Origin: Haliotis asinina
Lineage: Eukaryota; Mollusca; Gastropoda; Lepetellida; Haliotidae
DNA length: 64,000 nucleotides
NCBI RefSeq assembly: GCF_037392515.1
Contig: NW_027133892.1
Location: forward strand, 1-64,000
Direction: 5' to 3'
Of this stretch, positions 1 through 64,000 are shown piece after piece. Position 1 is the stretch's first letter, and each line of letters opens with the position of its first letter. Made by a program: the position numbers and the translations under genes. The notes under the pieces were generated by a model, which had not been told where the DNA came from, did no database searches, and saw nothing but the letters and a program-made list of their open reading frames with translations.

Positions 1-1586
1 CAACTTTAGAAAAGGTTTTCGTAATATCAGTGAAGCCCTCCTAGCTGAACTTACAAAATTAAAATTGGAACTGCTACAAATTAAAAAAGAGATAAGAAGA
101 ACTCAACTCAGAAATGGTATGACGGAAAGAAAGCAACAAAATACTTTTGTAATTTAGAAAATAGAAACTTTGTTAGCAAATCAATAAATAAGATTATTAC
201 AGATAGAATTGTGGCAATGATGCCCACCTAGACAACATAATAACTCCAGTCTTTAGTAACCAAATTAGAGACAATCTAGACAAAGAAATAGACATGACCG
301 AAATAACACTGGCAGTCAAAAAATGAAGAATAACAAAAAGCCCCGGAATTGATGGATTTCCTATAGATTTCTTTAAGTACTTCTGGAAAGAACTCAAGGT
401 TCGGATTCTTAGATTTATCAATGATGTTTCAAGAAGAAATAAGATGTCTCCTACTATGAAGAGAGGAGTTATTACTTGCATCCCTAAAGCTAATAAAAAT
501 AGAACCTTATTAAAGAACTGGAGGCCAATTACTTTATCAAATGCTTTGTATAAAATAGTTAGTGCTTGTATCTCTAACAGGTTGAAAATCACCTTACATT
601 CTTTGATACACAAGAACCAAACTGGGTTCTTTATACCAGGTAGAACACTTTGTGAAAATACAAGGTTATTATATGATTTAATGTTTGAAACAAAGAATAG
701 AGATGTCCCTGGTCTGCTGATTTTAACTGACTTGGAAAAAGCTTTTGACACAGTTTCTAAAGATTTTATCAACTTTGTTTTACTAAAATTTGTTTTCGGA
801 CCTAAGATTATAGGCTGGATTAATCTATTAACATATGATACAACGTCATGTGTTATTTAAAATGGACACCTCTCCGATTTCATCCCTAATGAACGCTGTT
901 GCAGGCAAGGTGATTCAATATCTCCGTATTCGTTTCTTTTTGTAGATGAAATCCTTGGATGTTTGATAAGACAAAACGATAATATAAAGGGTATTCTAAT
1001 TGATAGTCAGGAATATAAGTTAGGACAATATGCTGATGATACTGAATTATTTCTGGATGGCTCGGAGGAGCCTGCTATTGATACCATTAATACTTTTTAT
1101 AATATTTCAGGGTTAAAGATAAATATAGATACAACAAACGCAATCTGGATAGGGTCAAACGCATGTAGCAGAGATAGAATTTGTCATGATTTCAATATGG
1201 AATGGCAAAGAGAGGAATCTGAAGTTCTGGGTATAAAAGTCACCCCTGATGTGAATGACGTATGGGTAATTAACACGAGAAAAAGAATTGAAGAAATTAA
1301 TAGATTACTGGCAACATGGAGAAAAAGACATTTGACACTGATTGGCAAAATCACTGCAATTGAAACATTGGCTATTTCGAAATTGGTTCACATTTTCAGT
1401 TCATTACCTAATCCACAGGAGGAATTTATCTCTTCCCTTGAAAGACTATTTTTCAAATTTATTTGGAATGACAAAAATGACAAAATTAAATGGAGTACCT
1501 TAAAAAAAGATTATACAGAAGGAGGATTACGCATTATAGAAACCTCATATTTGCCAAAAATAGGAAGACCTATTTCATCATATTGA
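1..1586 (+). pseudogene. Tx1/L1-like LINE ORF2 remnant (reverse transcriptase), cut by the left window edge
   Basis: Translation gives the reverse transcriptase blocks in order: SPGIDGFP near 340, NWRPITLSNALYKI near 520, a GFFIPGR block near 630, the first catalytic block LTDLEKAFD near 725, RQGDSISPYSF near 905 and the catalytic YADD near 1030, followed by the downstream block FIWNDKNDKIKW near 1460. The order and wording are those of L1/Tx1-type LINE ORF2 proteins, which copy their own RNA at a nicked chromosomal target. The copy is dead: an in-frame stop lies at 858-860, the region before about 440 has several stops, and reading ends at 1586, well short of the usual C-terminus. The 5' part lies outside the window. 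Family level is firm; clade is from memory. Confidence 0.88.
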
Positions 1587-2002
1587 TATGGACTGGCATA
1601 TGAATTCCAAAACTTGAATCTGACCACGTGATACACAGCATAATGAGATTTTAGTATATCGTCATCGCAGGCTATATATCGTTAGATATCATAATTCACC
1701 CCTTGGCTGATTCTTTGAATAACTATTGGGCAAGCATTCTATGACTATTGCTAAATAGATTTTGTACTGATTCTGTCACCTGTAGTTAGAGAGACTGTTC
1801 TCCATCGAACACACGGCGTTAACATTCCTCACGCCCACCACTGACGCCTGTTCATACCAATAAATAGAGTCCTCTTGATACTAGTCTTCGTTCAATGTTC
1901 TTTTTGGTTACTTATTATTTGTATCTGAGAGTGTGCGGCCCTTGGTGTGAAATGTGAATAAATTGTTGTAGAGAAGTGTCTTGTGCGTGAGATACCTGAG
2001 GT
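1587..2002. other. No gene seen
   Basis: This AT-rich stretch follows the last recognisable LINE codons. It may be decayed LINE sequence, but no motif, long frame or repeat supports that. Confidence 0.4.
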
Positions 2003-2313
2003 GGGGCAACGCAGTGATTAGAGCGTTCATTCACCACACGCCCAGTGTTTGGAGCCCATTTCTGATGGTGGAGGTGGCGGTGCCTAGTGAGTAAAGCTGT
2101 CGCTCGTTACGTCTCAAATCCGGTTCTATTTAGAACACATGTGCACTGTGTGTAGTCAGTTTCTGACGTACCATCACTGATATTGCTTGAACTAATTGTT
2201 AAAGAACAGTTAAAACCTACTCACTCAGTGTGTGTAGTCAGTTTCTGACGTACCATCAGTGATATAGCTGGAACTAATTGTTAAAGAACAGTTAAAACCT
2301 ACTCACTCACTCA
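2003..2313 (+). mobile_element. tRNA-headed SINE with duplicated tail and ACTC repeat end
   Basis: The left part has a tRNA-like A-box region (AGTGATTAGAGCG near 2015) and a weak B-box-like stretch near 2050. The right part ends in AAAACCTACTCACTCACTCAC. The tail segment is present twice in tandem: GTAGTCAGTTTCTGACG begins at 2152 and again at 2234, a period of 82 bp. The tail resembles the 3' end of the RNase H LINE at 32.6 kb, as expected for a SINE mobilised by that LINE. Exact ends are uncertain. Confidence 0.6.
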
Positions 2314-2321
2314 CTTATTGA

Positions 2322-2964
2322 GACGGCTACATTCCACACGGACACTGGTTACTTTTACACATTCGAGTTGTTTGTATTTGTGGTCACGGCTACACTGCAT
2401 ACGGACACTGGTTACTTTTACACATTCGAGTTATTTGTATTTGTGGTCACAGCTACACTGCATACGGACACTGGTTACTTTCACACATTCGAGTTATTTG
2501 AGTTATTTATATTTGTGGTCACAGCTACACTACATACGGACACTGGTTACTTTTACACATTCGAGTTATTTATATTTGTGGTCACAGCTACACTGCATAC
2601 GGACACTGGTTACTTTTACACATTCGAGTTATTTATATTTGTGGTCACGGCTACACTGCATACGGACACTGGTTACTTTTACACATTCGAGTTATTTGTA
2701 TTTGTGGTCACGACTACACTGCATACGGACACTGGTTACTTTTACACATTCGAGTTATTTGTATTTGTGGTCACGGCTACACTGCATACGGACACTGGTT
2801 ACTTTTACACATTCGAGTTATTTATATTTGTGGTCACGGCTACACTGCATACGGACACTGGTTACTTTTACACATTCGAGTTATTTGTATTTGTGGTCAC
2901 GGCTACACTGCATACGGACACTGGTTACTTTTACACATTCGAGTTATATATATTTGTGGTCACG
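2322..2964. repeat. 63-bp minisatellite, 10 units
   Basis: Ten head-to-tail copies of a 63-bp unit with few differences. One unit, near 2495, carries a 12-bp insertion that repeats GAGTTATTT. Because 63 is a multiple of three, two plus-strand frames stay open across the array (periods of 21 codons, containing HTDTGYF or HCIRTLVTF). I regard those frames as by-products of the period rather than genes: they have no flanking coding sequence and the repeats are too uniform for a selected protein. Confidence 0.92.
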
Positions 2965-3824
2965 TGTATTTATTCACAGCTCTAAATTAAATGAGTATTC
3001 GTGATTAATTTCTTATTTTACGCAAGCCGCAGCGTATGTGGAACTATACTGAGATAACATATATTTATTAATCTCGTATTCTAAGTTGCTAGTTGCTATG
3101 TGTGTAGTGATATAATATAGCCGGCCATATTTGCTCATGTGTTATTCATCTCTAACCTGAACCATGAACATGATAATAATGAACTCAAGAGACAAATGAC
3201 TTCAGTATTTGTTGAATTCATTTTGTCATTCAACAGGTCATAAGACCCGTAAGATCAATTTTTCACCATTAGGTGGCCCACTCTGAGAGAGACATCTGGA
3301 TTCTAAGCTTGCCGTATAACAGTATGTACACCCTTGGTGCCTTGGGATCATTGTCCGAACAACAGCAACCCTTCGTACGTTTTTTGTTTTGAGTTGGTCC
3401 TCAGCAACCCATGCTTGTTGGAATGTAATAAGGTTTGGGCCGGACAATCCTGTGACTCACATCATGAACATTGATCGAAGCAGCTGACATGTCCAAGTGT
3501 GACCGCTATCCCCTCGTACAACAGAATGGGAAGCTACACACTGTACCACATTACCAGTCAAGAACACAGACACAGGTTAATTGTTTATGATGTCATGTTA
3601 TCGGTGCCTTTATTAAGACACATTCATCGTTGTTGTATCGTTTTTATTTGTTGTTTGTGTTTCGCTGTGAGGAGACATGTCATGTAGATCCGGCTGTCTT
3701 CCTTCAATGACAGATGAATCGTGTTTTATGCCGCAATCAGTCGAATATAATGACAACCTGACAACCTGGCCACGATAGCTGTAATGGGTGTCTCCTGGTA
3801 CTGTGCAGCTAACTGGGCATGTTC
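2965..3824. other. No gene seen
   Basis: Short frames only. The segment around 3400-3470 has weak similarity to the window's common SINE (CAGCAACCCATGCTTG and GGCCGGACAATCC) and may be a very old, rearranged copy. Confidence 0.35.
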
Positions 3825-3890
3825 GAGTGAGTGAGTGACTCTGGTTTCATGCCGCTTTAAGCTGTATGTTAGCAATATCACGAGTCTTGG
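3825..3890 (-). mobile_element. Fragment of the abundant SINE (tail end)
   Basis: On the plus strand this reads GAGTGAGTGA, then ATGCCGCTTTAAGC and AGCAATATCACG, the reverse complement of the common SINE tail. Only the last 60 bases or so are present. Confidence 0.45.
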
Positions 3891-5234
3891 GCGTGGACAG
3901 TGAAGGATTATGCTGCCCCACTGACATGCTTGAAATAACCGAGACTGAGTGTGCCTCTACACCAGTGTCTACGTCAAACCTACTGTTCACTGTTAATATT
4001 GAGTTCAGTGAACAGTTCACAGTGGCAGTGGATCCGCCATTGAAATGCTACACGCCGTTGATTGAGTTATTTCTTGAAAAACATCTTTCACATACACTTT
4101 TAATTCTTATGAGCGAAATGTACTATCAGGTGAAATGTGTTTGCAAGTAATAGTGATAGTTTCATAATCGAAAACAAAATGTTAGGGTGTATTTGAGGTG
4201 TGTAGAAAATATGACATATCGCCGATCTGATCTGATCCGCCATTGATGCTTGTGGGTTATAGTTCCATAACTTCTTTCTTTCTTGTTGATCCTATTATCT
4301 GACAAATCTGGAAATGTGTTAAGGACTCTTTGTGACAGTTTTACACGTTCTGCTTTTGAGGGGTGTGTGACAGTGTCAGTTGACATTCTGTTAATGTCCA
4401 TTCCATTCACCACATGCAATAAGATATCTGAATTATTTACTAATGTAAACAAAATGTCTCAAAGTAGATTTTTTAAAAAGAACAGCTGGAGTTAACACAT
4501 GTGTTCTCACGATACTTTTGCAATATTTAACATGTTGTGGGAGGGAAGGCCGCGGTGTATCATTTATTCTTTCATTCATTCACATATATACTTCTTTCTT
4601 TTATTGTTTCCTTTCATTCATTCACATAATTCTTGCTCTTAATTCTTACTATAATTCATTCATTCATTCATTGTAAAATTCCGACTGATACAATAAACTG
4701 GCTGCAGTTCTGGTAAACACAGCTGAAGTAGCGCTGGGAACGAGCCAAGTCACTGTGTGCGTCGGAGCATGATGAGGCACACGTTAATTAGTACAAATGG
4801 TAATCGAACAATCGAGTGACCTATCCCTGTTGTAGATTATCCCTGATTAAATACACTGACGGTAGAATCTCCGTATGTCTATCAGGCAACGTTCTTACCC
4901 TGTAACAGGCTGATACGTTTATCTGCCTGTGAGAGGAAATCAACTGGATCTTGTATTCGCCTCGACTAGAAGGGACCATTGTTTGCAATGATACTGAAAT
5001 GGTACTGTAGACATGTGTGTGGTGCAATCCTCTCCCTTAAGCTTGTCACTCGCCGGTTTCCTATAAGCTTTCCAAAGACTCTTAATTTTACCTCCTAAAT
5101 GGCAGATATTATGTGTACTAGATTTTTACCCACGTAGAGTTGTCAAGTATAGATGATAGCTCTCTTGGCACAAGGAAACCATCAGTGTTAATCAGTTCAG
5201 GAGGCAGCGTGGAATATAGCTTGGTCTGGACACA
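3891..5234. other. No gene seen; one ATTC microsatellite
   Basis: Small overlapping frames on both strands show no recognisable protein signature. The only structure is the ATTC-type microsatellite listed separately. Confidence 0.35.
4562..4675. repeat. Interrupted ATTC microsatellite
   Basis: Three clusters of CATT/ATTC tetranucleotides are separated by AT-rich sequence, with a repeated TTCATTCATTCACATA block near 4569 and 4615. Confidence 0.7.
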
Positions 5235-5550
5235 CCATTGTTTGGTGGGGTGGGGGGTTCAAAGTTTCCCGAGTACAGATTTAGACATTAAGTGGTTGAA
5301 ACGTTCTTCAGCTGAAGACCTGTGTAACAAATTAATTAACCCCTGCCCACATGTATTTCCAAGGCCCCGTTAGTGACAGTACATACCTTGATGGCAGTGT
5401 TTGCCGTTACAAGCCCCTGTGCATACCATTACTTGCCGGTGGACTGTACAAAGATTCCCGGGTACAGACCTGAAGTGGTTGAAGCGTGCTTCCCATGAAG
5501 ACCGGGGTTCAATTACACACCAGTGACAGTTGTGTGAAACCCTCTCAATC
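5235..5550 (+). mobile_element. Two tRNA-like SINE heads in direct repeat
   Basis: Two related segments, about 5243-5350 and 5440-5548, share TTCAAAG/ACAAAG, TTCCCGRGTACAG, AGTGGTTGAARCGT and GAAGACC. AAGTGGTTGAAGCG matches a pol III A box and GGGGTTCAATTAC a B box. The tRNA-derived family is probable, the boundaries poor, and the copies clearly old. Confidence 0.45.
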
Positions 5551-5689
5551 CTTCACTCATTCTTGACGTTTCAACCAAGTTGCTCATCGGACACAACCTG
5601 GGTCAGTAATCTGCTAAGAAAGTATGGTGCTCCTTTTTTCATCTCACGGGTAACAATTAAAGGTATGTGTTAGCACACTGATGAAACAA

Positions 5690-6170
5690 ATGATAGTCTG
5701 CCGGTTGAACTCGCATGGAAGAGATGGAAACAAAGCTGTTAAGGTACGAACTGTATTCCCGTAAACAAAACCTGTTAGTGTAGGGTATTCCTGATGAGAG
5801 AACCCAAATCAACATGTAAAAAACTGTTACACGATATGGGCCTGCCCACGTCATTGGATGTTGTCAACATACACCGCCTACCGCCACACATCACAAATGA
5901 GCACACCAAGAATTCCCCCAAACCTATAGTGATTAAATTTGTGCACACGGCAGATGACAAGGTGTGCTGCAAGCGAGCGTTAAACATACTTCACTGTTAA
6001 AACAGAGAAAAATAACAATCGGTACTGATCTACCAGTCCTTCTAAAGAAATGCAGCAAAACCTTTCGTGCGAAAAACCGGACACAAGGTTAAAACACGAA
6101 TATATGTGAGAGGAATTCGTGTGATACATGACTATAGAAAGGACATAGAAAACTGTCAAGCTTGGTGATA
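5690..6170 (+). pseudogene. LINE ORF1-like (L1 gag / RRM-type) remnant
   Basis: From 5715 the frame reads METKLLRYELYSRKQNLL, then a TAG stop at 5781-5783, then GIPDE. After a shift the next frame from 5794 contains DVVNIHRLP and PKPIVIKFVHTADDKV. A coiled-coil end carrying YSRxxNL followed by GIP, then VHRL and a PKPIxIKF strand, is the signature I know from L1-type ORF1 nucleic-acid-binding proteins. It lies on the same strand about 0.7 kb before the endonuclease start of the LINE at 6.84 kb, so it may be ORF1 of that copy. At least one stop and one frameshift make it non-functional. Confidence 0.62.
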
Positions 6171-6839
6171 ACATCCAGTTGTAATGTAACTCGCGGATCG
6201 GTTAGTGCGTGCGTCTCTTTGTGAACGCAAATGTACCAGCATTTTACTCAGATTTTAATCGTTACTGCTAGTGAAGTGTGGGACATACCAAGTTCTAACC
6301 CTACCCAGTCATTCCTCGACCAGGTCCTGATTTACAGTAAGGTGAACCTTTCCTTCCCCACTGACTACGTTGGTTTGTTTATAAATAACACGTGACCCTA
6401 AAACCGGATGTTATTGTATTAAGGTCAAGGCCACCAGTTACACGTGATTTTGTTTCCAGTGTAAGTGACTCTTGAGGCAGCAAAACGTTACTTATTATCA
6501 GGAGACACCGAGTGAACATTATGGCAATGTCTGAACACGATGGAGTCCCGGTATGCGCTAGTCATTGAGATACATGACACTGTGTTTTTTTCATGTAAAT
6601 ATGGTCATTAATGAGGGCGGTTTCGGTTTGGAACAAACGGAAGCATAGTGAGAGTTCAGCCCGTACCCCAACTCCCATCAAAAACCAAAATTACAAACGG
6701 ACATGCTAAGCTCACCCTAAATATGCATTTAGTAATCTATAACAGGTAGAAAAACAATCAATCGATCCAATGAACTTTTTTTCAGTGTTGGCATATTCCC
6801 CTGGAGCAATTTTTTACGTAAAAAGAGCGGGGGTGTACG
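6171..6839. other. Between LINE ORF1-like and ORF2 remnants; no gene seen
   Basis: No motif is readable. The position suggests the inter-ORF part of one decayed LINE, but the sequence alone does not prove it. Confidence 0.35.
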
Positions 6840-9145
6840 GGCGGAACACTTCCCAAAGGGAAAAATTAAAATGCTATCATTAAATTGTAGAGGGTTTAAT
6901 AATAACCTTAAAAGGATACAAGTTTCAGATTCGTGAGAAAGAAAAAGGCTCAAATCTGTTGTCTTCATGATGATCATGTTACAGCTGTCCAGGAACAAGT
7001 AACAACACAACAATGGGGATACAGTGGGGATGTATAGTGAATACTACCGTACATAAGCCCAGTTAACAATAAGGCAAGGGGGACAGCAATTTTATGTAGC
7101 AGTGGATGTGACTATCAATGATAAGATATATACTTTGATTAACTTAGATGGACAAAACTCTGATAAACCAGAATTCATAAAAATGTTAGAGAAATATCAG
7201 AACAATTAAATATTGTTACATGTGGTGATTGGAATTTGGTGATTAATCCTGATAATGATACCTTTAAGTATAAACATATTAATAACTTTTAAGCAAGGAA
7301 GGAATTCTTTACAGACAATAGACTTCCTATCTTAAAGACTCAACCGGAGAATTGGTCCCTCTGAGAGATGGTTCACCTGGCAACAACCACGAAAGCAAGC
7401 TCGAATAAACTGTTTTTTCCCATAATGCTTTCAGTTCTGTCGAGGAAAGTAATATACACCCAAGTATTAATTCAGATCTCTCAAAAGTGTCACTCACAAT
7501 TACAGTGTCAGGTATACAAAGTGGGAAGGGCTTTTGGAAGTTCAAGAATTCACTGACAAAGGATACAAAATATGTCGAAATTATAAAAAGAATAAGTGAT
7601 ACCCTAGAAGAATATAAATAGAGGATGAAAGAATGTCTACATTTAATGATCAATTACTATGGGGAATGTTACTGATAAATAAAATGGAGCATCAATACTT
7701 TTTTATCTATACACATAGGAAGAAAAAAATGAATTAAACTGTCTTGAGAGTAAGCTAGGAGAAACAAAAGGTTGATAGAGAGGCAGAGTATATAAGGGAA
7801 CAGTTTAAAGGAACTAGTTGAGAACTAGTAAATTTTACAAAATAAGAACTGAAGGCCTCTTTGTGCGATCTGATGGCAAATTGATCTAAAAGGTGAAAAA
7901 ACCCTCACACTACTTCCTCCATGTAGAACACAGACATTTTATAAATAAATCCTTCCAAATTCTCGATTGAGAGAATGGAACAAAAGTAACACAAAAGAAA
8001 ACAGAAAACGACAAAAACCTCAAAACAAAACAAAGTGAAATTATGCAAGAAGTAAGAAAGTATTACATTAAATAATACAAAAACAGAAAATTGTACACAC
8101 TGACCTTGAGAATTTATTTTCTGATGCTTTAGTGCCACGGCCAGATCATCAAACATCACTCACTTCGGAAGGTGTACATACTTATCAAGAGGCGCTTGAA
8201 GCATGGGAAAAAATGAAAGTGATAAAAGCCCTGGCCCAGATGGCTTCAGAGCTGAATACTTACAAATGCTTTGGATGGATCTCCAGAAATATTTGATTAA
8301 TACCCTAAGTTATGCATATATAACAGTATCCTGATGCATATGAAAAAAGTAAGGATTGATTACTTGTATACCATAAGAAAATAAATGTGAAATGTATTTG
8401 AAAAACTGGCGACCCGTCTCCTTTTTAAATACAACCTATGAGTTAGCAGCGGCTTCAGTTGCTGATAGGTTAAAACCAAGTGTACCATTAATCATTCATG
8501 AAGATCAGAAAGGATTTGGGAAAGGTAGATATATAGGTGATGTAACCTATTATATAATTTATGTTACACAGTAGTTGTATCAGATACCAGTATACTGTTA
8601 CTGATTTTGAAAAGGATGTTTTACACATTTTCAACATTGGGCCAAGCATTCAATATTGGATAAAACTCTTTTCTGCAGACCTTGAATCTAGTGTTTTAGT
8701 AAATGGGTTTGCAACCACCCTTTTTCATTGTCCCAGTAGGTTGTCATCAGGGAGACAGAATATCGCCATATATATTTATTCTTTGTGCTGACATCTTAGC
8801 AATAATGGTTTGAAATAATAGTAGGTGAGGAATTAAAATAGGCCACTTAAAATCTACACTTACTTTAGATGGATGTGGAAAAAAGTCTCTGTGCTACAAT
8901 GAACACCTTATCGTGTTTTGCTAGATTTTTAGGTTAAACGTTAATGCTTGAAAAAACTAAATTGATATGGATAGGGTAAAAAGATAAGGTCTAGATATAA
9001 AGTATGTGAAGATTGGAATTCTGACTGGACACAGACACAATTTAAACTACATGGGATTGAGTTTGATGTGGAATTAGATAATATGGTTAGCCTAAATTAC
9101 ACATATAAATTTGTTTAGGTAGAAAAAGAAATGGTTGGTAAAGAG

Positions 9146-9425
9146 TTAGTGAGTGAATGAGTGAGTTTAGTTTTATGCCACACACACCAATATCTAAGGT
9201 ACATGGCAGTGGTCTGTAAATAATCGAGTCTGGACCAGACAATCCAGTGATCAGCAGCATGAGTATCAATGTGCGCAATTGGGAACAGATGAAGTGTCAA
9301 CCAAGTCAGTGAGTATAACCTCCTGATCCCGTTAGTCACCTCCTATGCCAAGTATATTCGTCTTATATTGCAAGCATGGGTCGCTGAAAGCCTATTCTAC
9401 CCTGGACCTTCACGGGTAATAGGCA
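9146..9425 (-). mobile_element. Abundant SINE, near full length, inserted in a LINE
   Basis: On the plus strand it starts GAGTGAATGAGTGAGTTTAG, contains TCTGTAAATAATCGAGTC and CCAGACAATCCAGTGATCAG, and ends GGACCTTCACGGGT. Read on the minus strand, its 3' end is the ACTC-repeat tail. It splits the LINE between RT and C-terminal parts, so it is younger than that LINE. Confidence 0.85.
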
Positions 9426-9439
9426 AAGAGAACATTAAC

Positions 9440-9545
9440 ACCATTTGGCAGAAATGTAGTATTAATATGTTTGCTTCTACCTAAACATGTTTGCTTCTAC
9501 CTAAAAATCTTTGCTTCTACCTAAAATTATTTGCTTCTACCTATG
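9440..9545. repeat. Short tandem array of TTTGCTTCTACCTA units
   Basis: About four copies of an 18-19 bp unit built on TTTGCTTCTACCTAAA, directly after the SINE and within the decayed LINE. Confidence 0.75.
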
Positions 9546-10435
9546 ATTAATCATCTTTTCAGCAGTATACCTACTCCACCAAAGCATATAACAGAAAATT
9601 TTCAGAAAAAAATGTTTTCAGTTTATATCGAAGTTTAAACCAGAGAAGGGAGATAATATCACTACAGCCAGAATATGGTGGCATTAGTGCACCTGTTGTG
9701 GAAAATTGCACCTCAGAAATTAGGATGGGTTACTAGATTATTTAATAGTTAGTCTAAGTGGTCAAACATATTTTTTCAATCTGTAGTGAATGAAAACTAT
9801 TGCGCCAAACATTCATAACAGTTTTGGGATGTAGATGTTGCTATTATGGAGCACATACTGACCTGTTTTGACTCTACAGAAACAACTACTGAAGACACTG
9901 TAAGCAAATCAGTTTGGCATAACAATTCCATCAAAAGTGGTGGTAAGCCCATATATACTGGACAAAATATGTTTGGGATATTGGTATTTTTATGATAGAT
10001 ATCAGTATGTCAATGGACAATACTTCATTATTGATAATTTCAAAATTTACATTTATCCCTATCTATTTTTGTCCAGTATATACTGCAACGTGGAATAAAA
10101 AGGGTATAATATGCCTCAACGATTCTATTGATGAACATGGTAAAATCATATGAGTTTGATGACTAGTTAACAAATCTAGAATTAGAAGCAATTTCGTGAC
10201 CTATCAATGAATTAAACAAGCTATGTTGAGGTATTTAAAAAAAAAACATCTGTAGGAAACATTGAGTGAAAAGGACCAATATTGCCATTCAACATCTCAA
10301 ACATACACAAACAATAAATCTTTATGTAAGGTACTTAATGAAATTCTGCATGAACCTAATATTACAAAATGTTAGACCTACACAAAGTGGGAAAGTTACC
10401 TTGGGAGAACATATACTGATTCAGAGTGGATAAGT

Positions 10436-10765
10436 GGTTTCTTATAGCACAAGGTGATTCCGATGGTTTCTGATAGCACAAGGTGATTCCGATGGTTTCT
10501 GGTAGCATAAGGTGATTCACATGGTTTCTGATAGCACAAGGTGATTCTGGTGGTTTCTGATAGTACAAGGTGATTCTGGTGGTTTTTGATAGAACAGGGT
10601 GATTCTGGTGGTTTCTGATAGCACAGGGTGTTTTTGATGGTTTCTTATAGCACAAGGTGATTCTGATGGTTTTTGATAGAACAAGGCGATTCTGATGGCG
10701 TTTGATAGGACAAGGTGATGCTTATGGTTTTTTGATAGCAAAACGTTATTCTGATGGTTTGATGG
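10436..10765. repeat. 29-bp minisatellite, about 11 units
   Basis: The unit is built on ATAGCACAAGGTGATTC followed by a variable NNATGGTTTCTG. The block AAGGTGATTC starts at 10451, 10480 and 10509, giving a 29-bp period. Since 29 is not a multiple of three, any frame cycles through all three phases, so the minus-strand frames over it are not genes. It abuts the 57-bp array. Confidence 0.88.
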
Positions 10766-10779
10766 ATAATTATGTCTTT

Positions 10780-11565
10780 ACTGAAGTTGTTCACGTACAG
10801 ACGGGTGTGGCACAGGTAATCAATAGTTAAGTCTCTGGTATTGTCATTCATACACAAATTGGTATTAGACAGGTGACACATGGTTAAGTCTCTGGTGAAG
10901 TGATTCATACACAGATGGGTGTTACACAGGTGACAGATGGTTAAGTCTCTGCTGAAGTGGTTCATACATAGATGGGTTTGACACAGGTGATAGATGGTTA
11001 ACTCCCTGCTGAAGCGGTTCTTACACAGATGGGTGTGACTGAGGTGACACATGGTTAAGTCTCTGTCGAAGTGGTTCATAAACAGTTGGGTGTGACAGAG
11101 GTGACAGATGGTTAAGTCTCTGGTGAAGTGGTTCATACACAGATGGGTGTTACACAGGTGAAAGATGGTTAAGTCTCTTGTATAGTGGTTCATACACAGA
11201 CGGGTGTGGCAGAGGTGACAGATGGTTAACTCCCTGCTGAAGCGGTTCTTACACAGATGGGTGTGACTGAGGTGACACATGGTTAAGTCTCTGTCGAAGT
11301 GGTTCATAAACAGTTGGGTGTGACAGAGGTGACAGATGGTTAAGTCTCTGGTGAAGTGGTTCATACACAGATGGGTGTTACACAGGTAAAAGATGGTTAA
11401 GTCTCTTGTATAGTGGTTCATACACAGACGGGTGTGGCAGAGGTGACAGATGGTTAAGTCTCTGGTGAAGTGGTTCATACACAGATGGATGTGTCACGGG
11501 TGACAGATGGTTAAGTCTCTGGCGAAGTGGTTCATACATAGATGGATGTGTCTCAGGTTATGTTT
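10780..11565 (-). repeat. 57-bp minisatellite, about 13-14 units, resembling a His-Me finger segment
   Basis: The 57-bp unit includes GGTTAAGTCTCTGGTGAAGT and GTTCATACACAGATGGGTG. On the minus strand each unit encodes 19 residues of the form RDLTICHLCHTHLCMNHF. This resembles RDDLTVSHLCHFKLCMN in the adjacent endonuclease ORF (11631-12023), which lies immediately upstream on the same strand. A four-unit block of 228 bp is itself duplicated (about 10990-11217 and 11218-11445). The minus frame is open for 277 codons, but it runs on into the 29-bp array and carries only one decayed domain segment, so I do not call it a gene. Confidence 0.88.
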
Positions 11566-11630
11566 TTGCAGACGTCATTGAAGGCTTAGGAAGAACCTCT
11601 TTGAGACAGGGTAAGATGAAGTAGTGACAT

Positions 11631-12023
11631 TTACTCCGGGAAACCCAGACAGTCTTTGTAGTGACCATGGTGGAAGCACCGTCTCTCGTCCACACACGTC
11701 TTACGTTGCGTATTGATGCCTGAGGGCTCCAGGGTCAAGTGTGATAGATTCATGCACAACTTGAAGTGGCAGAGATGACTGACAGTTAAGTCATCCCTGA
11801 AGTCCTTCAAGTTGTGCAGGAAATACCAAGCCCTGTTTGCCCGGAGTCTCATCCTTTTCGTCCGCAACGTCGTGTTGAGTACAGGGTAGCCATCCTTGTC
11901 AACTGAACCTTCCCACAACTGACATTGGTTGTCTGGGCGTCCGATGTTAATTCTGCATCTTAACCTGCTCATCAGTGTCTGTATCTCAGTTTCCGTCAGG
12001 ATCATTTCATACAAAGAACACAT
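11631..12023 (-). CDS. Small His-Me finger (I-PpoI-like) endonuclease, 130 codons
   Basis: The ATG start at 12021-12023 opens an uninterrupted frame to a stop at 11631. The core is CQLWEGSVDKDGYP (residues 34-47), a WYFLHN segment, then SHLCHFKLCMNLSHL (82-96), GINTQ (102-106) and a Cys/His-rich end (C110, C116, H118, H119, H121, C125). By the spacing I remember for I-PpoI, H83 would be the general base, N104 the metal-binding asparagine, C34, C85, C90 and H95 one zinc site, and C110, C116, a histidine and C125 the second. All are present, so the fold and activity look intact. Such proteins cut DNA and often act in mobile introns or domesticated loci. It is surrounded by minisatellites, and introns or upstream exons cannot be excluded. 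No promoter is evident. Confidence 0.72.
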   Translation of the reverse strand: MCSLYEMILTETEIQTLMSRLRCRINIGRPDNQCQLWEGSVDKDGYPVLNTTLRTKRMRLRANRAWYFLHNLKDFRDDLTVSHLCHFKLCMNLSHLTLEPSGINTQRKTCVDERRCFHHGHYKDCLGFPE

Positions 12024-12184
12024 CTTAATAATCGTATCTGCAACAAAGACATTGGTAGGTTGAGTGAGTGGGTCAAATGCCCGCCATCAAGTCACCTTCA
12101 CAGTCATCACAGACTGATTTGTAATTGACAGTAAGGGAAAGGTTATCACATTAAAAGAATTTCAGAACAGAAACAGAAATAAAT

Positions 12185-12870
12185 GCAGTACCTGTGTCAG
12201 TAGTTGTCAGTCAGGTTACCTGTGTCAGTAGTTATCATTCAAGATACCAGTGTCAGTGGTTGTCAGTCAGGGTACCTGTGTCAGTAGTTATCATTCAGGG
12301 TACCTGTTTCAATAGTTATCGTTCAGGGTATCTGTGTCAATAGTTATCATTCAGGGTAATTGTGTCAGTAGTCAAAAGTCAGGTTATTTGTGTCAGTAAT
12401 TATCATCCAGGGTACCTGTGTCAGTAGTTATAATTCCAGGCACCTGTTTCAATAGTTATCAGTAGGGTGCCTGTTTCAATAGTTATCATTCAAGGTATCT
12501 GTGTCAGTAGTCACCAGTCCGGCTATTTTTGTCAGTAATTATCACCCTGGGTACCTGTGTTAATAGTTATCAGTCAGGGTACCTGTGTTAATAGGTATCA
12601 GTCAGGGTACCTGTGTTAATAGGTATCAGTCAGGGTACCTGTGTTAATAGGTATCAGTCAGGGTACCTGTGTTAATAGTTATCATTCAGGGTACCTGTGT
12701 TAATAGGTATCAGTCAGGGTACCTGTGTTAATAGGTATCAGTCAGGGTACCTGTGTTAATAGGTATCAGTCAGGGTACCTGTGTTAATAGTTATCATTCA
12801 GGGTGCCTGTGTTAATAGTTATCAGTCAGGGGACCTGTGTTAATAGTTATCAGGGTACCCATTTCATTAA
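12185..12870. repeat. 27-bp minisatellite, about 25 units, diverged at one end
   Basis: The unit is built on GGGTACCTGTGTTAATAG followed by GTATCAGTCA. Units between about 12540 and 12830 are nearly identical. Those from 12190 to 12540 differ more (GTGTCAGTAG in place of GTGTTAATAG), so the right side has been homogenised more recently. Confidence 0.9.
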
Positions 12871-12914
12871 GCCCACTATGATAATTCCCTATCTTTGAGT
12901 AACCTCTGAACCTT

Positions 12915-13262
12915 CGCCACCAAACCCACTCCCGTCATTCTCCATCAAACCCCATCACATCCTTCTCCATGAAATCTGATCCCATCCTTCTCCATCAAAC
13001 CCCATCACATCCTTCTCCATCAAACCTGATCCCATCATTCCCGTCAAACCCTATCACATCCTTCTCCATCAAACCTGATCCCATCCTTCTCCATCAAACC
13101 TGATCCCATCATTCCCGTCAAACCTGATCCCATCCTTCTCCATCAAACCCCATCACATCCTTCTCCATCAAACCTGATCCCATCATTCCCGTCAAACCCC
13201 ATCCCATCCTTCTCCATGAAATCCCATCTCATTCTTCTCTATCAAACCCCATCACATCAGTG
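12915..13262. repeat. 25-bp minisatellite, about 13 units
   Basis: Units alternate between CCATCAAACCCCATCACATC and CCATCAAACCTGATCCCATC, each followed by CTTCT or by a variant with ATTCCCG. The period of 25 bp excludes a repeated coding frame. Confidence 0.88.
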
Positions 13263-13667
13263 TCCTACACTGCCATAGAGCTATTCCGCCCAGTAATACA
13301 GTCAATATATTTAGAACAATATTGTTTGTAGAAACTTTACATTTTTTCACTTCATTGCTTTTATAGACAGAACATGCAAACACTATTCAGACAACTATTT
13401 CAGACAGTGTTTGATATTTGTGTGAACAAAACAGTATGACTCCTTAATCTATTGTTATACATTTCACATGATTTCAGAAATCATTTTCCATCAACATTCC
13501 TATATACATGACCACAGAACGGCATTTGTTGAATATAATGTTATGTTTCCAGGAAACAAAAGTTATGACACACAAAATAAAGATGGGTAGCAAGAAATCG
13601 GCATATGATTATAAATTTTACCAATACAGAAACAAACTCATAATAATGTACACAACATAATGGTCTC
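13263..13667. other. Spacer between two minisatellites; no gene seen
   Basis: AT-rich sequence without long frames, repeats or recognisable motifs. Confidence 0.4.
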
Positions 13668-15418
13668 AGGTGTGCTCAATGACCACCCATGTCCTGGACA
13701 TTGTAGTGTTCCTCACAGGTGTCACCAAGCACTGACACATAAAGAACTGCTTTGTCAGTAAACCATAGGTCTGCTCAATGACCACCCATGTCCTGGACAT
13801 TGTAGTGTTCCTCACAGGTGTCACCAAGCACTGACACATAAACAACTGCTTTGTCAGTAACCCATAGGTCTGCTCAATGACCACCCATGTCCCGGACATT
13901 GTAGTGTTCCTCACAGGTGTCACCAAGCACTGACACATAAACAACTGCTTTGTCAGTAAACCATAGATCTGCTCAATGACCACCCCTTTCCTGGACATTG
14001 TAGTGTTCCTCACAGGTGTCACCAAGCACTGACACATAAACAACTGCTTTGTCAGTAAACCATAGATCTGCTCAATGACCACCCCTGTCCTGGACATTGT
14101 AGTGTTCCTCACAGGTGTCACCAAGCACTGACACATAAACAACTGCTTTGTCAGTAAACCATAGGTCTGCTCAATGACCACCCCTGTCCTGGACATTGTA
14201 GTGTTCCTCACAGGTGTCACCAAGCACTGACACATAAACAACTGCTTTGTCAGTAAACCATAGGTGTGCTCAATGACCACCCCTGTCCTGGACATTGTAG
14301 TGTTCCTCACAGGTGTCACCAAGCACTGACACATAAACAACTGCTTTGTCAGTAAACCATAGGTCTGCTCAATGACCACCCCTGTCCTGGACATTGTAGT
14401 GTTCCTCACAGGTGTCACCAAGCACTGACACATAAACAACTGCTTTGTCAGTAAACCATAGGTCTGCTCAATGACCACCCATTTTCTGGACATTGTAGTG
14501 TTCCTCACAGGTGTCACCAAGCACTGACACATAAACAACTGCTTTGTCAGTAAACCATAGGTCTGCTCAATGACCACCCCTGTCCTGGACATTGTAGTGT
14601 TCCTCACAGGTGTCACCAAGCACTGACACATAAACAACTGCTTTGTCAGTAAACCATAGGTCTGCTCAATGACCACCCATGTCCTGGACATTGTAGTGTT
14701 CCTCACAGGTGTCACCAAGCACTGACACATAAACAACTGCTTTGTCAGTAAACCATAGGTCTGCTCAATGACCACCCCTGTCCTGGACATTGTAGTGTTC
14801 CTCACAGGTGTCACCAAGCACTGACACATAAACAACTGCTTTGTCAGTAAACCATAGGTCTGCTCAATGACCACCCCTGTCCTGGACATTGTAGTGTTCC
14901 TCACAGGTGTCACCAAGCACTGACACATAAACAACTGCTTTGTCAGTAAACCATAGGTCTGCTCAATGACCACCCATTTTCTGGACATTGTAGTGTTCCT
15001 CACAGGTGTCACCAAGCACTGACACATAAACAACTGCTTTGTCAGTAAACCATAGGTCTGCTCAATGACCACCCATGTCCTGGACATTGTAGTGTTCCTC
15101 ACAGGTGTCACCAAGCACTGACACATAAACAACTGCTTTGTCAGTAACCCATAGGTCTGCTCAATGACCACCCATGTCCTGGACATTGTAGTGTTCCTCA
15201 CAGGTGTCACCAAGCACTGACACATAAACAACTGCTTTGTCAGTAAACCATAGGTCTGCTCAATGACCACCCCTGTCCTGGACATTGTAGTGTTCCTCAC
15301 AGGTGTCACCAAGCACTGACACATAAACAACTGCTTTGTCAGTAAACCATAGGTCTGCTCAATGACCACCCATTTTCTGGACATTGTAGTGTTCCTCACA
15401 GGTGTCACCAAGCACTAA
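13668..15418 (-). repeat. 99-bp minisatellite, about 17.7 units, derived from a Harbinger-type transposase segment
   Basis: Units of exactly 99 bp (GACCACCC starts at 13681 and 13780) are almost identical. The minus strand is open for 581 codons, as repeats of 33 residues containing NTTMSRTGVVIEQTYGLLT and a CQCL. The order N..hSRTx.VIEQTYGLL followed by a basic/aromatic stretch and CL matches the end of the DDE nuclease domain of PIF/Harbinger (HARBI1-like, DDE_Tnp_4) transposases, including the VIEQ glutamate region. Most variation affects the residue after RT or RK (G or W), where the family normally has arginine. No other part of a transposase flanks the array, so this is an amplified coding scrap rather than a working gene. 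Confidence 0.85.
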
Positions 15419-18119
15419 CACGGATACTCCAGGTCTTCTGTACCTTGACCACAGATGCAGGTCAGTCAGGATTACTACGAGAGTTTTACACTTGTGGTTG
15501 TGGTTGGAATACCACCAGTAATAGCTGTTATAGATTATCTCTCACATCATTCAAAAGAATAACGATCACAAACCATGTTCAACAGTCACATCATCCTATT
15601 GCTTCATGTTCATTGTTACGAAGCCTCCCTCACTTCAAGCCTATATCATCGTTTGTACAAGTCCTTGTCTCCATCTTGTATTTGTTAAGCTGTAATGGAG
15701 TTTCACTGTGTTCAAACTGGTGCTGTAAATGTAACAGCCAAGCTAATAACTTCAAGCACTGAATACCTGTAGTTTATTGGAATTCTGTAATGTCCCACTG
15801 GCCTATAAACATAAATGGCTTGGCAACCACAACTGAATCAGTAGCATAATCATCAAATGAGAGATTCAATATGTCTTGTTCCTTTTATGGCATGTACCTG
15901 TAGTCGTGTGTATTACACTTCAAAATACTTGAAAATTACTTAAATTAACTATTAATTGAGTAGATCCATGCGGCATAAAGCTTAACTCACTCACCCATTA
16001 ATTGAGTAGCATGGTAATGAAAGAATATGAAAGTTCACAATCTTACTTTCTTATTACTCATCAACTTCTAATAATGCCAATCAAACAAATCACGGACAAA
16101 TCAGATAACATTATTTGATCGCCCGAAATGAAAACTGACTTGTCCTGGGCGTCGGGCGAGGTATTTTTGAACAGCTGCAAGTGGTACAAGTATTTTTCAG
16201 ACAACTGCTTCCTAAGCAAGTTAGTTTACCAGTAGTGTATCTCATGTGGTTACGTTAATGTGTGATGTGACAGTGTTAGAGAAACATGAAATGTACAGTC
16301 ATTAAAGAAGTTTAAGTGAGATAAATAATAACGTTTTATGTAACATTAAGGCATTTCAAAACTAGTATCAAGTGGGGGGAGATGTAAACAGTTTTAGTTA
16401 CAAATGACTGTTTACAGCACACAGACTGTACACAACAAGATGATCTTGCTACCCACTTCTTTCATATCCAGAATATTTTTACCAGGATCCAGAGGAACTT
16501 ACACCACAACAAATCCCAAGGAGCTGATTGTAAATTGAAACTCTCTCAGTGTTTTTTTACATATCACACGATTTTCAATGCTTGCATTTTTTCAACTTTC
16601 ATAAGATAACAGTAGTGCTCCTCATTACATAGTCAGGGGATAAATGAGGCCTTATTAACTATTGAGGATGTTTCATTCAAATGTGGCACCAGACAAGGGT
16701 GTTTCAAGGTCCTAATGTTCTTTACTTTCATCAGTAACCACAGGTGATTTAATTTCATGTGATTTGACTTTAAATTTGTGTCCACTTATGTTTCATGTCA
16801 CTCTCTCATTCTCACATTCCATTAAACACGTGAAATCTACACTCCGTATGTGAATGTGCTATATGTATTTAACATATTGTGTAGGGTATTCACTGTGTAT
16901 CCCAAACTTTTGCAAAGGTAAATGTCAAGTCATGCTCTGTTGTTCCATCCCATTGCCAATGTTATGCATTGGAATATAATTTGTAGCTCTTAGTATTCAT
17001 AGCTTATTGTAATTTTAAACTGGGCACACACACTCACAAATCAAATAGAAAACACCCAAAAAACAGCAAAAGCAAAACAACCCCAACACTTTTGAATTTT
17101 AATTTCACTTTAATTTGTGTTCCTTCTTACACAGTGCTTTCCCTAATACTCTTCTCATGGCTTTGTGGTCCTGTGTTTAAATAACATTACCTCATTAACT
17201 TTCATATCATTCCCTACTATATGAACATTGTAAGGTTCTCCATGCCTAGGGCTGTGGATATTGCTGTTATCTGTCTATCTGCTATCTTAAGCAGTTGTCA
17301 GTGTACAATACAATGGCTTTACCACCCCTTGCTTGTTTGGAGGGGCGTTGGATGCGTGATTGGAGAAAGAACTATGATGCAACTACGACAGATCACGTAA
17401 TACATTGAAATAATACAACTAGCAGGAATTTTGTGTAAAGACAAGTTGTGATTAGTAAAACATTGTAGATGTTATAGGTATCAGACTTTTATTTGGAAAT
17501 CTAATTACCCACAATTTCGTTCATTTACACCTTTTCTGTTTGATTCACGTTTTTTAAAGTAAATGCACTTCTCTATGGTTGTAATATTTTTCTTATTATT
17601 CAGACGTTTTTCCTGTGGAATTGTCAGTTTTTGAAACTTTTCATGTGATACACACAGCTGTTCAATTGTGTCATCACCGCCCTTTGAACAATGATAACCT
17701 TGTATTATTAATCTATCTAGTTTTGATACATATTTCTTAACAAGTTCTCACTAATTTTAACCTCAACGCATCATAAGAAGACACTGAATGTTATAATGCA
17801 GAGTTACAGGGAACAGTTGGATTTTCAAAAAAGAAGTCCAGAAAGCAGATTTCTTTCTATTTTAAATGCATAATTATGACAGATTGACACATTGTTCCTG
17901 TATAGAGATGTGGTAAGAGAGAGATGTAGCTGGAGACATGTAACATGTCATGTGATAATAGTTTTAGGGACAAAGAGATTTAAAGTTTGAAGTGCCAACA
18001 GCTGAACTGCCAGATTAACACATGGCAAACACCCTTGATTCACACTGACAAGGTGACCTAATTATGGACATTGTGTTGACATGAACACGCTGCTATTCCC
18101 CATACCACTTACTGCCAAG
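15419..18119. other. 2.7 kb without a recognisable gene
   Basis: AT-rich and single-copy in this window. A 105-codon plus-strand frame at 15445-15762 has no recognisable motif. Near 15970-16005 there is a short piece of SINE tail (ATGCGGCATAAAGCTTAACTC). I see no exon signature, tRNA, array or inverted repeat. Confidence 0.35.
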
Positions 18120-18240
18120 TACACAGATCGATGCTCATGCTGTTGATCACTGGATTGTCTGGTCCAAACTCGATTATTTACAGACTGCCGCCATTTAGTT
18201 GGCAGTTGCTGAGTGCGGCACAAAAGCACTCACTCACTCA
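18120..18240 (+). mobile_element. Abundant SINE, 3' half
   Basis: Reads CAGATCGATGCTCATGCTGT, TGGATTGTCTGGTCC, CGATTATTTACAGACTGCCG and ends in CACTCACTCACTCAC. It is the 3' half of the family in forward orientation, with the 5' half missing. Confidence 0.8.
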
Positions 18241-18943
18241 CAACGTACCCTTCATTTTAATGTGCCTGGTATTTATTTGTGACGTAAATCAAAGACTGGC
18301 CACACACCATAAATTCTAATGACTTTCAGACCATAATTAACAAGGGATAATTAATTGAAGGGAACTTATACAAGTTGATCATCACTTATATTGTGGGGAC
18401 ATGTATATATGTTTCATGTGTATAATATTACATATGTATTTGAAGAATATTTCTTACCAGTTTAAATCTAACTGAATGGGACTGCTGATCTACAAGGTGT
18501 CATACACTCATACTCGTCATCATTACTTGATGACGTTGTCTTGTCATCACGAATCTCACAGTATGCCTGAATATAGCAAAATCGCAAAAGACAAGCGACA
18601 CGTTAATTTCAAATACCCTCCATCCAAAAGATAACTATGGCTTTGAGGACACAACCTCTCTTTTCCTACCTCCCCTCCCCCGCCTTTCCCCTTCCCCACC
18701 TCCAGATATTCCTCCCCCACAATCACTGCTCTCCAACTTCCCACACATACACCCACACATAAATCTACCTCCCTAAGTTAACTATAAAACTTTCATCCTA
18801 ACCTAACACATCACCTCTACCATCACGCAATATGACTTCTTAAGATAATGTTAAGATTGGTTAAATGCCATATACCTGTTGATAGTTTCTCCTTGTTCTG
18901 CAAGGCGACTGTCAGTGCTGCTGGCTTTCCTTGAGTTGGCCAT
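18241..18943. other. No gene seen
   Basis: Contains a pyrimidine-rich stretch at 18650-18740 (mostly C and T on the plus strand). No protein signature. Confidence 0.35.
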
Positions 18944-19268
18944 TTGATGTACAGGTGTGCATGTCCATGTTTGATGTACAGGTGAGCATGTCCATGTTTG
19001 GTGTACAGGTGTGCATGTCCATGTTTGATGTACAGGTGAGCATGTCCATGTTTGATGTACAGGTGAGCATGTCCATGTTTGATGTACAGGTGTGCATGTC
19101 CATGTTTGATGTACAGGTGAGCATGTCCATGTTTGATGTACAGGTGTGCATGTCCATGTTTGATGTACAGGTGTGCATGTCCATGTTTGATGTACAGGTG
19201 TGCATGTCCATGTTTGATGTACAGGTGTGCATGTCCATGTTTGATGTACAGGTGTGCATGTCCATGTT
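18944..19268. repeat. 27-bp minisatellite, 12 units
   Basis: The unit reads TGATGTACAGGTGTGCATGT followed by CCATGTT, with a G/T alternation at one position (GTGTGC or GTGAGC). The period of nine codons keeps several frames open on both strands, for example MDMHTCTSN on the minus strand. The mirror-image openness argues against a gene. Confidence 0.92.
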
Positions 19269-20730
19269 ACATAGTGGTTAAAGTTCAAGGTCATGTTACT
19301 TCCTTTGAACATGCATGTTTTGGGGAATATTTCTTATGTTGATTTGTATACATTTGGTATCAATGTTGTTTTTAAAGTTTATAAATGCTAATTCATATTT
19401 ACGTGAGCATTTGATTTGTACCTGTAGTAGGAAGACCAGTATGAAATTGCATCTTGAAGTATATATTTTGGGATGTGTTATTATTGGTTTGAGTATGTCC
19501 AGAATGGGGGTGTCCTTGTCAAGAGAAAAGGTTCAGATAGGGTGCGGGTTTTTGGAATTTACTGTGATGTGACAGGTAAACAGGTATGTAATCTTAACTT
19601 TGAGGTGTAATAATCAATGTATAATGTTCACAAATATGAATAAATTGTCAGAGTGCTCTGTCTTGTTGCCTGTGATGTTTTCACATGGCGTTCTAAATTG
19701 GTCTCAAGTTATCTGGACGGGATGGATTCTGCTTTCGTTTCAGCTACTATGGTTATGTTTGGAACTCTGTGCATGTTATTTGATAATGGTTTTCAGGATT
19801 ATGTGTTAGTTTCGCGAAATGGGGTGGGTAGGTGAGAGTTATCTCTGTTTAAGACTTGGTATTACCACAAGTCATCTTCATTCACTGAAATCCATAGAAA
19901 TCCATAATTAGATGACAAAGTTGTTTACGATTTTGTTGTTGATGTGATGACCTGTAATGTAGCTTGTTTTTCTAGTACTGTAGTTATAGCTGACTGTGTG
20001 TAGGTTTACTTGTTCAACAACCCGGGCTTGTTTAGTCTGGGACCATATTTCTGGTAATATTGTATTAGTACTGAATTTTGTTTGGTTGTTGGAGCTAGGT
20101 GTGCCCGAGAAGTGGAGTATCATTGCATTGCTTGTGACTATGCTTCCAATGTTCAGTAAAATGGAAATCTTGAATTTCAAATCATATCTTTGAATGTTTC
20201 CAACATTATTTCAGCATTTTGATTGCTCATTTCAAACAAGCTGCAATAAAGTTTGATAGTGGTTCTTGTTGGTTGCTATTGTGATTTGCTTAATTTATTT
20301 TCTCAGCTGTTTTGCAAAATGGAAGTTCGAAGGGTTAGAGTAATTGTCATGGATTTATTATTTATTTATTTATTTATTTATTTATTGGGCGTGTGTATGT
20401 GAGGGGGTTGGGAGGGGGTGGGGATGGGGTGGTGTACAGGGTTTGGCGATGCTTCTGGTTGTGTGTATGTTTTTGGGTATGTTTCCGCTATACAAATCTG
20501 TACATTTCACATGAATTATGCGTTAAGAAAATAAATTTATCACGGAAATCACGACTTGATTGACTGATTAATAAGTCGTGTCCTATGCAGTTTTCTTTTG
20601 CCAGGATATCGCTATATAATGGTCAGTGAGTATACCTTTAATCTGGGGGATACAGGACAACAACGAAGCAAACTCATTCAGCTAATGTAACTACAAATTC
20701 AGTACTTTTGTATTGCTGATAGTGTACCAG
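19269..20730. other. 1.4 kb without a recognisable gene
   Basis: Several frames of 60-90 codons occur on both strands without motifs. The region holds a TTTA microsatellite and a G-rich stretch at 20400-20440. Confidence 0.35.
20353..20386. repeat. TTTA microsatellite
   Basis: About eight TTTA tetranucleotides in a row, followed by a G-rich segment. Confidence 0.95.
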
Positions 20731-20740
20731 TATATAAATA
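20731..20740 (+). promoter_or_regulatory. Candidate TATA box
   Basis: TATATAAATA lies 88 bases before an ATG at 20828, a spacing that would allow a normal start site and a short leader. A single TATA-like word in AT-rich DNA is weak evidence. Confidence 0.25.
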
Positions 20741-20827
20741 CAGCGCAACCAATCTCTTTTTAGCCAAGTTACATAACAGTGAGGCTGTCAGTGATCAACT
20801 CGTCCAAGACATTCCTACTTACCTCAG

Positions 20828-21067
20828 ATGCAGGCGCTCGACTGGCACGACCACGTCACGTGGTATCAAACATACCGCCTTTGTGCGCTGCACGTGAAGT
20901 TTCTGCAAGATCTTCTGCCGCAGAAAGCAGTCCCGTTCACATCAAGAGAAAGTACTGTTAATTGGCGTCTCTCCATGTTTTCACAGACCGCATTCGCCCG
21001 TGATTACTGTCCCAATAAACTATACAAGACAGCTTGTCAATTTGCCAGTAAAACGGACTTGATGTAA
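20828..21067 (+). CDS. Hypothetical 79-codon frame downstream of a TATA-like word
   Basis: ATG at 20828 and stop at 21065-21067. The predicted product is rich in aromatic residues at its start (DWHDHVTWYQTYR) and has no signal peptide or motif I know. Local GC content from 20820 to 20960 is higher than the surroundings, and an overlapping frame is open too. It could be a first exon, a small gene or chance. I list it only because of the upstream TATA-like element. Confidence 0.15.
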   Translation: MQALDWHDHVTWYQTYRLCALHVKFLQDLLPQKAVPFTSRESTVNWRLSMFSQTAFARDYCPNKLYKTACQFASKTDLM

Positions 21068-22034
21068 AAAAGCACACATTTGGTTACCAATAACCCACAA
21101 CTACATGCTGATAGAATATTTACTAAATGAATAAACAAACGTCATCTCACAGACAGACAGACAGGTAGAAGTATTTTGTCTAAGTTTCAAAAGTCAGTCT
21201 TGGCAAACAACAGTTGTAAACGACCAGTTTAGAAGTTATTTGTTTTTACAGTCTTGACCCCATTCTTTGGTAACTTACCATTTGTACATCGCCGGGGTTT
21301 TCTGACCTTGGGAAACCATCAAGAAACGAAAATTCATGGTTAAGTCAACATGGTGTTAAGACCTTAAGTGTTTTGGCAACATTTTCAGCCTTGTACTGGT
21401 TTCACAACGTACGAAATATTTTTTATCCAGTTTCAAGTGTATCCTTTCTATTGGAGACTGGATGGGCATATATAATGACGTGGCTGACTACTCATCATCG
21501 GACTGTCTATTATCTATCTATCTGTTCTGTGGGACATATCAGAAGTATTTCACGACGTGCACTGCATTCCGCCATTGAATACACTTACTACTTTCATTGT
21601 TGACACACAGACTATCATAACAAGTATGGAGTGTTTAAGTGTAGGCAGGCTGCCCACATTTCCTGTCACTAATGACATGTCATCTGTATATATGAATAAG
21701 TAGAGGGTGGGAATTAATATACTGAGATATTTTCAGCTGAAGGATTTCATGAAGTTTCTATTTTCAGAAATTCGGCTACAATCCCGGGACAATTACAAAT
21801 GTCATGCGAAATTGGCTGTCACCTTTTAAAGTTTTTTTCAGTCCTTTGAACGAGATTTGTTCACCCCAAAACAGATAATGGCTTTAAAAAATTGGTAAAA
21901 CTAAGTTGGGTACACGAGTTCCATGTGGTCAACGTCGAGCCTCAAACACAGTCTACCAAAATGGACCTCAGGGTTGGAGAATGACATTCGTTAGGAAATT
22001 AAGACAAATTTTGATCAGTGGAACTGCTCAAAAT
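21068..22034. other. No gene seen
   Basis: Single-copy AT-rich DNA without motifs. Confidence 0.35.
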
Positions 22035-22121
22035 GTACAAATTACACAAGGAAGGGATGGTGTAAATCCAACTAGGGTGCTTGCAGGTAGCAAAGGTATA
22101 GTAAGTCGCAATAGTCCCTAG
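22035..22121 (+). mobile_element. Fragment of the RNase H LINE 3' untranslated region
   Basis: GGATGGTGTAAATCCAACTA, GGTAGCAAAGGTATAGTAAG and GTCCCTAG match the segment at about 32352-32420 in the 3' part of the RNase H LINE, apart from scattered differences. A SINE follows directly. Confidence 0.65.
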
Positions 22122-22365
22122 TGAGTTAGTGATCGAGTGAGTTTAGTTTTACACCACACTCGGCAATATTCCAGCTATATGGCGTCGGTCTGTAAATAAT
22201 CGAGTTTGGACGAGGCAATCCAGTGATCAACAACATGAGCATCGATCTGCGCCATTGGGAACCGATGACATGTGTCAACCAAGTCTGCGAGCCTGACCAC
22301 CCGATTCCGTAAATCGCCTCTTAGGGATGCCTAAAAGTCGGGTTTGGCCGGGCCACGATGGGCCA
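22122..22365 (-). mobile_element. Abundant SINE, most of the element
   Basis: The plus strand reads GAGTGAGTTTAGTTTTACAC, GCAATATTCCAGCTATATGG, TCTGTAAATAATCGAGTTTG and CCTGACCACCCGATTCCG. The 5' end of the element (right side here) has diverged after about 22320. Confidence 0.85.
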
Positions 22366-23599
22366 AATATATCACAGGCTGATAAACCCATTAATGAACA
22401 CCATGGCTACAAATGATTAATGCAACATACACCCTTGATAATCACCCTTGTAATGAAATGGACCGGGAGTGTTGCCGTCGTCAGAGATCCGTGGTAGTTA
22501 TGACACAAACATGACCAGACATGAATACTAGTACCTCTGTCTCTGCAGGACCGGGAGCATTATCACTTTCTCTGCCATCATCAAAGCAGTAGTTTGTAGA
22601 TGTGATTTTTAAAGTTGTTAAGAGTTCTTTCTATTGGCTACTCTTTGTATATGAGTGAGCAGATGAAGATGATGCACCTCTTCTTTATCCTCGTGTCCCG
22701 GAGGAGAACTGTGCACTACATCATGGTCTTTCTGAAGATGTTTGAAAAGCTTCCCAGGCCACCAGCAATCAAGTCTGGGTTAGTCAGTCAGTCTCTCAAA
22801 TTATAACTTCCTCTGTAACTTCACAATTGGAATTAAATTATTCACGCCCAATCACACACATACATATTGTTGAGTTAAAGATGGGACACCCGAAGACTCT
22901 TTGACCAGGCCATGCTGGTTGGGCCTGTTGTTGTCGAAAGGCTTGCGTTACGAGCCTCCTTTTCGTTGCCAACATGGCCGCAGTGTGGAGTATAACACAC
23001 ATCCATATTGCAATAATGTCACCTGGTATCACTTTGTTTAGTGAAATGTTATTCCATGTAATGCCAAAACATGCTAAATAACATCGAACATTTGCACCAT
23101 TCTTATAACATTTGCGAGTTTAAGATCGCGTTATTACATAATGATTAAGTTATGAAAATATGATAAAGTTCCCCCAAAGAGCACAGGGTTTGGCTTAACT
23201 TACACAGTTTGTGTGGCAAGATCACCTGGTGAAAATTACCTTCAGTCGTACGTAGGGAGCCGTAATGGTCACTAGCAAGCGTTTGAAATATCACAGAGGC
23301 GTATTATAGGACACGTGTGACCACGCGGAATACAGGATATGTCGGGTGTATATTCAACACTAACTCGCACACTCACCACTAACCCTCGTATATGGGAACC
23401 CCTCCACACTAACAGCACTCTCAAACGTCATGGCCATAAAACATCATAACGACATATTGACAGTTAGACGACTACATGTGACCATCCAAGGAGTATCATG
23501 CCACGCCCAACCCGCCGCGCAGGATTCCCTCCAAAAGTAAATACAAGCCTCCCACAGCCATCTCACCGCCACCTAACCGCTACGTTGGTCTGGTAGGCG
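22366..23599. other. 1.2 kb without a recognisable gene
   Basis: No motif or repeat of note. GC content rises towards 23500-23640, just before the paired CRE-like sites. Confidence 0.35.
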
Positions 23600-23628
23600 T
23601 GACGTCACGCCCGGCGATGCTGACGTCA
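23600..23628. promoter_or_regulatory. Paired CRE-like palindromes (TGACGTCA twice)
   Basis: Perfect TGACGTCA sites lie at 23600-23607 and 23621-23628. The same 8-mers with the same 21-bp offset, and a shared GGCGATG between them, recur at 48396-48424. TGACGTCA is the consensus CREB/ATF site; binding is inference. Confidence 0.4.
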
Positions 23629-23825
23629 TAACCTTTGTAGCCGAAAAACACGTCTGTACACAGTACATGTTGTGATCAGCTAGTGACATCTCATGTTGAC
23701 AAACGTCAGCTCGGAGTGAACAGAAGGGCTATCTAACTGAAAAGGGAATGTCAGACATCTACTTTCCCCTAACACACATCAAGTATGTTTACTGTTCTTG
23801 AGGGTGTGTGCATACTGGCAACGAT

Positions 23826-26800
23826 GGTGATGGTGGATACAGATACATACATTGTGGGTATGATGGTGGATACAGATACATACATTGTGGGTATGATGGT
23901 GGATACAGATACATACATTGTGGGTATGATGGTGGATAAAGATACATACATTGTGGGTATGATGGTGGATACAGATACATACATTGTGGGTATGATGGTG
24001 GATACAGATACATACATTGTGGGTATGATGGTGGATACAGGTACATACATTGTGGTTATGATGGTGGATACAGATACATACATTGTGGGTATGATGGTGG
24101 ATACAGATACATACATTGTGGGTATGATGGTGGATACAGATACATACATTGTGGGTGTCATGGTGGATACAGATACATACATTGTGGGTATGATGGTGGA
24201 TACAGATACATACATTGTGGGTATGATGGTGGATACAGATACATACATTGTGGGTATGATGGTGGATACAGATACATACATTGTGGGTATGATGGTGGAT
24301 ACAGATACATACATTGTGGGTATGATGGTGGATACAGATACATACATTGTGGGTATGATGGTGGATACAGATACATACATTGTGGGTATGATGGTGGATA
24401 CAGATACATACATTGTGGGTATGATGGTGGATACAGATACATACATTGTGGGTATGATGGTGGATACAGATACATACATTGTGGGTATGATGGTGGATAC
24501 AGATACATACATTGTGGGTATGATGGTGGATACAGATACATACATTGTGGGTGTCATGGTGGATACAGATACATACATTGTGGGTATGATGGTGGATACA
24601 GATACATACATTGTGGGTATGATGGTGGATACAGATACATACATTGTGGGTATGATGGTGGATACAGATACATACATTGTGGGTATGATGGTGGATACAG
24701 ATACATACATTGTGGGTATGATGGTGGATACAGATACATACATTGTGGGTATGATGGTGGATACAGATACATACATTGTGGGTGTCATGGTGGATACAGA
24801 TACATACATTGTGGGTATGATGGTGGATACAGATACATACATTGTGGGTATGATGGTGGATACAGATACATACATTGTGGGTATGATGGTGGATACAGAT
24901 ACATACATTGTGGGTATGATGGTGGATACAGATACATACATTGTGGGTATGATGGTGGATACAGATACATACATTGTGGGTATGATGGTGGATACAGATA
25001 CATACATTGTGGGTATGATGGTGGATACAGATACATACATTGTGGGTATGATGGTGGATACAGATACATACATTGTGGGTGTCATGGTGGATACAGATAC
25101 ATACATTGTGGGTATGATGGTGGATACAGATACATACATTGTGGGTATGATGGTGGATACAGATACATACATTGTGGGTATGATGGTGGATACAGATACA
25201 TACATTGTGGGTATGATGGTGGATACAGATACATACATTGTGGGTATGATGGTGGATACAGATACATACATTGTGGGTATGATGGTGGATACAGATACAT
25301 ACATTGTGGGTATGATGGTGGACACAGATACATACATTGTGGGTATGATGGTGGATACAGATACATACATTGTGGGTATGATGGTGGATACAGATACATA
25401 CATTGTGGGTATGATGGTGGATACAGATACATACATTGTGGGTATGATGGTGGATACAGATACATACATTGTGGGTATGATGGTGGATACAGATACATAC
25501 ATTGTGGGTATGATGGTGGATACAGATACATACATTGTGGCTATGATGGTGGATACAGATACATACATTGTGGGTATGATGGTGGATACAGATACATACA
25601 CTGTGGGTATGATGGTGGATACAGATACATACATTGTGGGTATGATGGTGGATACAGATACATACATTGTGGGTATGATGGTGGATACAGATACATACAT
25701 TGTGGGTATGATGGTGGATACAGATACATACATTGTGGGTATGATGGTGGATACAGATACATACATTGTGGGTATGATGGTGGATACAGATACATACATT
25801 GTGGGTATGATGGTGGATACAGATACATACATTGTGGGTATGATGGTGGATACAGATACATACATTGTGGGTATGATGGTGGATACAGATACATACATTG
25901 TGGGTATGATGGTGGATACAGATACATACATTGTGGGTATGATGGTGGATACAGATACATACATTGTGGGTATGATGGTGGATACAGATACATACATTGT
26001 GGCTATGATGGTGGATACAGATACATACATTGTGGGTATGATGGTGGATACAGATACATACATTGTGGGTATGATGGTGGATACAGATACATACATTGGG
26101 GGTATGATGGTGGATACAGATACATACATTGTGGGTGTCATGGTGGATACAGATACATACATTGTGGGTATGATGGTGGATACAGATACATACATTGTGG
26201 GTATGATGGTGGATACAGATACATACATTGTGGGTATGATGGTGGATACAGATACATACATTGTGGGTGTGATGGTGGATACAGATACATACATTGTGGG
26301 TATGATGGTGGATACAGATACATACATTGTGGGTATGATGGTGGATACAGATACATACATTGTGGGTATGATGGTGGATACAGATACATACATTGTGGCT
26401 ATGATGGTGGATACAGATACATACATTGTGGGTATGATGGTGGATACAGATACATACATTGTGGGTATGATGGTGGATACAGATACATACATTGTGGGTA
26501 TGATGGTGGATACAGATACATACATTGTGGGTATGATGGTGGATACAGATACATACATTGTGGGTATGATGGTGGATACAGATACATACATTGTGGGTAT
26601 GATGGTGGATACAGATACATACATTGTGGGTATGATGGTGGATACAGATACATACATTGTGGGTATGATGGTGGATACAGATACATACATTGTGGGTATG
26701 ATGGTGGATACAGATACATACATTGTGGGTATGATGGTGGATACAGATACATACATTGTGGGTATGATGGTGGATACAGATACATACATTGTGGGTATGA

Positions 26801-26950
26801 TGGTGGATACAGATACATACATTGTGGGTATGATGGTGGATACAGATACATACATTGTGGGTATGATGGTGGATACAGATACATACATTGTCGCTAGTGT
26901 GGGTGTCATGGTGGATACAGATACATACATTGTCGCTAGTGTGGGTGTCA
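23826..26950. repeat. 33-bp minisatellite, about 94 units
   Basis: The unit reads GATGGTGGATACAGATACAT, then ACATTGTGGGTAT. Units are nearly identical over 3.1 kb, with rare variants: GTC for ATG at about 24150, 24550, 24780, 25080 and 26130, and GGCTATG near 25540, 26000 and 26398. The last two units carry an insertion containing CGCTAGT. Because 33 is eleven codons and the unit has no stop in the used frames, both strands are open over 1077 codons (VDTDTYIVGMM one way, MYVSVSTIIPT the other). That symmetry, the uniformity and the lack of flanking coding sequence mark it as a tandem array rather than a protein gene. Confidence 0.95.
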
Positions 26951-27089
26951 TGGTCATAAAAATATACACAGCATGCGTTTTCTGTGCTCCGTCGGCTGGC
27001 ACAACAGCTGTTTTCTAAGCTCCGTCAGCTGGCACAACGGTTTTCTGGACAGTGCGCTTGTGTACCAGATTTAAATGTATATTTCTATA

Positions 27090-27262
27090 TATAACTGCTG
27101 AATATTTGCACATTCTGTACACCTGTACCACTGTAGAATATCTGCACATTCTGTACACCTGTATCAATGCAGAATATCTGCACGTTCTGTACACTATATC
27201 AGAGTAGAATAGCTTCACATCCTGTACACCAATATCGGTGCAGAATACCTGCACATTCATTC
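27090..27262. repeat. 36-bp tandem array, about 5 diverged units
   Basis: Units contain GAATATCTGCACATTCTGTA followed by CACCTGTA and a variable end. Divergence is higher than in the neighbouring 33-bp array. Confidence 0.8.
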
Positions 27263-27391
27263 AGTGGGTGGAGACCATAACAGAGTTATATGCACAACAG
27301 CTGCGAGTCCTACTGATAAACCGGATAAAACCTGTTTTGAGATTAACAAAGGGGGCCGCTGCCTGTACACAACTGCTATTATGGATTATGG

Positions 27392-27545
27392 GGCGGTGGG
27401 GTAGACTAGTGGTTAAAGCGCTCTTTTGTTACACTGAAACCCTGGGTTTGATTCCCCCATGAACCTCTGTGCATGCAGTATGTGTACGGGGAAGAACCTC
27501 CGTGTGCATGCAGTATGTGTATGGGGCAGAGTCTCTCGTCTAGTT
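27392..27545 (+). mobile_element. tRNA-headed SINE fragment
   Basis: GGGGTAGACTAGTGGTTAAAGCG fits a pol III A box and GGGTTTGATTCCCCC a B box, 35-40 bases apart, as in tRNA-derived SINEs. Just downstream a 34-bp segment (GTGCATGCAGTATGTGTA) is present twice. No folded tRNA is retained. Confidence 0.6.
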
Positions 27546-27990
27546 GTGTCCTGTCCACGTGATATGACACCTAAATGTAAATTCAAACTTTTACGTGAGT
27601 TACATAGATGGTTTGGAGAAGAAAACTTCCTATTCAGTCGTGTTGTAATCATGGCAACCAGTTGAATAGATTTCTGTATAACTTCTTTTTCTTAAGTACC
27701 TCAGTCACATACATGTAAGTTCAATTCCGATAATGAATTTAATTCAGTATTGTCATGTCAAAATGTTTAAACCAGTGGAAAGAAGGTTTGTCCTGAAAAG
27801 ATGTGCATTGAAAAGGTAGATCTGGACAACACGAAAATGTTTTGAAATTACCTCTTTTGAGAAACATTCAGTAAATGTTGTTTGTACATTGTTGTGTTAC
27901 ATTGACTATGCTCCAAAAGAAATTCACATGGTGGAGTTACCAAGCAAAAACTCTAATACGAAGTGAAAAAATGTAATCACGTAAAGTCAC
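27546..27990. other. No gene seen
   Basis: AT-rich single-copy sequence. Confidence 0.35.
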
Positions 27991-28023
27991 GGCGTGGCGT
28001 GGCGTGGCGTGGCGTGGCGTGGC
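27991..28023. repeat. GGCGT pentanucleotide microsatellite
   Basis: Six GGCGT units in a row in otherwise AT-rich DNA. Confidence 0.95.
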
Positions 28024-28185
28024 ATAAAATATAGATGAATCGTGCTTTATGTGGGGTCGGGCTCTATTAACATAAACGTGTCAAGTCATGTGGCATTAGA
28101 TTTCACTCTCAGTGCAGCGTTTTCATACCCAACTCTCCACGAAATCTAGTATCTCACTTCACATTACAGCGGGGTAGAACTGGGG

Positions 28186-28395
28186 TCAAAACTCACTCTC
28201 ACACTCACTGACTCATAAACGCACTCACTCGCACACTCTCACTCTTGCACACTGACTCACTCGCACACTCTCACTCTCGCACACTGACTCACTCGCACAC
28301 TCTCACTCTCGCACACTGACTCACTCGCACACTCTCACTCTCGCACACTGACTCACTCGCACACACTGACTCACTCGCTCACTCACTCACCGGGT
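28186..28395. repeat. 32-bp minisatellite of CACTC-rich units
   Basis: About four copies built on GCACACTCTCACTCTCGCAC followed by ACTGACTCACTC, then plain CACT/ACTC repeats. It sits where a SINE ACTC tail would be expected (GGGGTAGAACTGGGGTC just before) and may have grown from such a tail. Confidence 0.8.
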
Positions 28396-31214
28396 AGCTC
28401 AAACAGAAATTTTAAGAGAGTTGTGTTACTACCAATAACTAACTAACTGAATGAATAAATATAAGTAAATAAATGAGTATGGAGGGAAATTTGGATGGGA
28501 GGCAGAATGAGAGTGTGTTTGTTCCAGGGTAAGTGCTGGTGTACCACATTTGACTTAGACAATTTACTGTATCTGATTCCGGTACGTTTTGTTTGATAAC
28601 ATAAAAATGTACGTTTTGTTTTCCTCGGCGTTGTGTTTTGAATGCTACAGTTGTTGTTTTGGTGGTAGAGAGTTGGAACAGAAATTGGTTGGTCCGACAA
28701 GTGCGAGGTCATCACGAACGATTTGAAAAAGACACCGTCAATACAAGCACTGTTCCATATTTGGTTGCAGCCCTGCCCTCCCTTCTCTGTACGACTTACC
28801 TTGTAATGAAGAGCAGGGTTCATCCACAGAGTATAGGATCTGTGCTTGATTGCATGTGCACCAGTCCACTAATGACCACGCTACGTAGCATGCCATCATC
28901 GTTCCCACGTCGGCTGATGGTCGGCACCGTCGGCTACGCTGAGCCGACATCGGTCCGATGTAAACTAACTTTTTCAAACTGGTGAATCAAACATATTGTC
29001 GTCAAACACAGTCACAATGGTATCGCTCAACTATTTACAAGCATTAGCGATTCAAATGTTTTTGAACAAGTTCATGAAGGTAGAAATGTTACCGCGGGAC
29101 GTCGGAATGAAGTCACATGCTTACATCATAGTATTCGCATCTGCCATGTCTTAGTTGAATTTTATTCAGGACGGTACAATGTAATTCTGCAAGAAGACAT
29201 GGGTCTGGATCATAGATCTAACCTCGGTCAGTTACCTTTACAGTCATTATCACCCAGTTAACCGTTGTTGCTATGTTTATTTACGTTTTGATATTATTCA
29301 CTCGATTAATGTGTCTTGGTACTCAGAATTCGCGAGGTTGTGAGAAACTTTGCAGCCGTACACGATCTCTTAGATTCGGTGGTGTTAGGCTTTCAACGAA
29401 GAACCTTTTGTATATTTTGGTGAATCAGACGTATGGGAGTTTGCAACATATTAATGTTATTTTTTATACAAAAGTTAATTTAGCTATCACTCACAAGCAG
29501 TAAGCTCATAACCACAGTTCAAGTCAGGCGGCTATTTCGTTCGGTTTTCGATCTACTGTACTGTAGAAAGCGCATGAACACGCGCGCAGCACAGCTCAGA
29601 CGCCAGTGGTACTTATCGTCTTTTAATTTGTTTGCTTTTTTCTGAAATATATATATATTTTTAATTTAAACATTACAACTTACTATCAGATTTTAAGCTA
29701 TGGAATGTTCGTTCGTTCACATCAGTCGGTGGGAAAGGTTGCAACAACCTCTAGCACGAAAATGGAAAATCAAAAGTATGCAAATATCTTCGGGTCGACC
29801 TGGCTAAAGGCTGTTAGTTACTGGTAGAGTGTAGGTATGTTATTTATGATGACTGTTCTGGCAGAAATGACCGAAGCATGCTTAATCACCGATTTTTGTA
29901 AACGTTGACAAAACTATAAATGTTGATCAAGTGCATGGGTGTTTGGGTCATGGTTGTGAAACATCCCGACGCTATTTTCAGTGAAAGTCTGGATCTATAT
30001 AATTAAAGTAAAGTGTTTACATTGTGTAAACTTTAATACCGAGGGTAGCATGAAATAATCCCGGATCTGTGAATCAGTCAACGTAAGTACATCTGTGAAG
30101 TATCATTGTCTATATGCATGTTGATGGGATTTTGACTTTTTATTGCCAACATTGAATTTCCCTGCACTCAGCCTCTGACCAACGAGGGTGATGAGTTTGT
30201 CGATGCCATTCAACGTGATTTGTACTAACGTGATTTGTACTATCACCAAATTAGGCATCCAATTATTTCCATTGTTTTCTAATCAGTTCTGGTGTCCATC
30301 AAACACTTGCATAGACATAGGTGCTCCAAGACTTCAGCAACTGATTAGTGTCTCTGGTTTGACTTAATACACTTACTATATTTTTCTGTATGGATGGATC
30401 AAGGCATGGATCAAGGCAAAACCAAAGAAGAAGATGCTGAAATAATCTCTGAAAGTGTACACGTTTTCAGATAAAACAAATATAAAGTGTTGATTAGGTG
30501 TCTGTCATTCTTTATGTTTTTTGTTTGTTTGTTATGTTTCCTTGTTGAGAGTAACACTCTCTATTGTCCATACACAGGCGACCCTATAAATAGTGTTTCA
30601 CTGAAAGGTTAAAACCACATCTTGATTAAAACTGTTGTATCGCAACGTTTCCAGAACCATAAACATTCACATGAATAAAACGCTTTTAGGGACCTTTTTG
30701 ATGGTTACTCATTTTTAGAACCAAACTATCCTGGAACTGTTTCTGGAACCATATGGATTCATGTGAATTTAACGTTTCAAAAACAAGAAATGTTTAAGGG
30801 ATGTTTGTTTATTTCACATGGTTTTATTATTCTGATATACATATGAACTATTCATTGATACATTGTGGTACATGCTATCAAATATAACAAAATAGGAATT
30901 CACCATGGAGAAGTGAAACGAAAAACTAAACTAAAGGGCAAAAGAAACAATACCAAGTCGATATCACTGGTAATACAAAACAAGCCACCATATGTAAAGG
31001 AAAGTAAAGTGCATGGGCATGTGTACGCACACACATGCATGCTACCCATACACCTGTTATCAAAATTCTTTTTGGTTTACACAATGGGGGCTTGTCGTTT
31101 TGTAAGTTGAGGCGATGTAGAGCCAATGCAGGGCTGATACAGGTCTACTGATGTTTGCCCATGTTTATGTTTTAATTACTAGGGTTTAGGCTTTCACTGT
31201 TTATTATTGACTGC
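28396..31214. other. 2.8 kb without a recognisable gene
   Basis: Several frames of 60-126 codons overlap on both strands and none shows a domain. A GC-richer patch at 28890-28965 contains repeated GTCGGC/GCCGAC words. At 30640-30790 there is a diverged pair of segments (AACGTTTCCAGAACCAT and CTGTTTCTGGAACCAT) related to the AT-rich repeats at 58.5 kb. Confidence 0.3.
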
Positions 31215-31292
31215 CGCATTTATCGATATTCGAGCCGTATGGCTATAGTCTGTAAATAATCAGACCAGACAATGCAGTGATCAAGAGCAATT
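31215..31292 (-). mobile_element. Fragment of the abundant SINE
   Basis: TCTGTAAATAATCAGACCAG and CAATGCAGTGATCAAGAG match the middle of the SINE. It abuts the 5' end of the RNase H LINE fragment. Confidence 0.7.
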
Positions 31293-31299
31293 AAAACAT

Positions 31300-32665
31300 A
31301 AATATAGCAATTACAAACCCTTATTTACAGATGGATCCAATGACAGTGGCGCAGTGGCTTGTGCCACTGTCATTGGATCCAGAACAATATCTTCTAGATC
31401 ACCAGATAATAGTTATATTTTTACAGCAGAAGCGAACGCCATATTAACAGCTCTCAAATATATTCAAAGACACCCTAAACGTAAACAATATATAATCTAT
31501 TCCGATTCTCTTTCTTGCCTTTAGGCTATTAAAAATACTGCTTGCAAACATCCACCTTTAATAGAAATAATTGAATTGTATAATGATCTTGCTACTGGCC
31601 AATACGGCATCGTCTTCTGTTGGTTACCCAGCCATGTAGGCATTTCTGGTAACACATTGGCTGATCTTGCTGCTAAAGCAGCACTCAACAAATCTGTGAC
31701 ACCACTTCTTATTCCTTACAGTGATGACAAAGCCACCATTACATCTTATATCCGTGATCTGATGCAAAAGAAGTGGGACACCCAAGTGGGTATCAATAAA
31801 TTACATGAGATAAAACCTTACATTGGTTATACCCACTTGGGTTGTCAGTCCAGATTTGAAGAGATTATTTTACGACGATGTCGCATTGGCCACACTAGAT
31901 GTACTCATGCGTACCTGTTAAAAGGCGAGGATCCTCCATTTTGTATCCCTTGTGATGAGAGAGTCACGGTCAAGCATATTCTGCTTGACTGTGTTCTATT
32001 CTCCATCACAAGAGATAAGTATTTTACAGTTAAAACCATTAAGGATCTTTTTAGCAGCGTTAATTCTCATTTAATCATAGGTTTTCTTAAAAGAAATTGA
32101 TTTTTGGTTGAATTTTGAATAATATGTTTCTGTAAATAGATGTATTTTAATGACTAGTAGTTGTAACTTGAATTGTTGGTGGCTGTACCCTCAAAGGGTG
32201 TTGAAGTATTGTAAAATTATTGTCCTCCTGAGAGGGTACGTAAGTCCACAAACATTCAAAGTAAATTCTAGATTTCCAGGTTTTTAATCGAAGTATAAGT
32301 GCTTGTTTTTTTTATTGTATGGCTAGATTTCCGAAATTGCCGACGGCTGAGGGGATGATGTAAATCCAGCTAGGGTCCATGCAGGTAGCAAAGGTACTGT
32401 AAGTCCCCATGGTCCCTAGTATGGTGATCTACCTTCAGTTGTTGGCAATCTATAGCCCAGTTTTATATTGTATTGTCCTCTATAGATAAATTGTTTTAGG
32501 CATAGCTACTAGTTTTACATTCTTTTCTGTGGTGTTCTAGTTGTTTTACTGTCCTTCGTCGACAGAATTTTATAATACTCATATATTCCATTTTAATGTT
32601 ACGTTCCCGTCACGATATGGCTGAAATATTGCCGATGTGACGTTAAATTTTAACTCACTCACTCA
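31300..32665 (+). pseudogene. 5'-truncated LINE with RNase H domain (I/Nimb-like) and 3' UTR
   Basis: The frame PLFTDGSNDSG starts an RNase H domain; the D of TDGS would be the first catalytic acid. It continues with TAEANAILTALKYI (glutamate of the site), IIYSDSLSCL, an in-frame TAG stop at 31522-31524, then WLPSHVGISGNTLADLAAKAAL with its last conserved H and D. A tail region RCRIGHTRCTHAYLLKGEDPPFC and C..C..H..C pattern follows, ending at the stop near 32098. This arrangement is that of LINEs carrying RNase H after the reverse transcriptase. A 3' UTR runs to AACTCACTCACTCAC at 32650-32665. Only the single stop spoils the frame. Confidence 0.82.
31332..31381. repeat. Perfect 19-bp inverted repeat inside the RNase H coding segment
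   Basis: Arms 31332-31350 and 31363-31381 are exact reverse complements around a 12-base loop. The left arm carries the TDGS motif codons. Confidence 0.9.
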
Positions 32666-33325
32666 CAAAATACACCCAACCTGCTACTTATTTTGACCGC
32701 TTTATGTAATGTTTCTTTTTCTTGGTGTTTTTCCAAACCCTCCAGCCATGTGCTTCTGCACACAGGAAGGGGGGGAAGACAGGAAGTGCCTCATTGACTT
32801 AGTGGGGAGGTCTCAATATTTTCATCAAATAGATGATGGTAACGGCTTTGACATACATCACAGGGAATGGGGTTTTAAAACAAAAGTAACCAAAAACATC
32901 AAAATTTTGTACAGGACACAGATTTAGACTCTTCAGCAGTTTGACTCACTGAACCCGGAATAATACACCGTTTGGTTAATGGGAGTATCTCTGCTGGTTA
33001 GTGGTATCACAAAAGTCATGTGTCCAGCCCCCCTCTCAAAACCACCGAACATCCACTGTCCTTTGACCACCTGACACAGTATTTTCACTTACCAAACCTT
33101 TCCCAACAATGATACCTGGCCCTCCTATCCTATCCATAGGAATGACTCCACACAATAATTGTACCTGTCATAAGTTGTTTTAAAACCAAGTTGAGAAACC
33201 ATACTCAGTCTGACGGACGATTCCGACTGATAAAACATTTTCAGTTTCAAGCACTCCATTGCCATTAGCAAACCAACTTCCACCTCGCAAGTATCACCCT
33301 AAATTTTGAACTTTTTCTTATCAAG
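32666..33325. other. No gene seen
   Basis: A 72-codon frame at 32709-32927 has no motif. Confidence 0.35.
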
Positions 33326-33402
33326 GTCTGTGTAGCTCAATAGGCAGAGAGCAGGACTCTGAGTTACAGGGTCACGAGTTCGAAATCCTGCTGCAGGGGC
33401 AC
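33326..33402 (+). mobile_element. tRNA-like element (SINE head or decayed tRNA)
   Basis: GTAGCTCAATAGGCAGAGAG gives a D-arm with a GCTC/GAGC stem and an A-box fit, and GAGTTCGAAATCC gives the T-loop/B box. No 5-bp anticodon stem can be drawn and the acceptor and T stems do not pair properly, so a functional tRNA is unlikely. Confidence 0.55.
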
Positions 33403-34419
33403 TTGTGAAAATAATATGTGATGTCAAATCATGTTGAAGGTTATTTCCGTCCAAAGCATAAAAATTAAATTATATTCAAATCTGTACATCAATACATATG
33501 CAAATCTGAACGATTCCAGTAGTCTTTTCTCTATACACCCTTTGTGCTCCAACATTTCCCTATGTTATCCTTCATGCTTGCTCTGTTCGTAATAATTTCT
33601 TGTAATAAGTGATTGTAAATATCTTTGGAGAGGGGTTTTATTAGTAGAAAGTATTTATCCCCATTCCTTTGCACATTGTGAATAAAATATGTTTAAAGAT
33701 ATATTCCTGATCATTTGACATGGTGGGTACTAGTATTTGTGACTATCACTGTACTTTGGGTTTAGCCCTTACTCTGTTTCAATTTTGTATGTCTACATTC
33801 ATTAAGCCATGCCACATTTAGTGAGTATGGTTTTACGCCGCTTTTAGCAATATTCCAGCAAAAGATAGAAGAGGAGGACATCAGAAATGGATTTCACCTT
33901 TTGTACTCATGCCCAGAATCTAACCTGGATCCTCGTCGTGACGGGCGACCGTTTTAACAGGTAAGCTACTCCATCGGCCCCAATGTCAGTTTGAGGCTCG
34001 GCAGATGGACAGACAGACAGACATGGGGATTGTGGCATGTCTTGACCGGTGCCGAGATGCATTGGGTGATAAGTATTGCTGAAGAGGCGTTCTGTTGGTC
34101 AAAATTGTCTCCCTCCAAATAGGATTTTACAGTGGCCGAGTAACTTACTGTACAATTTTCATGATTAAGCAGATTCATTCTATCACTAGTAGTTAGTTGT
34201 TTCATCAATGATAATACATCCCGCAGCTTCAATATTTTGACGTCAAAACCTGGAATCTTTTAGAAGAGCCATAGTCTTCAGTTAACTTGATTATCACATG
34301 TTTTGGAAAACTGGTTCATAGGAAGTTATGATAGCTAAGAATTAATGATACGAGATATAAATTGGCAAGAGGTCGCTAGCAACGGCCACCATTGTGGTAA
34401 GTAGAGTTGTGTCACAGTA
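33403..34419. other. No gene seen; one SINE tail scrap
   Basis: At 33820-33865 GTGAGTATGGTTTTACGCCG and AGCAATATTCCAGC are the tail of the abundant SINE in minus orientation. The rest is single-copy, AT-rich DNA. Confidence 0.4.
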
Positions 34420-34485
34420 TGGTGGCTGTGTGGAACTTGGCCTACGGGGTTTGAACCTGGTACAGTCACACCATTATCTAGTGGT
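34420..34485 (+). mobile_element. Possible tRNA-like SINE head
   Basis: GGTGGCTGTGTGGAACTTGG resembles an A box and GGGGTTTGAACCTGG a B box at normal distance. No other part of a SINE is clear. Confidence 0.35.
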
Positions 34486-35190
34486 GTAAAGTTTCCCTGA
34501 TTCTACCCTACAGTCGAGATTATTGAAATGTACTAAGGTATCAGCTGACAATATAGTATTGAGATAGATGGTCACTTACTAACCCGTTTTAGAACAAACA
34601 TTCATATTGTGCTGCAATCCGTGTTATGAATAACCCTTTTAATTTCTTTGTAACATGAAACCTCTCCCAGTGCCTGAGGGATTAAAAATTTATCTTTTAG
34701 ATCACCAGTCACTGCCCTGTATCAAGCAAACAAGACGAAATACTCAGTGGGAATGAAACTTCGATATATTCCGGCTGTCAAATCTATTTATAGGCCTCGC
34801 CCACAGATACATATGCCAGCCGGCTGGACGTCAGGTAGACACGTGCATGTCGATTTCAGGGACATCAACTGTCAGAAAATCAGAGCGAGTAGCAAATGTT
34901 TGCCAAGTCTGTGAAAACATAACTGACGGCCAGACCATCGGATTTTCTTTTCTTTCAATATCAAATATTTTAGTCCTGTTGCAGAAACTGATGAGGCACC
35001 CGTTCGAGTGCCTAGCCTCATATACCGAGAAATCCACAAACAAATAAACTATTTTGAAACAATACCAGACAGACTACGGAAATGAGTACATTCATTAAGG
35101 TTTTGTGCTGTTTCCTAGAAACTTACTGATACGTGTTAGGAAGGAATCCGATTAGAAACCCGATTTTTGTATTGGTTAACGTTGTTGAAC
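34486..35190. other. No gene seen
   Basis: Frames of 66-70 codons on both strands near 34831-35047 overlap each other and show no domain. Confidence 0.35.
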
Positions 35191-35285
35191 TCTGCACTCG
35201 TCAATATTCCAACGAAATCACCGCCGTCTGTAAATAATCTAGAGTGGGCCAGACAATCCAATGATTAATTGTCCGCAATAATGTA
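35191..35285 (-). mobile_element. Fragment of the abundant SINE
   Basis: TCAATATTCCAACGAAATCA, GTCTGTAAATAATCTAGAGT and CCAGACAATCCAATGATTAA match the SINE interior with about one difference in seven. Confidence 0.65.
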
Positions 35286-35368
35286 GTGAACCATCTATTT
35301 TCTATATAACCTAGCTCTAAAATAAGTGAGGTGGCTTTGTGGTTGGACCATTCATTTGTCATGCCAAA

Positions 35369-35506
35369 GATTTAAGGCGGTCAACTTCTTTATTGTGAAT
35401 AGCATGATGTTTTGGAGTGTATGCATGTTCCTATATAACCTGGGTTCACAATCCGGAATGTCCTTGTTATTCACAATATAAAAGTTGACATCCATAAATC
35501 TTGCTT
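35369..35506. mobile_element. Small element with imperfect 35-bp terminal inverted repeats
   Basis: AAGATTTAAGGCGGTCAACT at the left pairs with the complement of AAGTTGACATCCATAAATCT at the right, extending through TATTGTGAATA on both arms. The roughly 138-bp element has no coding capacity. A MITE-like or fold-back origin fits; no clear target duplication is visible. Confidence 0.5.
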
Positions 35507-36944
35507 TTCTTATAATTCCAATTGGCCTGGAAAAGTTTGATTCTGGACTTAAGTTAAGGAAAAAATCCTCAGACTCTTGAAAAGGTAAAACAGTTGCTTG
35601 AACAATTATTTGCCCTTGTTTAATTTAAAATTATTTAGAAACATTGGTTTCAATAAAAAATATCTGGACTTGCAAATGAAGATGATAAATATCTAGTCCC
35701 CATACAAAGTCCCGTGCTCCAAACGGGAATAGTAGGCCCCAATCAACTGCTTGGTCTTGCACTAATTTTGTTACAGATGAATATTTCAGACTAATTACGG
35801 TAAAGGAAATAGTTGAAATACACATGGTATTTGATGGGCGTTTAGATATTGACTCTGCACCTTGCGGTGAGGAGCAAAGCTCATATTACACTTTCAGGTG
35901 ACACAGACTGTTTATTTTGAAACTGAACTAGGTAAGAATACAAGGGAGGGTTATGATTGATTTCGCTTACAGAAGAATTTAAGGAAATTACAGATCTGGA
36001 TTTATTGTCAAGGATACGAGAAAAGAGTTTGGAAAATTTGTTTGAGTTGTTAATATTTAAGGAAAATAAAAATTTAAAGAAATATGAACAAGCAACATAC
36101 CAAGAATGCATGACTGTCACTGAAATTGAAATTGATAACAGTCCAAGATGCTTGTACAAGTACTACTTGAGACAAAGAATGTCTGATAATTAGAATTCCC
36201 TGAAACATTCTATTGTGATGTAATTGCATTTTGGCAATAAATATTTCTAACTTAACAGAGCCGAATACTCTGCTTCATTTTGGATTTTTAGAAAAAAGAC
36301 CCTACAAGTTTGAGTTGGGGTTGAATACCAGTGTTAGAATTTAATCAGCATGATTAATTGCTGAAACAGGTTCCTAAGGACATTTTTAGACAAAATGGTG
36401 ATAAAATTTCTCGTTCGAATCTTGTAAAGGTTTGAGATTGATCCAAAACAACAATCTTTGTTGCGTAGTGACTTTTAATATCTTTGTACCAAACTAATGA
36501 CATCCATTTGCAGCATGTTGCAATCATGCTTGAAATTCAGTGTATACTCTTTTGAAAATAATACATTTTGTTTCGGGTGTCTTTTCAGTGAAAAAATAAA
36601 ATAACGTTTTCTTTCAAAAAGTGCTGCCATTAACCTTTTCCATCATGACTTCCCTGGCTTTTCGCTTTTACTGTGCACAATACATATATAAGGAGGAACG
36701 CGAGTTTGGTTGCGTTAAACCTCGGCCTAGATTTTCGTAGCTCTCTCAGCGCTAAGATGGTCGTAAGTGCCATACATTAAGTGCCATACAGAGAGACTAA
36801 AGTCAAGGCTCAGGAGACAAATTAGATGATTGCTGGTAATGGTGCCCAGTGACGTTTCCGCGTGGATTGGAAATGTGCCTGTCTACTGTGTGCCTCCCTC
36901 AGACAGGCGACGGGGTACCCACATGGATCCCTTCCCCTCCCTCA
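35507..36944. other. 1.4 kb without a recognisable gene; one unassigned 78-codon frame
   Basis: A plus-strand frame at 35957-36193 reads as a charged, helical-looking peptide (FKEITDLDLLSRIREKSLEN) with no family I recognise. Its look suggests an exon or element remnant, but nothing nearby supports a gene. A TATATAAGG word at about 36686 precedes a GC-richer patch. Confidence 0.3.
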
Positions 36945-37020
36945 CAGCTATATTCCATGGCGGCGATCAGTAAATAGAAGAGTGGACTAGACCATCAGGT
37001 GATCAGCAGCTATAGGGATA
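36945..37020 (-). mobile_element. Fragment of the abundant SINE at the left end of a dispersed repeat
   Basis: CTATATTCCATGGCGGCGAT, CAGTAAATAGAAGAGTGG and GTGATCAGCAGC match the SINE. The equivalent repeat at 60.5 kb also begins with a SINE fragment of the same extent (60440-60535), so the two travelled or duplicated together. Confidence 0.7.
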
Positions 37021-37281
37021 CGATAACAACACTATTATCATTATTGATAATGGACTTGTATATTTATTCATCTAGGTGTGGATATTGCAGTACGTGAACT
37101 TACAGGTGAGCGTAACTAATAAGTATGACGGTGAAAGAGACTGATGCATGTGCAAATGTTCTTTCTATGTCATGAATAAATTGGTTGTGTTATTGTCTGT
37201 AAAGGTAATAATTGCAAAGCTGATTATGCTGTCTTGTCTCACCCTAAAATCATGTGACCTATCCTTTCATTGTGTGCTCAA
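37021..37281. repeat. Left half of a dispersed repeat (interrupted copy)
   Basis: Aligns with 60536-60785: shared blocks include TGTAAAGGTAATAATTGC / TGTAAAGGTAACAATTGC and CTAAAATCATGTGACCTATC / CTAAAGTTATGTGATCTATC. Similarity stops at CATTGTGTG near 37281. The continuing half of the 60-kb copy is found instead from about 45890. Confidence 0.75.
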
Positions 37282-37891
37282 TATTTTGTGAATATTAATT
37301 TACAAATAAAAATTATCTTTAGAGTGACAAGAAAATGTCTTCATGTGGATTGGTTCTAAGAGTAGAAAACTCTTTTATATTACGAATTTTGTAGGCTTGA
37401 GCTGAGTTTTACGGTACATATGCATTGTTCAAGCAGTTTAACTACACAGCCAAGTCGTCATTCAGAAACATTTTAAGTAGAAATGAGTTTCTTGAAAACA
37501 TATATTTTAATTACATTATTGTTTACATACATAATACGTCATAAACATCAAATTCAAACTGGGGCTGATTTTTACTAACATTTTATTTTTTTAAAAAAAA
37601 ATCAGGCAACAAAAATGAGAAAGTCTCTCTGTTATTGCATAAAGTAATCACTTGTCCATATGTAAACAAAATTTCATTCAAATCGGGCCAATAATAGCTG
37701 AGAACTATGTTCACTAAGATCGAAAATGACGTTCATCGAGAAAATAAGGAAATAAGTTTAGTTGTGTTTTTTCCACTTCAGCACAAGATAAACACATTCA
37801 AAACCTCAGTTTACTGAAGGATCTAGCCCAAATACATGCAGCAATGCATTTAGAAAGAGGAAAAAAGCCTAAAACTCTCCTGCACCATACG
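37282..37891. other. Left flank of the inserted 8.6 kb; no gene seen
   Basis: AT-rich sequence between the repeat breakpoint and the 3' end of the transposase pseudogene. Terminal inverted repeats of the transposon should lie here, but I could not identify a matching pair. Confidence 0.35.
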
Positions 37892-39955
37892 TCAACCCCG
37901 CAATTGCCTCAACACACGCTCTCTTTTTTGGGCCTCCCACTTTGCTTTGCGTTCAACCCTGGAGGCTTTGAGGGTTCTTACTTGATCAAGTCTTTCAACA
38001 GAAGCTGCTGTTAGTTCATTAGCTTCTATTGCAAGCTTGTTCATCACCTGTGTAATGTGGCAAGTACCCTCATTGAAGGAGGCAACTGCAGATGCGACTG
38101 CCCGATGCAACCGCCTCTTGTCAACAAAGACAGTCTTTGGACAGCGGGACCAGATCACAGAATGCAATCATTCATTAGCATTCTGTGTCTTTCCCTTTGT
38201 CATCCTCTTAAGGAGGTTTTCATCAGACATTCTTTGATACACAGGGACCATTTGTTCGGCAATATGTGCATCAAGGTAATGTTTGATGTTGTTTTCATGA
38301 GAAGGAGGCTCTTGATCATTGGCAAGTGCTCTGTTGTAAACACACCAGCTGGAGGGGCCATTGGGACACCTACTGTGATGGGGAGCATCATCAGTAGACA
38401 CACAGTGACACAAACTCGCCCAGATGGCATTCCTCGTACCATCGACGTTACCAACATTGTTACTGGTGGCAAAGCCATAATAATACTGCAGTTTCAAAGC
38501 TTTTTCTTTTGTCAGTTTCCCTCTGCCTCTACCACCCAATCTACATTCTTTTGACAAGTTCAGAAGAGCTGTGCCCATCCTTTCATGAGCATGATTAATA
38601 AAGTCTTCCTTGTCAATGCTGATGTCCGGTTATTAGGCTGAAGGTCGTTGATAGCCTTGTGGGTTTTGTCGCCATCTGAAAGTATACATGTACATTATAC
38701 TTTTCCAATGATCGGGACCATAGCCTTTTAGCAGCTTCCACTTCCATGGCATTGGAGCTGCCTTCATAGTTTTGACAACACTGAAGCATGTCCTCCCTCC
38801 ATACCACTGTCTGAACTCTGCAGAGTCCTGTTCCAGACTGGTGACATGAAGGGTACATGCGTGACAGTATTTTGACAGGACTTCATAATCAATCACAAGA
38901 CCTGTCAAAACATCAATGACCGCACCAACACCATAATTGGAAGTGTGGCCTCTCTTCTGCCATGATCCGTCATAACTGACAGTGATGTCCAATGAACATC
39001 ATCTGAAACAGTCCGTTGTTCAGCATAAGCCTGTTTGATAATTTCCACACTCTCAGTCAAAACATCCTCAGTATTTCAATAACAACTTTGGAAAGAATGT
39101 CTTGTTTGCGTTGAAATGTCTTATCGTGGAGACCTTCCATTCCAAAAACCAAACAAAATTTTTTCATTGCAGCATGACCAAGTCCTGTCTCTGACAAAAA
39201 GAGCATGAACATATCATTCACTTGAAAGGGGTTGTTACCTGCTTGCTTACCTGACCTTGGTGAGGTGTAGTTCTTGGACACACACATCTGACAGTTTTGA
39301 CAAGTCAGCATAATATTTATAGCAAATCCAAACCTATCAAAATTGTCACTAGTAGTATAGGGAATGACAGTTCTGGACCACTTTACATATAGGGTGTGCT
39401 AAAGCTAAGCAAAGCTAAGCAAAGCTAAGCAAAGCTAAGCTAATTTGCTTAGCTTTGCTTAGCTTTGCTTAGCTTTAGCACACCCTATATGTAAAGTGGT
39501 CCAGAACTGTCATTCCCTATACTACTTCACTTTTTTCAAAATTCAAAGAACCTTGTTCATGGCATGATGGACAGTAAATTTCTTGAAAGAATAAATTCAT
39601 TTGTCTCATATCAATCAACATCCACTCAGGTTTAGGCTCGTCATTGTCAAGGACATGAGATCGGGCGTTTTCAAAACTTTTAAATTTTGCGAACTTAATT
39701 AATGTCACTGCGTGAATTCGATTCAAACGATTTCTCACTTTCAGTGGCTCCAGTGGAAACGATGTCCTCAACAGCGTGGTCCCCAGACGATCCCAAAGCA
39801 TCTAAGATGTTCAAGCTGTCAGAATGGGGGTTGATCGGGCTGTCAACACTTGTCTGATCGCTGACACCGCATTTTAAACGTGCCTGCCGCAACTGACTTG
39901 CCCTGCGCCTCTTATTCTTACCATAGGCGTGTTTTGACCTGGTTTTGGTTCTCAT
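37892..39955 (-). pseudogene. Mutator-like transposase (PF20700-type), broken by frameshifts and a fold-back insertion
   Basis: The gene starts at ATG 39955 with a basic leader (KNKRRRASQLRQ), as in DNA-binding transposases. Parts in order are a CPSCHEQ motif near 39545, CQNCQMC near 39295, VSYDGSWQKRGHTSNYGVGA at about 38980 with its catalytic-type aspartate, GSSNAMEVEAAKR near 38755, SDGDKTHKAIN near 38675, KLQYYYGFATSNN near 38490, NAIWASLCHCVSTDD near 38430 and WSRCPKTVFVDKRR near 38150. I recognise this as the Mutator-like transposase domain common in invertebrate genomes; it would move its own element by cut and paste. At least five frameshifts (about 39710, 39050, 39000, 38800-38640, 38167) and the insertion at 39351-39526 have silenced it. 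Confidence 0.82.
39351..39526. mobile_element. Fold-back element with perfect 83-bp arms and 5-bp target duplication
   Basis: Arms 39351-39433 and 39444-39526 are perfect reverse complements around a 10-base loop. The inner part of each arm is built of AAAGCTAAGC decamers. TCACT flanks both sides (39346-39350 and 39527-39531), as expected of a target-site duplication. It has no coding capacity. Removing the element and one TCACT copy would leave the surrounding transposase reading frame continuous. Confidence 0.85.
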
Positions 39956-40084
39956 TTTTTAATAATTCAAAAATTTTCATTCAAGAATACGTCAAAAACT
40001 GTGTTTACCTGTCAATCTCTTCGCTAAGCAGCCGCCATCTTGTATAATTACCGGGAAAGGCCAAAGTTTCGTTGCTATGCCGAA

Positions 40085-40190
40085 TGGTGCATTGCGGGAT
40101 ACGTTTTACCATATAAGGATCGAGCGAAGATTACCAAATGTTGCATTGTGGGAAATTTCGCTTTGCATAATGTTGCATTGTGGGATAGGA
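40085..40190. promoter_or_regulatory. Three GCATTGYGGGA repeats upstream of the transposase
   Basis: GCATTGCGGGA at 40089-40099 and GCATTGTGGGA at 40143-40153 and 40175-40185 lie 130-230 bases upstream of the transposase ATG. On the other strand the word is TCCCACAATGC, similar to the core I remember for ZNF143/Staf-type promoters. They may be transposase-binding or promoter sites. Confidence 0.4.
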
Positions 40191-40746
40191 AGTTTTCGTT
40201 TAAAATCACTACCGCGGGAAAACGACCATATCCTTACATGGACTATTTATATTTAGAATGTTTTTCACCAGCAACATGGCGGAGACGACGAGCTTTCTAG
40301 CGATGTATAACATAAACGGGTTTGTCAGTGTTGGGTGGGCGTTGTCGTAGGTGAAAGTTGGGATATTCTGGGTTTGTTTACGGACACATTTAAATATTAT
40401 CACACACTTGCTGATGTTTGTACCGGTTTATATTACTTAAAATGACTTTATTTTGAAAACAACATATTGTAACACGAAGAACACGCGATAAATACACGAA
40501 AAAAATAAAAATCTCGATTTTGATATTTTGAAGCAAAGTTGTCAATTTAAGGTGCCGTGTCTGGCCTGAACGACATCGAAAAACACTGATTTTACAGTTG
40601 TATACGCAACAAACACAAATAAATAGCCCAATGTGTATTGATTTGAAAGCAAATTGCTCTATAAATACCATACAACCCTAGTACATGTGCTGCAGGAATG
40701 GTATTTTCTATTATTCATTTGTACTTTCCGATCTAGAACGCGAAAA
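40191..40746. other. Spacer between the transposon and the viral element; no gene seen
   Basis: AT-rich. It contains no readable transposase or viral frame and no obvious terminal repeat. Confidence 0.35.
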
Positions 40747-40820
40747 TTCAACCATATTCAACCACGTGTATGGTTGAATATACGTGGTTGAATGGTTGAA
40801 TATGGTTGAATTCAACCATA
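40747..40820. repeat. Palindromic cluster at the capsid end, possible parvoviral terminal hairpin relic
   Basis: The 8-mer TTCAACCA or its complement TGGTTGAA occurs seven times in 72 bases (40747, 40758, 40771, 40785, 40793, 40803, 40811). The left arm 40746-40767 pairs with 40781-40810 except for an 8-base bulge, forming a long hairpin with CACGT/ACGTG in the stem. It lies within 15 bases of the capsid stop codon, where a linear parvovirus genome has its terminal palindrome. Confidence 0.5.
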
Positions 40821-40833
40821 TACGAATGTTCCT

Positions 40834-42660
40834 TTATGTTCTCTGCTTTTTTCTTGGTTGTTCGTCTTCCGAACTTTCATTCTCCAGTTCAGTTGTTTCT
40901 TTTGCTTTCAGTATTTGTGGGTTTTCTATTCTGCTTTGCATTTTTATTTGGTCTCCTATTGGTCTTCCTGTTGTGTCACATACTATATTTCTGCTTGCGT
41001 CCAGCGAACTTGGTTCTATTCCTGGTTGTAGTGGCCAGTCTCCTGGTATGAAGTGTTGTCCCATTGTTATTTGTCTTTCGTCTTCTTCTTCTTGTCTGTT
41101 GCTGTGTATTAGTTTTTCTCTGTTGTTGTGGCTTTCCATCAGGTGATATTGTATTCTTGGCATGAAGTTGGGGAATAGTGGTATGTAGTTTTGTACCATT
41201 AATTCCACTTCAGCTGTATAAGTGATTCTGGCTTGTACGAATCCGTTAACTAATTGTATGCTTTTTCCATTGTTTATGAACATTGGATATATGCTAAGTG
41301 CTGCTAGTGGAGCTTGTTCTGGGAAGTGGTAGTTTAAGCCTGTTGTTGCGTGGAAGTTATCTGTGCGGTATTGTTTTCTTACTTTAGACAGATCCCAGTC
41401 GTTTGTCCAATGTTCTTGCGTTGATGCTGCTTGCAGTCCTACTTGTTCCCATGTTTTTTGTGATAGTGGTACGTTGTTTTCTGTTTTGCATGGTTTGTGT
41501 CTTCTTTCGTACATTACTGTGTTTAGGATCCATTCTTTGCTTGGGTTCCAAAACTCGTATGAGAATCCTGTAGTTGATGGTACTGTTGTTGTTTCGTGGT
41601 CGTTGTAGATATCGTATAGAATGGTTGGATCCATTTCTGTTCTTCCTATTTTGTTCCAGTCTATGTTTTCTTCGTCTGTTGTTAGAGTGTTTTCCTCTAG
41701 CCATTGTTTTGGGAATGTTCCTCCAATCACTAGTCTTGGTAGTACGCAGTCATTCAGGTCAGTTGGTAGTGCTTGTGTGAAGTTTTTGTTGTGTGATTCT
41801 CTGTTCGATACGTTTTCCATCGTATCCACTTTGTGCTCTTTTTATGTCTTTCATTTTTGTTGATATGTTGAGTGGTGTTAGACTGTGGTAACTGTCTACG
41901 TTCGCCAGTATTCTGAAGTCTTGTGATATGGATACTCTTGGTTGATTTTCTGTTACTGGTGGTGCATCGAAATGTCCTTGCATTTCGTTGATTTCGAACC
42001 CGAATCTTTAGACTCTGTATTTGATTGCTCTTTGTTCGAAATATTTCATTTCTGCGTTAGTCATGCTGGCTGCACATCTGTTGTATGGTATGAAGGAAAA
42101 TGGCGAGAACCATTCTATTTTTATTTGGTTTAAGTTGTCTGGTTTGTAGTCTTGTGGATTTCCTTGGTAGAATTCAGCTTTGGGATCTTCCCATCCTTCT
42201 TGTGCATTTAATGTTGTTTCTACTTTGCTGTTTCCTCGTGTTAGTGTGACTTTTTAGGTAGATTGTTGCAGTAGTATTCGCAAGTGTTTTCAGTGTATAC
42301 TGGTAGAATAATCCACATACTTTTTTCGTACGTTTCGTTGATGGTATTGAACCTTTCGTAGTGTTCTGTTCTGTCTCTTACTGTTGTTTCTTGCCTTGCT
42401 GGCCCTGACCCAGATACGTCGTCTGCTGTGACGTCATCTTGTACTGTTCCTAGGCCTGCTACTGTGCTACTGCTTTGCTGTGACATCTTGTTTTGCTGTG
42501 TGTTTCCTGCAAGATATTTTTGTAATGTTACTCTGAAGTTTGATCGGTGGTATTGATTCCATAAGTGTTGTCTTTTGGCATCTGTTTGGTATTTTAATGT
42601 TCTTTGTTTGTAGTTTAATAGTTGTTGCCGTAGTCTTAAATTTTTTTTGGTGGGTTGCAT
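40834..42660 (-). pseudogene. Endogenous parvovirus-like capsid (VP) gene, broken
   Basis: From ATG 42660 to TAA 40834-40836 the span is 609 codons, a usual size for a phospholipase-less parvoviral capsid protein. Signs of the family are a structural-protein composition rich in N, T, W and Y, the block WFSPFSFIPYNRCAASMT near 42090, and FHATTGLNYHFPEQ near 41350. The end is acidic, then basic (EDEQPRKKQRT). The breaks I can see are a frameshift in an A-run near 42252, a TAA stop at 42008-42010 and a frameshift near 41830; the last 331 codons are open. No phospholipase A2 motif is seen here. Family assignment leans on the neighbouring NS1 and on gene order. Confidence 0.72.
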
Positions 42661-42774
42661 TTTGTATAGTTTTCTTAGTCTTTGATCGGAGTAGTTGGCC
42701 CATGCTTGTGTTTCGGAATTGTGAGTTGTAATTTTCTGTGGTGGTTGTTCTTTTGTTTTTTTAGGTTTTTTTTG

Positions 42775-43240
42775 TCATGGGAGTGATTTTATGGTGCTTC
42801 CTTGTTTATGTTTTTGCATATATCTATAAAATTGTGCATTAGCTGCATTTCTATTTTGTTGTATCTTTTCTTGTTGTTTACGTTGTTGTTCTCGTATGCG
42901 TTGTTGTTCTATTTGTTGTTGTTTTCGTCTTTGTTGTTCTGCTTTTTCAATGTCTACTAATGTTGGTCTGCGTGGTCTTACTTTTCTGGGTCTTTTGTGC
43001 ACGCCGAATACTCTTTCAGCTATTTCTATGTTCTTTTTATCCTGTTCTGTTAAGGTACCGTATGAGCTTCTTTCGACTGCACCCACTGGGTCTAATTTTC
43101 TGATGTGATGTTCGACATTGCTGTGTATGATGCCTTTTGTGTTTTTTCCCAATTTTTGTCAACCAGTTTCTTGAATCCCCTCCCCGCTGCTTTAGCAGGT
43201 TTTGTTTTGGATGCTTTTGTTATTAACCTGGCTAAGCTCG
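42775..43240 (-). pseudogene. Basic, glutamine-rich frame in phase with the capsid gene
   Basis: From a non-ATG opening at 43152 the frame runs 125 codons to TGA 42775-42777. It shows VGAVERSSYGTLTEQDKKN, a KRPRKVRPRRP basic cluster that could act as a nuclear signal, and a Q/R/K-rich helical stretch. It is in the same phase as the capsid start at 42660, separated only by the TGA. Just upstream, after a shift at an A-run (43141-43147), a lysine-rich stretch up to about 43240 looks continuous with it. It may be an N-terminal extension of the capsid protein or a separate small viral protein. Confidence 0.5.
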
Positions 43241-43396
43241 GTACTTTTACCGAGTTTTAAGAGTCCCTTACCTGTGTTTTGAAAATGGCGTCGTCCGAAG
43301 CAGTGTGCCTCGTTCTGAAAGTATATGTCGACATGACCGGAAGTGTCAATTCAATGCATCGACACCATGCATAAGTTTATTTCGGTTTAATACAAT

Positions 43397-43714
43397 TCAT
43401 ACAAGTTCGTGCGCGGTTGTTTTGAAGCGAATTCCGTATCTGTCTGTTGCCCAATGTAAGTCCAGAGCGCATTCTCTTGCCTCGACATCCCACATGTCGT
43501 GGTGTTCCATTTCCGGTATGCCACAGGCGCAGCATAGTATTTGTCCTGAATTGCAGCCGTGGGAGATCATTCTGGCGTTTTCTGTACATCGGAGAGATTC
43601 GATCGTTGATTTCGTGGTTCGCAGGTCCCAGTCTTCGAGGTCGCTGACCATTAATAGTTTGAGCATTTTCTTGTCCCTTTTATCCAGCTCGCCTAAGTCG
43701 TATCGGATTAGCAT
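43397..43714 (-). CDS. Cysteine-rich 105-codon frame of the viral element, function unknown
   Basis: The ATG at 43712-43714 directly follows a strong splice-acceptor-like stretch (TTCTTATATTTTTCAG). The product has a charged start (LGELDKRDKKMLKLLM), then a Cys/His cluster CNSGQILCCACGIPEMEHHD that could bind zinc. It sits between the replication and capsid genes, in the same direction. I know no family for it. Downstream, CAGGTAAG near 43271 is a good splice-donor word, so this segment could be an exon of viral or chimaeric mRNA. The frame is intact. Confidence 0.45.
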   Translation of the reverse strand: MLIRYDLGELDKRDKKMLKLLMVSDLEDWDLRTTKSTIESLRCTENARMISHGCNSGQILCCACGIPEMEHHDMWDVEARECALDLHWATDRYGIRFKTTAHELV

Positions 43715-43820
43715 CTGAAAAATATAAGAATTTTTTTTTTTGTTAAGGTAGTATGAGTCAATACTAATTTTAGCTAAGTATAGAAACTTTTTTCCAATGA
43801 ATATCGTTTAAAATATTCAC
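43715..43820 (-). other. Candidate 106-nt intron between NP-like and cysteine-rich frames
   Basis: On the minus strand ACAG|GTGAATATT begins at 43820 and a T-rich tract with TTTTTCAG ends at 43715, immediately before an ATG. The length, polypyrimidine tract and GT-AG ends fit a small intron, such as those used by parvoviruses to switch between gene products. Confidence 0.4.
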
Positions 43821-43837
43821 CTGTTTTATTTCTTCTT

Positions 43838-44383
43838 TTATTGAAGGAGTGTTTTCTTAGTCATGTTGTGCGTTTTGGGGCGTACTAGCATGAGGTGTTC
43901 TCGGGCTTGCTTGCGTTTTGTCCATTCCATGTGTTCTGTTATGGTGGCTAGGCTCCCTGACTTGTACTGGATGAGTTGTGGGATGAACGGATTCGTTTTC
44001 GGGTTGTATACTGCTGTCAGCCAATAGTTGTCCATCTGTGTCTTGTTGTAAATTTCTGCTGCTTCCTCCGGGTAATATTCCACCGCTAGGCAGAAGAATA
44101 TTCCCATTAGCTGGTAGATCTTTTTCCAAGCTTCCGCTCCCACTCCGTTCACCGTATCGAACCTGTGCATCCATTCTTCCATTTTTCGGGGTAGTCTCCC
44201 GTAGGTCTGGTGCCACCATCTCGGCTTTATCGGTGGTTGCTGGGGTCCTGTGAATGGAAAGGGAAGGGTCATTTTTTTTATCTTTAACATTGATGTTCGT
44301 CTCAACCACTTCGAGTATTTCCGCGTCTCCTTCGGAATCGAAGTCGATTTCGTCGGAGACCGGAGTGTTTGGTGGTGCTTCAT
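43838..44383 (-). CDS. NP-like accessory frame overlapping the NS1 tail
   Basis: ATG at 44381-44383, 181 codons, stop at 43838. For 527 bases it lies in another phase over the NS1 C-terminus. The product looks like a folded protein (PRWWHQTYGRLPRKMEEW, then GAEAWKKIYQLMGIFFCLAV and NYWLTAVYNPKTNPFIPQ), whereas the NS1 tail in the same DNA is low-complexity and acidic or polar. That contrast implies the NP frame was the selected one here. An NP gene overlapping the NS1 end is a feature I know from hamaparvoviruses such as chapparvovirus-like agents; sequence homology to those is not checked. The frame is unbroken. Confidence 0.6.
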   Translation of the reverse strand: MKHHQTLRSPTKSTSIPKETRKYSKWLRRTSMLKIKKMTLPFPFTGPQQPPIKPRWWHQTYGRLPRKMEEWMHRFDTVNGVGAEAWKKIYQLMGIFFCLAVEYYPEEAAEIYNKTQMDNYWLTAVYNPKTNPFIPQLIQYKSGSLATITEHMEWTKRKQAREHLMLVRPKTHNMTKKTLLQ

Positions 44384-45503
44384 CTATGCGCAGTATTTGG
44401 CAATCATCTGAATCGTTGTCGGAGACACAATCCGACTCTGATTCGTCATAGGCATGTTTGAAAATTGCATTCCACATGAGTGGATTTAATGGTTTTGTTA
44501 TTTTCTTTAGGATAGGTGCTGGTTTCATTTTGTACAGGTGTGTTCTGGCTTTGAATGCTGCATTTTGATTTGGGTAGTATTTCGTTAAGCTGCTATTTGT
44601 TGTTACAAGTAATGACGTTCGTTTGAGCAATATGTCGGGTCTGCATTTCTGTCTGACCATTGTGTCGGCCCCTTCAAAGATAAGTTTTGCCTCTTCCATT
44701 GTGTTCTCGTCTATGAGGCATTGCTCTTCTACTATGATGACGTTCCTATCTGTACAATCCTGCCAAATGAATTGTGTATTTCCTGTCAATTTTGCTTCGC
44801 CGTAAAAACGTGCTATTGGTAGTAACGATCTGGCGACCATGCTTTTTCCTGCACTCGGTGGCCCGTAAAGGACGAAAGTGTTTTTCTTACTTTGTGTTTT
44901 GTTTAAGACTTGATGCAAGTCTCTTACTAGTTCTGCTGTGTTGATGTTGTTGTGTTCCATGAGTTTATGGAAGGTGTCTACAGATTTTTGTACTGATTCG
45001 TACTGTTGTTCACTTTCTTGTTCTGAGTGTGTGGCAGTGTATTCGTTCAGGAGTTGGTCATAAGTTACGCTCTGACTCCTTTGCTGTTCCAGACTTAGTG
45101 CTTTTTGGACAAGTGTATTGTAATTGCTCTGCGCAATAATGTCAAAGAGTTGTCTTGTTTGTTTTGTATTGAGTTTGTCATCGTTGTAGAGCTGTAATAT
45201 TTGTCCTGCATGTTTCAGGTTGTGTTGTTTTATCAAATCTATGAGAAACTTTAGGCTGTTCGCACATGTTGTTGTTGTTTGTGTTTCCGGTTCCTGTTCC
45301 GGTTGTGTTGTGGTGTCGGGTTTGTTTTGTTTTGCTAATTCCCGAAACTGGCTAGTGCATTCTACTATGTTTCTTGGTGTGGTTTGCACGTATTTTATCC
45401 AACCGTGTGGATTTCTCATTTTTTGCGTGTTTGGCCACATTTGTTTGGGATAAATTTCTTTGACCTTTTCCATAAATTTTTTGAAATGGTGGTTCTTGGT
45501 CAA
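43857..45503 (-). CDS. Endogenous parvovirus-like NS1 (SF3 helicase), N-terminal nickase domain missing
   Basis: An open frame of 548 codons (first in-frame ATG at residue 11; the frame opens after a stop near 45530). Residues 214-221 are the Walker A loop GPPSAGKS, 255-260 VIIVEE is Walker B, and 298-303 LLVTTN fits motif C with its sensor asparagine, a full superfamily 3 helicase core. Before it NPHGWIKYVQTTPRNIV (31-47) resembles the end of the nickase region. The HUH (His-x-His) and catalytic tyrosine parts, expected 100-200 residues upstream, are absent: DNA beyond 45540 is non-coding. The tail (after about 350) is acidic and overlaps the NP-like frame. Such proteins unwind and nick viral DNA during rolling-hairpin replication; this one could at most retain ATPase activity. 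An unbroken helicase frame in a decayed element suggests recent insertion or retained function. Confidence 0.85.
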   Translation of the reverse strand: MTKNHHFKKFMEKVKEIYPKQMWPNTQKMRNPHGWIKYVQTTPRNIVECTSQFRELAKQNKPDTTTQPEQEPETQTTTTCANSLKFLIDLIKQHNLKHAGQILQLYNDDKLNTKQTRQLFDIIAQSNYNTLVQKALSLEQQRSQSVTYDQLLNEYTATHSEQESEQQYESVQKSVDTFHKLMEHNNINTAELVRDLHQVLNKTQSKKNTFVLYGPPSAGKSMVARSLLPIARFYGEAKLTGNTQFIWQDCTDRNVIIVEEQCLIDENTMEEAKLIFEGADTMVRQKCRPDILLKRTSLLVTTNSSLTKYYPNQNAAFKARTHLYKMKPAPILKKITKPLNPLMWNAIFKHAYDESESDCVSDNDSDDCQILRIDEAPPNTPVSDEIDFDSEGDAEILEVVETNINVKDKKNDPSLSIHRTPATTDKAEMVAPDLRETTPKNGRMDAQVRYGERSGSGSLEKDLPANGNILLPSGGILPGGSSRNLQQDTDGQLLADSSIQPENESVHPTTHPVQVREPSHHNRTHGMDKTQASPRTPHASTPQNAQHD

Positions 45504-45539
45504 GTGGTAAGTTGATTTGTGTTTTCAAGTTAAGACTTG

Positions 45540-45889
45540 ATGCCTTATCATACATGTTCCTGACACACTATATTTTTTGCGCTATTTTGTTGTTTATCAC
45601 CATGTGCATCGAAATTCCAGCAATGTGGCGGTGTTATGCGAGTTATGGAGTCTATACATCGCCTCTTGATATGACATCAAAGCATACGTAATTCAAGGTA
45701 AATAAAATTAAGATTTTAAGCGTGAAAAATATATCGGTTTGTTTGGGTTTTTTCATCTTTTTTTTATTGTAAATCAATTTCTTTACATACATACAATACC
45801 GTTGTGATATTATTCATTGATAAAATAAACTAAATGTAATTTAATGATGAAGGCAAAGTAAGCATAGAGTTGATTTTAACTGCTGCAAA
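45540..45889. other. Right flank of the viral element; no gene seen
   Basis: The 5' end of the viral genome, nickase coding and a second terminal palindrome should be here but are not recognisable. The sequence is AT-rich up to the repeat half that follows. Confidence 0.4.
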
Positions 45890-46420
45890 ACTTGCAGACT
45901 GCACCAACGTCGCCTCTCCCTTATTAAGTGCTGCAGCGAGAAGCGGAAGACATCTGCATTTCATGTTTTGGATCACGCCGTTTCCGTTTCGGCAATGCTG
46001 TAATAAGGATGTTGAGCAATCACGCATGCACCAATCTAAAATATAGAGTTGGTGATCTTGATTTTTCTTCACAGGTTGTGATTACTTCAGTTTTCAAGAT
46101 TATACAGTGATGAATTGCGTTTCCAACATTCCCAGTAAATATTATAAGTACTTTTATTCATGTTACGGCAGTCACTGCTTTTTAAATTTATTTTTGCGAC
46201 AACAAAAAACCATGCAAAAACCTGAAGATGATGTCATAAGATCTGTTGACAAACATTTATTGTCAGATAACCACATCATTACTCTTAGATCTACCGTAAT
46301 TTCCGGCATTCAGACAAGATATATATAGCAAATAGTTACGACCTAAGTGTGTTCATCTTGGTCCATATTTAAATTACAATGATGGAAAAATCATAGCACC
46401 ATATTCATGAAACACATAAC
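45890..46420. repeat. Right half of the dispersed repeat (interrupted copy)
   Basis: Aligns with about 60815-61385. Shared blocks are GCAGACTGCACCAACGTC, GGTGATCTTGATTTTTCTTC / GGCGATCTTGATTTTTCTTC, GATGATGTCATAAGATCTGT / GACGATGTCATAAGGTCTGT and TTACAATGAT. Together with 37021-37281 it makes one repeat copy split by about 8.6 kb. Confidence 0.75.
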
Positions 46421-46924
46421 ATTATCGAATGCTGTATAAAAATATATTTAACCTGTATTCTGTCAGTTAAGACACAAGTTAAAACACTGAAACTGCTAAT
46501 GAAACAATGATGGTTTGTTAAACAACTTTTTTTTATTTTGTAGACAAAATATTATGACAATATTCTGCAGAGTCGGGGTGTTTCTCCGATCTACTTTGGG
46601 CGTTGGTGCGAGTAATTTACGATGATATGATTTTGAGTTTGAGTGCAATTCATTGGGGAGATTTTGACTCAAATGGATTGTAATGACTGTAGCTTGCCCT
46701 GGATCACATTTTCATAGGGTCCATAAAAATGTCGCAGCTCTGTGAGAAAATAAGGGATTTCATTTTGCAAGGTATCAAACTGTAGGCATTTGAGTGTGAA
46801 ACAATTTTGCTTCATATTATTTTTATGTAAAATAAATAATTACCTCACAATTACAACACAGAGACGGACATTACTACAACATCCCACTAGCGCAAACTTA
46901 GGGCGTCAACATTTCACAGTAAGT
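46421..46924. other. No gene seen
   Basis: AT-rich, single-copy. Confidence 0.35.
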
Positions 46925-47195
46925 AGTGTGTGAGTCAGTTTCACACAACGATATTCTCAACAATATTCCAGCTATATGGCGGCACTCTGTAAATAATCGA
47001 GTCTGGACCAGAAAATCCTGTGATCTTCAGCAGGAGCATCGACCTGCGCAATTGAGAACCGATGACGTGTCAACCAAGTCAGCGAGCCTGACCACCCGAT
47101 CCTGTTAGTCGCCTCTTACGACAAGCATATAGCCACCTTCTGCGGCAAGTATATGTTGCTGTAGGCCTATGCTACCCCGGACCTTCATGGGCTTC
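46925..47195 (-). mobile_element. Abundant SINE, near full length
   Basis: The plus strand reads CAATATTCCAGCTATATGGC, GTCTGTAAATAATCGAGTCTG, GTCAACCAAGTCAGCGAGCC, CCACCCGATCCTGTTAGTCG and ends with GGACCTTCATGGG. The ACTC tail is degraded. Confidence 0.85.
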
Positions 47196-48395
47196 ACAGT
47201 AACAAACTTGTTAACTTTCTAAGTAATCCTATCACAAACACACTGTAATGGACGCTTCAGTTGGTGTCTTTACTTAACAGTACAAGAAAAGATGGCCACG
47301 GGGATTGTCCGGGAAGTCGAAGACCACCAGTATTGCCCATGAGCCAGTTATTATTATCATAATCATTTGTCCTTCACCGTCAATATTCATCTCTGTGTAG
47401 TTCTGATTGTTGCTTAGTTGCAAACTGAGGGAAGAGGTGAGGTGTGAGAGTTGAGGAGTGATGCTCTTAATCAGGAATACAAGATTGTCTTTCTGTGTCT
47501 GAAAAATTGCGGGGTGGGACATCGTCGAAAATCCAGGTTCAAATCCCCCATCTCTGGTGTGTCCTTGTTCGAATACCCCTACCGCGTTGAAAACCAGCGA
47601 CTGACTGATAAACTCTGGAGCAGATGACTTTACATAATACAGTAAGCAACATTGGGACATGTATAAGCCTACACATGTAGTGCGAAACCCACCACAAAAC
47701 ATGCAATTAAACTGCACTGAAATATGATGAAAACTGAAAGACCTCTTTTTCCACCTTCCAGTTACATGGGCGTCCATACAATACTGTCATCAGTTGCTAA
47801 GAACTTTGTTCACTATGATTAAACTTAATGAAAAAATAGCTGCTCACTCTTTCAAAAAATGTTTTTGCTTATGCCATTATTGATGCAAGAGTAACATTAA
47901 AATTCCAAATATTTAAAACGCAAAATAGTCTATAATATTTCAACACTTTTAGAAGTTGTGAGACATCCACACTATATTTGTAGACATGGCACGTGTCCAG
48001 AATATTATTTTTAAACAGGACCAAACTTAATTACATGTGTTGTCATCTGACATTTCTAGAACGTTTTTAATAACATTTTAATCACATTTTGAACGTTTGT
48101 GACATATATAAAATTCTTCGAAAACCTATTCCTTAATATTTAACAAAGACTATTTTACAACCTTACGAAAATATTTGGAAAAGGGGATTTTTATCACATT
48201 AACTGGGAGGAGTACTTTTGAAAGTGATGAGGTTTACTTAAAACAGTGAATAATTGTAAATAAACATGTTGAATTTATAACAAATATTGATATCTGGGAC
48301 GCTGCGAAAGACCAAACTTACAATATTAGACATAGGCACGGCCTCATCACTGCACCAGAATAATCAATATGAGCCCTCAGTCGATCAGAACCCCG
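47196..48395. other. 1.2 kb without a recognisable gene; tRNA-like scrap
   Basis: A 167-codon minus frame at 47274-47777 has no domain I know. AGGTTCAAATCCCCC at about 47541 looks like a pol III B box with a poor A box before it (GCGGGGTGGGACATCG), so a SINE head probably lies at 47505-47560. Confidence 0.35.
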
Positions 48396-48424
48396 TGACG
48401 TCAGAACAGGCGATGATGACGTCA
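48396..48424. promoter_or_regulatory. Second pair of CRE-like palindromes
   Basis: TGACGTCA at 48396-48403 and 48417-48424, with the same 21-bp offset and GGCGATG spacer word as at 23600-23628. The similarity extends only about 40 bases. Confidence 0.4.
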
Positions 48425-48869
48425 TGACATTTGTACTCGAACTCTGACCTTGGTGCGGTGGCCGGTTAGAGAGTCACTTGATGTGACCACATTTCAGATG
48501 ACTTCTGCCAGGAAACTTGTAAATTTTAGACGGTGGTTTCTACCCAGTGTGTCTGTGTATGTTATACAAATTGGATTTGAGGAACTGCCATAACTTTTCT
48601 CCTTTATTTCGAGTATTAATTTAGGCACGGGGTGATCTTTAAAGGGAGCCAGACACTAAATAAGAGTTATATAACGCTGAACGTTCGATCTACCAAGTCA
48701 CGTGACCAGCGCCATACTTGAGAACCACCGAGGGGGGCCACAGTCAGGTGATAACACGTTTGACAAGACACGTCTCATAAGGATAGGATCAAAAAAGAGA
48801 TCGAAAATGAAACTATGTTCAGACTTGTAATCTAAACTGGGACCAAGGGGGCTTCAGCATCCTTTGAAT
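48425..48869. other. No gene seen
   Basis: Contains GGTGCGGTGGCCGGTTAGAG near 48455, faintly like a tRNA-SINE A box. Nothing else is recognisable. Confidence 0.3.
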
Positions 48870-50938
48870 TACTTTTGTTCTCAAGATTTAGATGGTAGAT
48901 ATAAATTAGAAAGAAAAGATAAAAAGTTGTGAAACTTGATGTCCATATGGTCCACAGGTAATCTTACTCCTTTTGGAAGAAATACCAGTTTGAAATCACT
49001 GATTATTCCCAAGTTAAATTATTTGTTTAGTGTTCTTCCTCACCAAGATTCGGAAGTTATAATTACATTCCAGCAAAAATGCTTCAAATTTATCTGGTAC
49101 AATAAACATGACAAAATTACAAGAAGACAAGCAATCTGCAACAAACAAGATGGACTTTTACTATGCCAAATATAAAACCATTAAAGCAAGCACAAAGGTT
49201 ATCTATAGAATATTTCTCAGACGTGAGTCAAATTGGTGTCATCTCTTCATGTATAATCTCCCAAAGCTCAGTGCTGGCAATGTTTTTTCATTATAATTGT
49301 CAATATTTGAAAGAGGACTGCCTCCCACTGATCCACAATAGATATTATGGAGATGTTTTAACTGCATGATTGCATTTTATATCTCAAAACCATGACATAT
49401 ATGATATACGTTCAGAAAGTCTATGGTGTACACAACAAAAACATTTATGTTGGAGGTAAACCAGTGTTTTATAAATAATGGTTTCACAAAAGGGTGCGAT
49501 GTATTAACGACCTACTTGATTCTAGCAACAAAATACACCCTTTCGAAAACTTTGTAAGACTTTTTAACCTAAAAACGGACTTAGATCATTAAAGCTCTAG
49601 CTCAAAATCACTCTATACCTTTGAAAACTTGTCCAAGATACCATATCCTCCTACTCTACCAGCAAACACCTCCTTTAAAGGGGACACGACGCTTTTACAA
49701 AATATTATCGACAGACGCTACTACAAAAAATGTACATCGCCAAAAATGGGAGCAAAATATTTTAACTAATGAAGGGCTATCCCATGACTGGAAAAATTAA
49801 ATAAGATACCTTTCAGATGTACCAATGGCACTAAATTTACAGTGGTTCCAATATAGAATCATACATCACATCTTGCCGACAAATGCACTGCTGTCTAAAT
49901 TTGATTATGTAAACAATTCAAAATGCAGCTTTTGTCAACATGAAAGTGAGTCACCTGATCACATTTTCTGGTCTTGTAACAACATCACACATATCTGGCA
50001 AAAAACTTGAAGTCTGGCTTAAATGTAAAGCACATGTCAATATTAAAATACATACATCATCACACACATCCGGCAAAAAACGTGAAGTCTGGCTTATATG
50101 TAAAGCACATGTCAATATTAAAATACATACATCATCACACACATCTGGCAAAAAACTTGAAGTCTGGCTTAAATGTAAAGCACATGTCAATATTAAAATA
50201 CATACAACATCACACATATCTGGCAAAAAACTTGAAGTCTGGCTTATATGTAAAGCACATGTCAATATTAAAATACATACAACATCACACATATCTGGCA
50301 AAAAACCTGAAGTCTGGCTTAAATGTAAAGCACATGTTAATATTAAAATACATACAACACCACACATATCTGGCAAAAAAACGTGAAGTCTGGCTTATAT
50401 GTAAAGCACATGTCAATATTAAAATACATACAACATCACACATATCTGGCAAAAAACGTGAAGTCTGGCTTAAATGTAAAGCACATGTCAATATTAAAAT
50501 ACATACATCACACATATCTGGCAAAAAACGTGAAGTCTGGCTTATATGTAAAGCACATGTCAATATTAAAATACCAAAAAGACATGTACTTCTAGGTTTT
50601 CCCGATAAAAATAATGATCCTCTAAACATTATATTTGGAAGCAGATTATTAAAAGTTCCACATTATCAAGGTTTACAGAATGAACAAAGGAACTACTATC
50701 TGATAACAAAATGTTCTTCCCCTATTGGAGTGTAATATAAACACCTTCTATAAGTTTTGATCGTCATGTCCCGGACTGCTTATTTCATGTGCACAACTTC
50801 TTTTTTCTGGATTTGAATATTCATGTTACTTATTGTCTCTGCCAATATTTCCTTGGGTCTGTTAACCCTGATGTCAAATTGCTATCTTTTTTTCTGAAAA
50901 GACTGTAAAATGTATGAAAAACAATAAAAATTAAAAAG
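48870..50938 (+). pseudogene. 5'-truncated Tx1-like LINE, C-terminal end of ORF2
   Basis: From about 48900 the translation shows NLTPFGRNTSLKSLIIPKLN, FIWYNKHDKITRR near 49085, decayed middle blocks, then LQWFQYRIIHHILPTNALLS at 49840-49900. A C..C..H..C knuckle region follows (CSFCQHESESPDHIFWSC). These are the thumb and C-terminal zinc knuckle of Tx1/L1 ORF2 proteins, downstream of the same blocks seen at 1320-1500. Frames are broken by several stops. At 49985 a 75-bp coding segment becomes tandemly repeated, after which the LINE continues (RHVLLGFPDKNNDPLNIIFG) to an A-rich end near 50938. Confidence 0.82.
49985..50575 (+). repeat. 75-bp minisatellite, 8 units, grown from LINE ORF2
   Basis: Eight copies of a 75-bp unit (GCAAAAAACTTGAAGTCTGG, TATTAAAATACATAC and others). 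The unit encodes 25 residues containing GKKLEVWLKCKAHVNIKIH, in phase with the preceding zinc knuckle and the following ORF2 segment apart from small indels. Units alternate between KCKAH and ICKAH versions, hinting at two-unit duplications. Confidence 0.92.
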
Positions 50939-50967
50939 AAGTTTGACAATTCATTTCACAAGGTGCG

Positions 50968-51215
50968 TGAGTGAATTTTGCTTTGTGCCACACTCAGCAA
51001 CATTCCAGCCATATGGCGATTTACTGAAAATATGTAACTGAGTGTGGACCAGACAATCAAGTGATCAACAGCAAGATCATGGATCTGCGCATGAGAACCA
51101 ATGACGTGTCAACAACTGTCAAAATAAGCGAGCCCTACCAACCGATCCCGTTAATCGCTTATTACGACAAGAAGGGGTTACTGAAAATCAATATTCTACC
51201 CTGACCTTCACGGGT
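50968..51215 (-). mobile_element. Abundant SINE, near full length
   Basis: GTGAGTGAATTTTGC, GCCACACTCAGCAACATTCC, GACCAGACAATCAAGTGATC and CCTTCACGGGT delimit the copy. It lies 30 bases after the LINE 3' end. Confidence 0.85.
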
Positions 51216-51569
51216 CTCAAACTATGCTGTACTAGATGATATCTTTGTTTTTTGTTGCAGTGAGCTACGTCTTTTGATGCAAACTCGCGTTCCTCTGTAA
51301 ATTGAGTGCTACAACGTACCTTTGTGCCATCGGTAGTCTTGAAAGAGCAGTAACCATTTTCTTATGGATAGATAATAATCCTGGACAAACCGGCATAGGA
51401 AATAAGCCATAAGCGTTAAGGAAGCAAATGACAGTGACTCTAAAGATATGTTATGCACAGCATGAAACCAGCTATTGCTCAGTGGGAAAAAGTAGAAACA
51501 GTTGGGCTCACACTGAAGAATTCAGGCAGTCGTGTGCAAGTGAGTGTGCTTGTTTGTTTGTTTAAAATT

Positions 51570-51700
51570 ATATGACAGCGTCTGTTCATAATAGAGTCTG
51601 GACCAAACAATCCACTGATCAACAGCATAATCTACTCTACCGGGATTTGATGAGACGTGTGTGCCAAATGAGCGCGCCTGGCTGCCCAGTCCTTGTAGTG
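51570..51700 (-). mobile_element. Fragment of the abundant SINE
   Basis: TAGAGTCTGGACCAAACAAT and CCACTGATCAACAGCATAAT are SINE interior; the rest is diverged (GCGCGCCTGGCTGCCCAG). Confidence 0.6.
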
Positions 51701-54149
51701 GCCTTGTACATGCACGGGTTTACAAAGACCAATTCTAATTCAGATCTCTCCAGGCATGTAAACAACGCAGTACTAATTATAAGTCAACAATTATACTGCA
51801 TGTCTCTCATCTAGATCAACTGCATGTAACTTCAGCTGAAATCCCTGCTGAAAGTGTTGTCACAGAATTCTATTGCTCCATCTGTGTGTGTAATAGCAAA
51901 TTTTGTTTTGCCTCTATCGATAGCTTAGATATGGATTGAGCCTGTAAATTTATATTCTTCACGAGGGTTTAATAATGACATCAAGAGTTGCTTTCACAGA
52001 AATATTTCTGACATTGCTTCCAGAAACCGAAAACATCAGTACCGCTGAGAAAGGCGGCCAAAAGAGCATGCATGCATAACAGTTCTGTCAGGGTGGACAA
52101 TTAATGGAAAGCTGTGTTGGTGAAGTCTGCAGTTGTTTTTTTTTTTGTATTTCCGCCTTATGTTCTCGCCAATCTTGGGTCCGAGTTACTTGAAACGGAC
52201 CAGTTCTACAGATTTAGGGTTCTGACCACCCTGACTGCAATGTAAACAAAAAATATAACATATTTATCGATTGGTTCAAAAGGTGACTCGCGCTTGGGTG
52301 TTTAGCACTGAAATGGACCTTCTGATGATCGCTACCCCGCACACTTTCATACCAGTCGATAAAATCTAATGACGTGACAGTGCCGAGTGTAAGCAAGAAG
52401 AGAAAGGTAAGTGTCTTGCTGCAAGCTCTCTTCCATGCAAAGTGTTCGATGTAATAGAGGATCACGATCATTTCCATCTTTCAAGAGATAAAGTTTATTG
52501 CTTAATGGTTTCATTGTACTTTTTATTGTTCCTGACTTTGAACAGTGTTTTACCCATACTGGATATTTTTCGCAGCCATCTCCCCCCCCCCCCCCCCCTA
52601 TAATCATTTCATGTGATAAACATTTCTACCTCCAGCAGTTAACATTGTGTTTGTTTACTTTTGAATTTTTTCTCATCATTCATGAGTTACCTGTGTCACT
52701 CACTGTATGTATATGTATATGGTCTATGAAGAAACGAGTCTGGACCAGGCAATCCAGTGATTGTCACCATGTGTCAAATCATGTGTTTATGAATCACTAT
52801 TAAAATGCAGAATAAGGGATTTTATGTGGTGTTTGACACGCCTAGGTACTGTGAAACAAACGTGATCTGAACATGGTAGGGACATTAAATATCTTCACAT
52901 TTTCGAAATTGGTTTTGCCACATATTTTAGTAATTTTGACTTGTGTACTTTTAAGGTTTTGCACGGAGAATGGAATCAATTCGCAATTTAACCTAAATCG
53001 GTATCATGGTATCGGCACTGGTAGTCATGCATCGATATGACAAAGCTACTTCCTGTCTTTCTGTCAGCTTGGGACCAGTCATCGGAACAGTTATGATCTT
53101 ACAAATTATTCATCAACGACAGCTAGAGTCTCTACCATGCACGAAGCAAAGAGATGATTGACATCTATATAAGGGAGATAATCTGTAATGTATGGGATGT
53201 TACTTGTCGTTTCACTCTGTTTGATCCACTCCCACGAATCGCATTTTCTCACTTCATTAAAAGAACCAAGCTCAAGAGTTGGTTCTTTTCAATACCACAT
53301 CAAAACAATGTGTTAAAATGATGTAATAATGCTAAACATGACATTCTGAATGTCTTAAAATCTGTTAGCAAAGTAATGCCTACTGTCACTTAAAGGTGGC
53401 AAAAAGAGAAAGTGGAATTTCATTTGTAACACCTTTTAAATTTTATACTAAAGTGGATAAATAAAGTGTCACATTCTGCTACATACTAACCAAAGGTGGG
53501 TTAAAGTTTGTGCATGTTTTGAATGTTTACATAAGATGGAATCAATTATTTTTCTCTTTTGACTTTTCATATTTGTTTTTTTTATTTCATTAATCAGTGA
53601 TCATTCTGAAACGTCACAGGTAATCGTGGAGTCACTAAGACTGTGGCCAAATGCTTCCAAAGATACGCCAAGAGGAATCATGGCCATACTGTTGTCTGGC
53701 GTTTTTTTTCATTATTTGAAAATCACCAATTTTTTAATACTGTTTTTAATCATTAGCGATTTATATAGGCTTGAAAAGTGTTTTGAAACATGCTTATTAT
53801 TTTATCTGTGTCAGAAACACTTTGAAGTTTTCTTGAGTCTACACCAAGCTGTGCAGAGGTGTGCAGCAAAGACAGAGAGAGTGAGCTTTAATTAAACTGA
53901 GTTGCTGTTTCACTGATTGAGCCCAAAGTGAATTCCGTTTGAATGATGAATTGCATTTTTAGTGACGGTATTGTTAGATTTGTACAAACGTTTCAGGGTA
54001 GGTGTAAGATATTGAGGAATATAACAGACGTTGATCCAAGGTTTCTTTGCAGATGCTGGGCCAACGTTGACCGGCAGCTACCTGGACCTGCAGACCATAA
54101 AAGCCGCTAGCCCTGACTAAACTCTCCCAGAACTCATTAAAAATTAGTC
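51701..54149. other. 2.4 kb without a recognisable gene; small repeats
   Basis: Holds a run of 17 C at 52582-52598, a SINE scrap at 52722-52775 (GAGTCTGGACCAGGCAATCC), and an 11-bp perfect hairpin at 53259-53289 (AAAAGAACCAA and its complement, loop of nine). An 89-codon frame at 53626-53895 has a hydrophobic core (ILLSGVFFHYLKITNFLILF) but no known family. Confidence 0.4.
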
Positions 54150-55330
54150 AACATGTCATCAAAAGTATTTAAACGTTGCACAAATGTTATGCACGAATGT
54201 GTTTCATGGAATATTGTCAGTTGTAAAGAGATTGTTACACAATTATGCTGAAAATGTTTTTGAAATGTTTTCAAAATGTTATTCGAAAACGTCATGGTTT
54301 GACATGTTTTAAACTATTTCACAACATAATAGTAAATGTTTTGAAAACGCTGTAGAAATGTTATGCAAGAGCATGAGTAATGAAATATTGTCATTTTGAA
54401 AAACACTGTGGACACGGTTATGCTAAATCATACAAACAGTGTCTGAACTAGCCACTGGCCCTGTATCCCACGTGACTAGTAAAAATCCATTCGGGCCAGT
54501 GAATCTGTACAGTCATTGGCCCGACTGGCAAGTCAATGTTCGTGGGATTATTTTGTGAATATATCACTGTCTAGCTCCTTCATGTTACTTTATAATACAT
54601 GCACATTTAAACCATGCAAGATAATGGCCTTATGAAAATGTTCATCATTTAAGCAGATATGTTAATGACGACACGCGTGCTACTTTCAAAAGTGGGAGTA
54701 TTCTGTGGTCTACTTATTTTCAGGCATAGCTATCCCGACTGGTTTGCAATATCTGGAAACTATTTCGCACTCTGCATACAAAAAATGTGCAAACATCTAC
54801 AAAATACTGATAATGTTTTTGAAATGTTTTTAAAATGTTACTGAAAAACGTCATGCTAAAACATGAGTGAAATGGGTTTTTTTAAAGTTGCAGTAATATT
54901 ATGCAAGAACATGTTCCATAAAATATAGTCATCACGTTGCAAAAACATTGTGGATACATTTATGCAGAAAATCTTTTGGAAACATTTACAAAACGTTATT
55001 TAAAGTCATCATGGTATAACATGTTTTAAACTACTTCACAGCACATTAGTAATGTTATGCAAGATCATGTCAATGAAATATTGACATCATGCTTTGAAAA
55101 CATTGTGGGTACATTTATCTCAAGTCATACAAGTAATGGGTAAATGTCTAAATAAAATACTGAAAATGTTTTGGGAATGTTTTCCAAATGGTAATCAAAA
55201 ACATCATGCTACGACATCCCTGAAACTATTTCATAGCATTTCATTGAAATGTGTTTTTTACGTTGCAGGAATGTTGTGCAAGAACGGGTTTAAAGAACGT
55301 TACCAGAATGTTTTGATAAAAAAAAGTCCA
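54150..55330. repeat. AT-rich degenerate repeat family, several copies
   Basis: Related segments of 150-200 bp recur: AAAATGTTATTCGAAAACGT near 54277, AAAATGTTACTGAAAAACGT near 54832, AACGTTATTTAAAGTCATCA near 54993, and TTTTAAACTATTTCACA / TTTTAAACTACTTCACA after them. Similarity is loose and spacing irregular, so an old satellite-like or element-derived cluster is likely. Another copy lies at 55690-55870. Confidence 0.55.
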
Positions 55331-55689
55331 AGCCAAATCCATTAACCGTACCTACTCATGAAATCTGGGACACATTTATCTATCTATCATAAATAAAAAC
55401 AAACTGTATTCCACATAGGGAGATATTACTTGCGTAAGATCATACAGTATCTCTTAGGAGATATCGTTTTCACAGAAGAATTTGCACAATGCTATGACGT
55501 CATAACTTGATGACGGTCTGTGGTTGTAAAATGTTCAGAGATGTAAAATAAAGAACAAGAGTCATTACTGATGATAGTATACTCATGACAAAACCTTCGG
55601 TTACATGTTACTTTATCAACTCGTGTTGATATAACTGACATGAGTAGATATACTAGTGGGATTCCCTACATAACACAAATGCTGTCTAA

Positions 55690-55870
55690 ATCTCAGGAAA
55701 AAAATACAGAAAATGTTTTCAAAATGTTTTCAAAATGTTATTAGACAACGTCATGGTATATGTTTTAAATTATTTCACAAGATATTAGTGAAATGTTTTA
55801 AAACGCTGTAGAGATGTTAGTCAAGAATATTTTAATGAAACATTGTGATCACATCTTAAAAACTTGTTAT
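55690..55870. repeat. Further copy of the AT-rich degenerate repeat
   Basis: Contains AAATGTTTTCAAAATGTTTT, TTAAATTATTTCACAAGATA and AAACGCTGTAGAGATGTTA, all matching blocks at 54290-54365. Confidence 0.6.
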
Positions 55871-55879
55871 GTCCCAACA

Positions 55880-56075
55880 GTGCTATTAGTTTCAACTTTC
55901 CACGCAAGTTTAAATGATTCTAACTGTCATATTCTGGTGGTTCTACTGTGCTTCATCGACAGATTTTGATAATATACATGTATTCCTATCCTATCTCAAC
56001 AATGTTCTCGTCACGATATGGCTGCACCATTGGCGATGTACGTGACTCTAAATATCAACTTACTCACTCATTTAA
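55880..56075 (+). mobile_element. 3' end fragment of the RNase H LINE family
   Basis: TTCATCGACAGATTTTGATA and GTTCTCGTCACGATATGGCT, ending in CTTACTCACTCA, parallel the LINE 3' UTR at 32555-32665 (CGTCGACAGAATTTTATAAT; GTTCCCGTCACGATATGGCT). No coding sequence remains. Confidence 0.7.
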
Positions 56076-58301
56076 TGTGAGAAAAGAACATTGTTTTCAT
56101 ATCTCACTTTTCCCGCACGCTTTGGAAATTTCCGTCCTGGTACGGTACATTGAAATAGCCTTATAGCTCTGTACACTCAGTCCGTTTCAGGTCAGCTTAA
56201 CTTTCAATCAAAAGGAGTTTCCAAAAAATAAATATATGTATATTTTTTAAAAAATCCAGAACATTCATCAACCTGCTAAAGTAAGTTTAGACAAGGAACA
56301 GATTATTTGAATACTGTTTTTAAGGTCACATATATGATGGTAATACTTTATTACCCATGTAGGAATTCATCTTACATCAGTACACTTTATCCTAATGCCA
56401 TTTGGTTACCGATGCAAAGGCTGTTATGTCATTATTATAATTAGGGGTATTAGTTTATTACAGAAAGGACCCCGTGCATACGTATGGATTCTGCCTGAAA
56501 AAAAACAAAACAAAACAAAACCGGCATTTGTTTTCAGTTGCTTAAGCATAATAGAACGACAGCAGGATGAACTATAACGACATCAAGAGGAATTCTGCAG
56601 CCGCATATACACGCTGTAATGTCCCAAAGTAGACATACTGGCAAATCTACGCCACTTTCGCCATCGCCTTTTTTTTGGACGATAGCCCAGCAAAGGGGTG
56701 ATACCAGTCGGCCGATGGTTTTCAAACTCTACGGCCAGCCACACACACATATACATTTTCAGTCATCCAAATAATGATCATATCAATTTGCATGTATTCA
56801 GCCCATGGACTTCCCGCGCTCCTAATCTCTCCAAAGGAGCACTGACGAGGAGCGATTTCCGTGGACTGGTTTAAACTTTTGTTATCGTTTTTCTCCCGTG
56901 AGTAACCGGATGATATCCCAGGATTCGTGACCTTTGCTGCGCAGGCCGCATGCGAAATTGAGAGTTTAATTATCAGACAGATCAACTAAGGTGAAGACAT
57001 TTTTACTTCATTACAAATGTATTATGAAAACAAATGAAACACTTTAAAGGTTAATCATGTGCCAGTGGTAGAAATGGTAAAAAACTATTAGGACGGGAAA
57101 ATAACGAAGCCAATGTACGTCTCTATATTTTGTCTCACAACAGGCAGTCTTGCAGAGTAGATTAGAAACGATTCAGTCATAACCACCTGTACCTTTGATA
57201 TGTCAGTTTCCCCGACTTTCCACCCCATCTGAAACACACTTAATATTTCTTTTGAATACTCTAGAAATGAAATTAGTAACTAAAAAGTAGGCTTAAAGAA
57301 GTTATTCAAATAATGTGTCAAATTTGAAAAAAAAATTAGTCTAGACCGATCTGCTTTTCTGTTTTAGTAAGGTTAAGAAATGGTTAAACATTCTGCTACT
57401 GTGAGACACACTGTTGCTAGCACAGGCCGCGCCTGGTTCATGTCAGCTCGGGGTTTCTACAGATGAACTCGTAGCATATTGCTTTTTTTTATAGTGTTGC
57501 CTCTGCTAAACAGGAGAGAAACACTTGGGAGATTAAAGATAAATATTAGACCTCGCTAGCCAAGATACACAATCTTGTGAGCACGAAATTATCCTTTTTC
57601 AGTGAAACACAATGTAATGAAAGCATAATCGAAACATTAATTGAAAAAGAGTAATTAAACAGCACTTTTTAAAATGCTAAGGTTATTATGTCATATTATA
57701 ACGACACTGTTCTGTTGTGAAATGATATAGCTTATTGTCATATATATTTGCATATACATTTGCTACATCAGGCCCCGATTTCCCGAAAGAAACTTAATGT
57801 TTTACTCAAATTTCAAACTAAGTTTGACAATTTGAAACTGCTTTGTTTTTAACTCAAATTCATTTTTTAAAATACATAATGCCCAAACACCTGAATCTAT
57901 TTAGTCACAAAAATGAAACTGACTACTATTTTCGAGGTTAATATCAATTTCAGTGAATTCAGAGAAATGTATTTTATCAATTTTTTGTAAAAAATGGAAC
58001 TTAAGTCAAAATTCAGACTTCAGTTTGTTTCGAGAAACTGGGGCCAGCTCAATGGAAATGCAATGCAATGCAGTAATGCAAGTTTCATGTAGCAAGCTGG
58101 GATTGTTATCAGACCTCTGATGCCCATGGGACAATGCTATGCCTGCAGGTCAACTCTCCTGACTGGACTGGATGGTAACCATGTTAACTGGAACAGAAGT
58201 CCAAAAGTTTTGTTGTATTTTTTATTTTCTTATGACAGTGCATCGAAAATGATTTGTACTTTTTATGGAGATGCCATCGAAATACCATAAACATGAAATT
58301 A
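56076..58301. other. 2.2 kb without a recognisable gene
   Basis: AT-rich. Frames below 90 codons carry no domains. A CAAAA pentanucleotide run lies near 56500. Confidence 0.35.
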
Positions 58302-58488
58302 CGAAACATGTCTTAAGCATCACAATATCAAGTGAGCGAAACACTTTGATATTTTCAGAATAAATTACTACAATATTTACAAAATACATTTCGTAAGTTT
58401 ACGAAACACGTCTTAAGCATCACAATATCAAGTGAGCAAAATGCTTTGATATTTTCAGAATATATTACTACAATATTTACAAAATAGA
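58302..58488. repeat. 98-bp direct duplication
   Basis: Two copies share CGTCTTAAGCATCACAATAT (with one change), CAAGTGAGC and TTTGATATTTTCAGAATA, starting at about 58302 and 58400, with few differences, so the duplication is fairly recent. Confidence 0.85.
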
Positions 58489-58499
58489 ATCAAAATAGA

Positions 58500-58980
58500 T
58501 TATGGAATTGTTACGAAATGGTTTTGGGTATGTTTCTAAAACTTTTCTGGAACCATACAAAATCACGTGAATGAAACATTTTTATAACCATTTCAAACAC
58601 ATTTCAGGAAAACGTTTTAAACAACTTCTGGTTATACGTTCTTGAAAATATTTCTAAAACATTTCTGGAACCACTCAAAATCACATACACAAAACATTTT
58701 TTTAAACATTTAAAAAAAAAGTGTGGTTGAACGTTTTTGAAAATGTTTCTAAAACAGTTCTGGAACCATACACAATCACGTGAATTAAACATTTGTTGAA
58801 AGATTTTAAAAACATGTCAAGAAAACGTTTTACAATCCATATGGTTAAACGTTTTTTGAAATTGTTTCTAAAACATTTCGGGAACCATTCAAAATCACGT
58901 GAATAAAACTCTTTAACAAAATGTTTTTGCTACATTTCATGAAATGTTTTGCGGATGTTTTTAAAACATTCTTGTGTTAA
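58500..58980. repeat. AT-rich tandem repeat, about 4 units of 100-125 bp
   Basis: Each unit has GTTTCTAAAACATTTCTGGAA or a variant, then CCAT.CAAAATCACGTGAAT and AAACATTTTT..AA. Units begin near 58528, 58645, 58745 and 58863. The segments at 30640-30790 are related (CCAGAACCATAAACATTCAC). Confidence 0.7.
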
Positions 58981-59001
58981 CTGGAGGAACATCACCTGTG
59001 T

Positions 59002-60258
59002 TCACAAGAGAGTTGAAACAATGGAGTAATGGTGTTTGGACACAGGGAAACAGTTTTCAATACCAGTTTCAAACGCCTTCAGGCCCTGGAGCTGTATTAG
59101 ATTTGGACTTTTTGTAACACTTTTCAGGCAATCTGGTGAGATGTAACAGACAAACGACATAGTTAATTTCTCATGCATTGCATGGACATAATCACCGACC
59201 GATGGTGCCTCCAGGTTACAGCTGCCAGGTTTAGACCACAACTGTTTCCAGAACCTTTCATTGGCATCCATGGGAGGCCGTTTATCACGCTCATCAACTC
59301 CACCGGTCTTGAGCTGACTGTAAAATCGCTTTTCATTATTTCTAAACAGTTAATTTTGTTTGATAAATTTGATTTTCTTTTCCCATTTTTTCTTTCTTTC
59401 AGTACAAACCTTTATTTTTGCCTTAAGAGAATCATGACTTTGGAGAAGTACCTTTTCTTTTGTTGTGTTGTAATGTAGTTTGAATTTTCTCCATTTTGCC
59501 TTTGGCCGTTTTGACATTCGACTAACTGATGATCTTATGTAAAGGCACAGCTCTATCCATGAAATTATTCCTCTAGTTTCAATAAGTTTTACAAGAAACC
59601 GGTTTTTCTTTGGTCTTTTGTTGTTATTGTTGGAGGGTTTGTTTTTAGAAACTGAGCGAAGTTCCTCCAAAGGTAGCGGCAGCATAGACTACCGCAATTC
59701 ACTTCCTGCAACGAACAGTCCGCTGAAAGTTTAAGAGAGATAATTTCATTAAGTAAACCAATTTCATTTTGGAAATAGACACGTTTAGTTGTTTAATTGG
59801 CCTCCGTTTCTCTGAAGGTAAATCACAAATTTCCTCCTAAATAGAATTGAACAAAATGTAAACAGGATTTTCGGAAAGGTCTGCAACTGATGAAAAGGAA
59901 CAGTGAGAGTCCAATTGGCTCTTTCTCGGAAGAGTTTCCGTCAGCAAGATGAAAGACGCGGACGTCCATCAGAATTTTTGGGTCTGCTGCCACTTGAGCA
60001 TTTTGCTCTTGCAAAGGTTCCTGACGGGGACTAGTTGTGGGTTGAACTGGCTCACGGGGCATTAGACGTTTTAGCCGCCGGAGTTGGTCTCGGAGATGTT
60101 TGCTCCGCCAGGTAAGCATACATGGGCATGGCATTGTCCCAATGCAGCTTAAGCGACTTGCCATCAATACGTGGATTATAAGGACATCCGTCGCTATCGC
60201 ACACGCAAGTAGTGTGGATTTGAGATGTTTTGACCAAACTATTCTTGGCAAGTCCCAT
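59002..60258 (-). pseudogene. Unrecognised minus-strand coding-like region, perhaps a retroelement remnant
   Basis: Three non-overlapping coding-like parts lie in order on the minus strand. 60258-60052 starts MGLAKNSLVKTSQIHTTCVC with a Cys-containing segment (CVCDSDGCPYNP). 59685-59350 is highly basic (KRPKKNR, RKKKWEKKIK). 59271-59002 reads DANERFWKQLWSKPGSCNLE. A FWKxLWxKP word after a basic helical region reminds me of the segment just before the reverse transcriptase in some LINEs, but no RT block follows. A host gene with exons in this order is possible. I cannot name it. Confidence 0.3.
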
Positions 60259-60439
60259 CTTCAGTAAGGTTGGTTTGACTACCGGAGGAAGGCTGACCGG
60301 GCTGCGGAGTTGAAAGATTAAAGTCTTCTTGGCTTTTTAGTAACCCAGAGAAAAACCAGCTTCGGGGGGTTCAGTTAAGGGAATAAAATTCCCCTATCAA
60401 GGCCCACCACGGAGAGACGTACATCATAAGGCCTTTTTC

Positions 60440-60535
60440 ATTATTATATGGCGGCGATCTGTAAATAGTCGAGAGTGGTCCAGACAATCTAGTGATCAAC
60501 AGCATGAGCTACGATCTAGACAATTGCGATGCGAT
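60440..60535 (-). mobile_element. Fragment of the abundant SINE at the left end of the intact dispersed repeat
   Basis: ATATGGCGGCGATCTGTAAA, TCGAGAGTGGTCCAGACAAT and AGTGATCAACAGCATGAGC match the SINE; compare 36945-37020. Confidence 0.75.
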
Positions 60536-61385
60536 ATCAATACTATTATTTTCATTATTATTACTGATATTGATATTATTGTTATTCCCTTAGGTATGAA
60601 TATTGCAACTCCGAGTTACAGGTGGACACTAAAATGTTTGACGTTGATAGAGACTGATTGCACATGCAAATCCTCTTTCTACACCCTGACCAAACGAAAA
60701 ATAATGATTGTAAAGGTAACAATTGCTTAGCTGATTGCACTGTCCCATCTCATCCTAAAGTTATGTGATCTATCATTTACATTGTATGATTAAGCTTAAA
60801 CAATGAACTGTAAACCTGCAGACTGCACCAACGTCCCGTCTCCTTATCAGGCCTTTGTCCACAAGAAATGCTGCCTGCACATAGCGAAATATGGGAGACA
60901 CGTGCATTTTCATGTTTTTGATCACACCACTGAAGGTTCCATTTGAACGATGCTGTAATCAGGACACTGGGCAATCTCGCATTTACCAAACTAAAATAAA
61001 TATTTGGCGATCTTGATTTTTCTTCTCTATTGAAGATTACTTCAAATCTCCACATCATCCAAAAATTGATTGGTTTTATTATAATTTTCCGAATAAACAT
61101 TACAAATACCTTTATTCATTTACAAATACCTTTATTTAATTACGATAGAAGCTTCACGTGTCACTGTTAAGTAAATTTACTGTCATGGCAAACAATTCCA
61201 TGCAAACACCTGTAGACGATGTCATAAGGTCTGTTGACATTTATGGTCAGACAACCATATGACTACTTTCTTACTGTATTTTCCAGTATTCAGGCAAGAT
61301 GTACAGAAATGTGTTTCTCTTATTCCATTTTAAATATTACAATGATTGAAAAGTCATAGAACCATTTTCATCAAACAGTGATAGA
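60536..61385. repeat. Uninterrupted copy of the dispersed repeat
   Basis: The left 250 bases match 37021-37281 and the right 570 match 45890-46420, here with nothing between them. It includes a local 22-bp duplication at 61095-61140 (TACAAATACCTTTATT). A 107-codon minus frame (60777-61100) has a relative in the 45.9-kb copy, so the family may once have been coding, but I recognise no domain. Confidence 0.75.
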
Positions 61386-62464
61386 GGCATATTGTCACAA
61401 TGTACAGGAAAAGAAAGAGCTCGCGTGTAAACATCAAACCACAACATCCGGTTTTAATAAACAGAGTTGCGCAGTGGGACAAGGCTATAAATAGAAAAGC
61501 ACGTGGTGTGTGTGTTTGTAAACAATCCCTGTTTGCGTGGATACAGAAATCGTCAGTTCTGGATGTACATCAGAGTTTTGCACTTTTGACTCAGCCATGG
61601 CATGTCCATTAATGAACAATTCCCATGACCATTAGTAGACCTTTTGCAATCTCAATAATGACTGATGTGAAGAAATATATATAAACAAACTTTAAATAAC
61701 ACGATGTTGATCAACACCAGACATGCCATGATCTGTGCTCCTGCTTACACAAAGGCGTTTTATTCTTACCAGTGGCGAGTCCTGGGGTAATGAACAATGA
61801 TAAGTTGTTGGCTTTGTCCTTCCCATATCCAGAGAAATCTCTACTGAAGGCAGAATCGAAGCTCTAATTATGGCAATAGTGTGAGTACGTGCTTCAGCAA
61901 CAGTACCATTGTACAGTGTTGTTTGTAAACAATAGAGTTTGGATCAGACAACCCAGTGATTTTCGCCATGCGGTATGATGGCATAATATGTGCGTATGAA
62001 TCAATATTAAACAGTGGTGATATAAGATAAAGGTGAGCGTATCTTGCACCACCACGGTTGCACTCATGATTACAATACGCAAAGTCAAGTCAAATAAGAC
62101 GAGATTTTTATTGATGTCAGCACACGTTGGAATGGAACAATATGTACTTCCTCCTTCATCAGGTGAATAAATACTAGAAGACGGCACGTGTAACTAAAGA
62201 AGTAAGACAACAAAGGTGACATAGTACAAGTTAAAACAGGGTAGTGTAACAAACATCAGATATGTATTTATAGCAGTAAAAGAGACATATTAACAGAAGA
62301 CAATGCGCAGCTTATAATATTTATAACCACTATTTATTCAAACACTTTCTATACGTGGGATAACAATGGCTTGAATACATACTATCTGGTCGTGATATGA
62401 ACACCACCTGGCAGAACAGTTATAATTGCTGTAACCCTATCTGACAAATGTATTCAGTGCAACC
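61386..62464. other. 1.1 kb without a recognisable gene; SINE scrap
   Basis: At 61915-61975 TTGTAAACAATAGAGTTTGG and ATCAGACAACCCAGTGAT are an old SINE interior in minus orientation. A 70-codon frame at 61400-61612 has no motif. Confidence 0.35.
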
Positions 62465-62575
62465 TCCCTGAAAGGTACAAAGGGAGACAAGCCTCCCTGA
62501 GATGAGACAAAGGGAGACAAGCCTCGCTGAGATGGGACAAGGAGAGACTAGCGACTCTGAGATTGGACAAGAGGA
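62465..62575. repeat. 32-bp tandem array, about 3.5 units
   Basis: Units contain GAGACAAGCCTCCCTGAGAT and GAGACAAAGG with a few changes. Confidence 0.85.
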
Positions 62576-62921
62576 CCCTGGGGTGGACAGAAGTTCTTAA
62601 GGCCAGTTGCCTGTTCCATATGTATTCTGGCATGTGCTACTCACCTGGTCCTCTGAAAACCTGCCATGCAGAACTGCTTACCATGTGCAAATGGAGGCAT
62701 GTTTAGTATATCCTCTTAATGCGAAGAGATCTCTACTAAAACATTCCTGTCAGTCCTTATGTCGTCACCATACTTGTATTAATCAAGGAATACTTAAGCA
62801 ATGTGCCTATCTGACACTGAACAAGACTACACTGGTGAGATGTAAGGAAACGCACCTGCAGGAAATAGGAACAGACATTTGAAAGTATTGTGATACTTGT
62901 ACTGTGACCAGGTCAATAGAC
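62576..62921. other. No gene seen
   Basis: A 91-codon frame at 62607-62882 shows no domain. Confidence 0.35.
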
Positions 62922-63140
62922 AACCCGTGAAGGTCCGAGGTAGAATAGGCCTTCAGCAACCCACGCTTGCCTTAAAAGACTACTGAGCATAACAAAAGTG
63001 GTAAGAGGCAACTGACGGGATCGGGTGGTCAGGCTCGCTGACTTGGTTGACACGTCATCGGTTCCTAGTTGTGCAGATCGATGCTCATGTTGTTGGTCAC
63101 TGGATTGTCTGGTGCAGACTCGATTATTTATAGACTGCCC
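62922..63140 (+). mobile_element. Abundant SINE, 5' and middle part in forward orientation
   Basis: Starts CCCGTGAAGGTCCGAGGTAG, then CAGCAACCCACGCTTGCC, GATCGGGTGGTCAGGCTCGC, TGTTGGTCACTGGATTGTCT and CGATTATTTATAGACTGCCC, where it stops abruptly. The ACTC tail is absent. Confidence 0.85.
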
Positions 63141-63413
63141 AGGGGTTCAAAATTTTTTTTAAAAGCCACTTGCCACAGGGCAAGTGACTTCAAGAAAGTA
63201 ACTTGCCCTGACTAATTTTCCACTTGCCCTGATTTTTATGACATAATTGTGATGATATTTTGAAAGAATAAATCAACATGGTATTTGATGTTATTGTTTA
63301 CTGTTTGGAGGTCTTTTTTCTCTCTTTACAGGTAATAATTAGCACTGTTTTTATACAGAACAGTCTCTGACTCTCATATTGTTGAAACGTAATTTAAATC
63401 AATACCAGTATGA

Positions 63414-64000
63414 TTACTCTAAGGCTTTATGCATCTCTGGACTGGTGGCGGACTTGAAACAGTGTGGATATGGCAAAGATATGCCTGCTTGCTCGTGAAG
63501 ACCATGCCCCTTGACATGTCTTGTACCTTTACAGCCTGTCGTCCACTCTTTGATTGCTGACCTGGGGTCGAAGTCTTTGAGGGACCTGGGCCCATGTGTC
63601 ATAATTGTCAGGATATTGTTGAGGTTATCTTGACTGAGAACTGATCTGTGAGAGGATTTGACAAGATTCATAGATGAGAACAGCCTCTCACAAACTGCGG
63701 TGCAGGGGCTGATTGTAGACATAAGTTCAACAATTTTCAAGAAAACCTTAAAACACTGGGGTCTACTAAACAGCAGGTTTGACTAGCAATCATACACTGT
63801 TTTTTTACAGTTCTTTAAGTATCCTTTAAGAGTGGTGAACTCATCTTTGATTCTTGTCTTCTCCTCATCTGTGAATAGTGGATGGTAATGTTCAAGTAAG
63901 GCATCTATCTCCTCACACCCATACACTGAAAGACTGCACCTATCAGTGGGCCACTCTGTGTAGTCTAGTACTTTGAAGTATTTCAGTGGAGCTTGACTGA
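63414..64000 (-). pseudogene. hAT-family transposase, C-terminal part, cut by the right window edge
   Basis: On the minus strand an open frame enters from 64000 (WPTDRCSLSVYGCEEIDALL), meets a TAG stop at 63783-63785, and continues in the same phase. The next block, CFKVFLKIVELMSTIS with CERLFSSMNLVKSSHRSVLS and LNNILTIMTHGP, is the hAT C-terminal dimerisation region (Dimer_Tnp_hAT), in the wording of ZNF862-like transposases. The frame ends at 63414. The stop suggests a dead copy, unless it marks an unseen intron. The catalytic domain lies outside the window. Confidence 0.75.

Follow-up and report, generated by a model that had tools for sequence, protein, structure and literature searches.

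We found that the Haliotis asinina window analysed here, 64,000 nucleotides of contig NW_027133892.1, very probably (about 90%) carries an endogenous parvoviral element, that is, DNA of an autonomous parvovirus that was broken in NS1 and near the right hairpin, joined into the chromosome and then decayed. It resembles a degraded copy of an ancient parvovirus whose first part is gone, and such fossils are of an already known kind. On the minus strand, an NS1-like helicase frame, an overlapping NP-like frame, a small Cys-rich frame, a basic frame and a broken capsid-like tract follow one another in this order (Table 1), and every frame named in the original prediction of a collinear minus-strand block was recovered where it had been placed. 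The block differs from its surroundings in base composition, with an A/T skew of at least 0.2 in 45 of its 48 steps of 100 bases, compared with −0.23 to 0.21 in 20 flanking steps.

Table 1. Features of the parvoviral element in the window.
Feature	Position	Strand	Basis or remark
A-rich viral block	about 40,745–45,560	−	base composition
Left junction, approximate	45,530–45,560	none	viral base composition stops near here
NS1-like frame, 555 codons (largest of the block)	43,857–45,524	−	has SF3 helicase motifs but no N-terminal nuclease domain
Helicase core (GPPSAGKS, VIIVEE, LLVTTN)	44,544–44,900	−	sequence motifs
NP-like frame, 181 codons, overlapping the NS1 end, ATG at 44,383	43,838–44,383	−	run beyond chance, codon bias
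Putative 3' splice site of the NP-like gene	44,248–44,268	−	pyrimidine tract with terminal CAG
Possible short intron with donor-like CAGGTGAA (starts 43,823) and acceptor-like TTTTTCAG (ends 43,715)	43,715–43,823	−	pattern match without chance control
Small Cys/His-rich frame from first ATG, 105 codons	43,397–43,714	−	length within chance, codon bias
Basic Gln-rich frame, 127 codons	42,775–43,158	−	length within chance; same frame as capsid-like piece a
Capsid-like piece a, 177 codons	42,241–42,774	−	codon bias
Capsid-like piece b, 81 codons, frame differs from a, ended by TAA at 42,008–42,010	42,008–42,253	−	codon scores
Capsid-like piece c, 82 codons, same frame as b	41,759–42,007	−	codon scores
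Capsid-like piece d, C-terminal, 335 codons, ends in TAA	40,834–41,841	−	run length; trained codon scan
Right-end palindrome, 74 nt, two adjacent stem-loops (40,802–40,819; 40,746–40,801)	40,745–40,819	−	fold, perfect arms

The NS1-like frame contains the predicted SF3 helicase motifs, GPPSAGKS, VIIVEE and LLVTTN, which we take to be Walker A, Walker B and motif C, respectively. The Pfam family Parvo_NS1 matched residues 122–315 of the frame (E 3.6e-23, 82.3 bits, cut-off 20), ahead of the second-best family, papillomavirus E1 (PPV_E1_C; E 6.6e-11, 42.3 bits, cut-off 26.5). A papillomavirus-type SF3 helicase was therefore rejected, no other non-parvoviral SF3 family scored better, and the predicted parvovirus-like origin is well supported. 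The best PDB match was Rep40/Rep68 of AAV (E 1.4e-12), and chains named Non-structural protein 1 were also matched. A 555-codon run appeared in none of 2000 first-order Markov copies of the block. In the first NS1 windows there was no three-base periodicity (z −0.4 and −1.0), and in several others it was weak.

The helicase frame requires one correction of the prediction, in that it is N-terminally truncated. Its sole match in the protein database was the NS1 of Gray fox amdovirus (E 4.1e-5, one of 7843 candidates), with 22% identity over 284 columns. The alignment starts at residue 65 of the frame and residue 315 of the amdovirus protein, indicating that about 250 N-terminal residues are missing. 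No HUH nuclease was found before the helicase, where the viral composition gives out some 250 residues before the amdovirus N-terminus would be reached. The possibility of a nuclease domain in the vicinity was rejected, since 45,300–47,500 held a single HUH-like word, on the opposite strand, against 2.3 expected by chance. As the nuclease domain is absent, the element is not an intact parvovirus; we interpret the loss as truncation, which other endogenous elements also show.

The predicted overlapping NP-like frame is present and is longer than chance allows, given NS1. Its 174-codon run inside NS1 was reached by none of 5000 codon permutations and by 3 of 5000 synonymous permutations, and a 181-codon run occurred in 34 of 2000 first-order Markov copies of the block. 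The frame is NP-like by position; it matched no Pfam family, its best PDB hit had E 0.33, and its structural model was mostly helical at low confidence (pLDDT 48.7). We also scanned codon bias after training on capsid-like piece d, and the same frames ranked highest in most windows; because the scan lacks a significance test and scored mostly below zero outside the capsid-like tract, it ranks frames only. It put the NP-like frame above NS1 in all four windows from 44,310 to 43,861, passing from NS1 to the NP-like frame near the acceptor-like tract at 44,248. This tract (16 of 18 pyrimidines) is the best of its kind in the block and was equalled in 4 of 1000 Markov copies. The acceptor-like site of the possible short intron falls outside the block's best eight acceptors. 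AATAAA words were rejected as signals, with 5 in the block (two at 43,842 and 43,830) against 8.04 expected.

Both the small cysteine-rich frame and the basic frame had been correctly predicted. The former is open over 136 codons with 6 Cys, ranked first by codon bias in 4 of 4 windows (43,770–43,321) at mostly negative scores, and matched no Pfam family (best PDB E 2.6). Runs of 127 and 136 codons were common in the Markov copies of the block (529 and 325 of 2000), and thus the length of these two frames alone proves nothing. The basic frame is separated from capsid-like piece a by one TGA (42,775–42,777) and may encode the N-terminal part of the capsid protein; frame 2 came first in 8 of the 9 codon-scan windows from 43,140 to 42,241.

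The prediction of a broken capsid gene held as to the breakage, with four open pieces in a coding-like tract right of NS1 and in the same sense. Its capsid identity found no counterpart by sequence, as none of the right-half pieces matched a capsid family in Pfam or PDB. Piece a gave a sub-threshold Pfam hit (PF12167, E 0.041) and a PDB E of 1.1, and piece d gave no Pfam match and a best PDB E of 0.82; an AlphaFold model of piece d made without an alignment was meaningless (pLDDT 30.5). A run of 335 codons was seen in none of 2000 Markov copies of the block and one of 177 codons in 46. The windows covering pieces b and c had codon scores of +24.7 to +26.0, and strong scores were limited to about the last 500 codons of the tract. 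Two stops and at least two frame shifts interrupt the putative capsid gene. Depending on the start chosen, the tract measures 774, 646, 608, 550 or 494 codons, and Pfam found no phospholipase region in it.

The block ends, as predicted, in a palindromic cluster, with the correction that this holds for one end only and the left end is missing. The palindrome has perfect arms of 20 nt, and its DNA fold (z −6.87) was equalled in stability by none of 200 shuffles. Seven of the 12 copies of the TTCAACCA/TGGTTGAA motif in the window lie within it.

We then considered whether the viral DNA belongs to the chromosome. Base composition changes directly outside both block edges; at the left edge, A/T skew drops from 0.31 (45,501–45,600) to 0.00 (45,601–45,700). 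The block is flanked by 40.7 kb of the window on one side and 18.4 kb on the other, and on one side the remains of a Mutator-like transposase end at a distance of 1.3 kb from the palindrome, which speaks for DNA of chromosomal origin. These observations, together with the broken capsid-like frames and the missing end, make it very improbable that the assembler fused an exogenous viral genome or contaminant to host DNA, even though the NS1-like and NP-like frames are open and the window is known here from the assembled contig. No target-site duplication was found; the longest word common to both sides had 7 bases and was matched by 901 of 1000 shuffles, which is neutral as regards end-joining. 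The window held no second viral copy (best flank tblastn match of eight pieces, E 0.23), and scans of it for Rfam families and tRNAs returned nothing.

The same open NS1 and NP-like frames, set against at least four breaks in the capsid-like tract, could mean that the host has kept the truncated helicase and NP-like frames for its own use, such as defence against related viruses at the RNA or protein level. Random breaks over the two spans put all four in the capsid-like span with P 0.115, so there is no signal of host retention and selection on NS1 was rejected for want of one; we give host use only a slim chance.

Under the preferred reading of a decayed endogenous copy, the source virus would have replicated by means of its NS1 and expressed the NP-like protein from a message probably spliced at the acceptor near 44,248. 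Its capsid gene, which the right half may represent, would have lain downstream of the NP-like gene, and the palindrome would have served as the right-end replication hairpin. Viral DNA broken inside NS1 on one side and near the right-hand terminal hairpin on the other would then have entered the chromosome, presumably through host end-joining, and would have decayed since insertion. With neither a nuclease nor a left end, the copy should be unable to replicate alone.

Endogenous elements of this kind form a fossil record of the Parvoviridae, and outside arthropods and flatworms the invertebrate parvovirus lineages seem thinly sampled in the sections of the literature cited here. The present copy is largely collinear and keeps an open NP-like overlap and one hairpin, which lets the age of the bocaparvovirus/chapparvovirus NP layout be asked, and it offers a probe for living viral relatives in the host group.

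To place the source virus, we compared the element with known systems. Chapparvovirus-derived elements are described from a spider, a scorpion and beetles in the cited sections of PMC6631224; like the element here, the fuller copies keep the succession NS1, overlapping NP, capsid, stops and shifts break the frames, and some lack N-terminal NS parts. The element here differs in its extra Cys-rich frame between NP and capsid and in its retained terminal palindrome. The original prediction likened its order and overlap to hamaparvoviruses. The overlap of the NP frame with the NS1 end stands, but no frame was matched by sequence to that subfamily, and the layout is also bocaparvoviral: in Bocaparvovirus (minute virus of canines, HBoV1), a mid-genome NP1 frame overlaps the NS1 C-terminus, with alternative splicing and polyadenylation at mid-genome (PMC12298888, sections cited). 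Our block resembles these viruses in its mid-block accessory frame over the NS1 end and its splice-like tract, and is unlike them in that the NP-like frame has no family match, a phospholipase region was not found by Pfam and AATAAA words are not above chance.

A hamaparvovirus (chapparvovirus-like) source would fit the mostly helical NP model, as predicted for chapparvovirus NP, the absence of a phospholipase region and the occurrence of such elements in arthropod genomes. The chapparvovirus capsid protein has 450–500 aa and no phospholipase, as far as the cited sections of PMC6631224 go; one capsid start here gives 494 codons, in line with the extent of strong codon scores, but the other four lengths lie above that range. 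The sole protein match was an amdovirus, though in a database poor in parvoviruses. With the same NP layout in bocaparvoviruses and a capsid length between 494 and 774 codons, the hamaparvovirus label is unproven, and we regard it as unlikely.

A source close to Parvovirinae, comparable to mollusc sequences branching outside all known genera, is a somewhat likelier candidate, though still less likely than not. Mollusc parvovirus-related sequences of such kind are on record in the cited part of PMC5013282, four sets being nearer to Parvovirinae, and they share a divergent parvovirus-type SF3 helicase with our element, as compared by description only. The amdovirus and Rep40/Rep68 matches point the same way, as does the missing phospholipase region, which the cited part of PMC9707805 likewise reports as absent from Aveparvovirus and from Amdoparvovirus VP1. 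However, identity to the amdovirus is only 22%, and since the database seemingly holds few parvoviruses and PDB few helicases, best matches say little.

Further searches gave a similar picture. A protein search with NS1 residues 175–345 considered 192 candidates, none of which matched at E ≤ 10, and a two-row profile of the window NS1 and Gray fox amdovirus recovered only that amdovirus among 7989 scored candidates. As no other amdovirus was recovered, the database seemingly contains few parvoviruses, and missing matches are not evidence of novelty. No relative was confirmed by scans of viral contigs (with NS1, two alignments, piece d, the NP-like frame and the helicase core) or of genome contigs (with NS1 and the helicase core). 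It is conceivable, though we lean against it, that the source belonged to an undescribed invertebrate parvovirus lineage, of genus level or deeper, combining a bocaparvovirus-like spliced NP that overlaps NS1, an additional Cys/His-rich gene lying between the NP and capsid genes, a phospholipase-free capsid gene and hairpin ends based on TTCAACCA. If so, the NP layout would be ancient in the family or would have arisen more than once.

The minus strand of approximately 40,745 to 45,560 differed in composition from its surroundings. The A-over-T skew was at least 0.2 in 45 of the 48 100-base steps of this block (40,801 to 45,600) and ranged from -0.23 to 0.21 in the ten 100-base steps on each side; a survey of the window in 2-kb steps found no comparable AT skew elsewhere. 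Within it lay a frame of 555 codons, another of 181 codons overlapping the first, and several shorter ones. The block is best read as an endogenous parvoviral element, decayed, with a truncated NS1 and one hairpin kept.

Frames of the probable parvoviral element
Feature	Position	Strand	Basis
NS1 frame	43,857-45,524	minus	
NP-like frame	43,838-44,383	minus	
Cys-rich frame	43,397-43,807	minus	codon scan rank
Basic frame	42,775-43,158	minus	codon scan rank
Capsid-like piece a	42,241-42,774	minus	open, frame 2 relative to NS1
Capsid-like piece b	42,008-42,253	minus	open, frame 1 relative to NS1
Capsid-like piece c	41,759-42,007	minus	open, frame 1 relative to NS1
Capsid-like piece d, C-terminal	40,834-41,841	minus	open, frame 2 relative to NS1

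We compared the 555-codon frame with Pfam and PDB. In Pfam, Parvo_NS1 came first, at E 3.6e-23 over residues 122-315, followed by papillomavirus E1 at E 6.6e-11; the helicase had been proposed as parvoviral, and a best match to a non-parvoviral SF3 family, which would have refuted this, was not seen. The best PDB matches were Rep40/Rep68 (E 1.4e-12 to 8.9e-12), which are AAV proteins; two chains named Non-structural protein 1 matched at E 4.3e-10 and 1.4e-9, and E1 at E 0.08. Gray fox amdovirus NS1 aligned with 22% identity over 284 columns. The first aligned position pairs query residue 65 with residue 315 of the amdovirus, so about 250 residues are absent from the frame, and they would correspond to the region where the HUH nuclease lies. 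The viral base composition stops at the same point as the truncated NS1 start. Since the nuclease and the left end are absent, the element should have lost its viral function. By analogy with the family, the source virus would have replicated by an NS1-driven rolling hairpin, made its NP-like regulator from a spliced message and carried its capsid gene on the right.

None of 5000 codon permutations produced a run of at least 174 codons in the NP-like frame inside NS1; with synonymous permutations, 3 of 5000 did. We considered a codon-bias scan trained solely on the piece 40,837-41,841 and carrying no significance test, in which the top rank went to NS1 in 12 of 14 windows starting 45,570 to 44,400, to the NP-like frame in 4 of 4 (44,310 to 43,861), to the Cys-rich frame in 4 of 4 (43,770 to 43,321) and to the frame common to the basic piece and capsid-like piece a in 8 of 9 (43,140 to 42,241), with scores mostly negative outside the capsid-like tract. 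Three-base periodicity, a separate measure, was strong in parts (z up to 10.9); some windows, including the first two of NS1, showed none. Near the switch from NS1 to the NP-like frame, an acceptor-like tract ending at 44,248 was the best in the block (16 of 18 pyrimidines), a score reached by 4 of 1000 Markov randomised copies. A spliced accessory gene lying over the C-terminal tail of NS1 is the natural reading of the NP-like frame. Its AlphaFold model was helical with low confidence (pLDDT 48.7); Pfam gave no family match, and no PDB match was better than E 0.33.

Runs as long as the Cys-rich and basic frames occurred in 325 and 529 of 2000 Markov copies, respectively, so that their length is within chance for such T-poor DNA. 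The two frames are likely, but unproven, genes.

The four capsid-like pieces were read as a single gene broken by two stops (TGA at 42,775-42,777 and TAA at 42,008-42,010) and at least two shifts. The tract matched no capsid family in Pfam and no PDB chain better than E 0.82, and structure prediction of the C-terminal piece gave no fold. Place, sense, size and damage point to a putative capsid gene. Its length is ambiguous: it comes to 774 codons if the basic piece is included and to 646 if counted from the stop preceding piece a, while starts at the three Met codons in that piece give 608, 550 or 494. All four breaks fall outside NS1 (probability by length alone, 0.115).

The NP overlap does not separate two groups, being common to chapparvoviruses (PMC6631224) and bocaparvoviruses (PMC12298888). 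Phospholipase is described as missing in chapparvoviruses and their relatives (PMC6631224), and in Aveparvovirus and Amdoparvovirus (PMC9707805). Published mollusc sequences (PMC5013282) lie nearer to Parvovirinae and branch outside all known genera; the element would fit these lineages if its host is a mollusc.

The palindromic cluster noted at the end of the element was confirmed as two adjacent stem-loops at 40,746-40,819 (30 pairs, fold z -6.87). Of the 12 copies of TTCAACCA/TGGTTGAA in the window, 7 lie in these stem-loops; ACCA-type repeats are binding sites for NS1 in some parvoviruses. A repeat search found no such palindrome at the left end, and no target duplication was seen. On the palindrome side, 1.3 kb off the block, lie Mutator-like transposase remains (Pfam PF20700; 38,171-39,398, minus strand) in three open pieces. 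A perfect inverted repeat at 39,351-39,526 (83-nt arms, 10-nt centre), which contains (AAAGCTAAGC)n, extends into the transposase frame; it either arose by fold-back duplication or is an artefact of the assembly.

Elsewhere in the window, two adjoining frames at 327-1,586 (plus strand) encode a reverse transcriptase; one matched Pfam RVT_1 at E 1.5e-11 and the other, falling short of the cut-off, at E 1.1e-5. A 151-codon frame at 11,634-12,086 (minus strand), in apparently animal DNA, matched a homing endonuclease zinc-binding loop (Pfam PF05551, E 2.1e-11). A tandem array with a 33-base unit, repeated about 93 times with 98% matches, occupies 23,828-26,891, with several frames open on both strands.
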